A DNA stretch of 45,880 nt from Thermoplasmatota archaeon (lineage in GTDB: Archaea > Thermoplasmatota > E2 > DHVEG-1): contig JAFGML010000018.1 in NCBI GenBank assembly GCA_016927555.1, positions 1 to 45,880 on the forward strand, given 5' to 3'. The notes below the pieces were generated by a model that was not told the DNA's origin, did no database searches, and saw only the letters and a list, made by a program, of their open reading frames with translations. The position numbers and the translations under genes were made by a program. How positions within the stretch are numbered: the stretch's first letter is position 1; the number at the start of each line of letters is the position of its first letter. This document shows positions 1-45,880 of the stretch, piece by piece.

Positions 1-384
1 ACCAACGAAGAGTTCTTAACGTTCATTCAAAACCAGGCGGCAGAGCAAGGGCTGAGCAACATTGAGACGCTGCAGACTGCCCCCGATCATCTGACGCTCC
101 CACCTCACACCTGCGACTATCTTTTCCTACGCAATGTCACACATCACCTCCACGATCGAGTGACGTATTTTCAGCGACTATCAGAAACCTTAACACCAGA
201 GGGGAAAGTCGTCCTCATCGAATACGACGGTCGGGGAGGCATCTTGAGTTTCCAAAAACTCCATAAACATTTCGTGCCGCCACAGACGTTAATCAAAGAA
301 ATGGAGGATGCAGGGTACACCCTTCAGCAGCGCTACGAGTTTTTGTCAGAGCAGTCGTTTTTGATTTTCAAACGAAAAACATAA
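1..384 (+). CDS. SAM-dependent methyltransferase, C-terminal part
   Basis: The reading frame is open from the first base and stops at TAA 382-384, so this is the 3' end of a gene that starts outside the window. The visible 127 residues resemble the second half of a class I (Rossmann) methyltransferase: a hydrophobic strand LFLRNVTHHLHD, then a helix, then TPEGKVVLIEYD. The last matches the common 'L.PGG.l.i.d' strand that follows the SAM pocket. The C-terminus ends in paired strands (FLSEQSFLIFKRK), as in small-molecule methyltransferases. The SAM-binding GxGxG loop is not in the window, so the substrate cannot be named. No ATG, GTG or TTG in the visible part needs to be the start. Confidence 0.75.
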   Translation, partial: TNEEFLTFIQNQAAEQGLSNIETLQTAPDHLTLPPHTCDYLFLRNVTHHLHDRVTYFQRLSETLTPEGKVVLIEYDGRGGILSFQKLHKHFVPPQTLIKEMEDAGYTLQQRYEFLSEQSFLIFKRKT

Positions 385-436
385 CACAAAAAAAAATTGT
401 GTAGAAAATTTTAAGGGATAGTACTCGATATCATGC

Positions 437-1855
437 TTGAGTAGAAAAAGAGTACATGGTGGAATTGAAATAGGAGATGTGTGTGTCACCTCGTGTGTAG
501 GTCTCAAGAGAACGAAAAAGAACACAGGTCAAATTACTATCCTTGAGAACAGCTGTGGGTTTTCTGTTGTTTTTAATCAGCGGAAGTACAACCTGGTGTT
601 TCCGAAGCAGCACTGGTCAGTTCTTCCTTCTCGATTGAAGCAGTACTACTTACAAGAATTTGGGTTCATTTCAACAGTGTCCATGCCGTTAGTCTCACGA
701 TTTGAGAGACTGATGTACAATACGCCACAACCGCTCTGTGAAGATGAGGTGAAAGATATCATCCTGCATCAAATCCCCGGGGTTGCAGATGATTATAACC
801 TTGACACCAAACGTACTATCGATCGATTCAACGCGATTCAGTACGACTTCACAGGGCAGACCAGTACTGAAGGAGAGGCAGATGCCCATGACGGTGGGGT
901 CTTACTGCTGTCATGCGGGAAAGATAGCCTGCTCACGCTTGGCATCGGACGGGAACTTGGCATCGACCTCACACCCGTTCACATCAATGATACGACCACA
1001 CCACATGAGAATAAGGTGTCCCTTGCTACGATGAAGAAAATCGAGCAGACCACGGGTATTGCTGTTGAAATCGTGACGAATCACATTGAGAAGCTCAATG
1101 ACTTCGAGGAGTGGAACACGCCACCGTCGTGCTTGGGGTACTCCCACATGATTACCGGTTTTTGTTTTCTCGCAGTCCCTTTTCTTCACAGCAGTGGTTC
1201 AGTGGTGTTGCTGGGGAATCAGCAGAACATGAATTTTTCCTTTCACACAAGAGACGGCTACGTCGGGTACCCCTCGTACGACCAGACCACAACCGCACGA
1301 CATCAACAGCAGACCATGCTTCAACAGTTGAACCCGAACTACCGAGTGATGAGTCTCATTGAGCCGCTGACGGATCTCGCAGAAATGAAAATTCTGTTCT
1401 CACGGTACCCTGAGCTTGCACGCTACGAATTCTCCTGCAACTGCCTCTATGGTACGAACGAGAAGCGCTGGTGCCATGAGTGTAATAAATGCGCACGATT
1501 GAGTCTGTTCATGCACGCCCACAACATTGACATCAAAAAGGTCGGTCTGCGCAGCATGCTGTCACGGCGGTTCATGCAGTACTATGCACTGTTTGGACGA
1601 AGCCCTGGGGTCGATCGCTATGAGAAGAGCAAGGAGGCACGCGATCAGCAGCTGCTCGCCTTCTATATGGCGTATAAGAACGGGGTGAGAGGCCAACTCA
1701 TCGATCTCTTCAAACGAGAGTTCCTCGCTGAGGCAGTTGAGAGAGAAGATGAGTTACGCAAGACGTTCTTTGGGGTGTATGACACGGAGGTACCTCCGTA
1801 CCTGCGCACACCGCTGTCTTCTCTGTACTCTGAGGAGTTACGAGATCTTCGATGA
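437..1855 (+). CDS. PP-loop ATP-pyrophosphatase family protein, MurL-like
   Basis: This 472-residue protein carries a PP-loop (SCGKDS, residues 159-164), the ATP-binding loop of adenylating N-type ATP pyrophosphatases. A cysteine-rich block follows: C334 and C336, then WCHECNKC with C346, C349 and C352, likely a metal site. The order of loop, 'MSLIEPLTDLAEMKI' segment, SCN and W-C-x-x-C-x-K-C matches what I remember of MurL, the epimerase acting on UDP-MurNAc-L-Ala-L-Glu in some bacteria. Archaea lack murein, so the substrate here must differ. Family membership is fairly secure; function is inference. The start is uncertain: the frame opens at a TTG (437), and a GTG at 479 is the next option. 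A TATA-like TTTTAAGG lies near 408-415. Confidence 0.7.
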   Translation: MSRKRVHGGIEIGDVCVTSCVGLKRTKKNTGQITILENSCGFSVVFNQRKYNLVFPKQHWSVLPSRLKQYYLQEFGFISTVSMPLVSRFERLMYNTPQPLCEDEVKDIILHQIPGVADDYNLDTKRTIDRFNAIQYDFTGQTSTEGEADAHDGGVLLLSCGKDSLLTLGIGRELGIDLTPVHINDTTTPHENKVSLATMKKIEQTTGIAVEIVTNHIEKLNDFEEWNTPPSCLGYSHMITGFCFLAVPFLHSSGSVVLLGNQQNMNFSFHTRDGYVGYPSYDQTTTARHQQQTMLQQLNPNYRVMSLIEPLTDLAEMKILFSRYPELARYEFSCNCLYGTNEKRWCHECNKCARLSLFMHAHNIDIKKVGLRSMLSRRFMQYYALFGRSPGVDRYEKSKEARDQQLLAFYMAYKNGVRGQLIDLFKREFLAEAVEREDELRKTFFGVYDTEVPPYLRTPLSSLYSEELRDLR

Positions 1856-1889
1856 GAGGATCTCTTAGTAAAAGATGAGTGACCCTTAT

Positions 1890-3680
1890 TTATTTTTTAT
1901 ACTTGTTTCTTCGGAAGAAGGTATGGACATTCAAGCGCATATGCATTGGTCTACTGTGACTGCTCTGATGGTGTGCGGTGACGACATCTGCTTTCGTGAG
2001 CAGCCCAACGAGATGCGACGTGTCAGACGGGTCAACAATAGGGAGATGACTGATCCCGTACTGCATCATGCGATCCACGGCGGTGTGCAGCGTGTCGTTG
2101 GGATACCCAACAACGACCTGCGTTGACATGATCTCGTTGCTCTTCACCTCATACTGTTCCTCTAGGAGTGCAGACCGGATATCCTTTTGGGTAATCACAC
2201 CGACGAGTCGTTGTTTGTTATCCAGAACCGGAAAACCGACATGTCCTGTGTGTTGCATCAGATGAACAATGTCACGGACAGTGGTGTCCTCGGTCACAGT
2301 GACAACATGCTGTACCATGGCGTCCTTCACAAGGATAGAATGGAGCACCTCAACTTCCATGTCATGGCTGATGGTGATTCCTTTCATGGTGAGTTTTTTC
2401 GTGTACATGGTCTCTTTCGAAAGAAACGTTGAGACCGCATCACTGACCACACACGCAAACATGAGCGGCAGGATGATGTTGTAGTTCAGTGTCATCTCAA
2501 AGACGATGATGATGGCAGACAAGGTACCACGGCTCATCCCGGCGAACACCGCAGCCATGCCCACCAGGGCGTACGCACCGTACGTAGCGGTCAACCCTGG
2601 GTACAGCGCATGCACGAGTATCCCAAAGGCTCCACCCAGCATCGCACCAATGAACAGTGAGGGAGAAAACACACCACCTGAGCCACCAGAACCCAGCGTC
2701 AGAGCATTCGCAATGATTTTCCCGAAACACAGGATCAGCAGGAATACGATACTGCCACCGATGAGCGTCTCATTGAGCACACCACTCATGGTTTCGTAGC
2801 CTACGCCAAATAATTGAGGGAAAAACAATCCAATAGCACCTATACACAGGCCGCCGACGACAGGCTTGACATAGGGTTGAATCCGGATTTTTTCAAAGAA
2901 CTGCTCTGTGCGATACATCACGTGTATGTAGAAGACGGCGACTATGCCGGCCAGAAGACCGAGGAGCAGGTAGAAGGCGAGCTCATAGGGGCTGATGAAA
3001 TGGTAGATGGGAATCGGAAACGCAGGCTCCTGGCCAAGAAATATTCGGGAGATAATCGTTGCAGTCACCGATGAGATCACTAACGGGATGAACGATTTGG
3101 TTTTCAACTCAAAGAGAATCAGTTCAATAGCAAAGATGACTCCTGCGATTGGGGTGTTGAAGGTGGCAGCAATCCCTGCGGTTGCTCCACAGGCAAGCAG
3201 TATTTTGACTCCGCCTGGTGGAAGGCTGAGCAGTTGACCAATTGCTGAGCCAACCGCTGCTCCAATCTGGATAATTGGTCCCTCTCTGCCGGTTGATCCT
3301 CCTGAGCCGATGCACACAGAAGACGCGATGGTTTTCACCACAGCGACACGAGGACGTATCTTTCCTCCGCGAACCGCTACAGCCTCCATGACTTCTGGGA
3401 CACCATGTCCTTTGGCTTCCTTAGCAAAGAAGAACACAAGCAACCCCACGATGAGTCCACCAATCGCTGGGACCAGTACCACGAGGACTCCTAGAGTATT
3501 ATTGAGAGGGGTACCGCCATTGAAGAACACGTGTTGTAAGAGAAGGATGAGATCACGGAAAATAATAGCTCCAAAGCCTCCTGCGATACCAACGAGTAAC
3601 GCTAAAACGGAGAGTACCATGTAGTCATGTTTGATGATCTTGAAAATCATTTCTGTTGTTTTTTTGTTGGTCTCATTCAT
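1890..3680 (-). CDS. CLC-type chloride channel/transporter with two CBS domains
   Basis: This 596-residue membrane protein has the three signature CLC loops: GHGVPE (residues 91-96), GREGP (131-135) and GGVFSPSLFIG (335-345), spread over about ten hydrophobic helices. Two CBS domains follow at about 450-505 and 515-570, as in nucleotide-regulated CLCs. CLC proteins move chloride or other anions, either as channels or in exchange for protons. E133 in GREGP is the gating glutamate and is kept. By my alignment the inner proton glutamate (E203 of the E. coli protein) is a leucine (IEL, residue 187), and the chloride-binding serine of GSGIP is His92. The ATG at 3680 gives a full-length protein. 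The gene faces away from its right neighbour and converges with the one on its left. Confidence 0.95.
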   Translation of the reverse strand: MNETNKKTTEMIFKIIKHDYMVLSVLALLVGIAGGFGAIIFRDLILLLQHVFFNGGTPLNNTLGVLVVLVPAIGGLIVGLLVFFFAKEAKGHGVPEVMEAVAVRGGKIRPRVAVVKTIASSVCIGSGGSTGREGPIIQIGAAVGSAIGQLLSLPPGGVKILLACGATAGIAATFNTPIAGVIFAIELILFELKTKSFIPLVISSVTATIISRIFLGQEPAFPIPIYHFISPYELAFYLLLGLLAGIVAVFYIHVMYRTEQFFEKIRIQPYVKPVVGGLCIGAIGLFFPQLFGVGYETMSGVLNETLIGGSIVFLLILCFGKIIANALTLGSGGSGGVFSPSLFIGAMLGGAFGILVHALYPGLTATYGAYALVGMAAVFAGMSRGTLSAIIIVFEMTLNYNIILPLMFACVVSDAVSTFLSKETMYTKKLTMKGITISHDMEVEVLHSILVKDAMVQHVVTVTEDTTVRDIVHLMQHTGHVGFPVLDNKQRLVGVITQKDIRSALLEEQYEVKSNEIMSTQVVVGYPNDTLHTAVDRMMQYGISHLPIVDPSDTSHLVGLLTKADVVTAHHQSSHSRPMHMRLNVHTFFRRNKYKK

Positions 3681-4063
3681 TGTGATGATGTCTCGCTGGT
3701 CTGAGGTGTATGGAATGGAGGAGCGCCATAAAAAATTTTTTCCACGGCCTCATGGGAGCTGCTAGTACGCCCTCATAGATCTCCATTCGTTGCATTCCGC
3801 AGAGGAGTAGATGATGTGCCACTACACTAGACAAGATGGTTGAATCAGATAGGTTCTATAACAGAGAACGTATGACGCTAGGTCGATGGATTAGAGGATA
3901 ATTATGAATGAAAAAGGCCGTTACATACTTGTGGGAGAGATGTTCTGAATGTGATGGCTTCGTGGTGATTTGGTGGCGATTTGGGAAAAATGTATATAAA
4001 TATCAAAGGTTATCTGTGCTCAAGGGGATATTTCATTAAACCTTAAAAGGAGTATAGATATCG
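3681..4063. promoter_or_regulatory. intergenic stretch with the promoter of the first arylsulfotransferase-like gene
   Basis: This non-coding stretch of about 380 bases separates the divergent CLC gene and the secreted-protein run. Its right end holds a clear archaeal promoter for the plus strand: a TATA box GTATATAAATA at 3992-4002, the expected transcript start about 25 bases further on, and a ribosome-binding site AAAAGGAG at 4045-4052, 11 bases before the ATG at 4064. I see no gene, repeat or strong hairpin in 3681-3980. Confidence 0.7.
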
Positions 4064-5788
4064 ATGAGAAGGACGTTACACGAAAAATCGCGACTAGTGA
4101 TGGTCTTCCTCAGTTGCCTCTTAATTGCGCCAGCTATTGCACCAGTGTCCGTGTCTCAACTCACCAGTGAGTCTATTGCACCAACGCTGCTGCCAGAGGA
4201 TGGCCAGTTTCTCTATTCACCGATGTGGACGACAACGACGTATTTACGACATAGTGATGGATCATTGAACCATTCATGGACGAGCAGCTTTTTTCCGGGG
4301 GCAGCCGTCTGGTGGTTGGGAGATGGAACCATTCTTCGAACCATTCGCGTCGGCGCTGGCCCGGGGAGTGGTGGTGCTGGCGGTGGTGTTCAGAAAGTCG
4401 AGTGGGATGGGACACTTACATGGGATTTTCGATACAATACCAACGGGGTTCTCTCACATCATGACGGGAAATCGTTACCAAATGGCAATGTGTTACTCAT
4501 TGCCTGGGAGACGAAAACACGCTCTGAAGCTATTGCTGCGGGGAGAAACCCAAATTATGTGACGAATTACGGGTTCTGGCCTGATCATGTCATCGAAGTT
4601 CAACCAACAGGGCCAACGAGCGGGGACATCGTCTGGGAATGGCATGCGTGGGATCACCTCATCCAGGATTACGATCCCTCGAAACCAAACTATGGTGTCG
4701 TCGGAGATCACCCTGAACTAGTGGATTTGAACTACGTGACATCATCACAAGCAGATTGGTTGCATACGAATTCTATTGATTACAACGAAGAGTTCGACCA
4801 GATCCTGCTCAGTGCTCATAACTTCAATGAAGTGTGGGTCATCGACCACAGTACCACGACGCTGCAGGCTGCAGGTCACACCGGTGGGAACAGTGGGAAA
4901 GGAGGTGACCTGCTGTACCGCTGGGGGAATCCACAGGCGTACGACCGAGGGACCTCAAGTAATAAAAAATTATTTGGTCAGCATGATGCCACATGGATAG
5001 ACCCTGGTCTTCCTGGTGAAGGGAACATCCTTGTCTTCAACAACGGCGTCGGCCGTGGGTATTCCACTGTTGATGAATTCATCCCACCAGTCGATGAGAA
5101 TGGAATGTACTACCTTGCAGCTGGTGCTGCCTATGGCCCAGAGACACAGACATGGATCTACAGCCCTCAACCCACGTTTTATGCGAGTCATCTGTCAGGT
5201 GCCCAACGACTTCCGACGGGTAATACGATGATTACGAATGGAGAAACAGGAAAAATCTTCGAAGTCACACCCGCGGGAACAACGGTGTGGCAGTACAACA
5301 CCGGAGGCCAGGTGTTCAAGACAGTGTACATACCACCTGAGGAAGAACCACCTGAGCCAAACACACCAAATTTAGAGTGCTTTGGCAGTCTATCGTGGAC
5401 CAATGTGGAACCAGGAGCAACGGTCATCGGCAGCTTCCAAGTGCAGAACATTGGAGCGGTGAACTCCACACTGAATTGGACGATTGACACCTACACCATC
5501 ACCTGGGGAACCTGGACGTTTACCCCAGAGTCTGGCATAAATCTTCGGCCAGCGGATGGACCGCTGACCGTACAGGTCTCCGTGATCGCACCAGAAGAAG
5601 AAAACACAGAGTTCGAAGGATTCATCAGAGTGTCAAACCAGGAGGACGCATCGGATTACGAAGACATCCCCGTGTATCTGAAAACACCGCTGGATTCAGA
5701 GGTGATTCATTTTCCCATCCTCCATCAACTCCTCTTGAAATTGAGACAGTGGCGTGTATTCATCACCAGCGATGAGAACCATCTGTAA
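4064..5788 (+). CDS. secreted arylsulfotransferase-like (ASST family) protein, copy 1
   Basis: This 574-residue protein starts with a signal peptide (hydrophobic residues 12-28). The central region (about 45-420) looks like the beta-propeller of PAPS-independent arylsulfate sulfotransferases, which move sulfate from one phenol to another outside the cytoplasm. Family-like landmarks are LSHHD (130-134), DWLHTNS (231-237, His234) and GQHDATW (305-311, His307), followed by NILVFNNG. These histidines are candidates for the catalytic or sulfate-binding ones; I cannot assign the transient sulfo-histidine. A proline-rich linker leads to an Ig-like beta domain (about 437-550) and a short basic-hydrophobic tail. 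The start is fixed by AAAAGGAG and a TATA box. A close paralogue follows 75 bases later. A different propeller function remains possible. Confidence 0.75.
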   Translation: MRRTLHEKSRLVMVFLSCLLIAPAIAPVSVSQLTSESIAPTLLPEDGQFLYSPMWTTTTYLRHSDGSLNHSWTSSFFPGAAVWWLGDGTILRTIRVGAGPGSGGAGGGVQKVEWDGTLTWDFRYNTNGVLSHHDGKSLPNGNVLLIAWETKTRSEAIAAGRNPNYVTNYGFWPDHVIEVQPTGPTSGDIVWEWHAWDHLIQDYDPSKPNYGVVGDHPELVDLNYVTSSQADWLHTNSIDYNEEFDQILLSAHNFNEVWVIDHSTTTLQAAGHTGGNSGKGGDLLYRWGNPQAYDRGTSSNKKLFGQHDATWIDPGLPGEGNILVFNNGVGRGYSTVDEFIPPVDENGMYYLAAGAAYGPETQTWIYSPQPTFYASHLSGAQRLPTGNTMITNGETGKIFEVTPAGTTVWQYNTGGQVFKTVYIPPEEEPPEPNTPNLECFGSLSWTNVEPGATVIGSFQVQNIGAVNSTLNWTIDTYTITWGTWTFTPESGINLRPADGPLTVQVSVIAPEEENTEFEGFIRVSNQEDASDYEDIPVYLKTPLDSEVIHFPILHQLLLKLRQWRVFITSDENHL

Positions 5789-5863
5789 TTTTCTAGTGAG
5801 TACAACTTGAGAAACCTTTAATAATTATGCTATTTATTGTATAAAAGGAGGTTTGTAAAAATC

Positions 5864-7669
5864 ATGAGAGAGAAGAGTTGTACATCTTTCAAAATACGAC
5901 GATGTCAAAAATCCTGCGCAGTAGAATTGTGCATAGTTCTCATCCTTATCTTTTCTTTTCAAACACCTGCGGTGACACCTCGGACAATCGACCACAATGA
6001 TGAACTGAACACTGGTTCACAAAATGGTAAAATTTTATTTGCACCTATGTTCTCTAGCACAACCTATTTGATTGAACCTGATGGATCTGTGAATCACACC
6101 TGGTCGAGTACTTACTTCCCGGGAATCGGTGTTCGCTGGTTAGGAGAGGGTACAATACTTCGATCAATACGCGTTGGTGCTTCTGGTACAGGCGGTGCAG
6201 GTGGTGGCGTACAAAAAGTACTGTGGGATGGGACAATTACCTGGGATTTCCGTTATAACAATGACGGGGTGCTCAGTCATCACGATATTCTGCCGCTTCC
6301 AAACGGCAATGTGCTAATGATCGCCTGGGAAATCAAGACTCGCCAAGAGGCAATAAATCAAGGTCGGATACCAGAGTACTGGGCCTATAACAGCTTATGG
6401 CCAGATCATGTCATTGAAGTGCAACCAACAGGGATAACAAGTGGGGAGATCGTCTGGGAGTGGCACGTGTGGGATCACCTCATCCAGGACTATGATTCAG
6501 AAAAACCAAATTATGGTGTGGTCGCAGACCACCCTGAATTAATCAATATTAATTATGGTGGTTCTGGGTACGATTGGCTCCATACCAATTCTATTGATTA
6601 TAATGAGGCACTTGATCAGATTCTCCTGAGTGTTAATAGTTTTAACGAAATCTGGGTCATTGACCATAGTACAACGACTCAAGAGGCAGCAGGTCACAGT
6701 GGTGGCAATAGTGGGAAAGGTGGTGATCTCCTCTACCGGTGGGGAAACCCACAGGCATATAATAGAGGAGAGCCAGTAGATCAGCAACTCTTTGGTCAAC
6801 ATGACGCGACGTGGATAGACCCCGGTCTTCCTGGGGAAGGACACATCCTTATTTTTAATAATGGAGTGAATCGTCCTGGGACGCACTACTCATCTGTTGA
6901 TGAAATCATCCCACCAGTTGATCAGAATGGAAGTTATGCTCTTGCAGCAGGGTCAGCCTATGGACCAGAAACTTACACATGGAGATACACAGGAACTCCT
7001 GTGACAAGTTTCTATGCACTTCGTGTCTCTGGCGCAGAGCGTCTGCTGAATGGAAACACGTTGATTTGCGATGGGTTCCATGGAACATTCTTCGAAGTCA
7101 CCCCGGCGGGTTCAACGGTGTGGCAGTACATCAACCCCTATCCAGGGCTCTATGCTGAGGTGTTTAAAATTGTCTACATCCCGCCTCAAGAACCTCCGCA
7201 ACCTCATGTGCCCGATTTATATTGTATGGGAAGTTTATCATGGACCAACGTGAAAACTGGACAGACGGTCGCAGGCTCATTTGATGTCCAAAATATTGGG
7301 GCTAATCAGTCATTATTGAACTGGACAGTTAATACATCATCACTTGAGTGGGGAACCTGGACATTTACCCCGGCCTCTGGTACAAACCTGAAACCAGAGG
7401 ATGGCGCTGTTACCGTGCAGGTCTCCGTAGTCGCACCAGGGCCGAAAAACACACAATTTGAAGGAGTGATACGTGTTGAGAATCAGAAAGATCCCAGTGA
7501 TTTTGGAGAAATCACAGTGAGTTTGAAAACACCAGTGACTAGCGAGCCGGTATGGTTTCCTCTCCTCCATATGCTGCGTGTGATGTGGAGACGGTGGGTG
7601 ATGGAGAATTATGAAATATTCGATGGAACTTACATAGGTATCTTACACGAGAAGACAACTTGGAGGTAA
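5864..7669 (+). CDS. secreted arylsulfotransferase-like (ASST family) protein, copy 2
   Basis: This is a close paralogue of the preceding gene along its whole length, with the same LSHHD, DWLHTNS and GQHDATW landmarks, the same linker and the same Ig-like C-terminal domain. It has a longer tail. The start is ATG 5864, because AAAAGGAGG at 5843-5851 is a good ribosome-binding site for it; the upstream in-frame TTG at 5837 would place that site inside the coding region. The true protein is then 601 residues. A hydrophobic segment about 20-38 residues in follows a basic start and fits a signal peptide. The two copies differ in many third positions and in several loops, so the duplication is not recent. 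Confidence 0.75.
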   Translation: MREKSCTSFKIRRCQKSCAVELCIVLILIFSFQTPAVTPRTIDHNDELNTGSQNGKILFAPMFSSTTYLIEPDGSVNHTWSSTYFPGIGVRWLGEGTILRSIRVGASGTGGAGGGVQKVLWDGTITWDFRYNNDGVLSHHDILPLPNGNVLMIAWEIKTRQEAINQGRIPEYWAYNSLWPDHVIEVQPTGITSGEIVWEWHVWDHLIQDYDSEKPNYGVVADHPELININYGGSGYDWLHTNSIDYNEALDQILLSVNSFNEIWVIDHSTTTQEAAGHSGGNSGKGGDLLYRWGNPQAYNRGEPVDQQLFGQHDATWIDPGLPGEGHILIFNNGVNRPGTHYSSVDEIIPPVDQNGSYALAAGSAYGPETYTWRYTGTPVTSFYALRVSGAERLLNGNTLICDGFHGTFFEVTPAGSTVWQYINPYPGLYAEVFKIVYIPPQEPPQPHVPDLYCMGSLSWTNVKTGQTVAGSFDVQNIGANQSLLNWTVNTSSLEWGTWTFTPASGTNLKPEDGAVTVQVSVVAPGPKNTQFEGVIRVENQKDPSDFGEITVSLKTPVTSEPVWFPLLHMLRVMWRRWVMENYEIFDGTYIGILHEKTTWR

Positions 7670-7769
7670 ACGTATTTCCCGTATCACGAGAGAAGTCACT
7701 GGTCGATATGCGTTTGAGGCACAGAAAAACATCATACGGTCATTCCCTGACGGACTCTCCGTTACTTCA

Positions 7770-8894
7770 GTGGTAACAGGGAAGGATTTTACCACTTTTT
7801 ATCAAGTGCCTTTCACAATCTATGGAGGTAATCGATGGTGGGTTGCTCCGTTTTTGAAAGACTTTACCGCATTCTTTCACAAGACAAATCCATTTTGGTC
7901 GCATGCAGAAGGGTGCTTGTTTCTCGCGAAAAGAAATGACCAGGTCCTGGGGCGAATTGCGGCTATTATTGATCAGTCGTACTGTAAAGTCGTCGGGAGA
8001 CAGGTCGGTTTTTTTGGTTTTTTTGAGTGTGTTGATGAGTTCTCTGTCGCACAGGCACTATTACGGACAGCTCAAGACTGGTTAGTAACAAAACACATGG
8101 ATGTCTTGCTTGGTCCAATCGATGGTCGTGTTGATGTTGGCTGTGGTTTTTTATGTACTGGTTTTGACTCACCGCCCAGTCTTTTATCGACGTATTCACC
8201 ACCGTACTATTGTACGTTTGCTGAGCGGTTCGGGATGAAAAAATCACGTGATCTGCTGCTCTACAGTGTTGATTTAACACAACCCATTCCACAAAAGTTA
8301 GAGAAAAAAGCACAAGAATGCAAAGCATCTGGTATACACCTTCGTCGTTTCAATCGTCTGCGCACTGGCAAGGAGTTACGTTGGTGGATTGATCTTTTTT
8401 TAGAAACCTTTACAGAGCATTGGGGGTATGTGCCGGTCTCTGCAGAAGAAGTGCGCACACGCTTCGGCGTCAAACAGATGCGATGGATCGTTGACCCTCG
8501 TTTATTTCTCATAGCGGAGTACCATGGTGAACCGGTTGCGTATCTCTGGTCAACACCGGACTACAACCAGCTCTTTCAGCAGATGAACGGCAAGTTAGGT
8601 GCCTGGGAAAAGCTTCAGTTCTTGTTTGTACAGCAGCGGATTACTCGTGGGAAATTACATCTCATCGGCATGAAAAAAGAGTTCAGAGACCGCCACATCG
8701 GATCCTTGTTAAACTACACCGTACTCGTGGAGATGAAGCGACGGGGGTACGTCAGTGCAGATGTCGGCTGGATCGATGAGAAAAATTCAAGAGCGCATGC
8801 CACGATTGCATCCACAGGAGCCGTGGCGTCCAAAACACATCGTGTGTACGAAATGGATCTGCACCCCACCACATCACAGGATGACCAGGTATGA
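7770..8894 (+). CDS. GNAT-like N-acetyltransferase
   Basis: This 374-residue protein matches a widespread GNAT-superfamily group of about 370-380 residues, recognised by VLGRIAAIID, VGFFGFFECVD, the GPIDGRVDVG region, and a second GNAT-like half ending in RDRHIGSLLN. Acyl-CoA-dependent transfer to an amine is the expected chemistry; the substrate is unknown. The start is a problem. GTG 7770 has no good ribosome-binding site, and the frame stays open and protein-like back to 7638. GGAGG at 7662-7666 points to a start near 7674, where the codon is ATT. Family members usually have about ten residues before this GTG. It overlaps the next gene by 4 bases (ATGA), so the two are co-transcribed. Confidence 0.75.
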   Translation: MVTGKDFTTFYQVPFTIYGGNRWWVAPFLKDFTAFFHKTNPFWSHAEGCLFLAKRNDQVLGRIAAIIDQSYCKVVGRQVGFFGFFECVDEFSVAQALLRTAQDWLVTKHMDVLLGPIDGRVDVGCGFLCTGFDSPPSLLSTYSPPYYCTFAERFGMKKSRDLLLYSVDLTQPIPQKLEKKAQECKASGIHLRRFNRLRTGKELRWWIDLFLETFTEHWGYVPVSAEEVRTRFGVKQMRWIVDPRLFLIAEYHGEPVAYLWSTPDYNQLFQQMNGKLGAWEKLQFLFVQQRITRGKLHLIGMKKEFRDRHIGSLLNYTVLVEMKRRGYVSADVGWIDEKNSRAHATIASTGAVASKTHRVYEMDLHPTTSQDDQV

Positions 8895-10045
8895 CTGCAC
8901 AGTCTCTCGTCCAAAAGCCGTCCTCTTCACACCAGACAAAAACGCAGAAGAGACCAACGATGCAACATCCTCTCTTTGGTATCGCACTGCACCGCTGGAT
9001 TCGTCTCGTGCAACACAATAGAGGCGTAGGGAGACGGTACCGCGGCAGGGCTCTCTTCATCACACTTGTGTCCATGTGTACTGCCCCTGCACGCGTCCTG
9101 TGTTCTTTCCTGTATCGTAGAAAAATCACCCAGACGCCGTTGCAGCACCCCCCCATCTTCATCATTGGTCACTGGCGGAGTGGGACGACGTATCTTCATG
9201 AGCTGCTCAGTCAAGACCCTCAGTTCGGCTACCTGTCCTTGTGGCAGTCGCTGCTCCCGGACAGCTTCTTGGTGCTGAACCCTCTGAAGCAGTTCCTCGC
9301 ACGGTTTCTACCAGCACAGCGACCCATGGATGGAATCAAGGTTGCCATGGACAGTCCCTATGAGGATGAGGCTGCGCTCGCAGTGCTGTACCCCTGGTCG
9401 TTCTTCCACTGTCTGCATTTCCCTCAGAATGCTGAGGAGCAGTATCAAAAAGCGATTCATTTTTCAGGTCTCGCCCAAGAGGAGAAGCAGCAGTGGAAGG
9501 CAACGTATCAGACCTTACTTCAGACCGTCACCTACGCGAGTAAAGGAAAACGATTCCTCTCAAAAAACCCTCCGAATACCGCTCGGATTTCCACCCTGCT
9601 TGAACTGTTTCCACAGGCGTACTTCATTCACATCTACCGGAACCCGTACAAGGTGTATCTGTCAACACAAAAAATGCGTCGGAGAGTCGTTGAGGCGCTT
9701 GGACTACAAGAGGCAAACGACGAAGACCTAGAAACACAAGTAGTACGGAACTATGTACGACTCATGCAGAGCTATTTTGAGCAAAAAAAGAACATTGATC
9801 CCAAACACCTCGTCGAAGTACAATATGAGGAGCTGACGGCAAATCCCCTTGAGCAGATCCAGCGTATCTACACCGCGTTTCACCTGCCGGGTTTACAAGA
9901 GGCGTTACCAGCGATGCAACGATATCTCGATCAGCAAGCAGAGTATAAAACCAATGTCTATTCAATTGATAAACAGATCATTGACCAGGTGAAGAAGAAC
10001 TGGGAGTTCACCATTGATCTCTGGGGGTACGACCCGCCGTCGTGA
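8891..10045 (+). CDS. P-loop sulfotransferase
   Basis: This 384-residue protein has the two PAPS-binding signatures of sulfotransferases: the 5'-phosphosulfate loop GHWRSGTTYLHELL (93-106) and the 3'-phosphate site IHIYRNPYKVYLST (246-259, with R250 and S258). KNPPNT lies between them at about 225-230, a common feature of the Sulfotransfer_3 group. These enzymes move sulfate from PAPS to a hydroxyl or amine of a carbohydrate, lipid or protein. A basic N-terminal 60 residues and a hydrophobic stretch (about 54-75) suggest possible membrane association. It overlaps the upstream GNAT gene (ATGA) and the downstream amidotransferase-like gene (GTGA), so the three form one transcription unit. Together with the two ASST-like genes it suggests sulfate-ester chemistry on a surface product. 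Confidence 0.88.
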   Translation: MTAQSLVQKPSSSHQTKTQKRPTMQHPLFGIALHRWIRLVQHNRGVGRRYRGRALFITLVSMCTAPARVLCSFLYRRKITQTPLQHPPIFIIGHWRSGTTYLHELLSQDPQFGYLSLWQSLLPDSFLVLNPLKQFLARFLPAQRPMDGIKVAMDSPYEDEAALAVLYPWSFFHCLHFPQNAEEQYQKAIHFSGLAQEEKQQWKATYQTLLQTVTYASKGKRFLSKNPPNTARISTLLELFPQAYFIHIYRNPYKVYLSTQKMRRRVVEALGLQEANDEDLETQVVRNYVRLMQSYFEQKKNIDPKHLVEVQYEELTANPLEQIQRIYTAFHLPGLQEALPAMQRYLDQQAEYKTNVYSIDKQIIDQVKKNWEFTIDLWGYDPPS

Positions 10046-11379
10046 CGCGTATGATAAGCCCAGCAACTGTGAATCAGAAAACACAAGCCAAGGTACGAGT
10101 CATCCGAGTCGCAATACTCGCTGACGAGCCATTAGGCTGGGAGTCAGCGAAACAGTTCTTCCCTCTCATTTTGGATAACTACTCCTGGAAGACTGAGGAG
10201 ACAACCTATTCCTGTACGACCCGGTATATCTCTGATGAGGATATACGAAAAGGACGTCTCACCACAGCAGACTACGATGTTCTGCTTGTCCCCGGTGGTG
10301 GTGTTGGGGATGGACATGCAGTCATGAAAGGGTTTACCTTCTTGAGGAATGTACGGACATGGAAACAGCAAATCAAAGCTTTTATCCAAAGTGGAGGAGG
10401 GTACGTGGGCGTCTGCGGTGGTGCCGCCCTCATGACAGACCTTCACACCCAGGACAAGGGGCATCATTCGTTCCTAGAGCGACAGTATCATAAAAGCTCA
10501 CTGGGAGTCTCCTGTGTCTCCTCGTATTATCGAACCTTAGCGTTTCCACTGTTTTATCTTTTTCAACACCACCATCCAGAGTATATTGGTGCGACCGCTT
10601 ATGTCTTATCCTTTGCCCCCGGTACAACAACAGAGGGTGCTCAGATACATGCTGGAGGAGCTCCTGTGGAGTTTCACCTCAAGAACACCCATCCTCTCTT
10701 CTCAGGTGTGACGCAGGACACACAGCGTATTCGGTGGTGGGGAGGACCAGCCCTTCTTGTCCCAGAACATCCGGACCGTGAGGTACACATCCTTGCGACG
10801 TACCCTGCGCAGGATCCCTCAGCCAATCCCTTGACACGACTATACGCCTGGAGATACACTGGAGGCATCCATGGTCTCCTCATCGCATTTTTCAAAGCAT
10901 TTCGGTTCATAAAAAAAGAACATCTCATGTTACGAAAAGTGTTCTTGTACACGTATTTTTTTGCGGGGAAATGGGAGCTTACCGATAAGATCATCGAGTT
11001 GGATTATTCCAAGAAGCCGGCCATCACCGCAGAGATTTACCCAAATGAGCACCAAGCCCGAATACTGCTCTGTTCCCCTCATCCTGAGTACATGGTCTGG
11101 TGGAACGGACATATTGTTCAAAAGACCAACAGTGGTTGTCCCTCTCTGAGCACAGGACTGTATCGATGGGAGGACATCACACCGCTGAGCAAGAATGCAT
11201 TCAAAGAAGTGACGCACACCTGGTGGATGGTGCGACGTTTTGTCGCCTGGGCTGCAAAAATCCCAGATTCTGATTTCCCGCCTCTCGAAACTCCGAAGCT
11301 GTCTGAAAAAGAATTCGCACGTATCTCTCAGAATGTTTTTTGGGATGGGAGTCTGTTGAATCAGATGAAGAATATTTAA
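10042..11379 (+). CDS. class I glutamine amidotransferase-like protein (BPL_N type)
   Basis: This 445-residue cytoplasmic protein has a flavodoxin-like N-terminus: VRVIRVAILAD, then YDVLLVPGGGVGDG (78-91) and the nucleophile elbow GVCGGA (123-128, Cys125). The motif SPHPE (345-349) supplies the His347 and Glu349 expected of a Cys-His-Glu amidotransferase triad. This arrangement resembles the 'biotin-protein ligase N-terminal' group within class I amidotransferases. No partner synthase is fused, so the ammonia or glutamine role is unproven and the reaction unknown. The start is GTG 10042 (overlapping the sulfotransferase stop) or ATG 10051 in the same frame. It is the last gene before the base composition turns AT-rich. 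Confidence 0.7.
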   Translation: MTRMISPATVNQKTQAKVRVIRVAILADEPLGWESAKQFFPLILDNYSWKTEETTYSCTTRYISDEDIRKGRLTTADYDVLLVPGGGVGDGHAVMKGFTFLRNVRTWKQQIKAFIQSGGGYVGVCGGAALMTDLHTQDKGHHSFLERQYHKSSLGVSCVSSYYRTLAFPLFYLFQHHHPEYIGATAYVLSFAPGTTTEGAQIHAGGAPVEFHLKNTHPLFSGVTQDTQRIRWWGGPALLVPEHPDREVHILATYPAQDPSANPLTRLYAWRYTGGIHGLLIAFFKAFRFIKKEHLMLRKVFLYTYFFAGKWELTDKIIELDYSKKPAITAEIYPNEHQARILLCSPHPEYMVWWNGHIVQKTNSGCPSLSTGLYRWEDITPLSKNAFKEVTHTWWMVRRFVAWAAKIPDSDFPPLETPKLSEKEFARISQNVFWDGSLLNQMKNI

Positions 11380-11544
11380 CATTGCCCTGTCAATACAAGA
11401 GGGTAATTAAGTGGTAAACCAAGAAGTATCTTAAAAACTGCTAAACGACAGTCAAGATTCAATTAAGGAGTCAACAGTGATTTTTTCTTGATTTTTTCTA
11501 AAATGGGTTCTATTAAAACATTTTGAGATGTTAAAAATACTTCG

Positions 11545-11742
11545 TTACCATTTCATTGGCATTTTTCTTCGTTCACTATCGTCTTCATTTTGTTCAGTAG
11601 CTGCTTTTGTTTTTTCTAGGTATTTTTCTAAACACGTTGGACAAATAGCAAAAACTTCTAATCCGTTAACACCGGTCGTATTATGTATGGTTATGTCATC
11701 TGCCTGAACAACTTTGCTACATAGATTACAGACATATTTCAT
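11545..11742 (-). CDS. small zinc-ribbon protein
   Basis: This is a 65-residue protein with two CxxC knuckles, CNLC (near residue 5) and CPTC (near residue 34), spaced as in a zinc ribbon, and a charged tail. Nothing identifies its partner. The start is chosen at ATG 11742 because AGGTGA lies just upstream; a GTG at 11751, overlapping the TGA of the RHH gene before it, is the alternative. It probably forms an operon with that regulator. It lies in the AT-rich segment. Confidence 0.55.
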   Translation of the reverse strand: MKYVCNLCSKVVQADDITIHNTTGVNGLEVFAICPTCLEKYLEKTKAATEQNEDDSERRKMPMKW

Positions 11743-11747
11743 ATTAT

Positions 11748-11906
11748 TCACCTTATTTTTGCGTTTAATTTATTATTTTTTATGTAGAAATTCGTCATAT
11801 ACACTATTTGTCTGCTATAGGGTCGCTCTTCGTCTTTGGCAAGTTTTTTGATGAGTGCATTTTCTTCCTTTGTCAAAGAGATGTTCATTCGTATTCTTTT
11901 TTCCAT
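11748..11906 (-). CDS. ribbon-helix-helix transcriptional regulator, copy A
   Basis: This 52-residue protein has the shape of a CopG/Arc-type RHH domain: a short strand RIRMNISLT, helix EENALIKKLAKDEE, a turn with RPYSR, and helix QIVYMTNFYIKN. RHH proteins bind DNA as dimers through the paired strand, here probably at the dyad in its own promoter. Helix residues and DNA are almost identical to the second copy at 15486-15605, so the duplication is recent. The start is ATG 11906 or ATG 11888 (MNISL). Its TATA box and operator-like dyad lie in the divergent promoter module immediately to the right. The stop touches the next zinc-ribbon gene. Confidence 0.7.
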   Translation of the reverse strand: MEKRIRMNISLTKEENALIKKLAKDEERPYSRQIVYMTNFYIKNNKLNAKIR

Positions 11907-11911
11907 TTGAT

Positions 11912-12026
11912 GCACAAACAGGTAATAATTTTGCACACTTATATGCCTTTCTACACAATGATATATACTTGCTATTCCTTATTGCTATCATCCGACTAAT
12001 GTCGGAAAGGGCAGGCGAAATCAATG
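11912..12026. promoter_or_regulatory. bidirectional promoter module, copy A
   Basis: This is the first of three copies of a module (others at 13465 and 15628). From left to right it has: block CACAAAC (11913-11919); an imperfect dyad around GGTAA-N5-TTGCA (11920-11936); a minus-strand TATA box (CTTATATGCC, 11938-11947) for the RHH gene; a plus-strand TATA box GATATATACT (11960-11969); a leader hairpin CCGAC-TAAT-GTCGG (11992-12005); and the ribosome-binding segment before ATG 12024. CACAAAC to ATG is 111 nt, the same as in the other two copies. The dyad sits between the minus-strand TATA box and its expected transcript start, a typical place for a repressor site. Confidence 0.7.
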
Positions 12027-12134
12027 AGTATACCGAGAGAATTTTCAAACGTTGAGAACGAGAGCAATAAAAAGTTTCGAAAACGACATCACACCTATGA
12101 CGAAGATTATTACAAAGCAAGATTTGAGAAATGA
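12024..12134 (+). CDS. 36-residue basic microprotein, copy A
   Basis: ATG 12024 to TGA 12132-12134 encodes 36 residues, starting MSIPREF and with a basic centre KKFRKRHH. Aligned without gaps to the frame at 15740-15862 it shares 11 of 36 positions, including REF near the start, E13, N15, the RKR triplet at 19-21 and a D-x-Y near residue 30. The shared protein sequence, the conserved upstream module and the ribosome-binding segment suggest it is translated. It lies 45 bases before the glycosyltransferase start. A leader-peptide role or a small RNA- or DNA-binding protein are both possible; I have no family match. Confidence 0.45.
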   Translation: MSIPREFSNVENESNKKFRKRHHTYDEDYYKARFEK

Positions 12135-12179
12135 ATTGTCTCTAATGAAATAAGGAATTTTTTAAAAGTGATAAAGGAC

Positions 12180-13373
12180 ATGAAAGTAGCAATGATTGGC
12201 TGGGAATACCCACCGTTTATGGTAGGCGGTTTAGGTACGCATTGTTATGGACTTACTCGAAGTCTTACTCATATGGGTGTGAAGGTAGATTTTTATATGC
12301 CTCAAACGAAACATGGCGCGACGAGTGATAATCGTAATTTGGTAATTAAAGAGGTAGGAGAGACCACAGTTTTTCCGTATGATCGCCCTGAAAGCAATGA
12401 AATTGCTGGTCAGTTTTTTGACGTGGTTGCTCGCTATAATACATTAGTTGTTGCGAAAGTGAAAGGTACGTATAATGTCATTCATTGTCATGATTGGTTG
12501 ACGATACAAGCAAGTATCACGTTAAAGGATCTCTTGGGCGTTCCTCTGGTTCTTACGGTTCATTCAACGGAGTATGACCGAAGTGGCTGGCTTCATCCGA
12601 ATCAATGGTTCATTGATATTGAACGGGGAGGGATGGAAAAAGCTGATAAAATTATCGCGGTGAGCCAATTTACAAAAAGAACGATCATTGAGAAATATGG
12701 GATAAATCCTGATAAGATTACTGTTATTTATAACGCGGTGTATCCGATTTCTGAGGGGAAGAAGCAGAAACTTGTTTTGTTTTTTGGTCGTCTGACCATT
12801 CAGAAGGGTGCGGATGTTTTCCTTCGTGCAGCAAAGAAAGTATCAGAATTTGAACCCGGTGTTCGGTTTGTGGTAGCTGGTGCTGGTGATTTGCTTCCAG
12901 AGTTGATCAAACAGGCTGTTGATCTCGGCATCTCGAATAGGGTTATTTTCACGGATCGTCTCACTGATGATGAAATGAAACATATGTATGGAATTGCGAG
13001 TGTGTATGTGATGCCTTCAGTAAGTGAACCTTTTGGCATCACTGCCTTGGAGGCGATCTCAGCTGGAACTCCTACGATTGCTTCGAAAACCGCAGGCGTC
13101 TGCGAGACATTCCATAACTGTTTAAAGGTTGACTTCTGGGATAGTGACGAGATAGCAAGCAAAATCATATCGTTGCTACGACACGAATCGTTAAGTAAAA
13201 CACTTACTGAAAACGGAAGGCAAGAGATTGAACTTTTTACGTGGGATAACGTTGCAGAAAAAACACTAGATGTTTATAATGGTCTCAATACTGCGAGATT
13301 GAAAAAACAGCTTGAGGAAAGAGAAAGAATTTACGAGTTGAATACCGCCTACTTAAAACATAAAAAGAAATAA
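12180..13373 (+). CDS. GT4 glycosyltransferase (glycogen/starch synthase-like)
   Basis: This 397-residue protein starts MKVAMIGWEYPPFMVGGLG, the N-terminal nucleotide-loop signature of GT4/GT5-type synthases (GGLG near 16-19). The C-terminal Rossmann half has SEPFGITALEA, the E-x7-E donor site of GT4 enzymes. It should use a nucleotide sugar, probably ADP- or UDP-glucose, to extend an alpha-glucan or a surface glycan. ATG 12180 is chosen because family members begin at this methionine; GTG 12168 in frame is the alternative. A GH57 enzyme follows after one more promoter module, a pairing known from archaeal glycogen clusters, which supports alpha-glucan metabolism. The charged C-terminal helix is an extra. 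Confidence 0.88.
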   Translation: MKVAMIGWEYPPFMVGGLGTHCYGLTRSLTHMGVKVDFYMPQTKHGATSDNRNLVIKEVGETTVFPYDRPESNEIAGQFFDVVARYNTLVVAKVKGTYNVIHCHDWLTIQASITLKDLLGVPLVLTVHSTEYDRSGWLHPNQWFIDIERGGMEKADKIIAVSQFTKRTIIEKYGINPDKITVIYNAVYPISEGKKQKLVLFFGRLTIQKGADVFLRAAKKVSEFEPGVRFVVAGAGDLLPELIKQAVDLGISNRVIFTDRLTDDEMKHMYGIASVYVMPSVSEPFGITALEAISAGTPTIASKTAGVCETFHNCLKVDFWDSDEIASKIISLLRHESLSKTLTENGRQEIELFTWDNVAEKTLDVYNGLNTARLKKQLEERERIYELNTAYLKHKKK

Positions 13374-13464
13374 TACAAGTATTTTTACGATGAAAACTTG
13401 TTAAGGTATTTTTCTCCATATTTTATTGAGTGGATGGAAAAAGAGTATTTGCATGAGAGTTTCT

Positions 13465-13579
13465 ACACAAACTTGCAATAATATTACACATTTATATGCC
13501 TTTGTACACAACAATATATACTGCCTACTGCATACTAGTATCATCCGACAAACTTCGGAAAGGACAGGTGAGATCAATG
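13465..13579. promoter_or_regulatory. bidirectional promoter module, copy B (no RHH gene beside it)
   Basis: This is the second copy of the module: CACAAAC (13466-13472), imperfect dyad TTGCAA-N5-TTACAC (13473-13489), TTTATATGCC (13491-13500), ACAATATATACT (about 13510-13521), hairpin CCGA-N6-TCGG (13545-13558), AGGTGAGATC and ATG 13577. The spacing from CACAAAC to ATG is again 111 nt. No regulator is encoded to its left, so the minus-strand promoter half has no recognisable gene. Dyad positions match the other copies, so an RHH protein made from copy A or C could act here. Confidence 0.65.
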
Positions 13580-13669
13580 AAGACCAACGAACGAGTAAAA
13601 CGACCATTGGAAACGCAAACGACTTCAACCTTTGCAATCAGGTCCTTATTTCCAGAGCCCAATACTTAA
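13577..13669 (+). pseudogene. decayed copy B of the microprotein
   Basis: The ATG in module B opens a 30-codon frame ending at TAA 13667-13669, but the encoded peptide does not match copies A and C. At the DNA level, GGAAACGCAAACGACTTCAA (about 13609-13628) aligns with the RKR-encoding part of copy C. In the matching frame it would read KRKRLQ, but that frame hits TAA just upstream. Compared with copy C the distance from ATG to this block is 17 nt shorter, a frame-changing deletion. I read this as a broken copy; a diverged, still translated leader is the alternative. Confidence 0.4.
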
Positions 13670-13719
13670 CGTATACTCTGAAAATGAAAACTAAGGAAAT
13701 GAGATAAACGAAATATCAA

Positions 13720-13750
13720 GGACGAATATATCGTCCAAATCTCTTTTTTT
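13720..13750 (+). promoter_or_regulatory. stem-loop with T-tract ahead of the GH57 unit
   Basis: GGACGA (13720-13725), a 5-nt loop and TCGTCC (13731-13736) form a perfect 6-bp hairpin. It is followed by AAATCTC and seven T (13744-13750), then AGGGGA and ATG 13763. The same arrangement, with a GACGAT/ATCGTC stem, lies before the gene at 15958. It resembles an intrinsic terminator or attenuator between the small frame and the next gene; a regulatory role is inferred from the repeat. Confidence 0.5.
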
Positions 13751-13762
13751 AGGGGAAAAAAT

Positions 13763-13861
13763 ATGGTAAACATTAGTAGATGTATTCACTGTGGACAAGA
13801 ATCCAGAAGCAGAAAAAATCCAGAAGATCAATTAATCAATGCGGATAAGGGGAATACATAA
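13763..13861 (+). CDS. 32-residue CxxC mini-protein
   Basis: ATG 13763 is preceded by AGGGGA and opens a 32-codon frame with one CIHC knuckle near the start and a charged remainder. Its stop TAA overlaps the ATG of the GH57 gene (TAATG at 13859-13863), which suggests translational coupling. The opening ATGGT context and the hairpin before it match the zinc protein gene at 15958. It could be a shortened relative of that protein or only a leader frame. There is no family match. Confidence 0.4.
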   Translation: MVNISRCIHCGQESRSRKNPEDQLINADKGNT

Positions 13862-15048
13862 TGCCATCAATCTGTCTCTATTTCGAAGTACATCAACCAA
13901 TGAGATTAAATCATTTTACGGTTTTCAATATAGGCGCAAACCATGACAGATCTTCTGACTATTTTAATCGTAAACTGAACCAAGAAATTTTTGAAAAAGT
14001 TGCACAAAAATGTTATCTTCCAACAAATAAAATATTGCTTGAGTTAATCAATAAATATGATGGTAAATTTCGGGTTTCATTTAGTTTAACAGGCACATTC
14101 ATTGATTATTGTGAACGGTATATGCCTTCAGTTCTTGATAGTTATAAAGCTCTGTTTGCTACCGGTGCTGTTGACTTCATCGAGGAGACCTATTTTCATT
14201 CACTTTCCAGCTTGTATGACGATCTTGATGAGTTCGAAAAGCAAGTACACATGCATCGTCAGATGATAAAAAGAATATTTAACTATGAACCAAAGATGTT
14301 CAGAAACACAGAAACAATCTATGATAACCGTATAGCCAAAAAAATCGCTGAGTTAGGATACAAAGGAATTATTACTGAAGGAGCAGAGAAGATTTTAGGA
14401 TGGCGTTCACCAAACTTTGTCTACAAACCAGTGAACGCAAACATCAAAGTACTCCTGAGAAATTACAAGCTCAGCGATGATGTCGGGTTTCGGTTTTCTT
14501 CACGAAACTGGCCGGAGTTCCCTCTCACTGCAGAGAAGTACGCGAACTGGATGTCCAACTCCTCTGGCGATGTTATCAACCTGTTCATGGATTACGAAAC
14601 CTTTGGAGAACATCAATGGATAGAAACAGGGATCTTTGAATTCCTCAAACATCTCCCCAGGGAAGCCTTTAAACATGATAACCTTGATTTTGCTACCGTA
14701 ACCGAAGCAGTTGAGCGATATGCACCTGTTGGAGAAATAGATGTCCCCTTAGCGATCTCTTGGGCAGATGAAGATCGGAACGTCTCAACATGGCTTGGAA
14801 ATGATATGCAAATGGCTTGTTTTAATGAACTAAAAAACATCGGGATAAAACTCAAAGAAAAGAGTAATGAGAGGTTACTTAAAACATGGCGTCGTCTTCA
14901 AACATCAGATCATTTGTATTACTGTTCAACAAAAGGTCTTGCTGATGGAGCGGTTCATGCCTATTTTAGCCCGTATGATAATCCTTATGAAGGTTTTATG
15001 AACTATATGAATATCTTACAAGATTTAAAACAGAGAGTAGTGTTGTAG
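13861..15048 (+). CDS. glycoside hydrolase family 57 (alpha-amylase/4-alpha-glucanotransferase type)
   Basis: This 395-residue protein shows the ordered GH57 motifs: HQP (11-13), TGTFID (77-82), FRNTETIY (147-154, nucleophile Glu151) and LFMDYETFGEHQW (241-253, acid/base Asp244). GH57 enzymes hydrolyse, transfer or branch alpha-1,4 glucans; sequence alone does not decide which. The length is close to the shorter cytoplasmic alpha-amylase group, and no signal peptide is seen. It sits downstream of the GT4 gene, so the two probably build and process a storage glucan. Its start overlaps the mini-protein stop. Transcription probably comes from promoter module B. Confidence 0.93.
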   Translation: MPSICLYFEVHQPMRLNHFTVFNIGANHDRSSDYFNRKLNQEIFEKVAQKCYLPTNKILLELINKYDGKFRVSFSLTGTFIDYCERYMPSVLDSYKALFATGAVDFIEETYFHSLSSLYDDLDEFEKQVHMHRQMIKRIFNYEPKMFRNTETIYDNRIAKKIAELGYKGIITEGAEKILGWRSPNFVYKPVNANIKVLLRNYKLSDDVGFRFSSRNWPEFPLTAEKYANWMSNSSGDVINLFMDYETFGEHQWIETGIFEFLKHLPREAFKHDNLDFATVTEAVERYAPVGEIDVPLAISWADEDRNVSTWLGNDMQMACFNELKNIGIKLKEKSNERLLKTWRRLQTSDHLYYCSTKGLADGAVHAYFSPYDNPYEGFMNYMNILQDLKQRVVL

Positions 15049-15084
15049 AGGTTGGTGATTGAAGATTAGAGGAGGTAATGGATA

Positions 15085-15294
15085 ATGCCAAAATGTGAAA
15101 AATGTGGCAAATCCTTTAAAACAAAAAAGGCGCTACATATACACTATACAAAAGCACATAATAAAGGATATGCCTAAATACCTAACTGTGATATTTGTCA
15201 TAAATATTTTATAACAAAAGCACAGATGAAACAACATAGAATAAAAGAGCATACTAAAAAAATTTCTGGTACTAAATTTCGAATCCCGAAATAG
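15085..15294 (+). pseudogene. two-finger C2H2 zinc protein interrupted by an in-frame TAA
   Basis: ATG 15085, after a strong AGGAGG at 15070-15075, encodes a C2H2 finger (CEKC near 4-7, then H-x-H/H about 12 residues on). It stops at TAA 15175-15177 after 30 codons. The same frame then continues for 38 codons with a second clean C2H2 finger (CDIC ... HRIKEH) to TAG 15292-15294. Two fingers in one frame separated by one stop indicate a nonsense mutation in a 69-residue protein. The first finger may still be made alone. TAA excludes pyrrolysine readthrough. Confidence 0.6.
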
Positions 15295-15375
15295 AATTTT
15301 GATGTATGCACCATCAACCATTGGCACAAAATAGAGGGAGTGGTAAACATTAAGAAGTATAGCAATATTAAAATA

Positions 15376-15400
15376 AAATCAGTGTAAAAACCTGATTTTT
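15376..15400 (+). terminator. intrinsic-type terminator
   Basis: AAATCAG (15376-15382) pairs with CTGATTT (15392-15398) around a 9-nt A-rich loop, with the stem running straight into a T-tract and a T-rich tail (to about 15415). It lies after the zinc-finger frame and before the minus-strand RHH gene, so it would end transcripts of the GH57 unit. Confidence 0.6.
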
Positions 15401-15485
15401 TTCATTCTTTTTTCTCATTTCTTCCGCTCGTGTACTTCTCACCCTATCACCCCAATATATTTCGTCCCTTTTGTCCATTTCTTCT

Positions 15486-15605
15486 TCACTTATTTTCTAT
15501 GTAGAATTTCGTCATATACACTATTTGTCTGCTATAGGGTCGCTCTTCTTCTTTCGCAAGTTTTTTGATGAGTGCATTTTCTTCCTTTGTCAAAGAGATA
15601 TTCAT
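15486..15605 (-). CDS. ribbon-helix-helix transcriptional regulator, copy C
   Basis: This 39-residue minimal RHH protein runs from MNISLTKEEN to FYIENK. It differs from copy A by only a few residues over the shared part, and the DNA is nearly identical through the coding region, whereas the promoter module is less alike. ATG 15605 is preceded by GGGGAG at a proper distance. A GTG four codons earlier is possible. The protein is shorter than copy A at the C-terminus. The perfect dyad 31 bases upstream of its start is the best candidate for its own operator. Confidence 0.65.
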   Translation of the reverse strand: MNISLTKEENALIKKLAKEEERPYSRQIVYMTKFYIENK

Positions 15606-15627
15606 TCGTATCCCCACTCCCCTGTTT

Positions 15628-15742
15628 ACACAAACATGTAATATTGTTACATATTTATATGCCTTTATACGCAATGATATATACTACCTCCGGCATACTC
15701 CTCTTATCCGACACACTCAGGAGAGAACAGGTGGGATCAATG
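15628..15742. promoter_or_regulatory. bidirectional promoter module, copy C, with perfect dyad operator
   Basis: This is the third copy of the module. CACAAAC (15629-15635) is followed by the perfect dyad ATGTAA-TATTG-TTACAT (15636-15652), the minus-strand TATA box (TTTATATGCC, 15654-15663), a plus-strand GATATATACT (about 15677-15686), a partly lost leader hairpin, AGGTGGGATC, and ATG 15740. CACAAAC to ATG is 111 nt as in A and B. The dyad consensus over the three copies is roughly GnAA-N5-TTrCA. Confidence 0.72.
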
Positions 15743-15862
15743 ATACTAGACAGAGAATTTATCCACATCGATAAAGAAATGAACTTAAGGAATCGAAAAC
15801 GACTCCAAGCATTCAAAACAGATGACTACAGAAGAGTAATATTTACACAGTGCATGGATTAG
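15740..15862 (+). CDS. 40-residue basic microprotein, copy C
   Basis: ATG 15740 to TAG 15860-15862 encodes 40 residues with DREF near the start and NRKRLQ in the middle. It is a homologue of the frame at 12024 (11 of 36 positions identical without gaps). AGGTG lies 7-9 bases upstream of the ATG. A stem-loop with T-tract and then the zinc protein gene follow, so this frame is the first cistron of that transcript. Function is unknown. Confidence 0.45.
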   Translation: MILDREFIHIDKEMNLRNRKRLQAFKTDDYRRVIFTQCMD

Positions 15863-15913
15863 TTTCGCAGATAACGCTGGAAACTAAAAACGTATGATAC
15901 ATGAACTAGGAAA

Positions 15914-15950
15914 GACGATCCTATCGTCAAAACCTCTTTTTAAGGAGGAG
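15914..15950 (+). promoter_or_regulatory. stem-loop with T-tract ahead of the zinc protein gene
   Basis: GACGAT (15914-15919), loop CCT and ATCGTC (15923-15928) form a perfect 6-bp hairpin. CCTCTTTTT and then AAGGAGGAG (15942-15950) follow. The CCTC can pair with the GGAG of the ribosome-binding site, so two alternative folds are possible. It has the same layout as the element at 13720-13750. Confidence 0.5.
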
Positions 15951-15957
15951 AAATACT

Positions 15958-16239
15958 ATGGTAGATTGTGAAGAATGTGATAAGAAATTAGGTATTCTAG
16001 AAGGGTATCGTCATCCTGCATTAGGAACAAGATTTTTAGTATGCGGGAAATGTTACGATAAAATTGAAGGAGATATGGAAAGATGGAGAATGTATTGTCT
16101 TTCAGATTCATTCAACGCAGAATCATCCATAATTGACATCCAAACAGCATGGGATAAAAATATATCAAATGACCCTCTGTTACAAAAATGGTTTAACACT
16201 CTGTGGATGAAAATAGGATCTCAGCCGTGCAGAGAATAA
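15958..16239 (+). CDS. small protein with paired CxxC knuckles
   Basis: This 93-residue protein has CEEC (4-7) and CGKC (about 31-34), a likely zinc ribbon, followed by a mostly helical, tryptophan-containing tail. AAGGAGGAG just upstream gives a strong start at ATG 15958. I do not recognise the family. It is the main gene downstream of promoter module C and its microprotein, as the GH57 unit is for module B, and may belong to the same regulon. Confidence 0.6.
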   Translation: MVDCEECDKKLGILEGYRHPALGTRFLVCGKCYDKIEGDMERWRMYCLSDSFNAESSIIDIQTAWDKNISNDPLLQKWFNTLWMKIGSQPCRE

Positions 16240-16662
16240 GACATAAAAACCCTCATTTCTATTTTTTTTTTGTTACACACCCCATACTCGTTTCCATCAG
16301 GAAAATCGTCTTATATACCCATAAATCAATTCTGTATTTTACCCTGCGTGAAAACTAACGGTAGTAGAGCTTGAATCTTCTCTGCGGAAGGTATCCTTCA
16401 ACCCTCATGCACTATACTAAAATTCACCTCCTTAAAGTTACTGATAAAAAATACTATGAATAGTCATCTCTGGTCCATACTACGAATGACAACATAGGCC
16501 ACAGCAGCTAGATAACTATTTAAGCTAGGTGGGCATTATACTTCATAGAAAGAAAGAGAAAAAAGATTTTCACATTTTCGTTTTTTACGAACTTTTGGAT
16601 TTTTTTTATTTTCGTTCTTTTAAACAGTCCAGATATAAGAATCTGAGGCGGTGATAACGAAT
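16240..16662. promoter_or_regulatory. intergenic stretch with cold-shock promoter and T-rich leader
   Basis: The first part has a T-run (about 16262-16270) after the zinc protein gene that may end its transcript, and a TATA-like CTTATATACC near 16310-16319 with no gene behind it. TATTTAAG near 16518-16525 is the best TATA box for the cold-shock gene, giving a leader of about 115 nt. In that leader ACGAA (16587-16591) can pair with TTCGT upstream (16577-16581) or with TTCGT downstream (16611-16615). GAGG (16645-16648) and GGTGA (16650-16654) lie before ATG 16663. Confidence 0.5.
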
Positions 16663-16851
16663 ATGAAAGGAACAGTAAAATGGTACAATGATATGAAAGG
16701 ATTTGGCTTCATAGCCGGTGAAGATGGAAAAGAGACCTTTGTCCACAGAACATCGATACCTATGGGAGTTCATCTCTGTGAAGGAGACCAAGTTGAATAT
16801 CTTGTTGAAGACTCAGAACGAGGACAAAGAGCAACAAATGTAAAGAAGTAA
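16663..16851 (+). CDS. cold-shock domain protein (CspA family)
   Basis: This 62-residue protein is a single cold-shock OB-fold: MKGTVKWYN, RNP1-like KGFGFIA (12-18) and RNP2-like TFVH, ending in the usual ATNVKK. It binds single-stranded RNA or DNA and loosens RNA structure at low temperature. ATG 16663 is preferred over the in-frame GTG at 16651 because family members begin MKGTVKW. A long T-rich leader precedes it, as for many cold-shock genes. Cold-shock proteins are patchily distributed in archaea and often acquired laterally; its place in the AT-rich segment fits that. Confidence 0.93.
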   Translation: MKGTVKWYNDMKGFGFIAGEDGKETFVHRTSIPMGVHLCEGDQVEYLVEDSERGQRATNVKK

Positions 16852-16999
16852 AAAAAAAAAAAACACGTAATTGAATAATGTGCTTCTTGAAACTAGATAT
16901 ACTTTGATGCAATAGATAGTATAGCAAGCATCACTAGCTTCTTTTAACGCATTATTTAGTTAAGTGAAAAATAGTTATTTTAATTGGAGGTGATACACA

Positions 17000-17146
17000 A
17001 TGAATGATATAACTCAGAAACTTCAACAATTAACAAAATCTAGAGGGAATCCAAAATTGATCTATAAGCAATCAAATAAAAAGCCAGCTAGCGTATTTGT
17101 TGATGATTTATCAGTCAAACAGAAACCTGAAGAGCAACACAGGTAA
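17000..17146 (+). CDS. 48-residue hypothetical protein
   Basis: ATG 17000 follows a near-perfect ribosome-binding site GGAGGTGAT (16986-16994). The frame encodes 48 mostly polar residues (MNDITQKLQQLTKSRGN near the start, FVDDLS later) and ends at TAA 17144-17146. No motif is recognised. The strong site and the hairpin downstream (17192-17219) support a real short transcript. It stands alone between the cold-shock gene and the radical SAM gene. Confidence 0.5.
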   Translation: MNDITQKLQQLTKSRGNPKLIYKQSNKKPASVFVDDLSVKQKPEEQHR

Positions 17147-17759
17147 CAAGTTGATTCTCTTTACTTGGCAAGGTCATAATTGGTGGGTGACTCTCTTTTC
17201 TTTATTTCACTAAAAGAGAAGCCCATCTTTCTGATTTTTTTTATTGCCATAAATGATTAAAAAACCATATGCTTTGAATAATGTTTTTTCTGCTGTTGCT
17301 TCCTCTACATTGTAGTAAAAAAAGGTATGCCACTGAGAGGGTATCGACCTAGAGTGATATCCTCAGAGAAGAAAAACAGGTAGAATTATGCGTTATTATA
17401 TTGAAATCTTCTTCAGGTAAATAAAAAAAATGTATGGGACGTGAAATAGACCTCAGGTTCAAATCATGTAAAACAAATTGAACTTACGAGTCTAAAAATA
17501 CGTTTATGCTTTTCTCGAGATTCGGTTGTTATTTGGAGCATGTTAGGTATGTTTTTATTGCAAAGTGGAGAAGGGAAAGTAAATTGATATAAATAGTGAG
17601 TTTTCTATCATGATTTCTAACGATGAGCTTTTTGTAGTAGTATATATTTTTTAAAATGAAAAAAAAAAGTTGATATGAATCAGCACCAATAAGCCAGTTT
17701 ACTTCATAGGTGAAATACTCGCTGGTATTCAAACCTGAGAGAATGTCACGGTATTAATC
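17147..17759. other. gene-poor AT-rich stretch
   Basis: I see no convincing gene here. The left end has a hairpin and T-tract (17192-17245). The remainder is low in G+C with scattered A- and T-runs. A 67-codon minus-strand frame (17529-17732) has no ribosome-binding site and a biased, T-run-derived composition, so I do not call it. Confidence 0.5.
17192..17245 (+). terminator. hairpin followed by T-tract
   Basis: TCTCTTTT (17192-17199) pairs perfectly with AAAAGAGA (17212-17219) around a 12-nt loop. A run of eight T follows about 13 bases further on. It lies about 45 bases after the stop of the 48-residue frame and is a plausible transcript end. Confidence 0.35.
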
Positions 17760-19022
17760 TCATTGTTTTTTTCCAAAATAAAGAGTGTCATTTACTATGA
17801 ACGTTTTATATCCTGAGTTATTTAGGTATTTCTGAGCAGAACTCATTCTTTTAAATATTTCTTTGTTTGATACCTGTGGTTCGATACTTCCTGCTTCAGT
17901 ATCGGTTTTAATTGACATTACCATGATTATACCTAAGTCAAGACATGTTTCTTTAATAAAATCCAAAGTCTCTTTGAATTCCTGATTGGTTTCAGAAGGA
18001 AAACCTACAATGCAATGTGTTGCAAGAGCAAGACCTGAATTTGCTTTTTTTAATCTAATAAAAGCAGATTTTATTTCTCTCACATCTGAATACCGATTCA
18101 TATGCGTAAGGATTCTAGTATTCCCCGATTGAACAGGGATACATGTTGCCTTAATTTTTCCTTTTTTTACGATCTCTTCAAGTTCATCAACGTATTTTAC
18201 CACCCACCTAGGGTTTAACGCATAAATATTAATCCGATACTCTCCATCTATGTTTGTCATCTTCTCAAGCAAATCGGGAAAATTGCTATTGATATCTAAC
18301 CCGTAGCATCCTGTATCTTCAGCTGTCAGAAAAAAATTCGAATATCCTTTTTCTAAACCATTTTTAAATTCATTTAAGCAACTATGTAGAGGTTTGCTTT
18401 TAAAATCGCCAACTGCTTTTTTAATCCCACAATATGAACAATTCTGCCAGCAACCTGATGCAATTCTAATAATATACAGATCATCAATAGGAAGATTCAA
18501 TCCATAAAAACTATGTAAAATCAAATGATTTTCTCCAATTTTATTTTTAAACACCTGATCGAAAAAACCTACATACGCTCGTTTTGTCAAATCAAATTTT
18601 AAAAATAATAGTTTAAAAAGATCACTGATTTTATCTCTGTTGAAATTATTCCAAAGAGAATTACTATCTTCAATTTCAGAGAAACTGACTTTAGTTTTAG
18701 GGAAATACTTTTCAATTTCATCAATATGTTTTGTACTGAAAGATCTGCCATTGAAAAAATGGTCAAATCGTTTTTTATCCGTATCTGGTAAACAACCAGT
18801 TACAATAACCTCTCTATCATAGTTATTGAATTTCTTTATCTTTTTAAAGTATATATCCGCAAGAGAATTTCCAAAACCGCAAGTAATAATTAAAATGACA
18901 TCTGCTTTTTTCGGACTATCTACAATCTCATAATCATTTCTAATTAAATATTTCGAAATTCGAATCGTATCTAATTTTCTTCGATCACAAAGAAGTTCCG
19001 CGTCAATAAATACTTTCTTCAT
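17760..19022 (-). CDS. radical SAM protein related to MiaB/RimO methylthiotransferases, lacking a TRAM domain
   Basis: This 420-residue protein has an N-terminal UPF0004-like half with the three cluster cysteines in order (Cys12, Cys48 in ITCGFGN, Cys77 in VTGCLPD). The radical SAM CxxxCxxC follows in SGCWQNCSYCG (Cys191, 195, 198), then TAEDTGCYG, and IPVQSGN and VGFPSET further on. Methylthiotransferases use two 4Fe-4S clusters to add a methylthio group to tRNA or a protein. The usual C-terminal TRAM RNA-binding domain is absent: the protein ends soon after the radical SAM barrel. The spacer between the halves is longer than usual. Codon use is very AT-rich. A perfect inverted repeat overlaps the promoter. 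ATG 19022 may be nearly leaderless. Confidence 0.8.
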   Translation of the reverse strand: MKKVFIDAELLCDRRKLDTIRISKYLIRNDYEIVDSPKKADVILIITCGFGNSLADIYFKKIKKFNNYDREVIVTGCLPDTDKKRFDHFFNGRSFSTKHIDEIEKYFPKTKVSFSEIEDSNSLWNNFNRDKISDLFKLLFLKFDLTKRAYVGFFDQVFKNKIGENHLILHSFYGLNLPIDDLYIIRIASGCWQNCSYCGIKKAVGDFKSKPLHSCLNEFKNGLEKGYSNFFLTAEDTGCYGLDINSNFPDLLEKMTNIDGEYRINIYALNPRWVVKYVDELEEIVKKGKIKATCIPVQSGNTRILTHMNRYSDVREIKSAFIRLKKANSGLALATHCIVGFPSETNQEFKETLDFIKETCLDLGIIMVMSIKTDTEAGSIEPQVSNKEIFKRMSSAQKYLNNSGYKTFIVNDTLYFGKKQ

Positions 19023-19399
19023 CCTTAATTCCTATATATTACTTATATGGAAAACAAAAATTTATTGTTATTATTGTTTTCCACTATAGTCCTATTAAAT
19101 AAAAGGAGATTTTTGTTTAAATACCTTGGTAAAACTAGAATGTATCAGTCAAGAATTGGCTTTCTAAGGATAGGTTTTTAGGTTCAGGAGCGGGATTTAA
19201 ACCTGTAGTAATAGTGCCTCTGTAGGGAATGTAGGCCTAGAGTAAAATACTGGCACAGGAAAATCCTTTTTGTTTATTATAATATGAGAAAATTTTCAAA
19301 AATCGTATATAAAAAAAGGCAAGTTTTTAACTCAAGGTAATAGAGCCGAAAGTCGGTATCCAATTTTTAACATTTTAACAGAAGAAAAAATGGAAAAAG
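19023..19399. other. AT-rich gap between the radical SAM gene and tRNA-Phe
   Basis: The left end holds the radical SAM promoter and a dyad (19048-19083). Near 19304-19312 GTATATAAA forms a plus-strand TATA-like box with no recognised gene behind it. I found no integrase and no direct repeat of the tRNA 3' end here or near 11.4 kb by eye. Confidence 0.45.
19048..19083. promoter_or_regulatory. 10-bp perfect inverted repeat at the radical SAM promoter
   Basis: TGGAAAACAA (19048-19057) and TTGTTTTCCA (19074-19083) form a perfect dyad with a 16-nt AT spacer. On the minus strand the inner arm runs into CATATAAGT, the likely TATA box of the gene starting at 19022. The dyad therefore covers the upstream promoter region and could be an operator. 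Confidence 0.5.
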
Positions 19400-19472
19400 T
19401 GCCGCAGGAGGGGATCGAACCCTCGACATCACGGTCTTCAGCCGTGCACTCTCCCAGCTGAGTTACCGCGGC
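19400..19472 (-). tRNA. tRNA-Phe (GAA)
   Basis: Read on the minus strand, this folds as a complete cloverleaf: acceptor 5' GCCGCGG with a 3' CTGCGGC (one G-U pair), D-arm with CTCAGCTGGGAGAG, anticodon stem ACGGC/GCCGT with loop CTGAAGA (anticodon GAA), and T-arm with GGTTCGATCC. The discriminator base is A. CCA is not encoded. There is no intron. Its 3' end faces the AT-rich segment. Confidence 0.97.
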
Positions 19473-19493
19473 ATACTACGAAAAGGAAGTGGT

Positions 19494-19814
19494 TTATCCA
19501 AGCTCTTTGATGATCTCAGTGATGGTCTCTTGCATCTCTTTGAGCTTTGCTTTCAGCATCGGCATAGCCTTAGCAGCAGACTCTGTGGTCACTGCACCCT
19601 GAGGAGACGGCTCAATGAGCCCTTCCTGCTCTAGAATCCGTAGTGAGTACCGCACCATGTGCTGCGGATGTTTGGTCAACTCTGACAACTTAATGATACC
19701 TGCCGGCTCGTTCTGCTTCAGGGTCTGCAGGACAAGCACATGCCGTTTCAAAATATCGAGTTCCGTCTCAATCACATTGGTTAGAACAATCCTTTCTTTT
19801 CTCTCTGGTTTCAT
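19494..19814 (-). CDS. winged-helix transcriptional regulator
   Basis: This small protein of about 106 residues matches an archaeal group of predicted winged-helix regulators: an N-terminal helix LTNVIETELDILKRH, then helix-turn-helix IIKLSELTKHPQHMVRYSLR, the wing EGLIEPSPQGAVT, and a C-terminal helix that may mediate dimerisation. The ligand and targets are unknown. ATG 19814 is chosen for family fit; ATG 19832 in frame is possible. TTTAAATATA near 19868-19877 is its TATA box, in a region shared with the divergent nop5 gene. It sits just downstream of tRNA-Phe's 5' side. Confidence 0.8.
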   Translation of the reverse strand: MKPERKERIVLTNVIETELDILKRHVLVLQTLKQNEPAGIIKLSELTKHPQHMVRYSLRILEQEGLIEPSPQGAVTTESAAKAMPMLKAKLKEMQETITEIIKELG

Positions 19815-19953
19815 GAAAAACCCCCAATCCATGGTTACTTGTTAACACACGTAATACAAGTCCCTATATTTAAAATCTCTTTTAACTATCAGAGTAGAAA
19901 CCCCCCGGCGGTATCGTAAAGTACATTAAAACATATGGCTTATCATCTTCATC

Positions 19954-20847
19954 ATGACCTACTGTCTCATCACGAAGTGGTTTGGTACGTTTCTGTGCGA
20001 CGAAACTGGTGTGCAGGACAACATCCTGTTCCCCAAAGACGTACAAGAACTCACACGGCGATTACGAGACATGCAGGACAACAACATCCTTGAGGAAGAA
20101 CTAACAATAGTACACGACAGACCCGTGGTGGTCAATGAGAAGCGGCTCCAACACCTGGGTACCTACGATGCAGCACACCCCCTGTTCACGACGATCACCA
20201 TTACCGCTGCAGACTATGGGTTTACCCAAGACCTCCTCCACAGTGCCTCCCTCCGGCTTACACAGCAGCGTATCGATGAGCAACTCCACAGCCAGGATCT
20301 TCCACTCATCCAAATGGTCAACGCCCTTGATGACCTGGTTCAGACTGCGAATCTGCTCTCCGAACGACTCAGCTGCTGGTCACTAATTCCAACACCGAAA
20401 ACGAAAATACAACCCTTCGAACAAACACTCACAGCAGTCAACGATGAGATAACACGCCTCCAGAATCAAATTGAACTCGACATGAAAACCATTGCACCAA
20501 ACACCAGTGCGCTCATCGGACCACTCATCGGCGCACGACTCATCGCCCTTGCAGGAGGCATGCAACAACTAGCGCTGCTCCCAGCATCTACTGTACAGAT
20601 CCTTGGTGCAGAGAAAGCCCTGTTTCGATTCAAAAAAGAGGGGGGACGACCACCAAAACACGGGGTGATCTTCCAGCATCCCTTAATCAACCGGGCGCCA
20701 AAGACACAACGAGGAAAACTCGCCCGCCTCCTGGGCATCAAGCTCTCCTTGGCTATCAAAGCAGACGTGTTCACGAAGCGAGACATCGCAGCCCAACTCC
20801 AGCAGGACATTGACAAGAGGGTCCAGGAAATCAGAAAAACAGAGTAA
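19954..20847 (+). CDS. nop5: C/D-box RNP protein Nop5 (Nop56/58 family)
   Basis: This 297-residue protein is the archaeal scaffold of the box C/D RNP that guides 2'-O-methylation of rRNA and tRNA. The N-terminal third is the fibrillarin-binding domain. Coiled-coil NOSIC helices follow. The Nop domain is unmistakable: TSALIGPLIGARLIALAGG, PASTVQILGAEKALFRF and KHGVIFQHPLI (about 183-250). It recognises the C/D RNA together with L7Ae. Archaeal nop5 is usually next to the fibrillarin gene flpA; here neither neighbour is fibrillarin. The length is shorter than many homologues (about 350-400), mostly in the basic C-terminal tail. Confidence 0.93.
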   Translation: MTYCLITKWFGTFLCDETGVQDNILFPKDVQELTRRLRDMQDNNILEEELTIVHDRPVVVNEKRLQHLGTYDAAHPLFTTITITAADYGFTQDLLHSASLRLTQQRIDEQLHSQDLPLIQMVNALDDLVQTANLLSERLSCWSLIPTPKTKIQPFEQTLTAVNDEITRLQNQIELDMKTIAPNTSALIGPLIGARLIALAGGMQQLALLPASTVQILGAEKALFRFKKEGGRPPKHGVIFQHPLINRAPKTQRGKLARLLGIKLSLAIKADVFTKRDIAAQLQQDIDKRVQEIRKTE

Positions 20848-20878
20848 GACAAGCACAGAAAGAAAAGAAGAGCACGTG

Positions 20879-21121
20879 CTACTTTTCTTCTTTGAGAACC
20901 TTGAACTGCACGTCTTGCAGTTCCTTGATGTATGTATCCAGCTGCTGTATCGCGATTAGTAGCTTGTACATCTCACCATCTTGTGGAGTCGGTGGCACAG
21001 CTGACTGTGGGTTGTCCTCTCTAGTTTTATGAAACTCTGATGCATCGTACTTCTCTTTTAGAAAATCTCGAGCGGTCTTTAACATTTTGATTTGCTCAGA
21101 GAGCTCTTCAAAGGTGGTCAT
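20879..21121 (-). CDS. 80-residue coiled-coil hypothetical protein
   Basis: This small, charged protein has predicted helices at both ends (EELSEQIKMLKTARDFLKEK and LLIAIQQLDTYIKELQDVQF) and a proline-rich loop between them, suggesting a helical hairpin. AGGAGGA lies before ATG 21121, a strong ribosome-binding site. There is no family I recognise. It follows tgtA on the same strand after 94 bases and may be co-transcribed with it. Confidence 0.65.
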   Translation of the reverse strand: MTTFEELSEQIKMLKTARDFLKEKYDASEFHKTREDNPQSAVPPTPQDGEMYKLLIAIQQLDTYIKELQDVQFKVLKEEK

Positions 21122-21153
21122 ACTCTACTGTCCTCCTAACAAGTCAACAGCGT

Positions 21154-21170
21154 TGGAGTGCAACACTCCA
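21154..21170. terminator. GC-rich hairpin between tgtA and the small downstream gene
   Basis: TGGAGTG (21154-21160) pairs perfectly with CACTCCA (21164-21170) around a 3-nt loop. There is no T-run behind it on either strand, so it may be a processing or stability element rather than a terminator. Confidence 0.3.
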
Positions 21171-21215
21171 TGTAATACAGACGAGGATACAAATAGTTTT
21201 TGATGTGGGTTCTCC

Positions 21216-23156
21216 CTATGATGGGATGGATTCTCTGGTTTTCACTGCCACCCCCTGGCGGAAGGCAAGCATCTCGTCTCTGGCGAGCAGCGTTCGCCCC
21301 ACCCCAAGTAACGTGTCATCTGTATCGACGATGAGACACTCATCGTACGGACGTAACGCGGGGTCGCAGTCGGTGACAAATTTCGCAAACACGCTCTTTC
21401 CCTCACGAATGAAGGGGACTGCGTCATCTGCGACTACTACCCGGAGGAGCGGAGAAGGAAGATGCGTGTGTAAACACTGGCCCCCCTGCAGTTTGAGGGT
21501 GAAGCAGCCATCCTCGGCGCGCATGGACACGACGTGCTGGCCGTTGCAGAGGACATTGCGTATCTTCCCCGTCTTTTTCGATTTAATAATCCTCAGCGGC
21601 CCAGTGAACAACGCTGCTGAGGCACCGTACCCAAACTGCATGTCAGCAACCGCGGAGATCCGCTGGTGGTCCGAATCGATGGTTTTTCTCAAGGGTTTCT
21701 CCGTGGGTACTGTGTGGATTTCACCAGAGGAAATCACCGTTTTTCCCACAAGGAACTGCTCCATCAGGTGCTGTGCAACGTGCTGCGTGTCACCGTCAAC
21801 AGTCTCAGGGAACACTGATTGTGCCAGGGGGTACATCTCATCGAGCTCAAAGGGCACAGGACCAAGCGAGGAGTACACCACACAGGTGGCATGCATCTGT
21901 GAAGCAATCTGTCGATGCTGCTGTGCATAGAAAAAGGAATAGGGTTTGGTTCCCTCAGGGAAGACCACGGTCGTTGAGCAGCAGGGGTGGTACCTGCTGA
22001 ACAGTCGTTGATGGTACCGGTAGAGGGCCGGGCGATAGATCGTCTGTGGACCGGTGTAGAATAACGCGGTTGTCCTGCTAGCAGGTTCAACGTGTTCTAA
22101 CCATTCCAGATGCGCTGGTTCTCGTAAGACCCGCAAGGCATCCATCAGAGCGGGGTTGACAGCTGCTCGTTGTTCGACGAGCTCCCAGAGCCATCCGCCG
22201 TGTATTGCTGCTCGAATGGTTTTCAGTTCTGCGAAACTCACATACAAATTATGCAACGCTAGTTGTACAATTTGTTCTTTTGCTTCAAGGTTGTGTAGTT
22301 CCTTCGCAGTGTAGGTTGAACAGATAGGACAACAACATGGCAGCTCAGAGAGACCGTCAAGCTTCTCTGTGCCCCAGGGAAACATCATCCGGCCGTCGTT
22401 GGCATACTTTGCGTAGGCTGAGGAATCAAAAAAATCACAGCCGAGGGCAACAGCCAGCGGAAAAATCATGGGATGACCACACCCGAAGAGATGCACTGGT
22501 TTTGAGGGATCAAGACCTCGTTTTGCAGCAAGGATGCACCGGACGAGGTCAGCGTACCGCTGGTTTTCCATGAGCGGGACCACACCTCCGATGGGAAAGA
22601 AATCAGCGGCAAGCGCACTGAGCCGGCGTGCACACTGCTCCCTGAGATGCGGGTAGACGGAGCCTTGCACCGGGCAGGCTAAGGACATCGGTCCTTTCTC
22701 AGGTACACTGTGTGCTGCTCGTGCTACGGTTTCGTTGACGCTTGCTTCTGCGTCAGTCATGGTTTGACCTGGTGTCCCAAAGATATCAAGAATCGTACCG
22801 ATATCACTGCCGATGTCTCGTTGAAAACGTACGATGTCCAGCGGATCAACGGTCACATCACCGTAGACGTAGTTCTGAAAGGTCCCGGAATCAGTCATAA
22901 TCGGACCCGAGAAATCAAGCAGGGTATGCACACCGTGTTCCATCGCCTTTGTACGAAGGACGGGGTCTTTGTAGATGATGTAGGAGTTGGTGATGAGTAC
23001 CTGCATGCCAAATCGCTGCTGCATCTCTTTTGGCGTAATCATCATCTTATTGGGATTGAACACCGGCAGGAGATGTGGGGTCATCACGGTGCCATGTGGT
23101 GTCCGGAATGAGCAGATCCGGCCTGCAGCATCGCGTTCCTTGAGTTCAAAGACCAT
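21216..23156 (-). CDS. tgtA: archaeosine tRNA-guanine transglycosylase
   Basis: This 646-residue enzyme exchanges guanine-15 in archaeal tRNA for preQ0, the first step to archaeosine. The TIM-barrel has MTDSGTFQ (87-94), the nucleophile region DFFDSSAY (Asp241/Asp244) and the zinc site CxCxxC (Cys274, 276, 279) with His302. The C-terminal half carries the archaeal extension and a PUA domain for tRNA binding (last 80 or so residues). The frame stays open to a GTG at 23252, but a TATA box (CTATAAAAG, 23240-23248) lies inside those codons. The start is therefore ATG 23156, which also matches family N-termini (MVFELKERDAAGR). Confidence 0.93.
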   Translation of the reverse strand: MVFELKERDAAGRICSFRTPHGTVMTPHLLPVFNPNKMMITPKEMQQRFGMQVLITNSYIIYKDPVLRTKAMEHGVHTLLDFSGPIMTDSGTFQNYVYGDVTVDPLDIVRFQRDIGSDIGTILDIFGTPGQTMTDAEASVNETVARAAHSVPEKGPMSLACPVQGSVYPHLREQCARRLSALAADFFPIGGVVPLMENQRYADLVRCILAAKRGLDPSKPVHLFGCGHPMIFPLAVALGCDFFDSSAYAKYANDGRMMFPWGTEKLDGLSELPCCCPICSTYTAKELHNLEAKEQIVQLALHNLYVSFAELKTIRAAIHGGWLWELVEQRAAVNPALMDALRVLREPAHLEWLEHVEPASRTTALFYTGPQTIYRPALYRYHQRLFSRYHPCCSTTVVFPEGTKPYSFFYAQQHRQIASQMHATCVVYSSLGPVPFELDEMYPLAQSVFPETVDGDTQHVAQHLMEQFLVGKTVISSGEIHTVPTEKPLRKTIDSDHQRISAVADMQFGYGASAALFTGPLRIIKSKKTGKIRNVLCNGQHVVSMRAEDGCFTLKLQGGQCLHTHLPSPLLRVVVADDAVPFIREGKSVFAKFVTDCDPALRPYDECLIVDTDDTLLGVGRTLLARDEMLAFRQGVAVKTRESIPS

Positions 23157-23239
23157 AGGAGTCAACACCTGTGTAAGAGCAGCGTCCTTTTTAGGTTTTA
23201 GGAAGCTGGAGGGCAGCAGACGACAGCAGGCTGACTGTT

Positions 23240-23248
23240 CTTTTATAG
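23240..23248 (-). promoter_or_regulatory. TATA box of tgtA
   Basis: On the minus strand CTATAAAAG lies about 85 bases before ATG 23156. It places the transcript start near 23218 and excludes the longer reading frame starting at 23252. Confidence 0.55.
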
Positions 23249-23305
23249 ACACCCGTGTTTTGTCTGTACACCTTGACAGAAGAACAGAGCTACCATACTT
23301 TTTTT

Positions 23306-24070
23306 TTAGGCGATTTGCAGGGGGTTTACCACCCGCCGCAACGTTGCTATTGCTGAAAGCGAGGCCATGTAACTCGACTGCGGGTTGTCTGGATGCGGCA
23401 TGTTCTCTACTTCGGCTCGTAGTCTGCCGAAGCGACCATGAGCGAGGATCTTATGGTTAATCCTGGTTTCCACCGGGTCAGCAACAATCTCCACTTTTGT
23501 GTCATCAAAACCAACCCCGGCTAACGAGAGACACGCGGCAACGTTGATGTTCCGTGGGAAGCGTGTGACTGCTTCCCGTGCAGTGCCCTTAAACACCACG
23601 GTACGCTCATCAACAGATGTACCCAAGGAAACCGGTGACTTCGTGGTCACCAGGGTCACGCTATCCAGTTTTTCGACATTGGCTGCTACGACACCGTCGA
23701 TGCCGCACACCGCCCCTGAGGGAAGGTAGATTCTCCGATGGTGCTTCCGGGCGGCTTCTATCAGATGTGCACGGAAGGCATCGTCAAACAGACTGCCGAT
23801 GCTCATAATGATTAAATCCTTGCCTGCTTCCAGGGTTTTCATACCATACTGGTGCACCGCCTGTTGTGATGCTGCTTCGAACACTACATCAACGTGTGCT
23901 AGGAAGCGTTCCACAGGTTCAATGTGTGCTTTCTTCAGCTGTTTACAGAGCTTCTCTGAAGCTGTTTTGTTGGTGTCACAGAGGTAAATCGCATCGATGT
24001 CCGGCATACTATCTGCTGCTCGTGCGACGTCCGAGCCTATTGCGCCACATCCGATAATACCGAGGTTCAT
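23306..24070 (-). CDS. nadX: L-aspartate dehydrogenase
   Basis: This 254-residue enzyme converts aspartate to iminoaspartate with NAD(P), the first step of NAD synthesis. It begins with the dinucleotide loop GCGAIG (7-12). The family core follows: YLPSGAVCGIDG, NINVAACLSLAG, ADPVETRINHKI and ENMPHPDNPQSSYMASLSA, matching known aspartate dehydrogenases. ATG 24070 is chosen; a TTG five codons upstream is in frame but less likely. The gene is divergent from nadC across about 50 bases. The quinolinate synthase gene nadA, which acts between the two, is not in the window. Confidence 0.93.
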   Translation of the reverse strand: MNLGIIGCGAIGSDVARAADSMPDIDAIYLCDTNKTASEKLCKQLKKAHIEPVERFLAHVDVVFEAASQQAVHQYGMKTLEAGKDLIIMSIGSLFDDAFRAHLIEAARKHHRRIYLPSGAVCGIDGVVAANVEKLDSVTLVTTKSPVSLGTSVDERTVVFKGTAREAVTRFPRNINVAACLSLAGVGFDDTKVEIVADPVETRINHKILAHGRFGRLRAEVENMPHPDNPQSSYMASLSAIATLRRVVNPLQIA

Positions 24071-24121
24071 ACCGTTGGCCCCCAAACCTTTAAACCAGAC
24101 TTCACTATAAATAATTGTATT
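24071..24121. promoter_or_regulatory. shared nadX-nadC promoter region
   Basis: In only 51 bases there are TATA-like boxes for both directions: ATTTATAG on the minus strand (about 24106-24113) for nadX, and CTTTAAACC on the plus strand (about 24088-24096) for nadC. The latter would put the nadC transcript start at or very near the ATG (leaderless). Binding by one factor could affect both genes. Confidence 0.45.
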
Positions 24122-24943
24122 ATGGATGACATTGATAGGTTCTTGAGAGAAGACCTCGGTACGAAAGGTGATATTACCTCTGATGCGTTACTGCAGCATG
24201 AAAGAGCCCATGCAGGTGTGATCGTGAAGGAACCCTGTATTGTTGCTGGTCTTTCAGAAGCAACGTCCGTGTTCAGAAAAACAGGGTCACGCGTACACGG
24301 TGTAGTAAAGGATGGAGACTCCCTCAAAGCGGGCTCAACCGTTCTGAAGATACAGGGCCCTGCACGTTCTATTCTCAAAGCCGAGCGTCTGGCGTTAAAC
24401 ATCATTGGGAGAATGAGCGGGATAGCCACTGAGACACACCAGCTGGTCACCCGCTGTAGAGCCATCAACCCAACGGTCGCTATCGCAGCGACACGTAAAA
24501 CGACACCAGGGTTTCGTGCCTTTGAAAAAAAAGCAGTGATCCTTGGAGGAGGCGACCCGCATCGGTACGGCCTCTACGATGCGATTCTCATAAAGGATAA
24601 CCATTTACAGCTCGTTGGCTCCGTTGAACAAGCACTAGAAAAAATGAGAGAGACATCAGGAAAGAAACCCATTGAAATCGAAGTGGAAAGTGAAGCTGAT
24701 GCTCTGACTGCTGCGCGTTTGAACGTCGATGTCATCATGCTGGATAACCTCCCTCCACACACCGGGAGACGTATCGCACAGAAAGTAAGAAACATCAACC
24801 CTCAGACCATGATAGAGGTCTCGGGAGGAATCACCAGCAGAAACATCCTTCAGTACGCCTCGTTTGCAGACCGTATCTCCCTGGGTTGTCTCACCCATTC
24901 GAGTCGCAGCATTGATGTTTCTTTGGAAATGTTTAAAAATTAA
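24122..24943 (+). CDS. nadC: nicotinate-nucleotide pyrophosphorylase (quinolinate phosphoribosyltransferase)
   Basis: This 273-residue enzyme turns quinolinate and PRPP into nicotinate mononucleotide with release of CO2. Recognised features are [17 protein letters not shown] at the N-terminus, the substrate-binding block [37 protein letters not shown], the barrel strands [12 protein letters not shown] and VDVIMLDN, and EVSGGI near the end. The length is normal for the family. It faces away from nadX; a gap of about 80 bases separates it from ftsZ. Confidence 0.95.
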
Positions 24944-25022
24944 CAACTCTTTACCATGTTGGGAAAAAAGAAGATTTTCTCGACAAAGATGGGGCCTTGT
25001 TGTGAGGATGGTGAATCATCAG

Positions 25023-26183
25023 ATGAGAAAAATTATTGAAGAGGTAGTTGAATCTGAAGGTATGAAAGAGCAGGGTATTGACCAACCGCGAGATGAAGAA
25101 AAGAAGAGTACGGGGATTCGGGCGACAAAACGTGACAACATTGTGAAAGTCTCAGGGGTGCAAGATGAGGATTTGCAGAAAGTCCTTGAGAGTCTGACGA
25201 CGACGATTAAGGTCGTGGGCTGTGGTGGTGCAGGCACCAACACGATCTCCCGTTGTTTTGGAGAAGGGATTAATGGTGCTGAGCTCATCGCAGTCAATAC
25301 CGATGCACAGCATCTCTTACTGACGCAATCTCCCTATAAAATCCTCATTGGCCGTCATCTCACTCGTGGGCTTGGTGCAGGATCCCTGCCGCAAATCGGC
25401 GAAGAGGCAGCCAAAGAGAGTGAACAAGACATCCGAGATGCTATCGTCCCCTCTGATATGGTGTTTGTCACCTGCGGCCTGGGCGGTGGGACCGGAACCG
25501 GGTGCGCACCCATCATTGCACAGATAGCACGGGAATCCGGTGCGCTGACCATTGGTGTCGTCACCCTGCCGTTCAGCGTAGAAGGTCAGGTGCGGTTAGA
25601 TAACGCAGAAGCTGGGTTGAAACGACTCCGTGAGTTCTGTGATACCGTTATCGTGATACCGAACGATAAACTCCTCGATATCGTCCCAAACCTTGCGTTG
25701 AACGCGGCTTTCAAGGTTGCTGATGAAGTGCTCATGCGCTCAATAAAAGGAATCACAGAGATGATCACCATGCCGGGGTTAGTGAACCTTGATTTCGCTG
25801 ATCTGAAGACCGTGATGAAACGCGGTGGTGTCGCACTCATTGGTCTTGGTGAAGCCGAAGGGGAAAACAAGGCAGTCGATGCCATTACTGAGGCGTTGAA
25901 CTCACCACTCCTTGAGGTGGACATCAGCGAGGCATCAGGGGCACTCGTGAACGTCACCGGTGGGAACGACATGACCCTGCGGGAAGCAGAGAAAGTCGTC
26001 GAAGAGATCTACTCAAAGATCGATAGGAACGCGCGGATCATCTGGGGAACCACCATTGATACCAGCATGAAGAAGTCGATCCGAGCGATGCTGGTGATCA
26101 CGGGAGTGAAATCCAAGCAGATCATCGGCCCGACGATACGGTCACGAGAAGAGAAAGAATTTGGCATTGACTTTGTCTCGTAA
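25023..26183 (+). CDS. ftsZ: cell-division GTPase FtsZ
   Basis: This 386-residue archaeal FtsZ polymerises at mid-cell with GTP. The first 60 residues are a charged, variable extension. [13 protein letters not shown] (63-75) and the tubulin signature GGGTGTG (154-160) bind GTP. The T7 synergy loop [11 protein letters not shown] supplies the catalytic aspartates. The GTP fold ends at about residue 375, and the C-terminal tail is short. The frame is open far upstream into nadC; ATG 25023 is preferred because GGTGA (25010-25014) lies at the right distance. ATG 25008 is an alternative. It heads the ftsZ-secE-spt5-rpl11 order known from euryarchaea. Confidence 0.97.
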
Positions 26184-26197
26184 AACACGCCAAATTC

Positions 26198-26206
26198 TTT
26201 ATATAC
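26198..26206 (+). promoter_or_regulatory. TATA box of the secE-spt5-rpl11 unit
   Basis: TTTATATAC lies just after the ftsZ stop. The expected transcript start is near 26226-26230, only about 10 bases before the first possible secE start. The unit therefore has its own promoter besides any read-through from ftsZ. Confidence 0.55.
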
Positions 26207-26236
26207 TCCTTCTTATTTGACCCGTATGTATTACAG

Positions 26237-26500
26237 GTGTCAAGAGTGAACCAAGAACAGAAAGGTATAATGAATAAAGCCCGGGCTGTACAGCGGAGAA
26301 TCGAGGAGCGTCAGCAACGTATCGGAAAAGGCAAGTACGGCCGTGTCCTGAAGATGGCGCGGAAACCAACGAACGATGAGTATGAAAAAACAGCGAAGAT
26401 CACTGGGCTAGGAATCCTGCTGATCGGTGCGCTAGGTTTCGTGATTTATATCATCAGAGAACTGGTTGCACCATGGATTCTCAATGCTCTTGGCTACTGA
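26237..26500 (+). CDS. secE: preprotein translocase subunit SecE (Sec61 gamma)
   Basis: This protein of up to 87 residues has a basic N-terminal helix, the family-typical RKPTNDEYEKTAKITGLGI, and one C-terminal membrane helix (about 55-75). It clamps the SecY channel in the membrane. The start is GTG 26237 or GTG 26246 (GGTG lies just upstream of the second); ATG 26270 would remove part of the N-terminal helix. The neighbour order with spt5 and rpl11 supports the assignment. Confidence 0.9.
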   Translation: MSRVNQEQKGIMNKARAVQRRIEERQQRIGKGKYGRVLKMARKPTNDEYEKTAKITGLGILLIGALGFVIYIIRELVAPWILNALGY

Positions 26501-26516
26501 ATGGTTGGGAACGTGT

Positions 26517-27035
26517 ATGGAGAATACTAATTCTGAACAACCTAATGCTACGACTGAGGCGTCTAGCATCTTTACCATTAAAACACAGGTTGGTAAAGAG
26601 CAGAACACGGCAGACCTCATCAACAGCAGGGCAAAAAAAGGCAAGTTGAACATCCCCTCCATCCTGGTGACGCCAGATTTACGTGGGTACATCTTCGTTG
26701 AAGCCTTCGACGAAGAGATGATTAAGAACATGATTAAGACGATTTCCTATGCACGTAACATGCTCCCGGGAGACATCCCTATTGAGCAGATTGAGCATTT
26801 CCTCACACCGACCTCCGCGGTCGCTAAGATTACGGAAGGCGACCTCGTGGAGATGGTTGCAGGTCCATTCCGTGGTGAGAAAGCAAAAATCACGCACATT
26901 GATTATTCCAAAGAAGAAATCACGGTGGAGCTGCTGGAGTCCATGGTCCCCATCCCGATTACGGTTCGTGGGGAGCAAGTCAGAATCATCAAACGGAAAG
27001 AAGAAGAGAAGAAGAGAGAAGAGAAAAAGGAGTGA
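26517..27035 (+). CDS. spt5: transcription elongation factor Spt5
   Basis: This 172-residue NusG/Spt5-family factor binds the RNA polymerase clamp and, with Spt4, keeps elongation processive. The NGN domain (about 20-105) includes IFTIKTQVGKEQ, LRGYIFVEAFD and the end of the NGN fold at ISYARNMLPG. A KOW domain follows (EGDLVEMVAGPFRGEKAKI), then a highly charged K/E-rich tail. ATG 26517 (MENTNSEQ) is the natural start; the open frame before it overlaps secE and is not conserved-looking. The stop lies 6 bases before rpl11. Confidence 0.95.
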   Translation: MENTNSEQPNATTEASSIFTIKTQVGKEQNTADLINSRAKKGKLNIPSILVTPDLRGYIFVEAFDEEMIKNMIKTISYARNMLPGDIPIEQIEHFLTPTSAVAKITEGDLVEMVAGPFRGEKAKITHIDYSKEEITVELLESMVPIPITVRGEQVRIIKRKEEEKKREEKKE

Positions 27036-27041
27036 CGAGTG

Positions 27042-27527
27042 ATGCCAGAAACAATTGAAGCGCTGGTTGATGGCGGAAAAGCATCGGCAGGCCCACCACT
27101 AGGCCCAGCCTTGGGTCCAAAGGGTGTCAACATCATGCAGGTCATCAACACGATTAACGAGAAAACCAAGCAGTTCCAGGGGATGAAAGTCCCGGTGAAA
27201 GTGATCATTGATCCGAAGACGAAAGACTTTGAAATCGAAGTGGGCACACCACCTGCTGCCTCGTTGATCCTCCGTGAGGTCAAAGCAGACAAAGGATCAG
27301 GGGTTCCCTCGAAAACCAAGGTGGGGAATCTGTCTGTTGACCAAGCGGTGAAGATAGCCAAGATGAAAGCAGACTCGATTCAAGGCAGAGACCTGAAGCA
27401 TAAGACAAAAGAAATCATCGGCACCTGCACATCGATTGGTGTGACCGTCGAGGGCAAGAAACCGTCTGAGGTCTGCAAAGAGATTGACGAAGGGAAGTAC
27501 GACTCAAAGTTCACCGAGAACAAGTAG
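27042..27527 (+). CDS. rpl11: large-subunit ribosomal protein uL11
   Basis: This 161-residue protein of the ribosomal stalk base binds 23S rRNA in the GTPase centre. The N-terminal domain has the hallmark GPPLGPALGPKGVNIMQVI. The C-terminal rRNA-binding domain includes KIAKMKADSIQGRDLKHKTKEIIGTC and SIGVTVEGKKP. ATG 27042 is chosen over the GTG at 27039; GGAGTGA lies upstream. In most euryarchaea rpl1, rpl10 and rpl12 follow; here the next gene is a small zinc ribbon on the other strand. Confidence 0.97.
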   Translation: MPETIEALVDGGKASAGPPLGPALGPKGVNIMQVINTINEKTKQFQGMKVPVKVIIDPKTKDFEIEVGTPPAASLILREVKADKGSGVPSKTKVGNLSVDQAVKIAKMKADSIQGRDLKHKTKEIIGTCTSIGVTVEGKKPSEVCKEIDEGKYDSKFTENK

Positions 27528-27590
27528 GCGTGTTCTCCCGCGGGTCACTGTATAATATTATTGTTGTACTTCGTGTACCGGTGGTACGTC

Positions 27591-27746
27591 TCAGCTTTTC
27601 AGAGAGAGTTTTCCTTTCTGGTACGCTCGGGTGTGTTTGAGACAGTGCCGACAAGTAAAGCTCATCGTGTACCCGTCAGGGTGCATGAAGATATCGTTAC
27701 TCTGCCAGTCGAACTCCTGCTTACAGACTTTACAGAGTACCTTCAT
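27591..27746 (-). CDS. 51-residue zinc-ribbon protein
   Basis: The minus-strand frame from ATG 27746 to TGA 27591-27593 encodes a compact protein with CKVC (5-8) and CRHC (32-35), typical zinc-ribbon knuckles 23 residues apart, and a basic tail. GGTGA lies 9 bases before the ATG. It follows the C25 peptidase gene on the same strand, 32 bases after its stop. Function is unknown; nucleic-acid binding is plausible for this size and charge. Confidence 0.65.
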   Translation of the reverse strand: MKVLCKVCKQEFDWQSNDIFMHPDGYTMSFTCRHCLKHTRAYQKGKLSLKS

Positions 27747-27778
27747 CGTTACCATTCACCCACTGTTTTTTTTCGTTC

Positions 27779-30223
27779 CTACTGGTAGTGAATATTGAAG
27801 ATGAACAGCCCAAGAAGGAAGCCGGTCGCTGTTTTTTCGGTGTCAGCAGCAGTGATGACGATGTCGACACGTCCAAGGCCGAAGACAAAATCAGTCTGTA
27901 CCGTGGAGGACGAATCCGGGGCAATCGAAAGGATTTTACCTGACGTCTCCTGACCGAAGAGGACCAAGCCCTGCAGGGCAATAGTCCAGTTCACTTCTGT
28001 GGCATCAATCATCCCGGTGTTGAGAACCTCAGCACTGATATGGAGCCCTCCAGAAATACTCCCGATTTCTACGTGCGGGCCAAGGAGGATCTGAATGGCT
28101 GCAGGATCAGACCAGGCACTGGTTCCAGAGCCGTCTTTTGCACGGACGGTCACCTGGTAATCTCCGGTATTGTCCCAGCTGTGGGAGGCAGATGCAGTCT
28201 CACCTGAGTCGTACGGACCAAGCCAGTCGCTGAGCGTCCCATCACCCCAGTCCCACTGGTAGTACAATGCGTCTTCTTCGGGGTCAGTGGTGCTGGTGGA
28301 AAACAGGTACGTCACCTCAGTGTACCCTGATGTTGGGCCAACGGGAGCCGCTGGAGCAGCTGGTGGGCTGTTGCCTGCGATGATCTGCAGCGCAGGATCA
28401 CCAAACAGGTTGGTCTCGTAGTAGCACCAGCGGATGCAGGAGCGCCCGATAATCGGGAGGTTATCCTCCTTGGAGTCATGATTCGCCCTGCCGATCTCAG
28501 CGATATTCTCCCCAAACACCGCATCCCAGAACTGCCGATGCAGCCGCTGGGAATCCCCATCTGTGCTGTAGGACCAGAACCACCCATACCGCGCATTCCA
28601 GATACCAGCGAAGGCAGCATGCGTTGTTTTTACGGTGAAGTGTTCTGCGATGCAGTCCCCATTGTCATAGCCACCAGACATGCACCCTTGTGAGTAGATG
28701 AAGCAGGTGCGGTTCGCAGGGTTCGTCAGTCCATCGACATCGTAGGAATCAATCTTCAAGTTGTAATCATAGGAGGCGTGACCGAGGTGGTTGATGATGT
28801 GGACGCCGTTGTTGATGAGAGCGATGATTGCTGAGGGCGGCCAGTCATAGGTAGGTGAGTCGTACAGCTTGGTAATAGTGTAGACGTTTGACGGTATGCC
28901 CACTGTGGTGTACCCATCATCGCTACACCCGTCTTCCAGTTGTTCAAGGTAGGAACTCGCATAGCTGGCGATACCGTACTCACCCATGTATTCACCGGCG
29001 AAACAGACTTCTGAGAAGAACGGGTTCTGCAGGTCTTTGTTAATGTATGCAACGGTTTTGGCGACAAAGTTGGTGACTTCTGCAGTGGTGCCAACGCACG
29101 CACGGCCGACGTAGACATCGGCGATGAGATCAACGTCACCGCCGCCTTCGCCGTCGGTCGGCTCACCCCACTTATTGTCCCCATCGTAGTTGAAGGGGCC
29201 GTCCAGACACGCGTAGTAGATATCAGAGGGCATGTAATCATCGTAGTAGGTGGTGTTCTCATCCATGCCGGAGACCCAGAGCCAGGGATCTGGGATTACG
29301 TTGTCATCACCACCAATGAGGACGTAGTTGACGCCCCAGTCGGTGTACGCGGATCGGAGGTAATTCCTGATGCTGTCAAGGTCACTAGCCCCAACATCAG
29401 TGAGTGTTTTGATGACCGTGGTGACACCGGTGGCAGTGTGTGCTTGTTGCAAGGGTTCAAACGCAGTGGACAATGCATCGGTTGTAAGAATGAGTAGGTC
29501 GTACTGCTCCCGTGGTGTTGGCTGTGAGGGATATTGCTGTTGATACCGCATGGTCATCTCTGGGTTGTCGACTTTCTGCTGTACCTCAAAGGCGTCACGT
29601 GAGAGACCTCGGTAGAAGGACGCTGAGGGGTCGTCGTAGGGTGTAGTGCTAATAGTCAGGGTGAAGGACGTGTAGTAGGACACCTCTCCAGCCACAGGGT
29701 TGTACTGGTAGGGATGCAGTAGACCAACAAGGATGGCGTACCCACGGAAATGGTAGATACCAACGTTGGTGAACAGTGTCCCCGGGTACTCTCCATCAGT
29801 GCTATAGATCATAGGATTTGGGGTGGGAATCGGAAGATCACTTGCAAAGGAGAGTGGTATGGCTTGACTGGTGGGTTCAACGGTAACTCCTGTTCCGACA
29901 AGGATTTTCTCCCCGGTGGTAACCTCGATGTTCTCAACCGTGGAGTGTGGAGGCAGCAGGATGAAGACTCCTTGTGAGGGAAGTTTAGGCTCACCAGCAC
30001 TGCCTGCAGGGGGGCAGTCAGGTGCGGTGATTCGACTGTACGTAGTCCCTGCGATATCAACCAGCTCCATGCTCGGTGTGGAGAAAGAATAAGTCAGCCT
30101 CAGTGTATCATCGCCACCATCCGGGTACGCCTGGATCAGACTGGTGCACAGCAGGAGGGTGAGCAAGAGAGTACAACTGCCTCGTTTCCAATTCTGTTTC
30201 TGTGATGAAAATCGTGTGTTCAT
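27779..30223 (-). CDS. secreted gingipain-like peptidase (family C25) with PKD domain
   Basis: This 814-residue protein begins with a signal peptide (about 16-32). A propeptide-like beta region is followed by the C25 caspase-fold domain (about 238-620): YDLLILTTD, NYVLIGGDDNVIPD, His482 in INHLGHASYD and Cys514 in YSQGCMSGG form the expected His-Cys dyad. It should cleave extracellular protein. A PKD domain (DWGDGTLSDW ... SHSWDNTGDYQVTVRAKD, about 625-715) and a C-terminal beta domain (about 716-814) follow. The latter recurs in the secreted propeller protein at 34129-35757. Its promoter lies in 30224-30280, with TTTAAATAG on the minus strand. Gingipains have been reported from Marine Benthic Group D archaea. 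Confidence 0.9.
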   Translation of the reverse strand: MNTRFSSQKQNWKRGSCTLLLTLLLCTSLIQAYPDGGDDTLRLTYSFSTPSMELVDIAGTTYSRITAPDCPPAGSAGEPKLPSQGVFILLPPHSTVENIEVTTGEKILVGTGVTVEPTSQAIPLSFASDLPIPTPNPMIYSTDGEYPGTLFTNVGIYHFRGYAILVGLLHPYQYNPVAGEVSYYTSFTLTISTTPYDDPSASFYRGLSRDAFEVQQKVDNPEMTMRYQQQYPSQPTPREQYDLLILTTDALSTAFEPLQQAHTATGVTTVIKTLTDVGASDLDSIRNYLRSAYTDWGVNYVLIGGDDNVIPDPWLWVSGMDENTTYYDDYMPSDIYYACLDGPFNYDGDNKWGEPTDGEGGGDVDLIADVYVGRACVGTTAEVTNFVAKTVAYINKDLQNPFFSEVCFAGEYMGEYGIASYASSYLEQLEDGCSDDGYTTVGIPSNVYTITKLYDSPTYDWPPSAIIALINNGVHIINHLGHASYDYNLKIDSYDVDGLTNPANRTCFIYSQGCMSGGYDNGDCIAEHFTVKTTHAAFAGIWNARYGWFWSYSTDGDSQRLHRQFWDAVFGENIAEIGRANHDSKEDNLPIIGRSCIRWCYYETNLFGDPALQIIAGNSPPAAPAAPVGPTSGYTEVTYLFSTSTTDPEEDALYYQWDWGDGTLSDWLGPYDSGETASASHSWDNTGDYQVTVRAKDGSGTSAWSDPAAIQILLGPHVEIGSISGGLHISAEVLNTGMIDATEVNWTIALQGLVLFGQETSGKILSIAPDSSSTVQTDFVFGLGRVDIVITAADTEKTATGFLLGLFIFNIHYQ

Positions 30224-30295
30224 GGATTTTCCCCTTACTAGGTAGTATATATTCGTTTCATCTATTTAAACGTGGTTGAAGATGGGAACAGGCGT

Positions 30296-31033
30296 TTATA
30301 TACGTTTGAACCCACGGTGGACAAACTGTTTGATGGAGAGAACCATGCGGTCTCGACGGTACGTCAGCGGCATGGTCTGTCCTTCGCCCCATGTTTGTTT
30401 CTTTTCTATCTCTGAGAGGATGCTGTCAATGCGAAGGTCACTGGCATCCAGGACGGTGTACGCGTAGCCTGCATACAAGGGGTCATGGGAGTCGCTTCCT
30501 CCGGTGCCACCAAGCTTGTACGCTGAGGCGACTTTCGCGGTGTTTAAATTCGATGAGGGAACGCTGCAGCCGTTGAAGACTTCGATGGCGGAGAGTTTGG
30601 GTACGATGCCTCTGAGTTTTTCTTCTTTGATGCCTGAGAGCAGTCTGAAGAGGTGCGGTACGATGGGAATGCCCCCCGCTGCAAGAACCCTATCTACGGT
30701 TTCTTCAACGCTGAGACCACGGGGGATGTCCGACGTGAGATTCAACCCAAGGAGATGACCGTCTGCTGTTGAGAGTTCGACCCCAGGGATGACGATAAAG
30801 TTGTGTGGTGCTGCCTCTTGGGCTCGCTTGTTTCCTTTCACGGTGTTGTGGTCAGTGAGCGCCATGCCGTGCAGCCCTCGTTTCACCAATGATTTCATAA
30901 TCTGCTCTGGGGTGCCACTGGCATCATCAGAGTAGCACGAGTGCAGGTGTAAATCCAACTTCAACGTCGATGATGTACGCTCCATGATGGTGAGTGGGGT
31001 AGACGTCAGCGCTATTAGAAAGTTACGGTTCAC
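30296..31033 (-). CDS. PHP-domain metal-dependent phosphoesterase
   Basis: This protein of about 245 residues has the ordered PHP metal motifs: DLHLHSCYSDD (27-37), TDHNTV (60-65), IPGVELST, a histidine in IPIVPHLF, and GGSDSHD near the end. PHP enzymes remove phosphate from small metabolites or nucleotides using two or three metal ions. The substrate is not predictable. GTG 31033 is kept as the start because GAGGAAAA lies at the right distance and a TATA box (minus-strand CTATTTAAC) lies about 50 bases upstream. ATG 30985, just before the first motif, is the alternative. It faces away from a small frame that shares its promoter. Confidence 0.88.
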   Translation of the reverse strand: MNRNFLIALTSTPLTIMERTSSTLKLDLHLHSCYSDDASGTPEQIMKSLVKRGLHGMALTDHNTVKGNKRAQEAAPHNFIVIPGVELSTADGHLLGLNLTSDIPRGLSVEETVDRVLAAGGIPIVPHLFRLLSGIKEEKLRGIVPKLSAIEVFNGCSVPSSNLNTAKVASAYKLGGTGGSDSHDPLYAGYAYTVLDASDLRIDSILSEIEKKQTWGEGQTMPLTYRRDRMVLSIKQFVHRGFKRI

Positions 31034-31080
31034 ATTGGTGTTTTCCTCTGAGGTCGTAGGAGAGCGGAGAAATTAAGAAA

Positions 31081-31094
31081 GGGTTAAATAGCCC
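31081..31094. promoter_or_regulatory. near-palindromic TATA element shared by two directions
   Basis: GGGTTAAATAGCCC reads as a TATA box on both strands. On the minus strand it serves the PHP gene (expected transcript start near 31060). On the plus strand it would start a transcript near 31112, just before the small frame at 31129. Confidence 0.4.
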
Positions 31095-31128
31095 ATGGGT
31101 ATTGTCCCGATTTGGGAGAGGCAAACTT

Positions 31129-31233
31129 ATGATATTCGAGAAGAATAAACAGCTGACGACACATAGGTTCGGTGACTTAGAACTCGTTGACAAATCCTTG
31201 TTTTTCATCTGTGCAAACCGGCGGGATAACTAA
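31129..31233 (+). CDS. 34-residue hypothetical microprotein
   Basis: ATG 31129 is preceded by GGGAGAGG (31113-31120) and a TATA-like element. The frame ends at TAA 31231-31233 and is followed by a pyrimidine-rich stretch with TTTTTT (about 31240-31260) that could end the transcript. The peptide is MIFEKNKQLTTHRFGDLEL followed by a short basic end. There is no family match. The rest of 31034-31337 holds the KaiC-like gene's promoter, TATTTAAG at 31273-31280. Confidence 0.35.
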   Translation: MIFEKNKQLTTHRFGDLELVDKSLFFICANRRDN

Positions 31234-31337
31234 GTACACCTCCCTCTTTTTTCTCCTCCTCTGTAAGAAACATATTTAAGTGGCCAGAGGATTACAATTG
31301 ACTACGGCAAATATATTTCTTGGTTAGGTGATGCGAA

Positions 31338-32102
31338 ATGGAGAGAGTTGGGATGACGTTTCATGAGTCTTCAGCAGACGCAAGGATCAGTACAGGACTA
31401 CAGGGTCTCGATGACCTTCTGCAAGGAGGGTACCCGAAGGGAAGTGTGGTGTTAGTCGCAGGTACCCCTGGGACCGGCAAGACCATCGTCTGTTTTCAGT
31501 ACATCAACGCAGGAATCAACAGCGGTGAGAAGTGCTTGTTTTTAACCTCTGATGAGCGGATTGATAACCTCATGGCCCAGGCGCAGAGGTTCGGCTTTGA
31601 GTTTCACCCTGCAGTCAGCACTGGGCAGCTGAAGTTCATGTACCTGGATTTAGATAAGCGTACCACGCACAAGGAGATGGAAGAGGAGATCCGACTGGGT
31701 CAGTACTCTCGGGTGGTGCTGGACTCACTGACCCCACTGTCTGAAATGCCGGTGTGGGTGGTCAGCAGAGGAACAGAGATCATCCCCCCTGAGGATTCTG
31801 TCGCACACACACCACTTCCCCTTGATTCTATCCAAGCGGTGCGCATGCATGTACGCCGCCTCCTCAGCATCCTGCAGAGTGACAATTGTACTGCGCTGGT
31901 GACCTCTGAGGTTGCAGAGGGCTCCAGGAACCTCTCACGGGATTCCGTCTCTGAGTTCCTCGTCGATGGCATCCTGCTGCTTGATTTAGACTCCGCCATG
32001 GATCGGCGGAAGCTCACCGTGCGCAAGATGCGGGGGACCAAGCACACATTAAAACCACGGGACATTGAGATCAACAGCAAAGGCGGCATCCGTCTTCTCT
32101 AA
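31338..32102 (+). CDS. KaiC-like RecA-fold ATPase
   Basis: This 254-residue single KaiC domain has Walker A GTPGTGKT (42-49), a SDER segment (about 70-73) in place of the paired catalytic glutamates, and Walker B RVVLDS (125-130). The N-terminal RISTGLQGLDDLLQGGYPKG is typical of RadA/KaiC proteins. The C-terminal segment KMRGTKHTLKPRDIEI also matches KaiC. Such archaeal proteins are thought to act in signalling or motility control; no partner is nearby. AGGTGATG (31326-31333) sets the start. A long insertion (about 135-165) after Walker B is unusual. Confidence 0.88.
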   Translation: MERVGMTFHESSADARISTGLQGLDDLLQGGYPKGSVVLVAGTPGTGKTIVCFQYINAGINSGEKCLFLTSDERIDNLMAQAQRFGFEFHPAVSTGQLKFMYLDLDKRTTHKEMEEEIRLGQYSRVVLDSLTPLSEMPVWVVSRGTEIIPPEDSVAHTPLPLDSIQAVRMHVRRLLSILQSDNCTALVTSEVAEGSRNLSRDSVSEFLVDGILLLDLDSAMDRRKLTVRKMRGTKHTLKPRDIEINSKGGIRLL

Positions 32103-32169
32103 CACTTTTTTTATTAATAAGGAATCGAAGACAAAAAATAAAAAGACAGGCTGCTGTTATCGTTGTGCC

Positions 32170-32736
32170 ATGAACAATCGAGTACTCCCTAGCCCAACGA
32201 TGCAGATTGTCTTTGTGTCACGTGAAGAGAGCAACTGTCCGTTGATCGCAGAGATGGTAAGACTCGGCCATAGTCTCCTTGACCTCGGCGTAGCCCAGAG
32301 CGATCCTGCGGTCATCAGCCTTGACTATGGGAAACGCCTGTTGATTACCGCCAAGAACGTCGATGCGAAAACCATGAGCAGGCAGGACGTCGTTGAAATC
32401 GTTGAGTACGATCCCTTGAAGAACATCATGATGGTGATCGGGAGTAAAGACCCCTGTCTGGAGGCCCCAGTGCACTGGATGGTTCAGAAAGCTCGTGCTG
32501 ACATCAATGCGCTCTTGCAGGTCAACAGCCTTCCACTGGTGCAGAAGCTGCAGGACACCATGCCTACCACTGAAACAGGAGCACCACCGACGATGCTTGA
32601 CCAGGCGAAAGACATTCTGAAGACCATGCGAAACAGGAAGTCAATCCTCCTTCGAGAGAAGGGGTTGCTCTGTGGCGGGGTGAACACCACAGAGATTCAT
32701 ACCACCCTTATCACGTTGCTTGGAGGCACACCATGA
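32170..32736 (+). CDS. class II aldolase/adducin-fold protein without the zinc histidines
   Basis: This protein of about 188 residues matches the order of the class II aldolase fold: KRLLITAKNVDAKTM...DVVEIVEYD, then DPCLEAPVHWMVQKARADINALL (about 94-116), and LLREKGLLCGGVN (about 160-172). In FucA-type enzymes the corresponding places are SSE..fH, V-H-N-H and HHG. Here Glu98 and His102 remain, but H-x-H is QVN and HHG is EKG, so the three zinc-binding histidines are gone. It overlaps mtnA by 4 bases (ATGA), which suggests a role in methylthioribose or 5-deoxyribose salvage. ATG 32170 is kept; ATG 32200 in frame is possible. Confidence 0.7.
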   Translation: MNNRVLPSPTMQIVFVSREESNCPLIAEMVRLGHSLLDLGVAQSDPAVISLDYGKRLLITAKNVDAKTMSRQDVVEIVEYDPLKNIMMVIGSKDPCLEAPVHWMVQKARADINALLQVNSLPLVQKLQDTMPTTETGAPPTMLDQAKDILKTMRNRKSILLREKGLLCGGVNTTEIHTTLITLLGGTP

Positions 32737-33689
32737 TCGTCAACGGTATACAACGACGGTCGGTGTGGCACGAGAAGAAGACCATCAAGTTCCTGGATCA
32801 GAGGAAACTGCCATTCTCTGTTGAGGTGTACACCGCAACAACCGTTGAGGACGTTGCGTACGCTATTCGTGAGATGGTCGTCCGTGGGGCACCAGCGATT
32901 GGGGCTGCCGCTGCCTACGGCATGGCGTTGGGTGCGGCACAGCCTCAGAAATCAGCTCAGCTGCTGTGTTCCACCAGACCGACAGCCCATGACTTGTTTT
33001 ACGCGGTAGAAAGCATGCTTACAGAGATAGAGAGAGGAACCAACGTTTTTGATGCAGCCTCAGCCTATGTGGAAGACATCGTTGCTCGTTGTAGGCAAAT
33101 AGGATTGCATGGAGCAACACTCATTAAAAAAAACATGACCATACTCACCCACTGTAACGCAGGGGCACTAGCAACCGTCGACTACGGGACTGCGTTGGCA
33201 CCACTGCGCATCGCCCATCAGCAGGGAAAACAGCTCTTTGTGTACGCGGATGAAACCAGGCCGCGCCTGCAGGGAATCCTCACAGCATGGGAGTTGCACC
33301 AGGAAGGCATCCCCCATGCGGTAATCGCGGATAACGCGGCAGGGTATTTCATGAGGAACAACCAGGTTAACCTGGTGATCGTCGGAGCGGATCGGATTGC
33401 ACAGAACGGTGATGTCGCCAACAAGATAGGGACCTATGAGAAAGCCGTTCTTGCGAAGGACAACGGCATTCCGTTCTATGTGGCAGCACCAGTCAGCACC
33501 TTTGATCCTACAATTACGACCGGCACAGAGATTGTCATCGAAGAGCGACACTGTGAGGAGCTGACCACCTGTGCAGGTCACGTGATCATGCCAGACTGGG
33601 TGTCTGTGAAGAACCCTGCGTTTGATGTGACGCCAGCGTCGTACATCACAGGGTACATCACAGAGGAAGGAATCCGCTCACAACCGTAG
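32733..33689 (+). CDS. mtnA: methylthioribose-1-phosphate isomerase
   Basis: This 318-residue enzyme interconverts methylthioribose 1-phosphate and methylthioribulose 1-phosphate in methionine salvage; some relatives act on 5-deoxyribose 1-phosphate. Features are VVRGAPAIGAAAAYG (49-63), the catalytic Cys141 in THCNAG and Asp220 in VGADRIAQNGDVANKIGT. The RGAPAIG motif separates it from ribose-1,5-bisphosphate isomerase and eIF2B subunits, which share the fold. It overlaps the aldolase-fold gene upstream. No MTA phosphorylase is seen in the window. Confidence 0.9.
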   Translation: MIVNGIQRRSVWHEKKTIKFLDQRKLPFSVEVYTATTVEDVAYAIREMVVRGAPAIGAAAAYGMALGAAQPQKSAQLLCSTRPTAHDLFYAVESMLTEIERGTNVFDAASAYVEDIVARCRQIGLHGATLIKKNMTILTHCNAGALATVDYGTALAPLRIAHQQGKQLFVYADETRPRLQGILTAWELHQEGIPHAVIADNAAGYFMRNNQVNLVIVGADRIAQNGDVANKIGTYEKAVLAKDNGIPFYVAAPVSTFDPTITTGTEIVIEERHCEELTTCAGHVIMPDWVSVKNPAFDVTPASYITGYITEEGIRSQP

Positions 33690-33768
33690 CAAGCAGCTGG
33701 GAGCAGCCGACCAGTTTATATAACATTAAAAGTATTCCGAATCAGACACCTAAGCTTGTGTCCCTGGG

Positions 33769-34062
33769 ATGCCAATGCGATTAGAAAGCGGAGAGGAACA
33801 CGACGAAGAGAACGCTGTGTTCTGCTGGTCCTGTGGTAAACAACTGTTCACCATTGATGAAATCGCTCAGCGGATCTGTCAAGACTGCAAAGTCGGCATG
33901 AAGAAAGGAGCAGATGACAAGAGCTTCTTCTGCTGGGCGTGTGGACGCAGACTCTCTGAGATGAGCGAGGTCGCCCAGGGGCTGTGTCATTCCTGTAAAG
34001 CAGATATTCTTAGGAAGATACGTCCGCCTGTCAAGAAGGATACGGTAACCAACGTACAGTAG
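33769..34062 (+). CDS. tandem zinc-ribbon protein
   Basis: This 97-residue protein has two near-identical zinc ribbons: FCWSCGKQL...ICQDCK (about 18-43) and FCWACGRRL...LCHSCK (about 53-79). Each has two CxxC knuckles. The internal similarity shows a tandem duplication. TTTATATAA at 33715-33723 is a strong TATA box about 45 bases upstream. ATG 33769 or ATG 33775 may start it. A general nucleic-acid or protein-binding role is likely; no family is named. Confidence 0.75.
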   Translation: MPMRLESGEEHDEENAVFCWSCGKQLFTIDEIAQRICQDCKVGMKKGADDKSFFCWACGRRLSEMSEVAQGLCHSCKADILRKIRPPVKKDTVTNVQ

Positions 34063-34099
34063 AACACCGTTGCAGGAATGAGAAAAAAAAAGAGAGGGT

Positions 34100-34130
34100 G
34101 TGGGTGTGAAACCCACGGTTGTTTTTTTTT
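34100..34130. terminator. bidirectional terminator between convergent genes
   Basis: GTGGGT (34100-34105) pairs with ACCCAC (34111-34116) around GTGAA, and nine or more T follow at 34121-34130. On the other side an A-run (34083-34090) reads as a T-tract on the minus strand. The hairpin therefore serves both the zinc-ribbon gene and the propeller gene. Confidence 0.7.
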
Positions 34131-35757
34131 AGAGTACTTTGGTGAAGAACAGGAAGACTTTCCCGGTCTTCGTCATCGTGGCTGGTCCAGCGGACAACTC
34201 AATGGCAAGGGATCCCAGACCAAGGATAAATGCATCGGTCTGAACAACCTCTGCGCCACTGGCAGCAAGCGTTGGGATAACGCCAGTGCTGGTGACATTA
34301 ATTCTGCCAAGCAGACCGCCTTTCACAGAGATACTCCAAGCGACATCGGTGGCCTCACCAGTGCCGGTGTTCAGGACTTCCATGGTGATTTTCCCAATGC
34401 CTCCACCAACGGTTCCGATCTGGACGTTGGGTGCTGCGACCTGGTAGAAGGTGTCGAAGTAAATGTCGACGTTCGGGCCACGGTTATCCTGCCAGATGCC
34501 GTAGGTTTTTCCGCTCATCCCAGCGAGGGTCAACGCGTGGTCCTCTGATGGGCTGATCTGCTCATCGCTCATGCGTGCCTCTGCACTCCAGGTGACACCG
34601 TAGTCCATGGTTACCTTGTAGTACGCCTCGGTGCCCCGGATGTACGCGCACACCGCGACTCCTTCCTTAATCAAGGTAATCTGTGGGTACAGTTCATCCC
34701 CGGTGGAATCAGCGACAATGCTCTGCGTGAACGTGCTCATGCCGTTGCTTGAGTAATAGCACACGATGTCTTGGTTGCCAGCGACATCACATTGAGCGAC
34801 TGCAAGCACCTGGTTGTTCTCAGCACACACATCAGGGTACTTGAGGTTCCCAGTACTGGTGATTGCTTTTTGGAATACCATCGGGTGGGAGTAGTACCCC
34901 CCTGATGAGCTCCAGACGCCGAAGTTATCTTTGCGGACGAGCAGTTGGTACAGGCCACCGACTGAGCGGTCATAGACTGCATAGGACATGTTGGTGACAA
35001 GATCAATGTCTGTTGAGGCGTGCTCACAGTCTGTGACGCCATTAATCCAGCCAATCACACCACTGGTCTCGCTGTCAGAATAAAAGACGAACGGAGCCCC
35101 GGATTGGGTGGCACCACTGTAACCATTGTACCCTGTGAAGGCAAGTCCACCAAAGTTCCATGCCCCGGGGTCACCAGCAGGTCCCTCATGGGTGTAGGTG
35201 GCAATGTGCATATCCTCAAACGTGTCGATTCCATACGAACCAAAGTCCCAGTAGGAGGCAGCAATGTTGGCTATATCAGTCGCATCGACAACCCATATTT
35301 GCCCACTGAAATCAAAAGGTGGTGAAAATGTTGCATAGAATCCAGATGGTTTGTAATCAACGTCGGGTTTGGATGCACCAGCTGAGTCAGGGAAGTACCC
35401 ACCGGGCTCCCAGGTTGCACCGTTATCTAAGGAATGGGTGAACGTTGGGTAGTAGATCGAGCCATCCTCTGAGGCATCACAGGCAACAAACAAGGTGCCT
35501 GAGGTGTCCGCAGCAATTGATGGGCGGTACTCGTCATAGTCGCCAGCGGTAATCTGACTGCCGGCGAATAGCGATCCAACGTCGTTACTCCGGCTGGCTC
35601 CTGGTTGTACTGCTGAAACGATTTGACAAGGTAGTGCGAGAAATTCAGCGGTTGGTTGGTCGTCTTGTGCATCGGTGCTGGTCGGCATGCTCGTTGCACT
35701 GGTCATCATCAGCCCTGCAATAACTACCGTTATTGCCAACAGATAGAGTTTCTTCAT
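34129..35757 (-). CDS. secreted beta-propeller (sialidase-like Asp-box) protein
   Basis: This 542-residue protein starts at ATG 35757 with a clear signal peptide (KKLYLLAITVVIAGLMM). The body has repeated strands with Asp-box-like SLDNGATWE and TMDYGVTWS and the phrase YRPSIAADTSGTLFVACD, as in sialidase-type six-bladed propellers. No catalytic sialidase arginines are evident, so binding rather than hydrolysis is likely. The last 100 residues (from VQIGTVGGGIG) are a beta domain also found at the end of the C25 peptidase. The frame opens further upstream (to 35898), but that part is AT-rich promoter sequence. GGGGGA lies 12 bases before the ATG. Confidence 0.75.
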   Translation of the reverse strand: MKKLYLLAITVVIAGLMMTSATSMPTSTDAQDDQPTAEFLALPCQIVSAVQPGASRSNDVGSLFAGSQITAGDYDEYRPSIAADTSGTLFVACDASEDGSIYYPTFTHSLDNGATWEPGGYFPDSAGASKPDVDYKPSGFYATFSPPFDFSGQIWVVDATDIANIAASYWDFGSYGIDTFEDMHIATYTHEGPAGDPGAWNFGGLAFTGYNGYSGATQSGAPFVFYSDSETSGVIGWINGVTDCEHASTDIDLVTNMSYAVYDRSVGGLYQLLVRKDNFGVWSSSGGYYSHPMVFQKAITSTGNLKYPDVCAENNQVLAVAQCDVAGNQDIVCYYSSNGMSTFTQSIVADSTGDELYPQITLIKEGVAVCAYIRGTEAYYKVTMDYGVTWSAEARMSDEQISPSEDHALTLAGMSGKTYGIWQDNRGPNVDIYFDTFYQVAAPNVQIGTVGGGIGKITMEVLNTGTGEATDVAWSISVKGGLLGRINVTSTGVIPTLAASGAEVVQTDAFILGLGSLAIELSAGPATMTKTGKVFLFFTKVL

Positions 35758-36103
35758 ATGTTCTTTATTCCCCCTAATTGGTTTTAGGTTTTTTGTGTTT
35801 TTTTTATTGGTATTAAGATATACTTCCATTATATATAAATGTATCGTATAATTATTACGAGAATTTCTATAAAAATATGATTTTATAAAATAAACCACAA
35901 GGCGAAAGTACTCTCTCTAGAAACCTTCAAACTTACATATTATTGAAATACACTATCAAAATACCTTTTCAGAAGAAAGGAATTGACCAATAGTTACGTC
36001 ATAAAGATTATATAGACCAAGCTCTTAATATATAATAGTACATAAAATGAGAACTTTAAAAAGTAAGGGGGATACTCATACAAACAAGAAGAGGTGAATA
36101 GAG
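35758..36103. promoter_or_regulatory. divergent promoter region between two secreted-protein genes
   Basis: This AT-rich stretch holds promoters for both sides. On the minus strand, a TTTATATAA-type box (about 35832-35841) serves the propeller gene. On the plus strand, AATATATAATAG (about 36027-36038) serves the surface protein at 36104, with GAGGTGA (36090-36096) as ribosome-binding site. No gene is seen. Confidence 0.5.
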
Positions 36104-38785
36104 TTGAGAAAAGAAATAGTAGGAATGATAGTTGTAAGTCTGGTATGTCTTCCGCTGGTGTCATCAGGTGCGTTTGCATCTCTACCGGTCAACCGAGTCA
36201 CTGCTGAAGCAAACACCTTTGCTCAGCAGACTGAAACACCGCCAGTACCCTTAAACGCCAACCCAGAGATTCACATCATCACACCTGCTGCAGGCTATAT
36301 ATACCTGTTTAAACTGCAGCCGATGAAATTACCTATCGCAGGGGTCCTTGGGCTACAACACGCGGTTGTCGTCGGTCGGAGTCTGACCATTGATACAGAT
36401 GCGACCGATATCCATCATGCACAATTTAGTGCGATTCGGAAACTCACAGGATTTGAGACAGTCCGTTGGGACTATCGAACCATGGATGGATTCGGGACAG
36501 CTATTGACCTGACCACTGGAGTGTACGATATCACGGTCCACGGGTATGATGCCTCAGATACCGAGGTCTGCTCTGATGCTATGACGATTTTTTACCTGAA
36601 AATCGGCCGGGAGGATTACGGCGTCTGGGTGAACACCCAGTATGATGGCGGAGAGACCATCACCACCGAGCTGCAGCTGGGGGTGACTGAGTTTTCCTCG
36701 ATGCTGAACACCGGTGAGACCAAACAGTTCCCGGTCTCTGTTCAAAGTGAAGATGACACGACCATTGACTTGCGGTTCATTCGAACAAAAATCATGAACA
36801 ACACAGAAAAGGTCGTGGAGATGAAATGCAACGTGGCCACCTCATGTGACACCACCAAGCCGTATGAGGTGTCTGTGGAGGCACGCTTCCCGTTCGTAAT
36901 CCTCGATGGAGGACAACCCTCAGAGCAGGACAACCCGTACTTCAGCGCAAAAGTCGGGTTTGGGTCCACGCCATCGGGACAGGCCGCAGGCACCCGTGTG
37001 AACACCTCGGTGTACGTCGGCAGAGAGAACCTCAGTGACCCGCGGGTGTTCCGTTTAAGTGTCAAACCCAGTGACATCGACACAGGGTCGATGCTGTCGT
37101 TGTTCACCACGTTCTGTACGATTGATGGCGACGGTAATGAAGTGTTCCAACGCACCTACACTATTGATTTTGAGCCAGCAACAGAGCTGACAATCACCTC
37201 TATTCCCCGTGAAGCAAAGATCAGCTATGAGTTCGGGCAGAGCGCAGGAGTACCTACGGCCATCTCCCTACGGGCAGAGGGAGGCCTCTTTGACGACATC
37301 GTGCAATCCTTCTTCATCGATCCCCTCCCCAGTTACATGGATTTCGACCTCACCATCCTGGGAGACAAGGAGTTCCTCTACGAATGCGACCAGTCCTACG
37401 ATGTGACCTATGCCCTTGATTCTGTGCAGGAAGGAAACCTCGTGAGCTTCCAAGTCGTTGGGTTACCAGCGCGTATCGCGGCGTCCTGGGGTCTTGAGTT
37501 GGGGGAGCTAGGGGATTTAGAGGTATCGAGTTTTGCGGATCTGGACATGTCACAGGACGTCGAACAGCTTGCGTTGTTCTTTAAAGGCGAGGAGCAGCCC
37601 TTCATCAGCCTGCAGGATTTCCCACGGAAGCTGCGGTTTGAAAACGCAGTCAACCTTCTTGAGGGAACCGGGAACATCACCCTGATACGCGGGTTGGATG
37701 AAGTCCGGGATATCACGATCACCCTTCAGCATCAAGACCTGCAGGTGGAAAAATCCTTTGAGCTGAAGAATAATCTGGTGCGGCTGCAGTGGCAAATCGA
37801 CGTGGCCGGTGGAACCGGTTTTTTTGACATCGAACGGGACTCGGAGACCGTCATGACGTTTACTACTTCGATTACGTACAACACCTGGACGTTTATGAAA
37901 ACCCTTGAGCTGAGGAACAACCACCTCAGGCTTTCTTGGGATGCGAACCGTGAGCAGCGGACCGGAGCCATCATCCTAGAGAGAGACGCCATAGGAGGGA
38001 ATCCTTCGCTGTCGTTCTCACTTGCCCATGAGGGCTGGGTGCTTGCTGACACCCTGCAGTTCAACAACCAATACATGGAGCTGTACTGGCAGCTGCCGAC
38101 GCAGACTACCACCCATGCTGAGCTGGGGTTACTGACTGAGGGTGGCGAGCTGTTCCACAACACCATCTCCGTGGTGGACAACGGCATGGAGTTGTTCCAC
38201 CTTGGCTTTGGCCTGCAGACCACGGATCACTTCATCCTCTCCTGGGACTACGTGAACGGGGTCATCGAAAACTTCGAGTGGTCGGGAAAGATACTTCAAT
38301 TATCCGAGGTGGACATTGCAGCCAATCTCATCGGCGAGGTGTTCTCGATCAGTGCGAATGTCACTATTGGGCAGTCTGGCAGCTTGGAGCTGTCAGTCAA
38401 CCAGCCTGTTGAGATGCAATTCGTCAATGCAGAAACCGAGACGTTCAAGCTGTCCGGATCTCTGTCGATTCATCAGAACCGTCACCTCCAGGTCACCTGG
38501 GATCTTGGCGACTCAGGGTACTTCACGATTTACACCTTTGGTCAACCACTCGGTGACGAGTTTGACCTTGAAGCAGGCTTTGACCCGCAGCAGTCCGGGA
38601 ACTACCAGTACGGGTTTAGACTCCAAGGCGATGACTTCATCCAAATCACCCGCACCATTCAATGGTACAGCGAGAATGGTGCACTGGTGCGTGTCTGGGT
38701 GCTTGGTGACTTACCACTCCCAGGTGATTGGAATCTCCAAGTGATGTGGAATAGCCAATGGTACACGGTCCCCTGGCCGTATTAG
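36104..38785 (+). CDS. large secreted beta-rich surface protein with internal repeats
   Basis: This 893-residue protein starts at TTG 36104, which GAGGTGA eight bases upstream supports, and has a signal peptide (about 5-25). An N-terminal domain (about 52-170) opens with PAAGYIYLFKLQP and resembles the C-terminal end of the next protein. The last 350 residues contain about six diverged repeats of roughly 50 residues, with pattern F-x-L-x-N-N-x-L-x-L-x-W (for example SFELKNNLVRLQW, TLELRNNHLRLSW, TLQFNNQYMELYW), suggesting a beta-solenoid or stacked sandwich. No catalytic motif is seen. No C-terminal membrane helix is visible, so anchoring is unknown. Confidence 0.7.
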   Translation: MRKEIVGMIVVSLVCLPLVSSGAFASLPVNRVTAEANTFAQQTETPPVPLNANPEIHIITPAAGYIYLFKLQPMKLPIAGVLGLQHAVVVGRSLTIDTDATDIHHAQFSAIRKLTGFETVRWDYRTMDGFGTAIDLTTGVYDITVHGYDASDTEVCSDAMTIFYLKIGREDYGVWVNTQYDGGETITTELQLGVTEFSSMLNTGETKQFPVSVQSEDDTTIDLRFIRTKIMNNTEKVVEMKCNVATSCDTTKPYEVSVEARFPFVILDGGQPSEQDNPYFSAKVGFGSTPSGQAAGTRVNTSVYVGRENLSDPRVFRLSVKPSDIDTGSMLSLFTTFCTIDGDGNEVFQRTYTIDFEPATELTITSIPREAKISYEFGQSAGVPTAISLRAEGGLFDDIVQSFFIDPLPSYMDFDLTILGDKEFLYECDQSYDVTYALDSVQEGNLVSFQVVGLPARIAASWGLELGELGDLEVSSFADLDMSQDVEQLALFFKGEEQPFISLQDFPRKLRFENAVNLLEGTGNITLIRGLDEVRDITITLQHQDLQVEKSFELKNNLVRLQWQIDVAGGTGFFDIERDSETVMTFTTSITYNTWTFMKTLELRNNHLRLSWDANREQRTGAIILERDAIGGNPSLSFSLAHEGWVLADTLQFNNQYMELYWQLPTQTTTHAELGLLTEGGELFHNTISVVDNGMELFHLGFGLQTTDHFILSWDYVNGVIENFEWSGKILQLSEVDIAANLIGEVFSISANVTIGQSGSLELSVNQPVEMQFVNAETETFKLSGSLSIHQNRHLQVTWDLGDSGYFTIYTFGQPLGDEFDLEAGFDPQQSGNYQYGFRLQGDDFIQITRTIQWYSENGALVRVWVLGDLPLPGDWNLQVMWNSQWYTVPWPY

Positions 38786-38797
38786 AGGAACACTGCT

Positions 38798-41700
38798 ATG
38801 ATGGGGGAGACGAAAAAAAACGCTGGCATCTGCCTCTTCACAATCCTTGTGGTCCTCCTAGGAACCGGAGGCCAAGCCCTGATAGGGCATCCTGCGCCCA
38901 CTCCATTAGCTCCTATAGGTCATCGTGCTGGCTCTATGGAAGTCTGGGAAGATGAGTTTTTCACCACCGAGAAGATTGACCCTGCGTTCTCCCAGCACAT
39001 CGTTGTCAACACCACCAGTGGGACGGTGGCGCTGCAGGGTACGTATCCTGCATGGACGAACCCGTCGTTTCCCCGGATGAAACCAATCACGCTGACCAAC
39101 AGTGGCACTGAGGCCTTTGAGCACTACCTGGTGCATCTCACCATTGCGTATGAGTCGGAGATGCAAGTGGATTTCGATGACCTCCGGTTCGCAGACCCCG
39201 CAGGGGTCTTACTCCCATACTACCTCATGAAAAAGACGAACGGTGTGTCTGCGACCGTGCTCGTTGACGTTCCCCTGGTTCCAGTGGGATCCTCAGTAGT
39301 CTACCTGTTCTATGGGAATCCCACGGTCTCATCACAGAGTAGTTTCTCATCGATTTTCAGCTGGCGGGAGCGACTCCACCCTGACACCATGGTGTCCTTT
39401 AAAGCAGCTGCTGAGGGCGCCTGGGACCCTGATGTCGAGTATGGAGAGGGGCGCTTCCTGGTCGCCTGGGAGGAGCGCCTAGGCCCTGAGGACATCCCGG
39501 TACCCCTCCCGCACTATGAGCGGACTATCCCTGGGGTGATCCATGGGCGTAGCTACAACAAGGACAACGGCAACCCTATCCCGCAGAACAACAGCGACAT
39601 CGACATCTCCGATCCAGCTCTTGCCACGACGTTTCATGCAGAGAATCCCACGGTTGCGTTTGGCGCAGGGAACTTTTTTGTCGTCTGGGAGGAGAACCCA
39701 GCGAATCAACCACTGCAGCGCTATGAAGCTGACGTGAAAGGCGCCATTGTTACTCCTGATGGACAGGTGGACCTGCGGTTCACGGTGTGCAGCTACGCTG
39801 GTGGGCAGTTCAACCCCCAGGTGGCGTACGACAGCATGAGTGACCGGTTCCTCGTCGTCTGGGCTGACGCCCGGTTTGGTGGGAGCAGCTACGATGTGCG
39901 AGGACGGTTGTACACCTCCAGTGGGTTTGCTATTGGCGCTGAGTTTCTGATAGCCTATGAAGTCAACTACCAGGGGAACCCCTGGGTGAGTGGTGATGGT
40001 GTCGGGAATTTCATCATCGTCTACGAGGACGGCCCTGATGCAGCCATCGGTCCTTTCAGCTTGTACGCGTACCGGTACACCTGGGAGGGCGTGCGCATCG
40101 GCAGTCGCATCACGATTGCGACGGGGACAGACACCCTTGATCACATCTTCCCCGCGGTGTCATACAATGTGAACACCGAGGAGTTCCTGGTCACCTGGAA
40201 TGATGGTGACGTGAGCGTCGACCCGAACAGCCTGAGCAGCTACGATGGGAACATCTGGGGGAAGATCCTGTCGCGGGTCGGGGTGGTACTCAAGGATAAC
40301 TACATCATCGAAGCTGGGACCAGCTACATCCGCTCGGTTCCTGTGCCGTTCTTTGAGTCGATGTTCTTTGTGGCGTACAACGGCATGATAAGTGGTGTGC
40401 GCGACATCTACGGCCGGGTGATTTCCAGTGATGGCACCCTGATGACGACCCGTAAGGAGTTGACCGACGGCTCGTCGTTGAACGTGGACTGGTGCGACCT
40501 TGCAGCCGGTGAAGGCCGGCTGTACGCTACCTGGGAGGATGAGCGTGATGTGCTCAGTGACTACGCGGATGTGTTCTCCTACGTGTGGCGTCCTGTGCAA
40601 ACCATTGGTTCGTTGAACGTTTCTTCTACTCTTGGTGCTGAGGTTGAGCTGATCACCACAGGGCAGCTGATGTCTGTGATTATTGCTCCTGAGGAGTTCC
40701 GTGAGTGGCGCACCTGCGGCATGCAGACTCTGCTGCCACCCACGACATCTATTAGTGTTGATATCATGGATGACACGGGAACCGTGCTGTTGAAGGCAGA
40801 TGTGCAGGACGGGGAGAACATCTCTGACGTCAACGTCTCCGCGGTCCGGTTGCGTGCCACGTTCTCACGGGTTGCTGCGAACGTCTCACCGCTCCTTGAC
40901 CTGTGGAACATCTCTGCGTTCGTCGGCAAGGACATCTACCCGCCGGTCACGACGATTAGCCTTGACCCTGAGGAGCCGAATGGGAACAACAGCTGGTACA
41001 TTTCTCCTATTACGGTGACGTTCAATGTCACGGATGTCGACAGCGACCCGGAGAACATCACCACGTACTACAACATCAACGGTTTTGGCACCCAGGTGTA
41101 TGATCCCCAGGACCCACCGGTGATCTCCTCTGAGCGTCCGAACAACTACATTGAGTTCTGGTCCAATGACTCGGTCAACGAGGAGCTGCCGCACCACCTG
41201 CTCCAGGGGTTGAAGATCGATATGACACCGCCGATGATCACCCTGTACGAGCCGCCGTACATCATCAGCCCGGGTGAGACAACGGTGAACGGCAGTGTGA
41301 CTGATTTTCTCTCTGGCTCAGGGATTGCTCGGGTGGTCATCACGGTGAATGAGGAGACCATCTACGATGAGCAGTACAGTGGCCAGTCCACCGTCTGGTT
41401 CTCCTGGTCTTTTATCGCAGACCTGGGGGAGTCGTACGAGATCTACGTGGAGGCGTGGGACACCGCGGGTAGCAAGATTGAGGACCGCCGCACCGTGGTC
41501 TGCCCTGACTACGGCATGTACGAGCCGGGGTACATCTACTTGTTCAACACGCAGAAGCTGGGGCCCCTGAAGATCCTGGTGACACTGGGTCTCTCCATAG
41601 CTGTGAACTATGATACCTTGTACGTAGTACTCCCCGATGTGACGAGTGCTGCAGCGTCGGTGAAGTTTACCGCCACACAGGTGTTCCTGAAAAACGAGTA

Positions 41701-41854
41701 CGTGTTCTGGGATGAGAACCTCACGGACGGCTGCTCCGTGGATCTCCTGGTTCCTTTCGGGTTCTATGAGATCAAGGCGTCTGCGTACGATGAGTACGGC
41801 ACGCTGCTGCAGGAGTACCCGATTATCACAAAGATGCTGATTCTGCTGTTATAG
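38798..41854 (+). CDS. secreted multi-domain surface protein with DUF2341 and propeller
   Basis: This 1018-residue protein starts at ATG 38798 (GAGGA upstream), 12 bases after the previous gene, and has a signal peptide. A DUF2341-type sandwich (about 60-180; LRFADPAGVLLPYYL, VYLFYGNPT) is followed by a propeller (about 195-600) with repeated strands such as DRFLVVWADAR, NFIIVYED, EEFLVTWNDGD and RLYATWEDER. Ig-like domains with MTPPMITLYEP follow. The C-terminal domain begins YEPGYIYLFNTQ and matches the N-terminal domain of the preceding protein. The composition suggests glycan or protein binding on the cell surface. It forms an operon with the preceding gene. Confidence 0.75.
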   Translation: MMGETKKNAGICLFTILVVLLGTGGQALIGHPAPTPLAPIGHRAGSMEVWEDEFFTTEKIDPAFSQHIVVNTTSGTVALQGTYPAWTNPSFPRMKPITLTNSGTEAFEHYLVHLTIAYESEMQVDFDDLRFADPAGVLLPYYLMKKTNGVSATVLVDVPLVPVGSSVVYLFYGNPTVSSQSSFSSIFSWRERLHPDTMVSFKAAAEGAWDPDVEYGEGRFLVAWEERLGPEDIPVPLPHYERTIPGVIHGRSYNKDNGNPIPQNNSDIDISDPALATTFHAENPTVAFGAGNFFVVWEENPANQPLQRYEADVKGAIVTPDGQVDLRFTVCSYAGGQFNPQVAYDSMSDRFLVVWADARFGGSSYDVRGRLYTSSGFAIGAEFLIAYEVNYQGNPWVSGDGVGNFIIVYEDGPDAAIGPFSLYAYRYTWEGVRIGSRITIATGTDTLDHIFPAVSYNVNTEEFLVTWNDGDVSVDPNSLSSYDGNIWGKILSRVGVVLKDNYIIEAGTSYIRSVPVPFFESMFFVAYNGMISGVRDIYGRVISSDGTLMTTRKELTDGSSLNVDWCDLAAGEGRLYATWEDERDVLSDYADVFSYVWRPVQTIGSLNVSSTLGAEVELITTGQLMSVIIAPEEFREWRTCGMQTLLPPTTSISVDIMDDTGTVLLKADVQDGENISDVNVSAVRLRATFSRVAANVSPLLDLWNISAFVGKDIYPPVTTISLDPEEPNGNNSWYISPITVTFNVTDVDSDPENITTYYNINGFGTQVYDPQDPPVISSERPNNYIEFWSNDSVNEELPHHLLQGLKIDMTPPMITLYEPPYIISPGETTVNGSVTDFLSGSGIARVVITVNEETIYDEQYSGQSTVWFSWSFIADLGESYEIYVEAWDTAGSKIEDRRTVVCPDYGMYEPGYIYLFNTQKLGPLKILVTLGLSIAVNYDTLYVVLPDVTSAAASVKFTATQVFLKNEYVFWDENLTDGCSVDLLVPFGFYEIKASAYDEYGTLLQEYPIITKMLILLL

Positions 41855-41859
41855 AAAAG

Positions 41860-41932
41860 CGCCCCGGCTGGGATTCGAACCCAAGTCGAAGCCTCGACAG
41901 GGCTTCATGATAGGCCACTACACTACCGGGGC
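41860..41932 (-). tRNA. tRNA-Asp (GTC)
   Basis: Read on the minus strand: acceptor GCCCCGG paired to CCGGGGC, D-arm with TAGTGTAGTGG, anticodon stem AAGCC/GGCTT with loop CTGTCGA (anticodon GTC), variable loop, and T-arm with GGTTCGAATCC. The discriminator base is G, as expected for tRNA-Asp. CCA is not encoded. There is no intron. It converges with the surface-protein gene, whose stop is 6 bases away. Confidence 0.97.
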
Positions 41933-42073
41933 AGCAGGTGTGGTTGTTGTGATGGGGGGATAATTCCTTTGCTTTTTTAAATGTTTGGAGTCGGGTTCAA
42001 GGAGAAGAACTAAGAGCTTGTGATGTACACCTACCGGTTGGACCTTGAGAATCAAAGCCGCGGCAGAGTCATG

Positions 42074-42757
42074 TTACGTGTCTGGTTGTTCTCGGAACTC
42101 AGACATGAAGAGGTACCCATCGATTGCTCCTTTGTAACTGTTGTATTGTTGCTCAGCAACCGTATACTGCTCTTGGGTTTCATTAAACAACTCCCATAGC
42201 AATGAGACGTTGTCCAGTTTTCCAAGGCTGAGGTTCTCTGCTGCTTGTCTCAGGTACAGGCTGGCGTTGTACCGTAGCATCGTGATCTCCTGTCCTGCGT
42301 AGGAGAATCTGATGTAATTATTGAGCAAGTTCAAGTACCATGATTTATTGGTGAAGGCTTGTGCTTCTTCGAAAAAAGGTCTGCAGACTGAGAAGTTCGT
42401 GTACGCTACGAGATAGTGTTCCATAGCATCGGTGCAGTTATCGATGCAGAGACGTGTGAGGTTGATATCAGAGGTGTAGAGGGCATTCGTGAACCAGAAG
42501 AATGCAAACGTGAAGTTGAGGTTTGCGACCTCTCGTTGTTCCCGTGCCAGATCCATTTTCACGCAGCCTTGTAAGGTGTTGTTCAGGAAGTTTGCGAAGC
42601 GGCTGTTGATGTCGATGATTTCTACGTTATGTTGACTTTGCAGTGTTTCAAGTGCTGTTCGGTTGACGATGTCAGCGGCAAAGAACGTGATGATGACGAC
42701 ACCAACCATGATCGACACTAGCATGATGAACATGTTGCGGGTGAATTCTCGTGCCAT
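42074..42757 (-). CDS. sequon-rich single-pass membrane protein
   Basis: This 227-residue protein has one N-terminal membrane helix (about 9-28) after a basic start. The rest is predicted to be outside and largely helical, with four cysteines (Cys65, a C-x3-C pair near 104-108, and one near 124). It has eleven N-x-S/T sequons, spread over nearly its whole outer part, which is unusually dense and suggests heavy N-glycosylation. No family is recognised. It is the last gene of a three-gene minus-strand run, 23 bases after the preceding stop. Confidence 0.65.
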   Translation of the reverse strand: MAREFTRNMFIMLVSIMVGVVIITFFAADIVNRTALETLQSQHNVEIIDINSRFANFLNNTLQGCVKMDLAREQREVANLNFTFAFFWFTNALYTSDINLTRLCIDNCTDAMEHYLVAYTNFSVCRPFFEEAQAFTNKSWYLNLLNNYIRFSYAGQEITMLRYNASLYLRQAAENLSLGKLDNVSLLWELFNETQEQYTVAEQQYNSYKGAIDGYLFMSEFREQPDT

Positions 42758-42780
42758 ATCTTTTCGACCACCTTTTCTGA

Positions 42781-44751
42781 CTATGGTGAGGAGACTAGTG
42801 AAACAGAGTGTTTATCCCAGAAGACAATCGGGCAGACCACCGGGTTTTCTGTGGAGTAGAACTTGACACATGCTAGGTTGCTGAGACTCTGTCCAAGGGT
42901 TGGGCCGGTCGCGGTGTCGGTGGTAACGACATCGCCGCCATCATAGCGGAACAGCGTGTAGTTCAGGGAGGTCTCTCCATTCCTCTCTATCCGTAATCGG
43001 TACCACCCATTATAGAGGTATCCATTGGGAGAATCAGACTGCAGTGGCATCCACCCTGTTGGTGTCTTGACGCTGAGTTGGACTTGGTAGCGTGAGAGGA
43101 AGTGGACGTTGTTGACAAAGACGTAGTCAAATCTGATGTGTGCAATGTCGTTACCAGCTGCTGTGCTGAATCTCAGGTACAGGTCCGCAGGTTCGCTGTT
43201 GTGGCCGCAGGAAAAATTGATGTCCCACGCGGTGACTTCGCTGTTGAACGCAGCAAATGAATAATTCCAGTACTGTGTTGGGTGTGATGACCGCAGTTTT
43301 GTCTTAAACGAGTTGATATCGGTTTTGTAGTAGCTCCCAGCGACCTCAAAGTTACCTTCCCCAGAGTACGTACTGGTCTCAAACCACAGCTGGCCTTCGT
43401 GGGTCTGCTGTGCTTTCCCACCAGGGGTATCGGTAGTAAAGTTCTCCCAGAGTACCGTTGGTGCTTTATAGGAAATGATACGAATGATTGTGGGGTCATC
43501 ATCACCGGTTTCCCCGTCTCCATCCTGGTCGATGCCGTCGTTGACGGCAGGGTCATCAGTGAGTTCATCGGCATCATTCGTGCCGTCTTCATCGGAATCC
43601 CAGTGTACGGTTCCTTGGTTTGAAATCTGGGTGCCGTTGACTAACCCAGTGTCAATGGTGACGGTGTAGGTGAGGATGACGCTGCTCTGTGCAGGGATGC
43701 TTCCGTCCCAGAAAATTTTATTCTCAATCGGATCGTAGGTGATCGTGCCTGAACTTGCTGTGGCTGACTCTGAGACGTACTGGGTCTTCAGTGGGATAGT
43801 GTTCTCAAATTCGTACCCTGGGTTGTCGTTCTGCGCTGCTGTACCGATGTTACTGATGGTGACAAAGTATTTTATTTCATCCTCAGGCTCATGGTTTCCA
43901 CCGTTGAGGTCTTGTGCGGTGAGCCGAGCCAGCATCTCGGTTTTTGCAAACCCGGAGAACTGCAGGTTGTCAAGGAACGCTGCACTATCGAACTGGTTGT
44001 CACCAACGTCTCTGATGTTAAAGGTAATGGTGATGATTTCTCCAGGGTGCACGGGGTGTTCTCTGCCGACGAGTGCAGAGGCGCCAGCATCTGCTGCTGT
44101 GGGGTGTGGCGTCGTGGACACCCAGTCGACGTTATCTGGGTTTCCACTGGTGGCAAAGAGGTCGTAGCCGGTCCCAACCAATGGTGGGTCCAACGCGTTG
44201 AGGACGAAGTCCCCTCCGTTCACATTAATAACATATGAACTGACTCCCTCGTGTGGGGAATCAACGGTGATGGTGAGTTGGTCGTTGTACTGTGTGCCGA
44301 TGTAATCAGGGTATTCTACCGTGAAGAACTGCACGTCGTAGTAGAGGTAGTGCATGAAGTCCGGGACTTGGAGTTGGAGTTGCAGGTTGGCTTCATCACG
44401 TGGGTTTCCATACTGTCCGCCTGCGAACCAGTTTCCTCGTTCGTTTCCTGGGTCAAGACCATCGGTGGTGGCAGCAACAAGGTCTGCTCGGCCCGTGGTC
44501 ATCCACACGTAAGTTGGGCCGTGGGTTGGTATAAGGTTGCCTCGTGAGGAGAGCGCTACCGCCTGGCGGTGTCCTGCCGTGTCTCGATCCCAGTAGCTTG
44601 AGCTGATCAGCGTTGAGCTGTTGACGAGTAGTGCGACAGCAAGGTCGTTGCCATCGTAGGATCCTGCGTTCACCGGCTCAGGGAGCAGTACGATGACGCT
44701 GAGGCTCACCAGCAGGAATGTGATCCCCATCGTTGAGAGTTTCTTTTCCAT
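42781..44751 (-). CDS. secreted surface protein with choice-of-anchor-like, DUF11-like and calcium-repeat segments
   Basis: This 656-residue protein starts at ATG 44751 (MEKKLSTMG) with a signal peptide. An N-terminal domain (DLAVALLVNSS ... VINVNGGDFVLN, about 30-240) resembles choice-of-anchor modules. A DUF11-like domain with FVTISNIGT and SSVILTYTVTID follows (about 265-370). Next comes an acidic stretch, DSDEDGTNDADEL and DQDGDGETGDDD, typical of thrombospondin type 3 calcium-binding repeats. The last 200 residues form a jelly-roll-like domain. It begins 4 bases after the stop of the upstream partial gene, so they are co-translated. There is no evident C-terminal anchor. Confidence 0.7.
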   Translation of the reverse strand: MEKKLSTMGITFLLVSLSVIVLLPEPVNAGSYDGNDLAVALLVNSSTLISSSYWDRDTAGHRQAVALSSRGNLIPTHGPTYVWMTTGRADLVAATTDGLDPGNERGNWFAGGQYGNPRDEANLQLQLQVPDFMHYLYYDVQFFTVEYPDYIGTQYNDQLTITVDSPHEGVSSYVINVNGGDFVLNALDPPLVGTGYDLFATSGNPDNVDWVSTTPHPTAADAGASALVGREHPVHPGEIITITFNIRDVGDNQFDSAAFLDNLQFSGFAKTEMLARLTAQDLNGGNHEPEDEIKYFVTISNIGTAAQNDNPGYEFENTIPLKTQYVSESATASSGTITYDPIENKIFWDGSIPAQSSVILTYTVTIDTGLVNGTQISNQGTVHWDSDEDGTNDADELTDDPAVNDGIDQDGDGETGDDDPTIIRIISYKAPTVLWENFTTDTPGGKAQQTHEGQLWFETSTYSGEGNFEVAGSYYKTDINSFKTKLRSSHPTQYWNYSFAAFNSEVTAWDINFSCGHNSEPADLYLRFSTAAGNDIAHIRFDYVFVNNVHFLSRYQVQLSVKTPTGWMPLQSDSPNGYLYNGWYRLRIERNGETSLNYTLFRYDGGDVVTTDTATGPTLGQSLSNLACVKFYSTENPVVCPIVFWDKHSVSLVSSP

Positions 44752-44755
44752 GGAC

Positions 44756-45880
44756 TTATCCGCCTCCACCAATTTCAATCGTATTAGAATCTTTGATAGC
44801 ATAATCGTATACTCCATCATTGGGAGTAACAAAACATTGCCAGGTTTCCCCCTCAACAGTCTCTTCTGCTACGATAACACTGACGTTTCTTGCTGAAGTA
44901 CTGTCCTGTGTGCAGAGGTAGTTCTGGTAGAGTTGTTCTATGGAAAGGACTCGAGGATAGATCTTCACTTCATCAATAAGTCCCGTGAAGTTGTTTTCCC
45001 CAGCCTGTGGTAGACCAGTAATGACTAGGTCATCGATAGCGACGTACTCTGTGGTTGACGAGGTCATCCACTTGAACTGTATGATCAGATCATCGATTTC
45101 ATCTGGAATCGACACTGTTGCCTCGGTCCAGGGGAACTGCCCGGCGCTCTGTGGTGTGTGTATCTCGAAAATAGGCGTCCAGTGCGTCAGATTATAGTAG
45201 TAGAGACCAAAGAAGTCTGCAGCCTCGGTGTCCTTGTAGCTGTACCAGACGGAGAGTTCTACATCGGTGTACAGCGACAGGTCGATGCTGGTTCTGTTGA
45301 ATGCTGCGTACTCTGGGTCAAAGTCACCTGAGCCGCCGAGGGAATACGACCCGGTGCGTGGGGTAAGAGCCGTGGAGGGGAGCCGGTCGAAATCACATTC
45401 AATGCGTCCGTAGCTGCTCGCGTTGATGTAGATTTGATCGAAGTACACGCGGTCGTTGTCGTAGCTGGCGTCACACATGAACCTCAGTCTCATGTTGGTG
45501 GGATAGGTATGCTCGGTTTCGTTGATGTAGACGATGGTGTGGTGCCAGACGTCTTTGGCGTACCCGCTGGGGTAGTTTGTGTCAAGTATGGTTTCCCAGG
45601 AGTACCCGTTGTAGTACTGCAGCCACCAGTCTTCCCCTGTTGACCAGCCGTTGTCGTTCCACATCCACCAGAAATCAACCATGAGTGACTTGTATTCCGG
45701 GGTGTGCAGGTCAATGCTGTTGGTGAGGTAGAACGAGGAGGAGACCCCGTTGTTATCTAGGATGCACACGGAGTAGCCTCCCTCAGAGGAGTAGGAGTTG
45801 GTCCGGTAGCAGTCTGAGCCCCCATCGGTGTAGGAGCCCATGCCGCTGTTGAAGGTGTCGTAGCGCAGGTTCGTCCAGGT
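44756..45880 (-). CDS. large secreted beta-sandwich protein, partial
   Basis: The frame is open to the right edge of the window (13 codons beyond the methionine at 45841) and stops at TAA 44756-44758, so the start is missing. The visible 374 residues contain two similar jelly-roll domains (LMVDFWWMWNDNGW ... VYFDQIYINAS and VELSVWYSYKD ... VAIDDLVITG), which look like MAM/carbohydrate-binding-type sandwiches. A LamG-like piece ending GLIDEVKIYPRVLSIEQLY follows, and a glycine tail. The domains suggest binding of glycans or surfaces. It is the first visible gene of the minus-strand run. Confidence 0.7.
   Translation of the reverse strand, partial: TWTNLRYDTFNSGMGSYTDGGSDCYRTNSYSSEGGYSVCILDNNGVSSSFYLTNSIDLHTPEYKSLMVDFWWMWNDNGWSTGEDWWLQYYNGYSWETILDTNYPSGYAKDVWHHTIVYINETEHTYPTNMRLRFMCDASYDNDRVYFDQIYINASSYGRIECDFDRLPSTALTPRTGSYSLGGSGDFDPEYAAFNRTSIDLSLYTDVELSVWYSYKDTEAADFFGLYYYNLTHWTPIFEIHTPQSAGQFPWTEATVSIPDEIDDLIIQFKWMTSSTTEYVAIDDLVITGLPQAGENNFTGLIDEVKIYPRVLSIEQLYQNYLCTQDSTSARNVSVIVAEETVEGETWQCFVTPNDGVYDYAIKDSNTIEIGGGG

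Follow-up and report, generated by a model that had tools for sequence, protein, structure and literature searches.

Why does one short block occur three times within a few kilobases of a Thermoplasmatota genome, ahead of a glycosyltransferase gene, a glycoside hydrolase gene and a gene for a small zinc protein? In the window, i.e., the whole stretch of 45,880 nt analysed here, the three copies form a 117-nt family with 79-81% identity to the reference copy, and a degenerate core pattern of the block matches three times in the window and never in 100 shuffles:

11911-12027, plus strand: module M1, type A, with candidate operator repeats, divergent promoters and 5' leader (family D1; 100.7 bits with model R1)
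13464-13580, plus strand: module M2, type B, between the GT4 and GH57 genes (117-nt family comparison, sequence model)
15627-15743, plus strand: module M3, type A (117-nt family comparison, sequence model)

Without the small frame the modules span 11911..12023, 13464..13576 and 15627..15739. CACAAAC begins at 11913, 13466 and 15629, the ATG of the small frame at 12024, 13577 and 15740, so that the two lie 111 nt apart in each copy; the three copies and the fixed spacing noted in the sequence-only reading of this DNA are thus borne out. The locus lies in a low-GC island, the genome as a whole having 50% GC, and a tRNA-Phe gene is found near it.

The module is conserved well beyond this locus. 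Searches that included nhmmer from an aligned seed were extended to the family (Thermoplasmatota, with Thermoprofundales/MBG-D genomes among the named relatives), and the sequence model retrieved 26 strong modules, which are spread over 16 of the 45 family genomes at one to three per genome. Weak model matches in G062 and G063 were inspected and judged not to be modules. The sequence-only reading had called for such a search of related genomes and had named a lack of conservation outside the window as evidence against it; the opposite was found. In 14 of 16 genome pairs the modules are more alike than the fourfold sites of the linked genes, the other two pairs showing no excess.

What is conserved within the module is chiefly a promoter region, the elements of which are as follows in M1:

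11911..11916, plus strand: first candidate operator repeat, TGCACA (consensus TACACA)
11932..11937, plus strand: second candidate operator repeat, TGCACA, 21 bp from the first
11939..11950, minus strand: putative BRE and TATA of the leftward (RHH) promoter, AAAGGCATATAA, assigned by archaeal promoter consensus (column conservation 1.69 bits)
11952..11957, plus strand: third candidate operator repeat, TACACA, 20 bp from the second and between both TATA elements
11960..11968, plus strand: putative TATA of the rightward promoter, GATATATAC (column conservation 1.89 bits, the highest in the module)

For the motif TTATATGCCTTT the minus strand gives the best reading: there it becomes AAAGGCATATAA, which would provide a BRE plus TATA box for the RHH gene. 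The three TACACA hexamers, spaced by 21 and 20 bp and showing few changes across 23 modules, are together with the two divergent TATA elements the best-kept parts of the module, at 1.7-1.9 bits per column versus 1.0 in the spacer that precedes the leader. A point against the operator reading is that the three-fold repeat on its own has a P of about 0.035 (Markov null on the consensus). In nine genomes of the genus the operator core is restricted to modules, with 14 sites and no control hits. Gene maps and spacing place a divergent regulator and its putative target on either side of a shared intergenic promoter region, with the conserved repeated candidate operator at both promoters. A sigma-70 promoter scan, a model that is not applicable here, gave chance-level results and was set aside.

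The regulator candidate and its neighbour are encoded to the left of the modules:

11545..11742, minus strand: ZnL, zinc-ribbon-like, 65 aa, second gene of the leftward RHH operon (ORF; CxxC pairs), absent from the sequence-only reading
11748..11906, minus strand: RHH copy 1, intact, 52 aa (ORF; weak RHH_5 match in Pfam)
about 15486..15617, minus strand: RHH copy 2, with a changed start codon (either GTG at 15617 or an internal ATG)

The two RHH reading frames are 96% identical over 122 nt, in agreement with the earlier claim that two modules have a nearly identical RHH gene on their left. For M3 the claim stands as to presence; the usual ATG of copy 2 is lost, so that translation would start at the GTG or an internal ATG and this copy may be weakened. 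M2, as had also been noticed, has no RHH gene on its left, comes after the GT4 stop codon and precedes GH57. Orthologs of copy 1 (74-92% identity) occur in 12 further family genomes and, among 35 family genomes searched for both, module and RHH ortholog coincide exactly, in the same 14 genomes (the ortholog being broken in one). In most type-A modules the start of the RHH gene lies 3-5 nt to the left of the first repeat. Beside the modules of G033 and G067 the RHH gene is broken while the module persists, and hence either a different regulator may be at work in these genomes or the gene may have been lost recently.

Assignment of these proteins to the RHH class draws on their relatives. The module RHH itself matches Pfam RHH_5 weakly (best E 0.017, below the cut-off), while its paralogs (47-52% identical) match RHH_5/RHH_1, one of them at 27.1 bits, over the 26-bit gathering cut-off. 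An AlphaFold monomer (pLDDT 74) is predicted to contain helices at residues 13-25 and 32-51. When this model was searched against PDB folds, histone folds ranked first and Arc appeared only at E 4; a PDB sequence search with the RHH profile matched no chain. Homologs of ZnL lie immediately behind RHH in most module loci, and its Pfam zinc-ribbon matches are all sub-threshold. An operon that pairs a small RHH gene with a second small gene behind it, is patchily distributed and has broken copies in two genomes could also be a toxin-antitoxin module, the divergent genes being passengers. We give this very little credence: the RHH proteins (48-54 aa) are without a long C-terminal extension for toxin binding, ZnL is zinc-ribbon-like and matches no toxin family in Pfam, the best-conserved element is the rightward TATA, and extra module copies come without RHH-ZnL.

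Downstream of the promoters lie a leader, a small frame and, in some copies, hairpins:

11991..12006, plus strand: dyad of the leader, TCCGACTAATGTCGGA, close to where the transcript is expected to start, with modest pair counts
12024..12134, plus strand: microprotein A1, 36 aa
13577..13669, plus strand: candidate microprotein B, 30 aa
13701..13750, plus strand: M2 hairpin, GAGAT/ATCTC and GGACGA/TCGTCC, then seven T; it precedes the next gene and resembles a terminator or attenuator
15740..15862, plus strand: microprotein A2, 40 aa (match E 4.9e-22)
15914..15948, plus strand: M3 hairpin, GACGAT..ATCGTC, then CCTC..GGAGG

The microprotein frames lie right of the modules. A1 shows no frameshift in six aligned copies, and its pN/pS of 0.52 compares with 0.80 and 1.01 in the other frames. 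For B the value is 0.58 and the +2 frame scores 0.55, so that its coding status is that of a candidate and not settled; the B counterpart in G010 has lost its ATG. The A2 counterpart, 78% identical, adjoins the second module of G008. In two cases (G026 and G061) the leader is fused straight to a normal gene without a small ORF. The small ORF is under mild constraint yet dispensable.

A dyad shared by the copies, another element of the sequence-only reading, is present in the leader as TCCGAC..GTCGGA; as an RNA element it was set aside, the M2 fold being no better than shuffles and the covariation slight. A search of Rfam with the window returned only two tRNAs, so the leader corresponds to no described RNA family.

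These downstream features could instead be the functional unit, with leader, small ORF and hairpin/U-tract forming an attenuator or translational switch and the RHH gene being merely a neighbour with its own promoter. In most B and A2 copies a hairpin and U-tract do separate the small ORF from the gene that follows, and the M2 hairpin folds with a z of -3.78 (none of 200 shuffles as stable), the G004 copy reaching -3.59. Behind M3 an alternative CCTC..GGAGG pairing could mask the ribosome-binding site of the zinc protein. Yet z ranges from -3.6 to +0.6 in the other copies; the M3 hairpin does not fold better than shuffles in the window (its G008 counterpart has z -2.79); and the A1 copies before GT4 have no hairpin. 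Some pairs have changed on both sides, but there are three of them, a number reached by 68 of 500 shuffles, and a terminator scan picks up the M2 hairpin with an overall count at chance. Since moreover the most conserved columns sit upstream of the expected transcript start, and the small ORF is missing where leaders are joined to normal genes, we regard control mainly at the RNA level as unlikely.

The genes behind the modules, referred to below as cargo, are in the window:

12180..13373, plus strand: GT4 glycosyltransferase, glycogen-synthase-like (Pfam PF00534/PF13439/PF08323), the genome's second copy
13763..13861, plus strand: 32-aa frame
13861..15048, plus strand: GH57 glycoside hydrolase (Pfam PF03065, E 3.9e-80), the genome's second copy
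15958..16239, plus strand: zinc protein, 93 aa, CxxC..CxxC, cargo of M3

The core GH57 (G000:C45:17220-18395) is 78% identical to the module-linked copy, and on C45, a contig other than that of the window, it adjoins the core GT4 (69% identical). L044 has a longer CxxC..H..H frame in the corresponding position, and a comparison by eye makes the 32-aa frame a likely remnant of a C2H2-type mini zinc-finger gene. Homologs of the 93-aa zinc protein lie behind modules in G003, G008, G012 and G033. Cargo varies between genomes, and a number of cargo genes are duplicates of housekeeping genes; extra copies preceded by a module include sugar-polymer, chaperone and zinc-protein genes, among them one of the two thermosome copies of G061. 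The duplicate status and variation of cargo, like the hairpin/U-tracts behind some small ORFs, had escaped the sequence-only reading. In one genome, recombination between two modules removed the GT4 gene.

Repetition and patchy distribution would also be expected if the module marked an end of a mobile or viral element or served as its promoter, its copies being copies of the element and not a sign of regulation. The low-GC island, the GC3 of GH57 (0.35 in the module-linked copy versus 0.66 in the core copy) and the nearby tRNA-Phe are consistent with this origin. Against it, viral contigs contain neither an RHH relative nor the core sequence, no integrase or transposase was recognised among the genes examined, the same SULF-BPL genes flank the locus in the window, G001 and G008, and the best-conserved parts are promoter elements. 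We consequently hold a mobile or viral element to be quite improbable.

The locus is probably a self-repressing RHH switch whose promoter-leader cassette is portable. The leftward promoter would express the 52-aa RHH protein, dimers of which would bind the three TACACA repeats on one helix face, flanking both TATA elements, and thereby silence their own gene and the rightward operon. Some signal would lower or inactivate the repressor and allow expression on both sides, the rightward transcript carrying a short leader, a ribosome-binding site, usually a small ORF and then the cargo gene. Because the cassette is duplicated within the locus, three operons (GT4, GH57 and zinc protein) would come under the common control of one RHH family in this genome; since GT4-GH57 is a second copy of a core pair of glycogen/alpha-glucan type, the switch probably brings conditional alpha-glucan metabolism. 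The small local regulon suggested earlier, controlled by one RHH family and spread by duplication, gains support as a predicted regulon from conservation outside the window, RHH co-occurrence, the one to three copies per genome, and duplication with recombination, which together suggest a small switch that spreads by these two routes.

A two-layer version is conceivable, though we would not bet on it: the RHH-controlled divergent promoter would be joined to a leader that combines a microprotein of its own with an RNA switch (hairpin/U-tract versus a stem masking the ribosome site), and recombination would swap cargo, turning duplicated housekeeping genes (glycogen-type enzymes, thermosome, cold-shock protein) into conditional isoforms. 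Its attenuator features, small ORF plus hairpin/U-tract, occur in B and A2 copies, are absent from A1 and show weak covariation. To our knowledge such leader-peptide attenuation would be unusual in archaea. The literature searched, covering few subscription journals, yielded no report of it in archaea, of RHH regulons in Thermoprofundales or of such an RHH promoter-leader cassette.

With the proposed self-repressing switch, predictions of an operator, its repressor and their targets become open to in vitro tests for an uncultured archaeal lineage that is very common in sediments, and three types of microprotein as well as two small zinc proteins are linked to one putative switch. It may also illustrate a route by which duplicated core genes come under conditional control, the cassette being copied and its cargo lost or exchanged by recombination between copies.

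Parts of this design have known counterparts. Bacterial RHH autorepressors of the CopG/Arc/omega type have a beta-alpha-alpha fold and bind cooperatively to repeated operators at their own promoter. The fold is expected to be shared by the module RHH, although those proteins act at bacterial promoters and their sequence relation runs only through the paralogs that match RHH_5/RHH_1. Cooperative operator binding is described for RHH autorepressors (PMC5569661). Brz of Halobacterium resembles the cassette in that a small zinc protein gene lies immediately upstream of the regulated gene, bop, while no RHH protein or duplicated promoter cassette is described there (PMC2253796). Autorepression is known for the archaeal RHH repressors F55 and SvtR, whose binding sites are repeats or dyads close to promoters (PMC5569661). 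SvtR and AvtR are, like the module RHH, small archaeal RHH regulators, but belong to viral genomes and use inverted-repeat operators; SvtR represses its own promoter and binds few targets (PMC5569661). F55 of the Sulfolobus spindle-shaped virus SSV1 differs in being viral and in its repeat, ATAGATAG, and is described without a duplicated divergent cassette or small-ORF leader (PMC5569661). Likened by description and not by sequence, it nevertheless shares with the module RHH a tiny RHH protein and tandem direct repeats over promoter elements, and it represses its own promoter plus a few others (PMC5569661).

The promoter-leader module that the sequence-only reading described as triplicated occurs in the window as three 117-nt segments, 79-81% identical to the reference copy. 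A degenerate core pattern matches solely these three places (0 matches in 100 shuffles).

11911-12027, module M1 (type A)
13464-13580, module M2 (type B), between GT4 and GH57
15627-15743, module M3 (type A), of the same family as M1 and M2

The distance from CACAAAC to the ATG of the small frame is indeed 111 nt in all three, and M2 is the copy said to precede GH57. The claim that two modules carry a ribbon-helix-helix (RHH) regulator on their left holds for the reading frames, which lie on the opposite strand beside M1 and M3 and are 96% alike over 122 nt, but the RHH beside M3 lacks the usual start codon. Since the RHH copies are nearly identical while the adjoining modules are more diverged, a recent duplication or gene conversion is suggested. 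The window also contains a low-GC island at 11400-19400 (33-38% versus about 50%), which ends near a tRNA-Phe gene (19399-19472) and also encodes a cold-shock protein (16663-16851) and a radical-SAM/UPF0004 protein (17760-19022). At 15085-15292 (+), a two-finger C2H2 frame has an in-frame TAA after finger one (MPKCEKCGKSF...GYA* IPNCDICHKYF...).

Searches with the 117-nt query and with R1, a 122-position sequence model derived from 23 modules, detected modules in the window's own family only. With R1, 16 of the 45 family genomes had strong matches, 26 in all and 1-3 in each, bearing out conservation outside the window, and the 117-nt DNA query had no match in 24 genomes of other families from the same order and class. 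Direct measurement found the 111-nt spacing exact in 18 of the 23 first-aligned modules, most of the others having an altered first repeat or a leader indel. Orthologs of RHH, 74-92% identical, were found in 12 family genomes besides that of the window among 35 searched. SG8-52-3 and SM1-50, both Thermoplasmatales archaea, are among the named relatives that have the gene, and a 2018 study assigns them to Thermoprofundales (MBG-D) (PMC6461988). When the broken copy of genome G033 is counted beside the intact orthologs, the 14 of these 35 genomes with an RHH ortholog are exactly the 14 with modules, a match that does not represent independent events given MAG incompleteness and shared descent. 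The RHH beside a module is broken by a frameshift in G033 (L054:8037-8161) and by an in-frame TAG in G067 (L089:1631-1780), the module being retained in both.

The strongly conserved blocks of the aligned modules are three TACACA hexamers spaced 21 and 20 bp, a minus-strand block AAAGGCATATAA, read as BRE plus TATA for RHH, and a plus-strand block GATATATAC, read as TATA for the right operon; hexamers and TATA blocks reach 1.7-1.9 bits per column versus 1.0 in the spacer up to the leader. The repeat by itself is modest evidence because 3.5% of Markov sequences of consensus composition hold an equally good three-fold repeat; that almost every copy has kept it carries more weight. In 14 of 16 genome pairs, the modules are more alike than the fourfold-degenerate sites of the linked gene. 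All 14 operator-core sites in nine genus genomes lie within modules and the reversed-core control gave 0 matches in the same genomes; consequently, the predicted regulon is confined to modules at that stringency.

Three types of small ORF were distinguished behind the leader.

A1, 36 aa, before GT4
A2, 40 aa, before the zinc protein, GT4, a GyrI-like gene or thermosome
B, 30 aa, before GH57

Comparison of pN/pS with the other frames supports coding of A1 (0.52 versus 0.80 and 1.01) and does not settle A2 (0.64 versus 1.26 and 0.66) or B (0.58 versus 1.69 and 0.55). Matches to an A1/A2 profile fall almost exclusively right of modules. The small ORF is not obligatory, since the leader directly joins a PRC-barrel-like gene in G026 and a cold-shock gene in G061. 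A diverged A2 (L105:10959-11267) adjoining a zinc-ribbon gene, without RHH or module and about 4 kb from the module, is probably a remnant of another copy. At L045:6786-6926, an A2 that has just the ribosome-binding part of the leader follows the zinc protein within one operon. In B and most A2 copies, GAGAT..GGACGATTATATCGTCC..ATCTC and then a T run lie behind the small ORF, ahead of the next gene's ribosome-binding site; this terminator- or attenuator-like arrangement is absent from A1 copies before GT4. The fold z is -3.78 for the M2 hairpin and from -3.59 to +0.56 for other copies, with slight covariation.

Gene maps place RHH on the left, followed in most loci by ZnL, a zinc-ribbon-like protein, and on the right GT4, GH57, zinc protein, thermosome, cold-shock protein, PRC-barrel-like or GyrI-like genes. 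Of the 45 family genomes, 42 have a GH57, and the one linked to a module is extra: in the window's genome, a core GH57 (G000:C45:17220-18395) stands next to a GT4 of its own, with no module, and is 78% identical to the module-linked one (GC3 0.66 for the core copy versus 0.35). G061 has two thermosome genes, one of them module-linked, versus one in each of three other genomes examined, and its module-linked cold-shock protein scores lowest of three. In G031, a second GT4-GH57 pair (L135:4852-7397) has no detectable module and a different sequence between both genes; the GT4-GH57 duplication may predate the arrival of the module, or the pair may have lost its module. The RHH-side module of G008 is of type A to about position 100 and of type B from the start codon onward, and GT4 is missing, a pattern which indicates that the A1-GT4 segment was lost when an A module recombined with a B module.

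The reading of these modules as an RHH regulon is supported as far as sequence permits, and the module is more general than could be known from the window. We infer both RHH binding and the direction of control. RHH dimers would sit on one helical face, spanning both TATA elements, and block TBP/TFB at both promoters, which would place RHH-ZnL and cargo under one self-limiting switch with ZnL as a candidate partner. In G033 and G067, the switch would be derepressed or served by a different RHH. Such a block has been described for archaeal viral RHH repressors, F55 among them, and suggested for SvtR (PMC5569661). The finding is real; an autoregulated divergent RHH unit is of an already known kind, and what is new is that the cassette is duplicated, exchanges its cargo and carries small ORFs.
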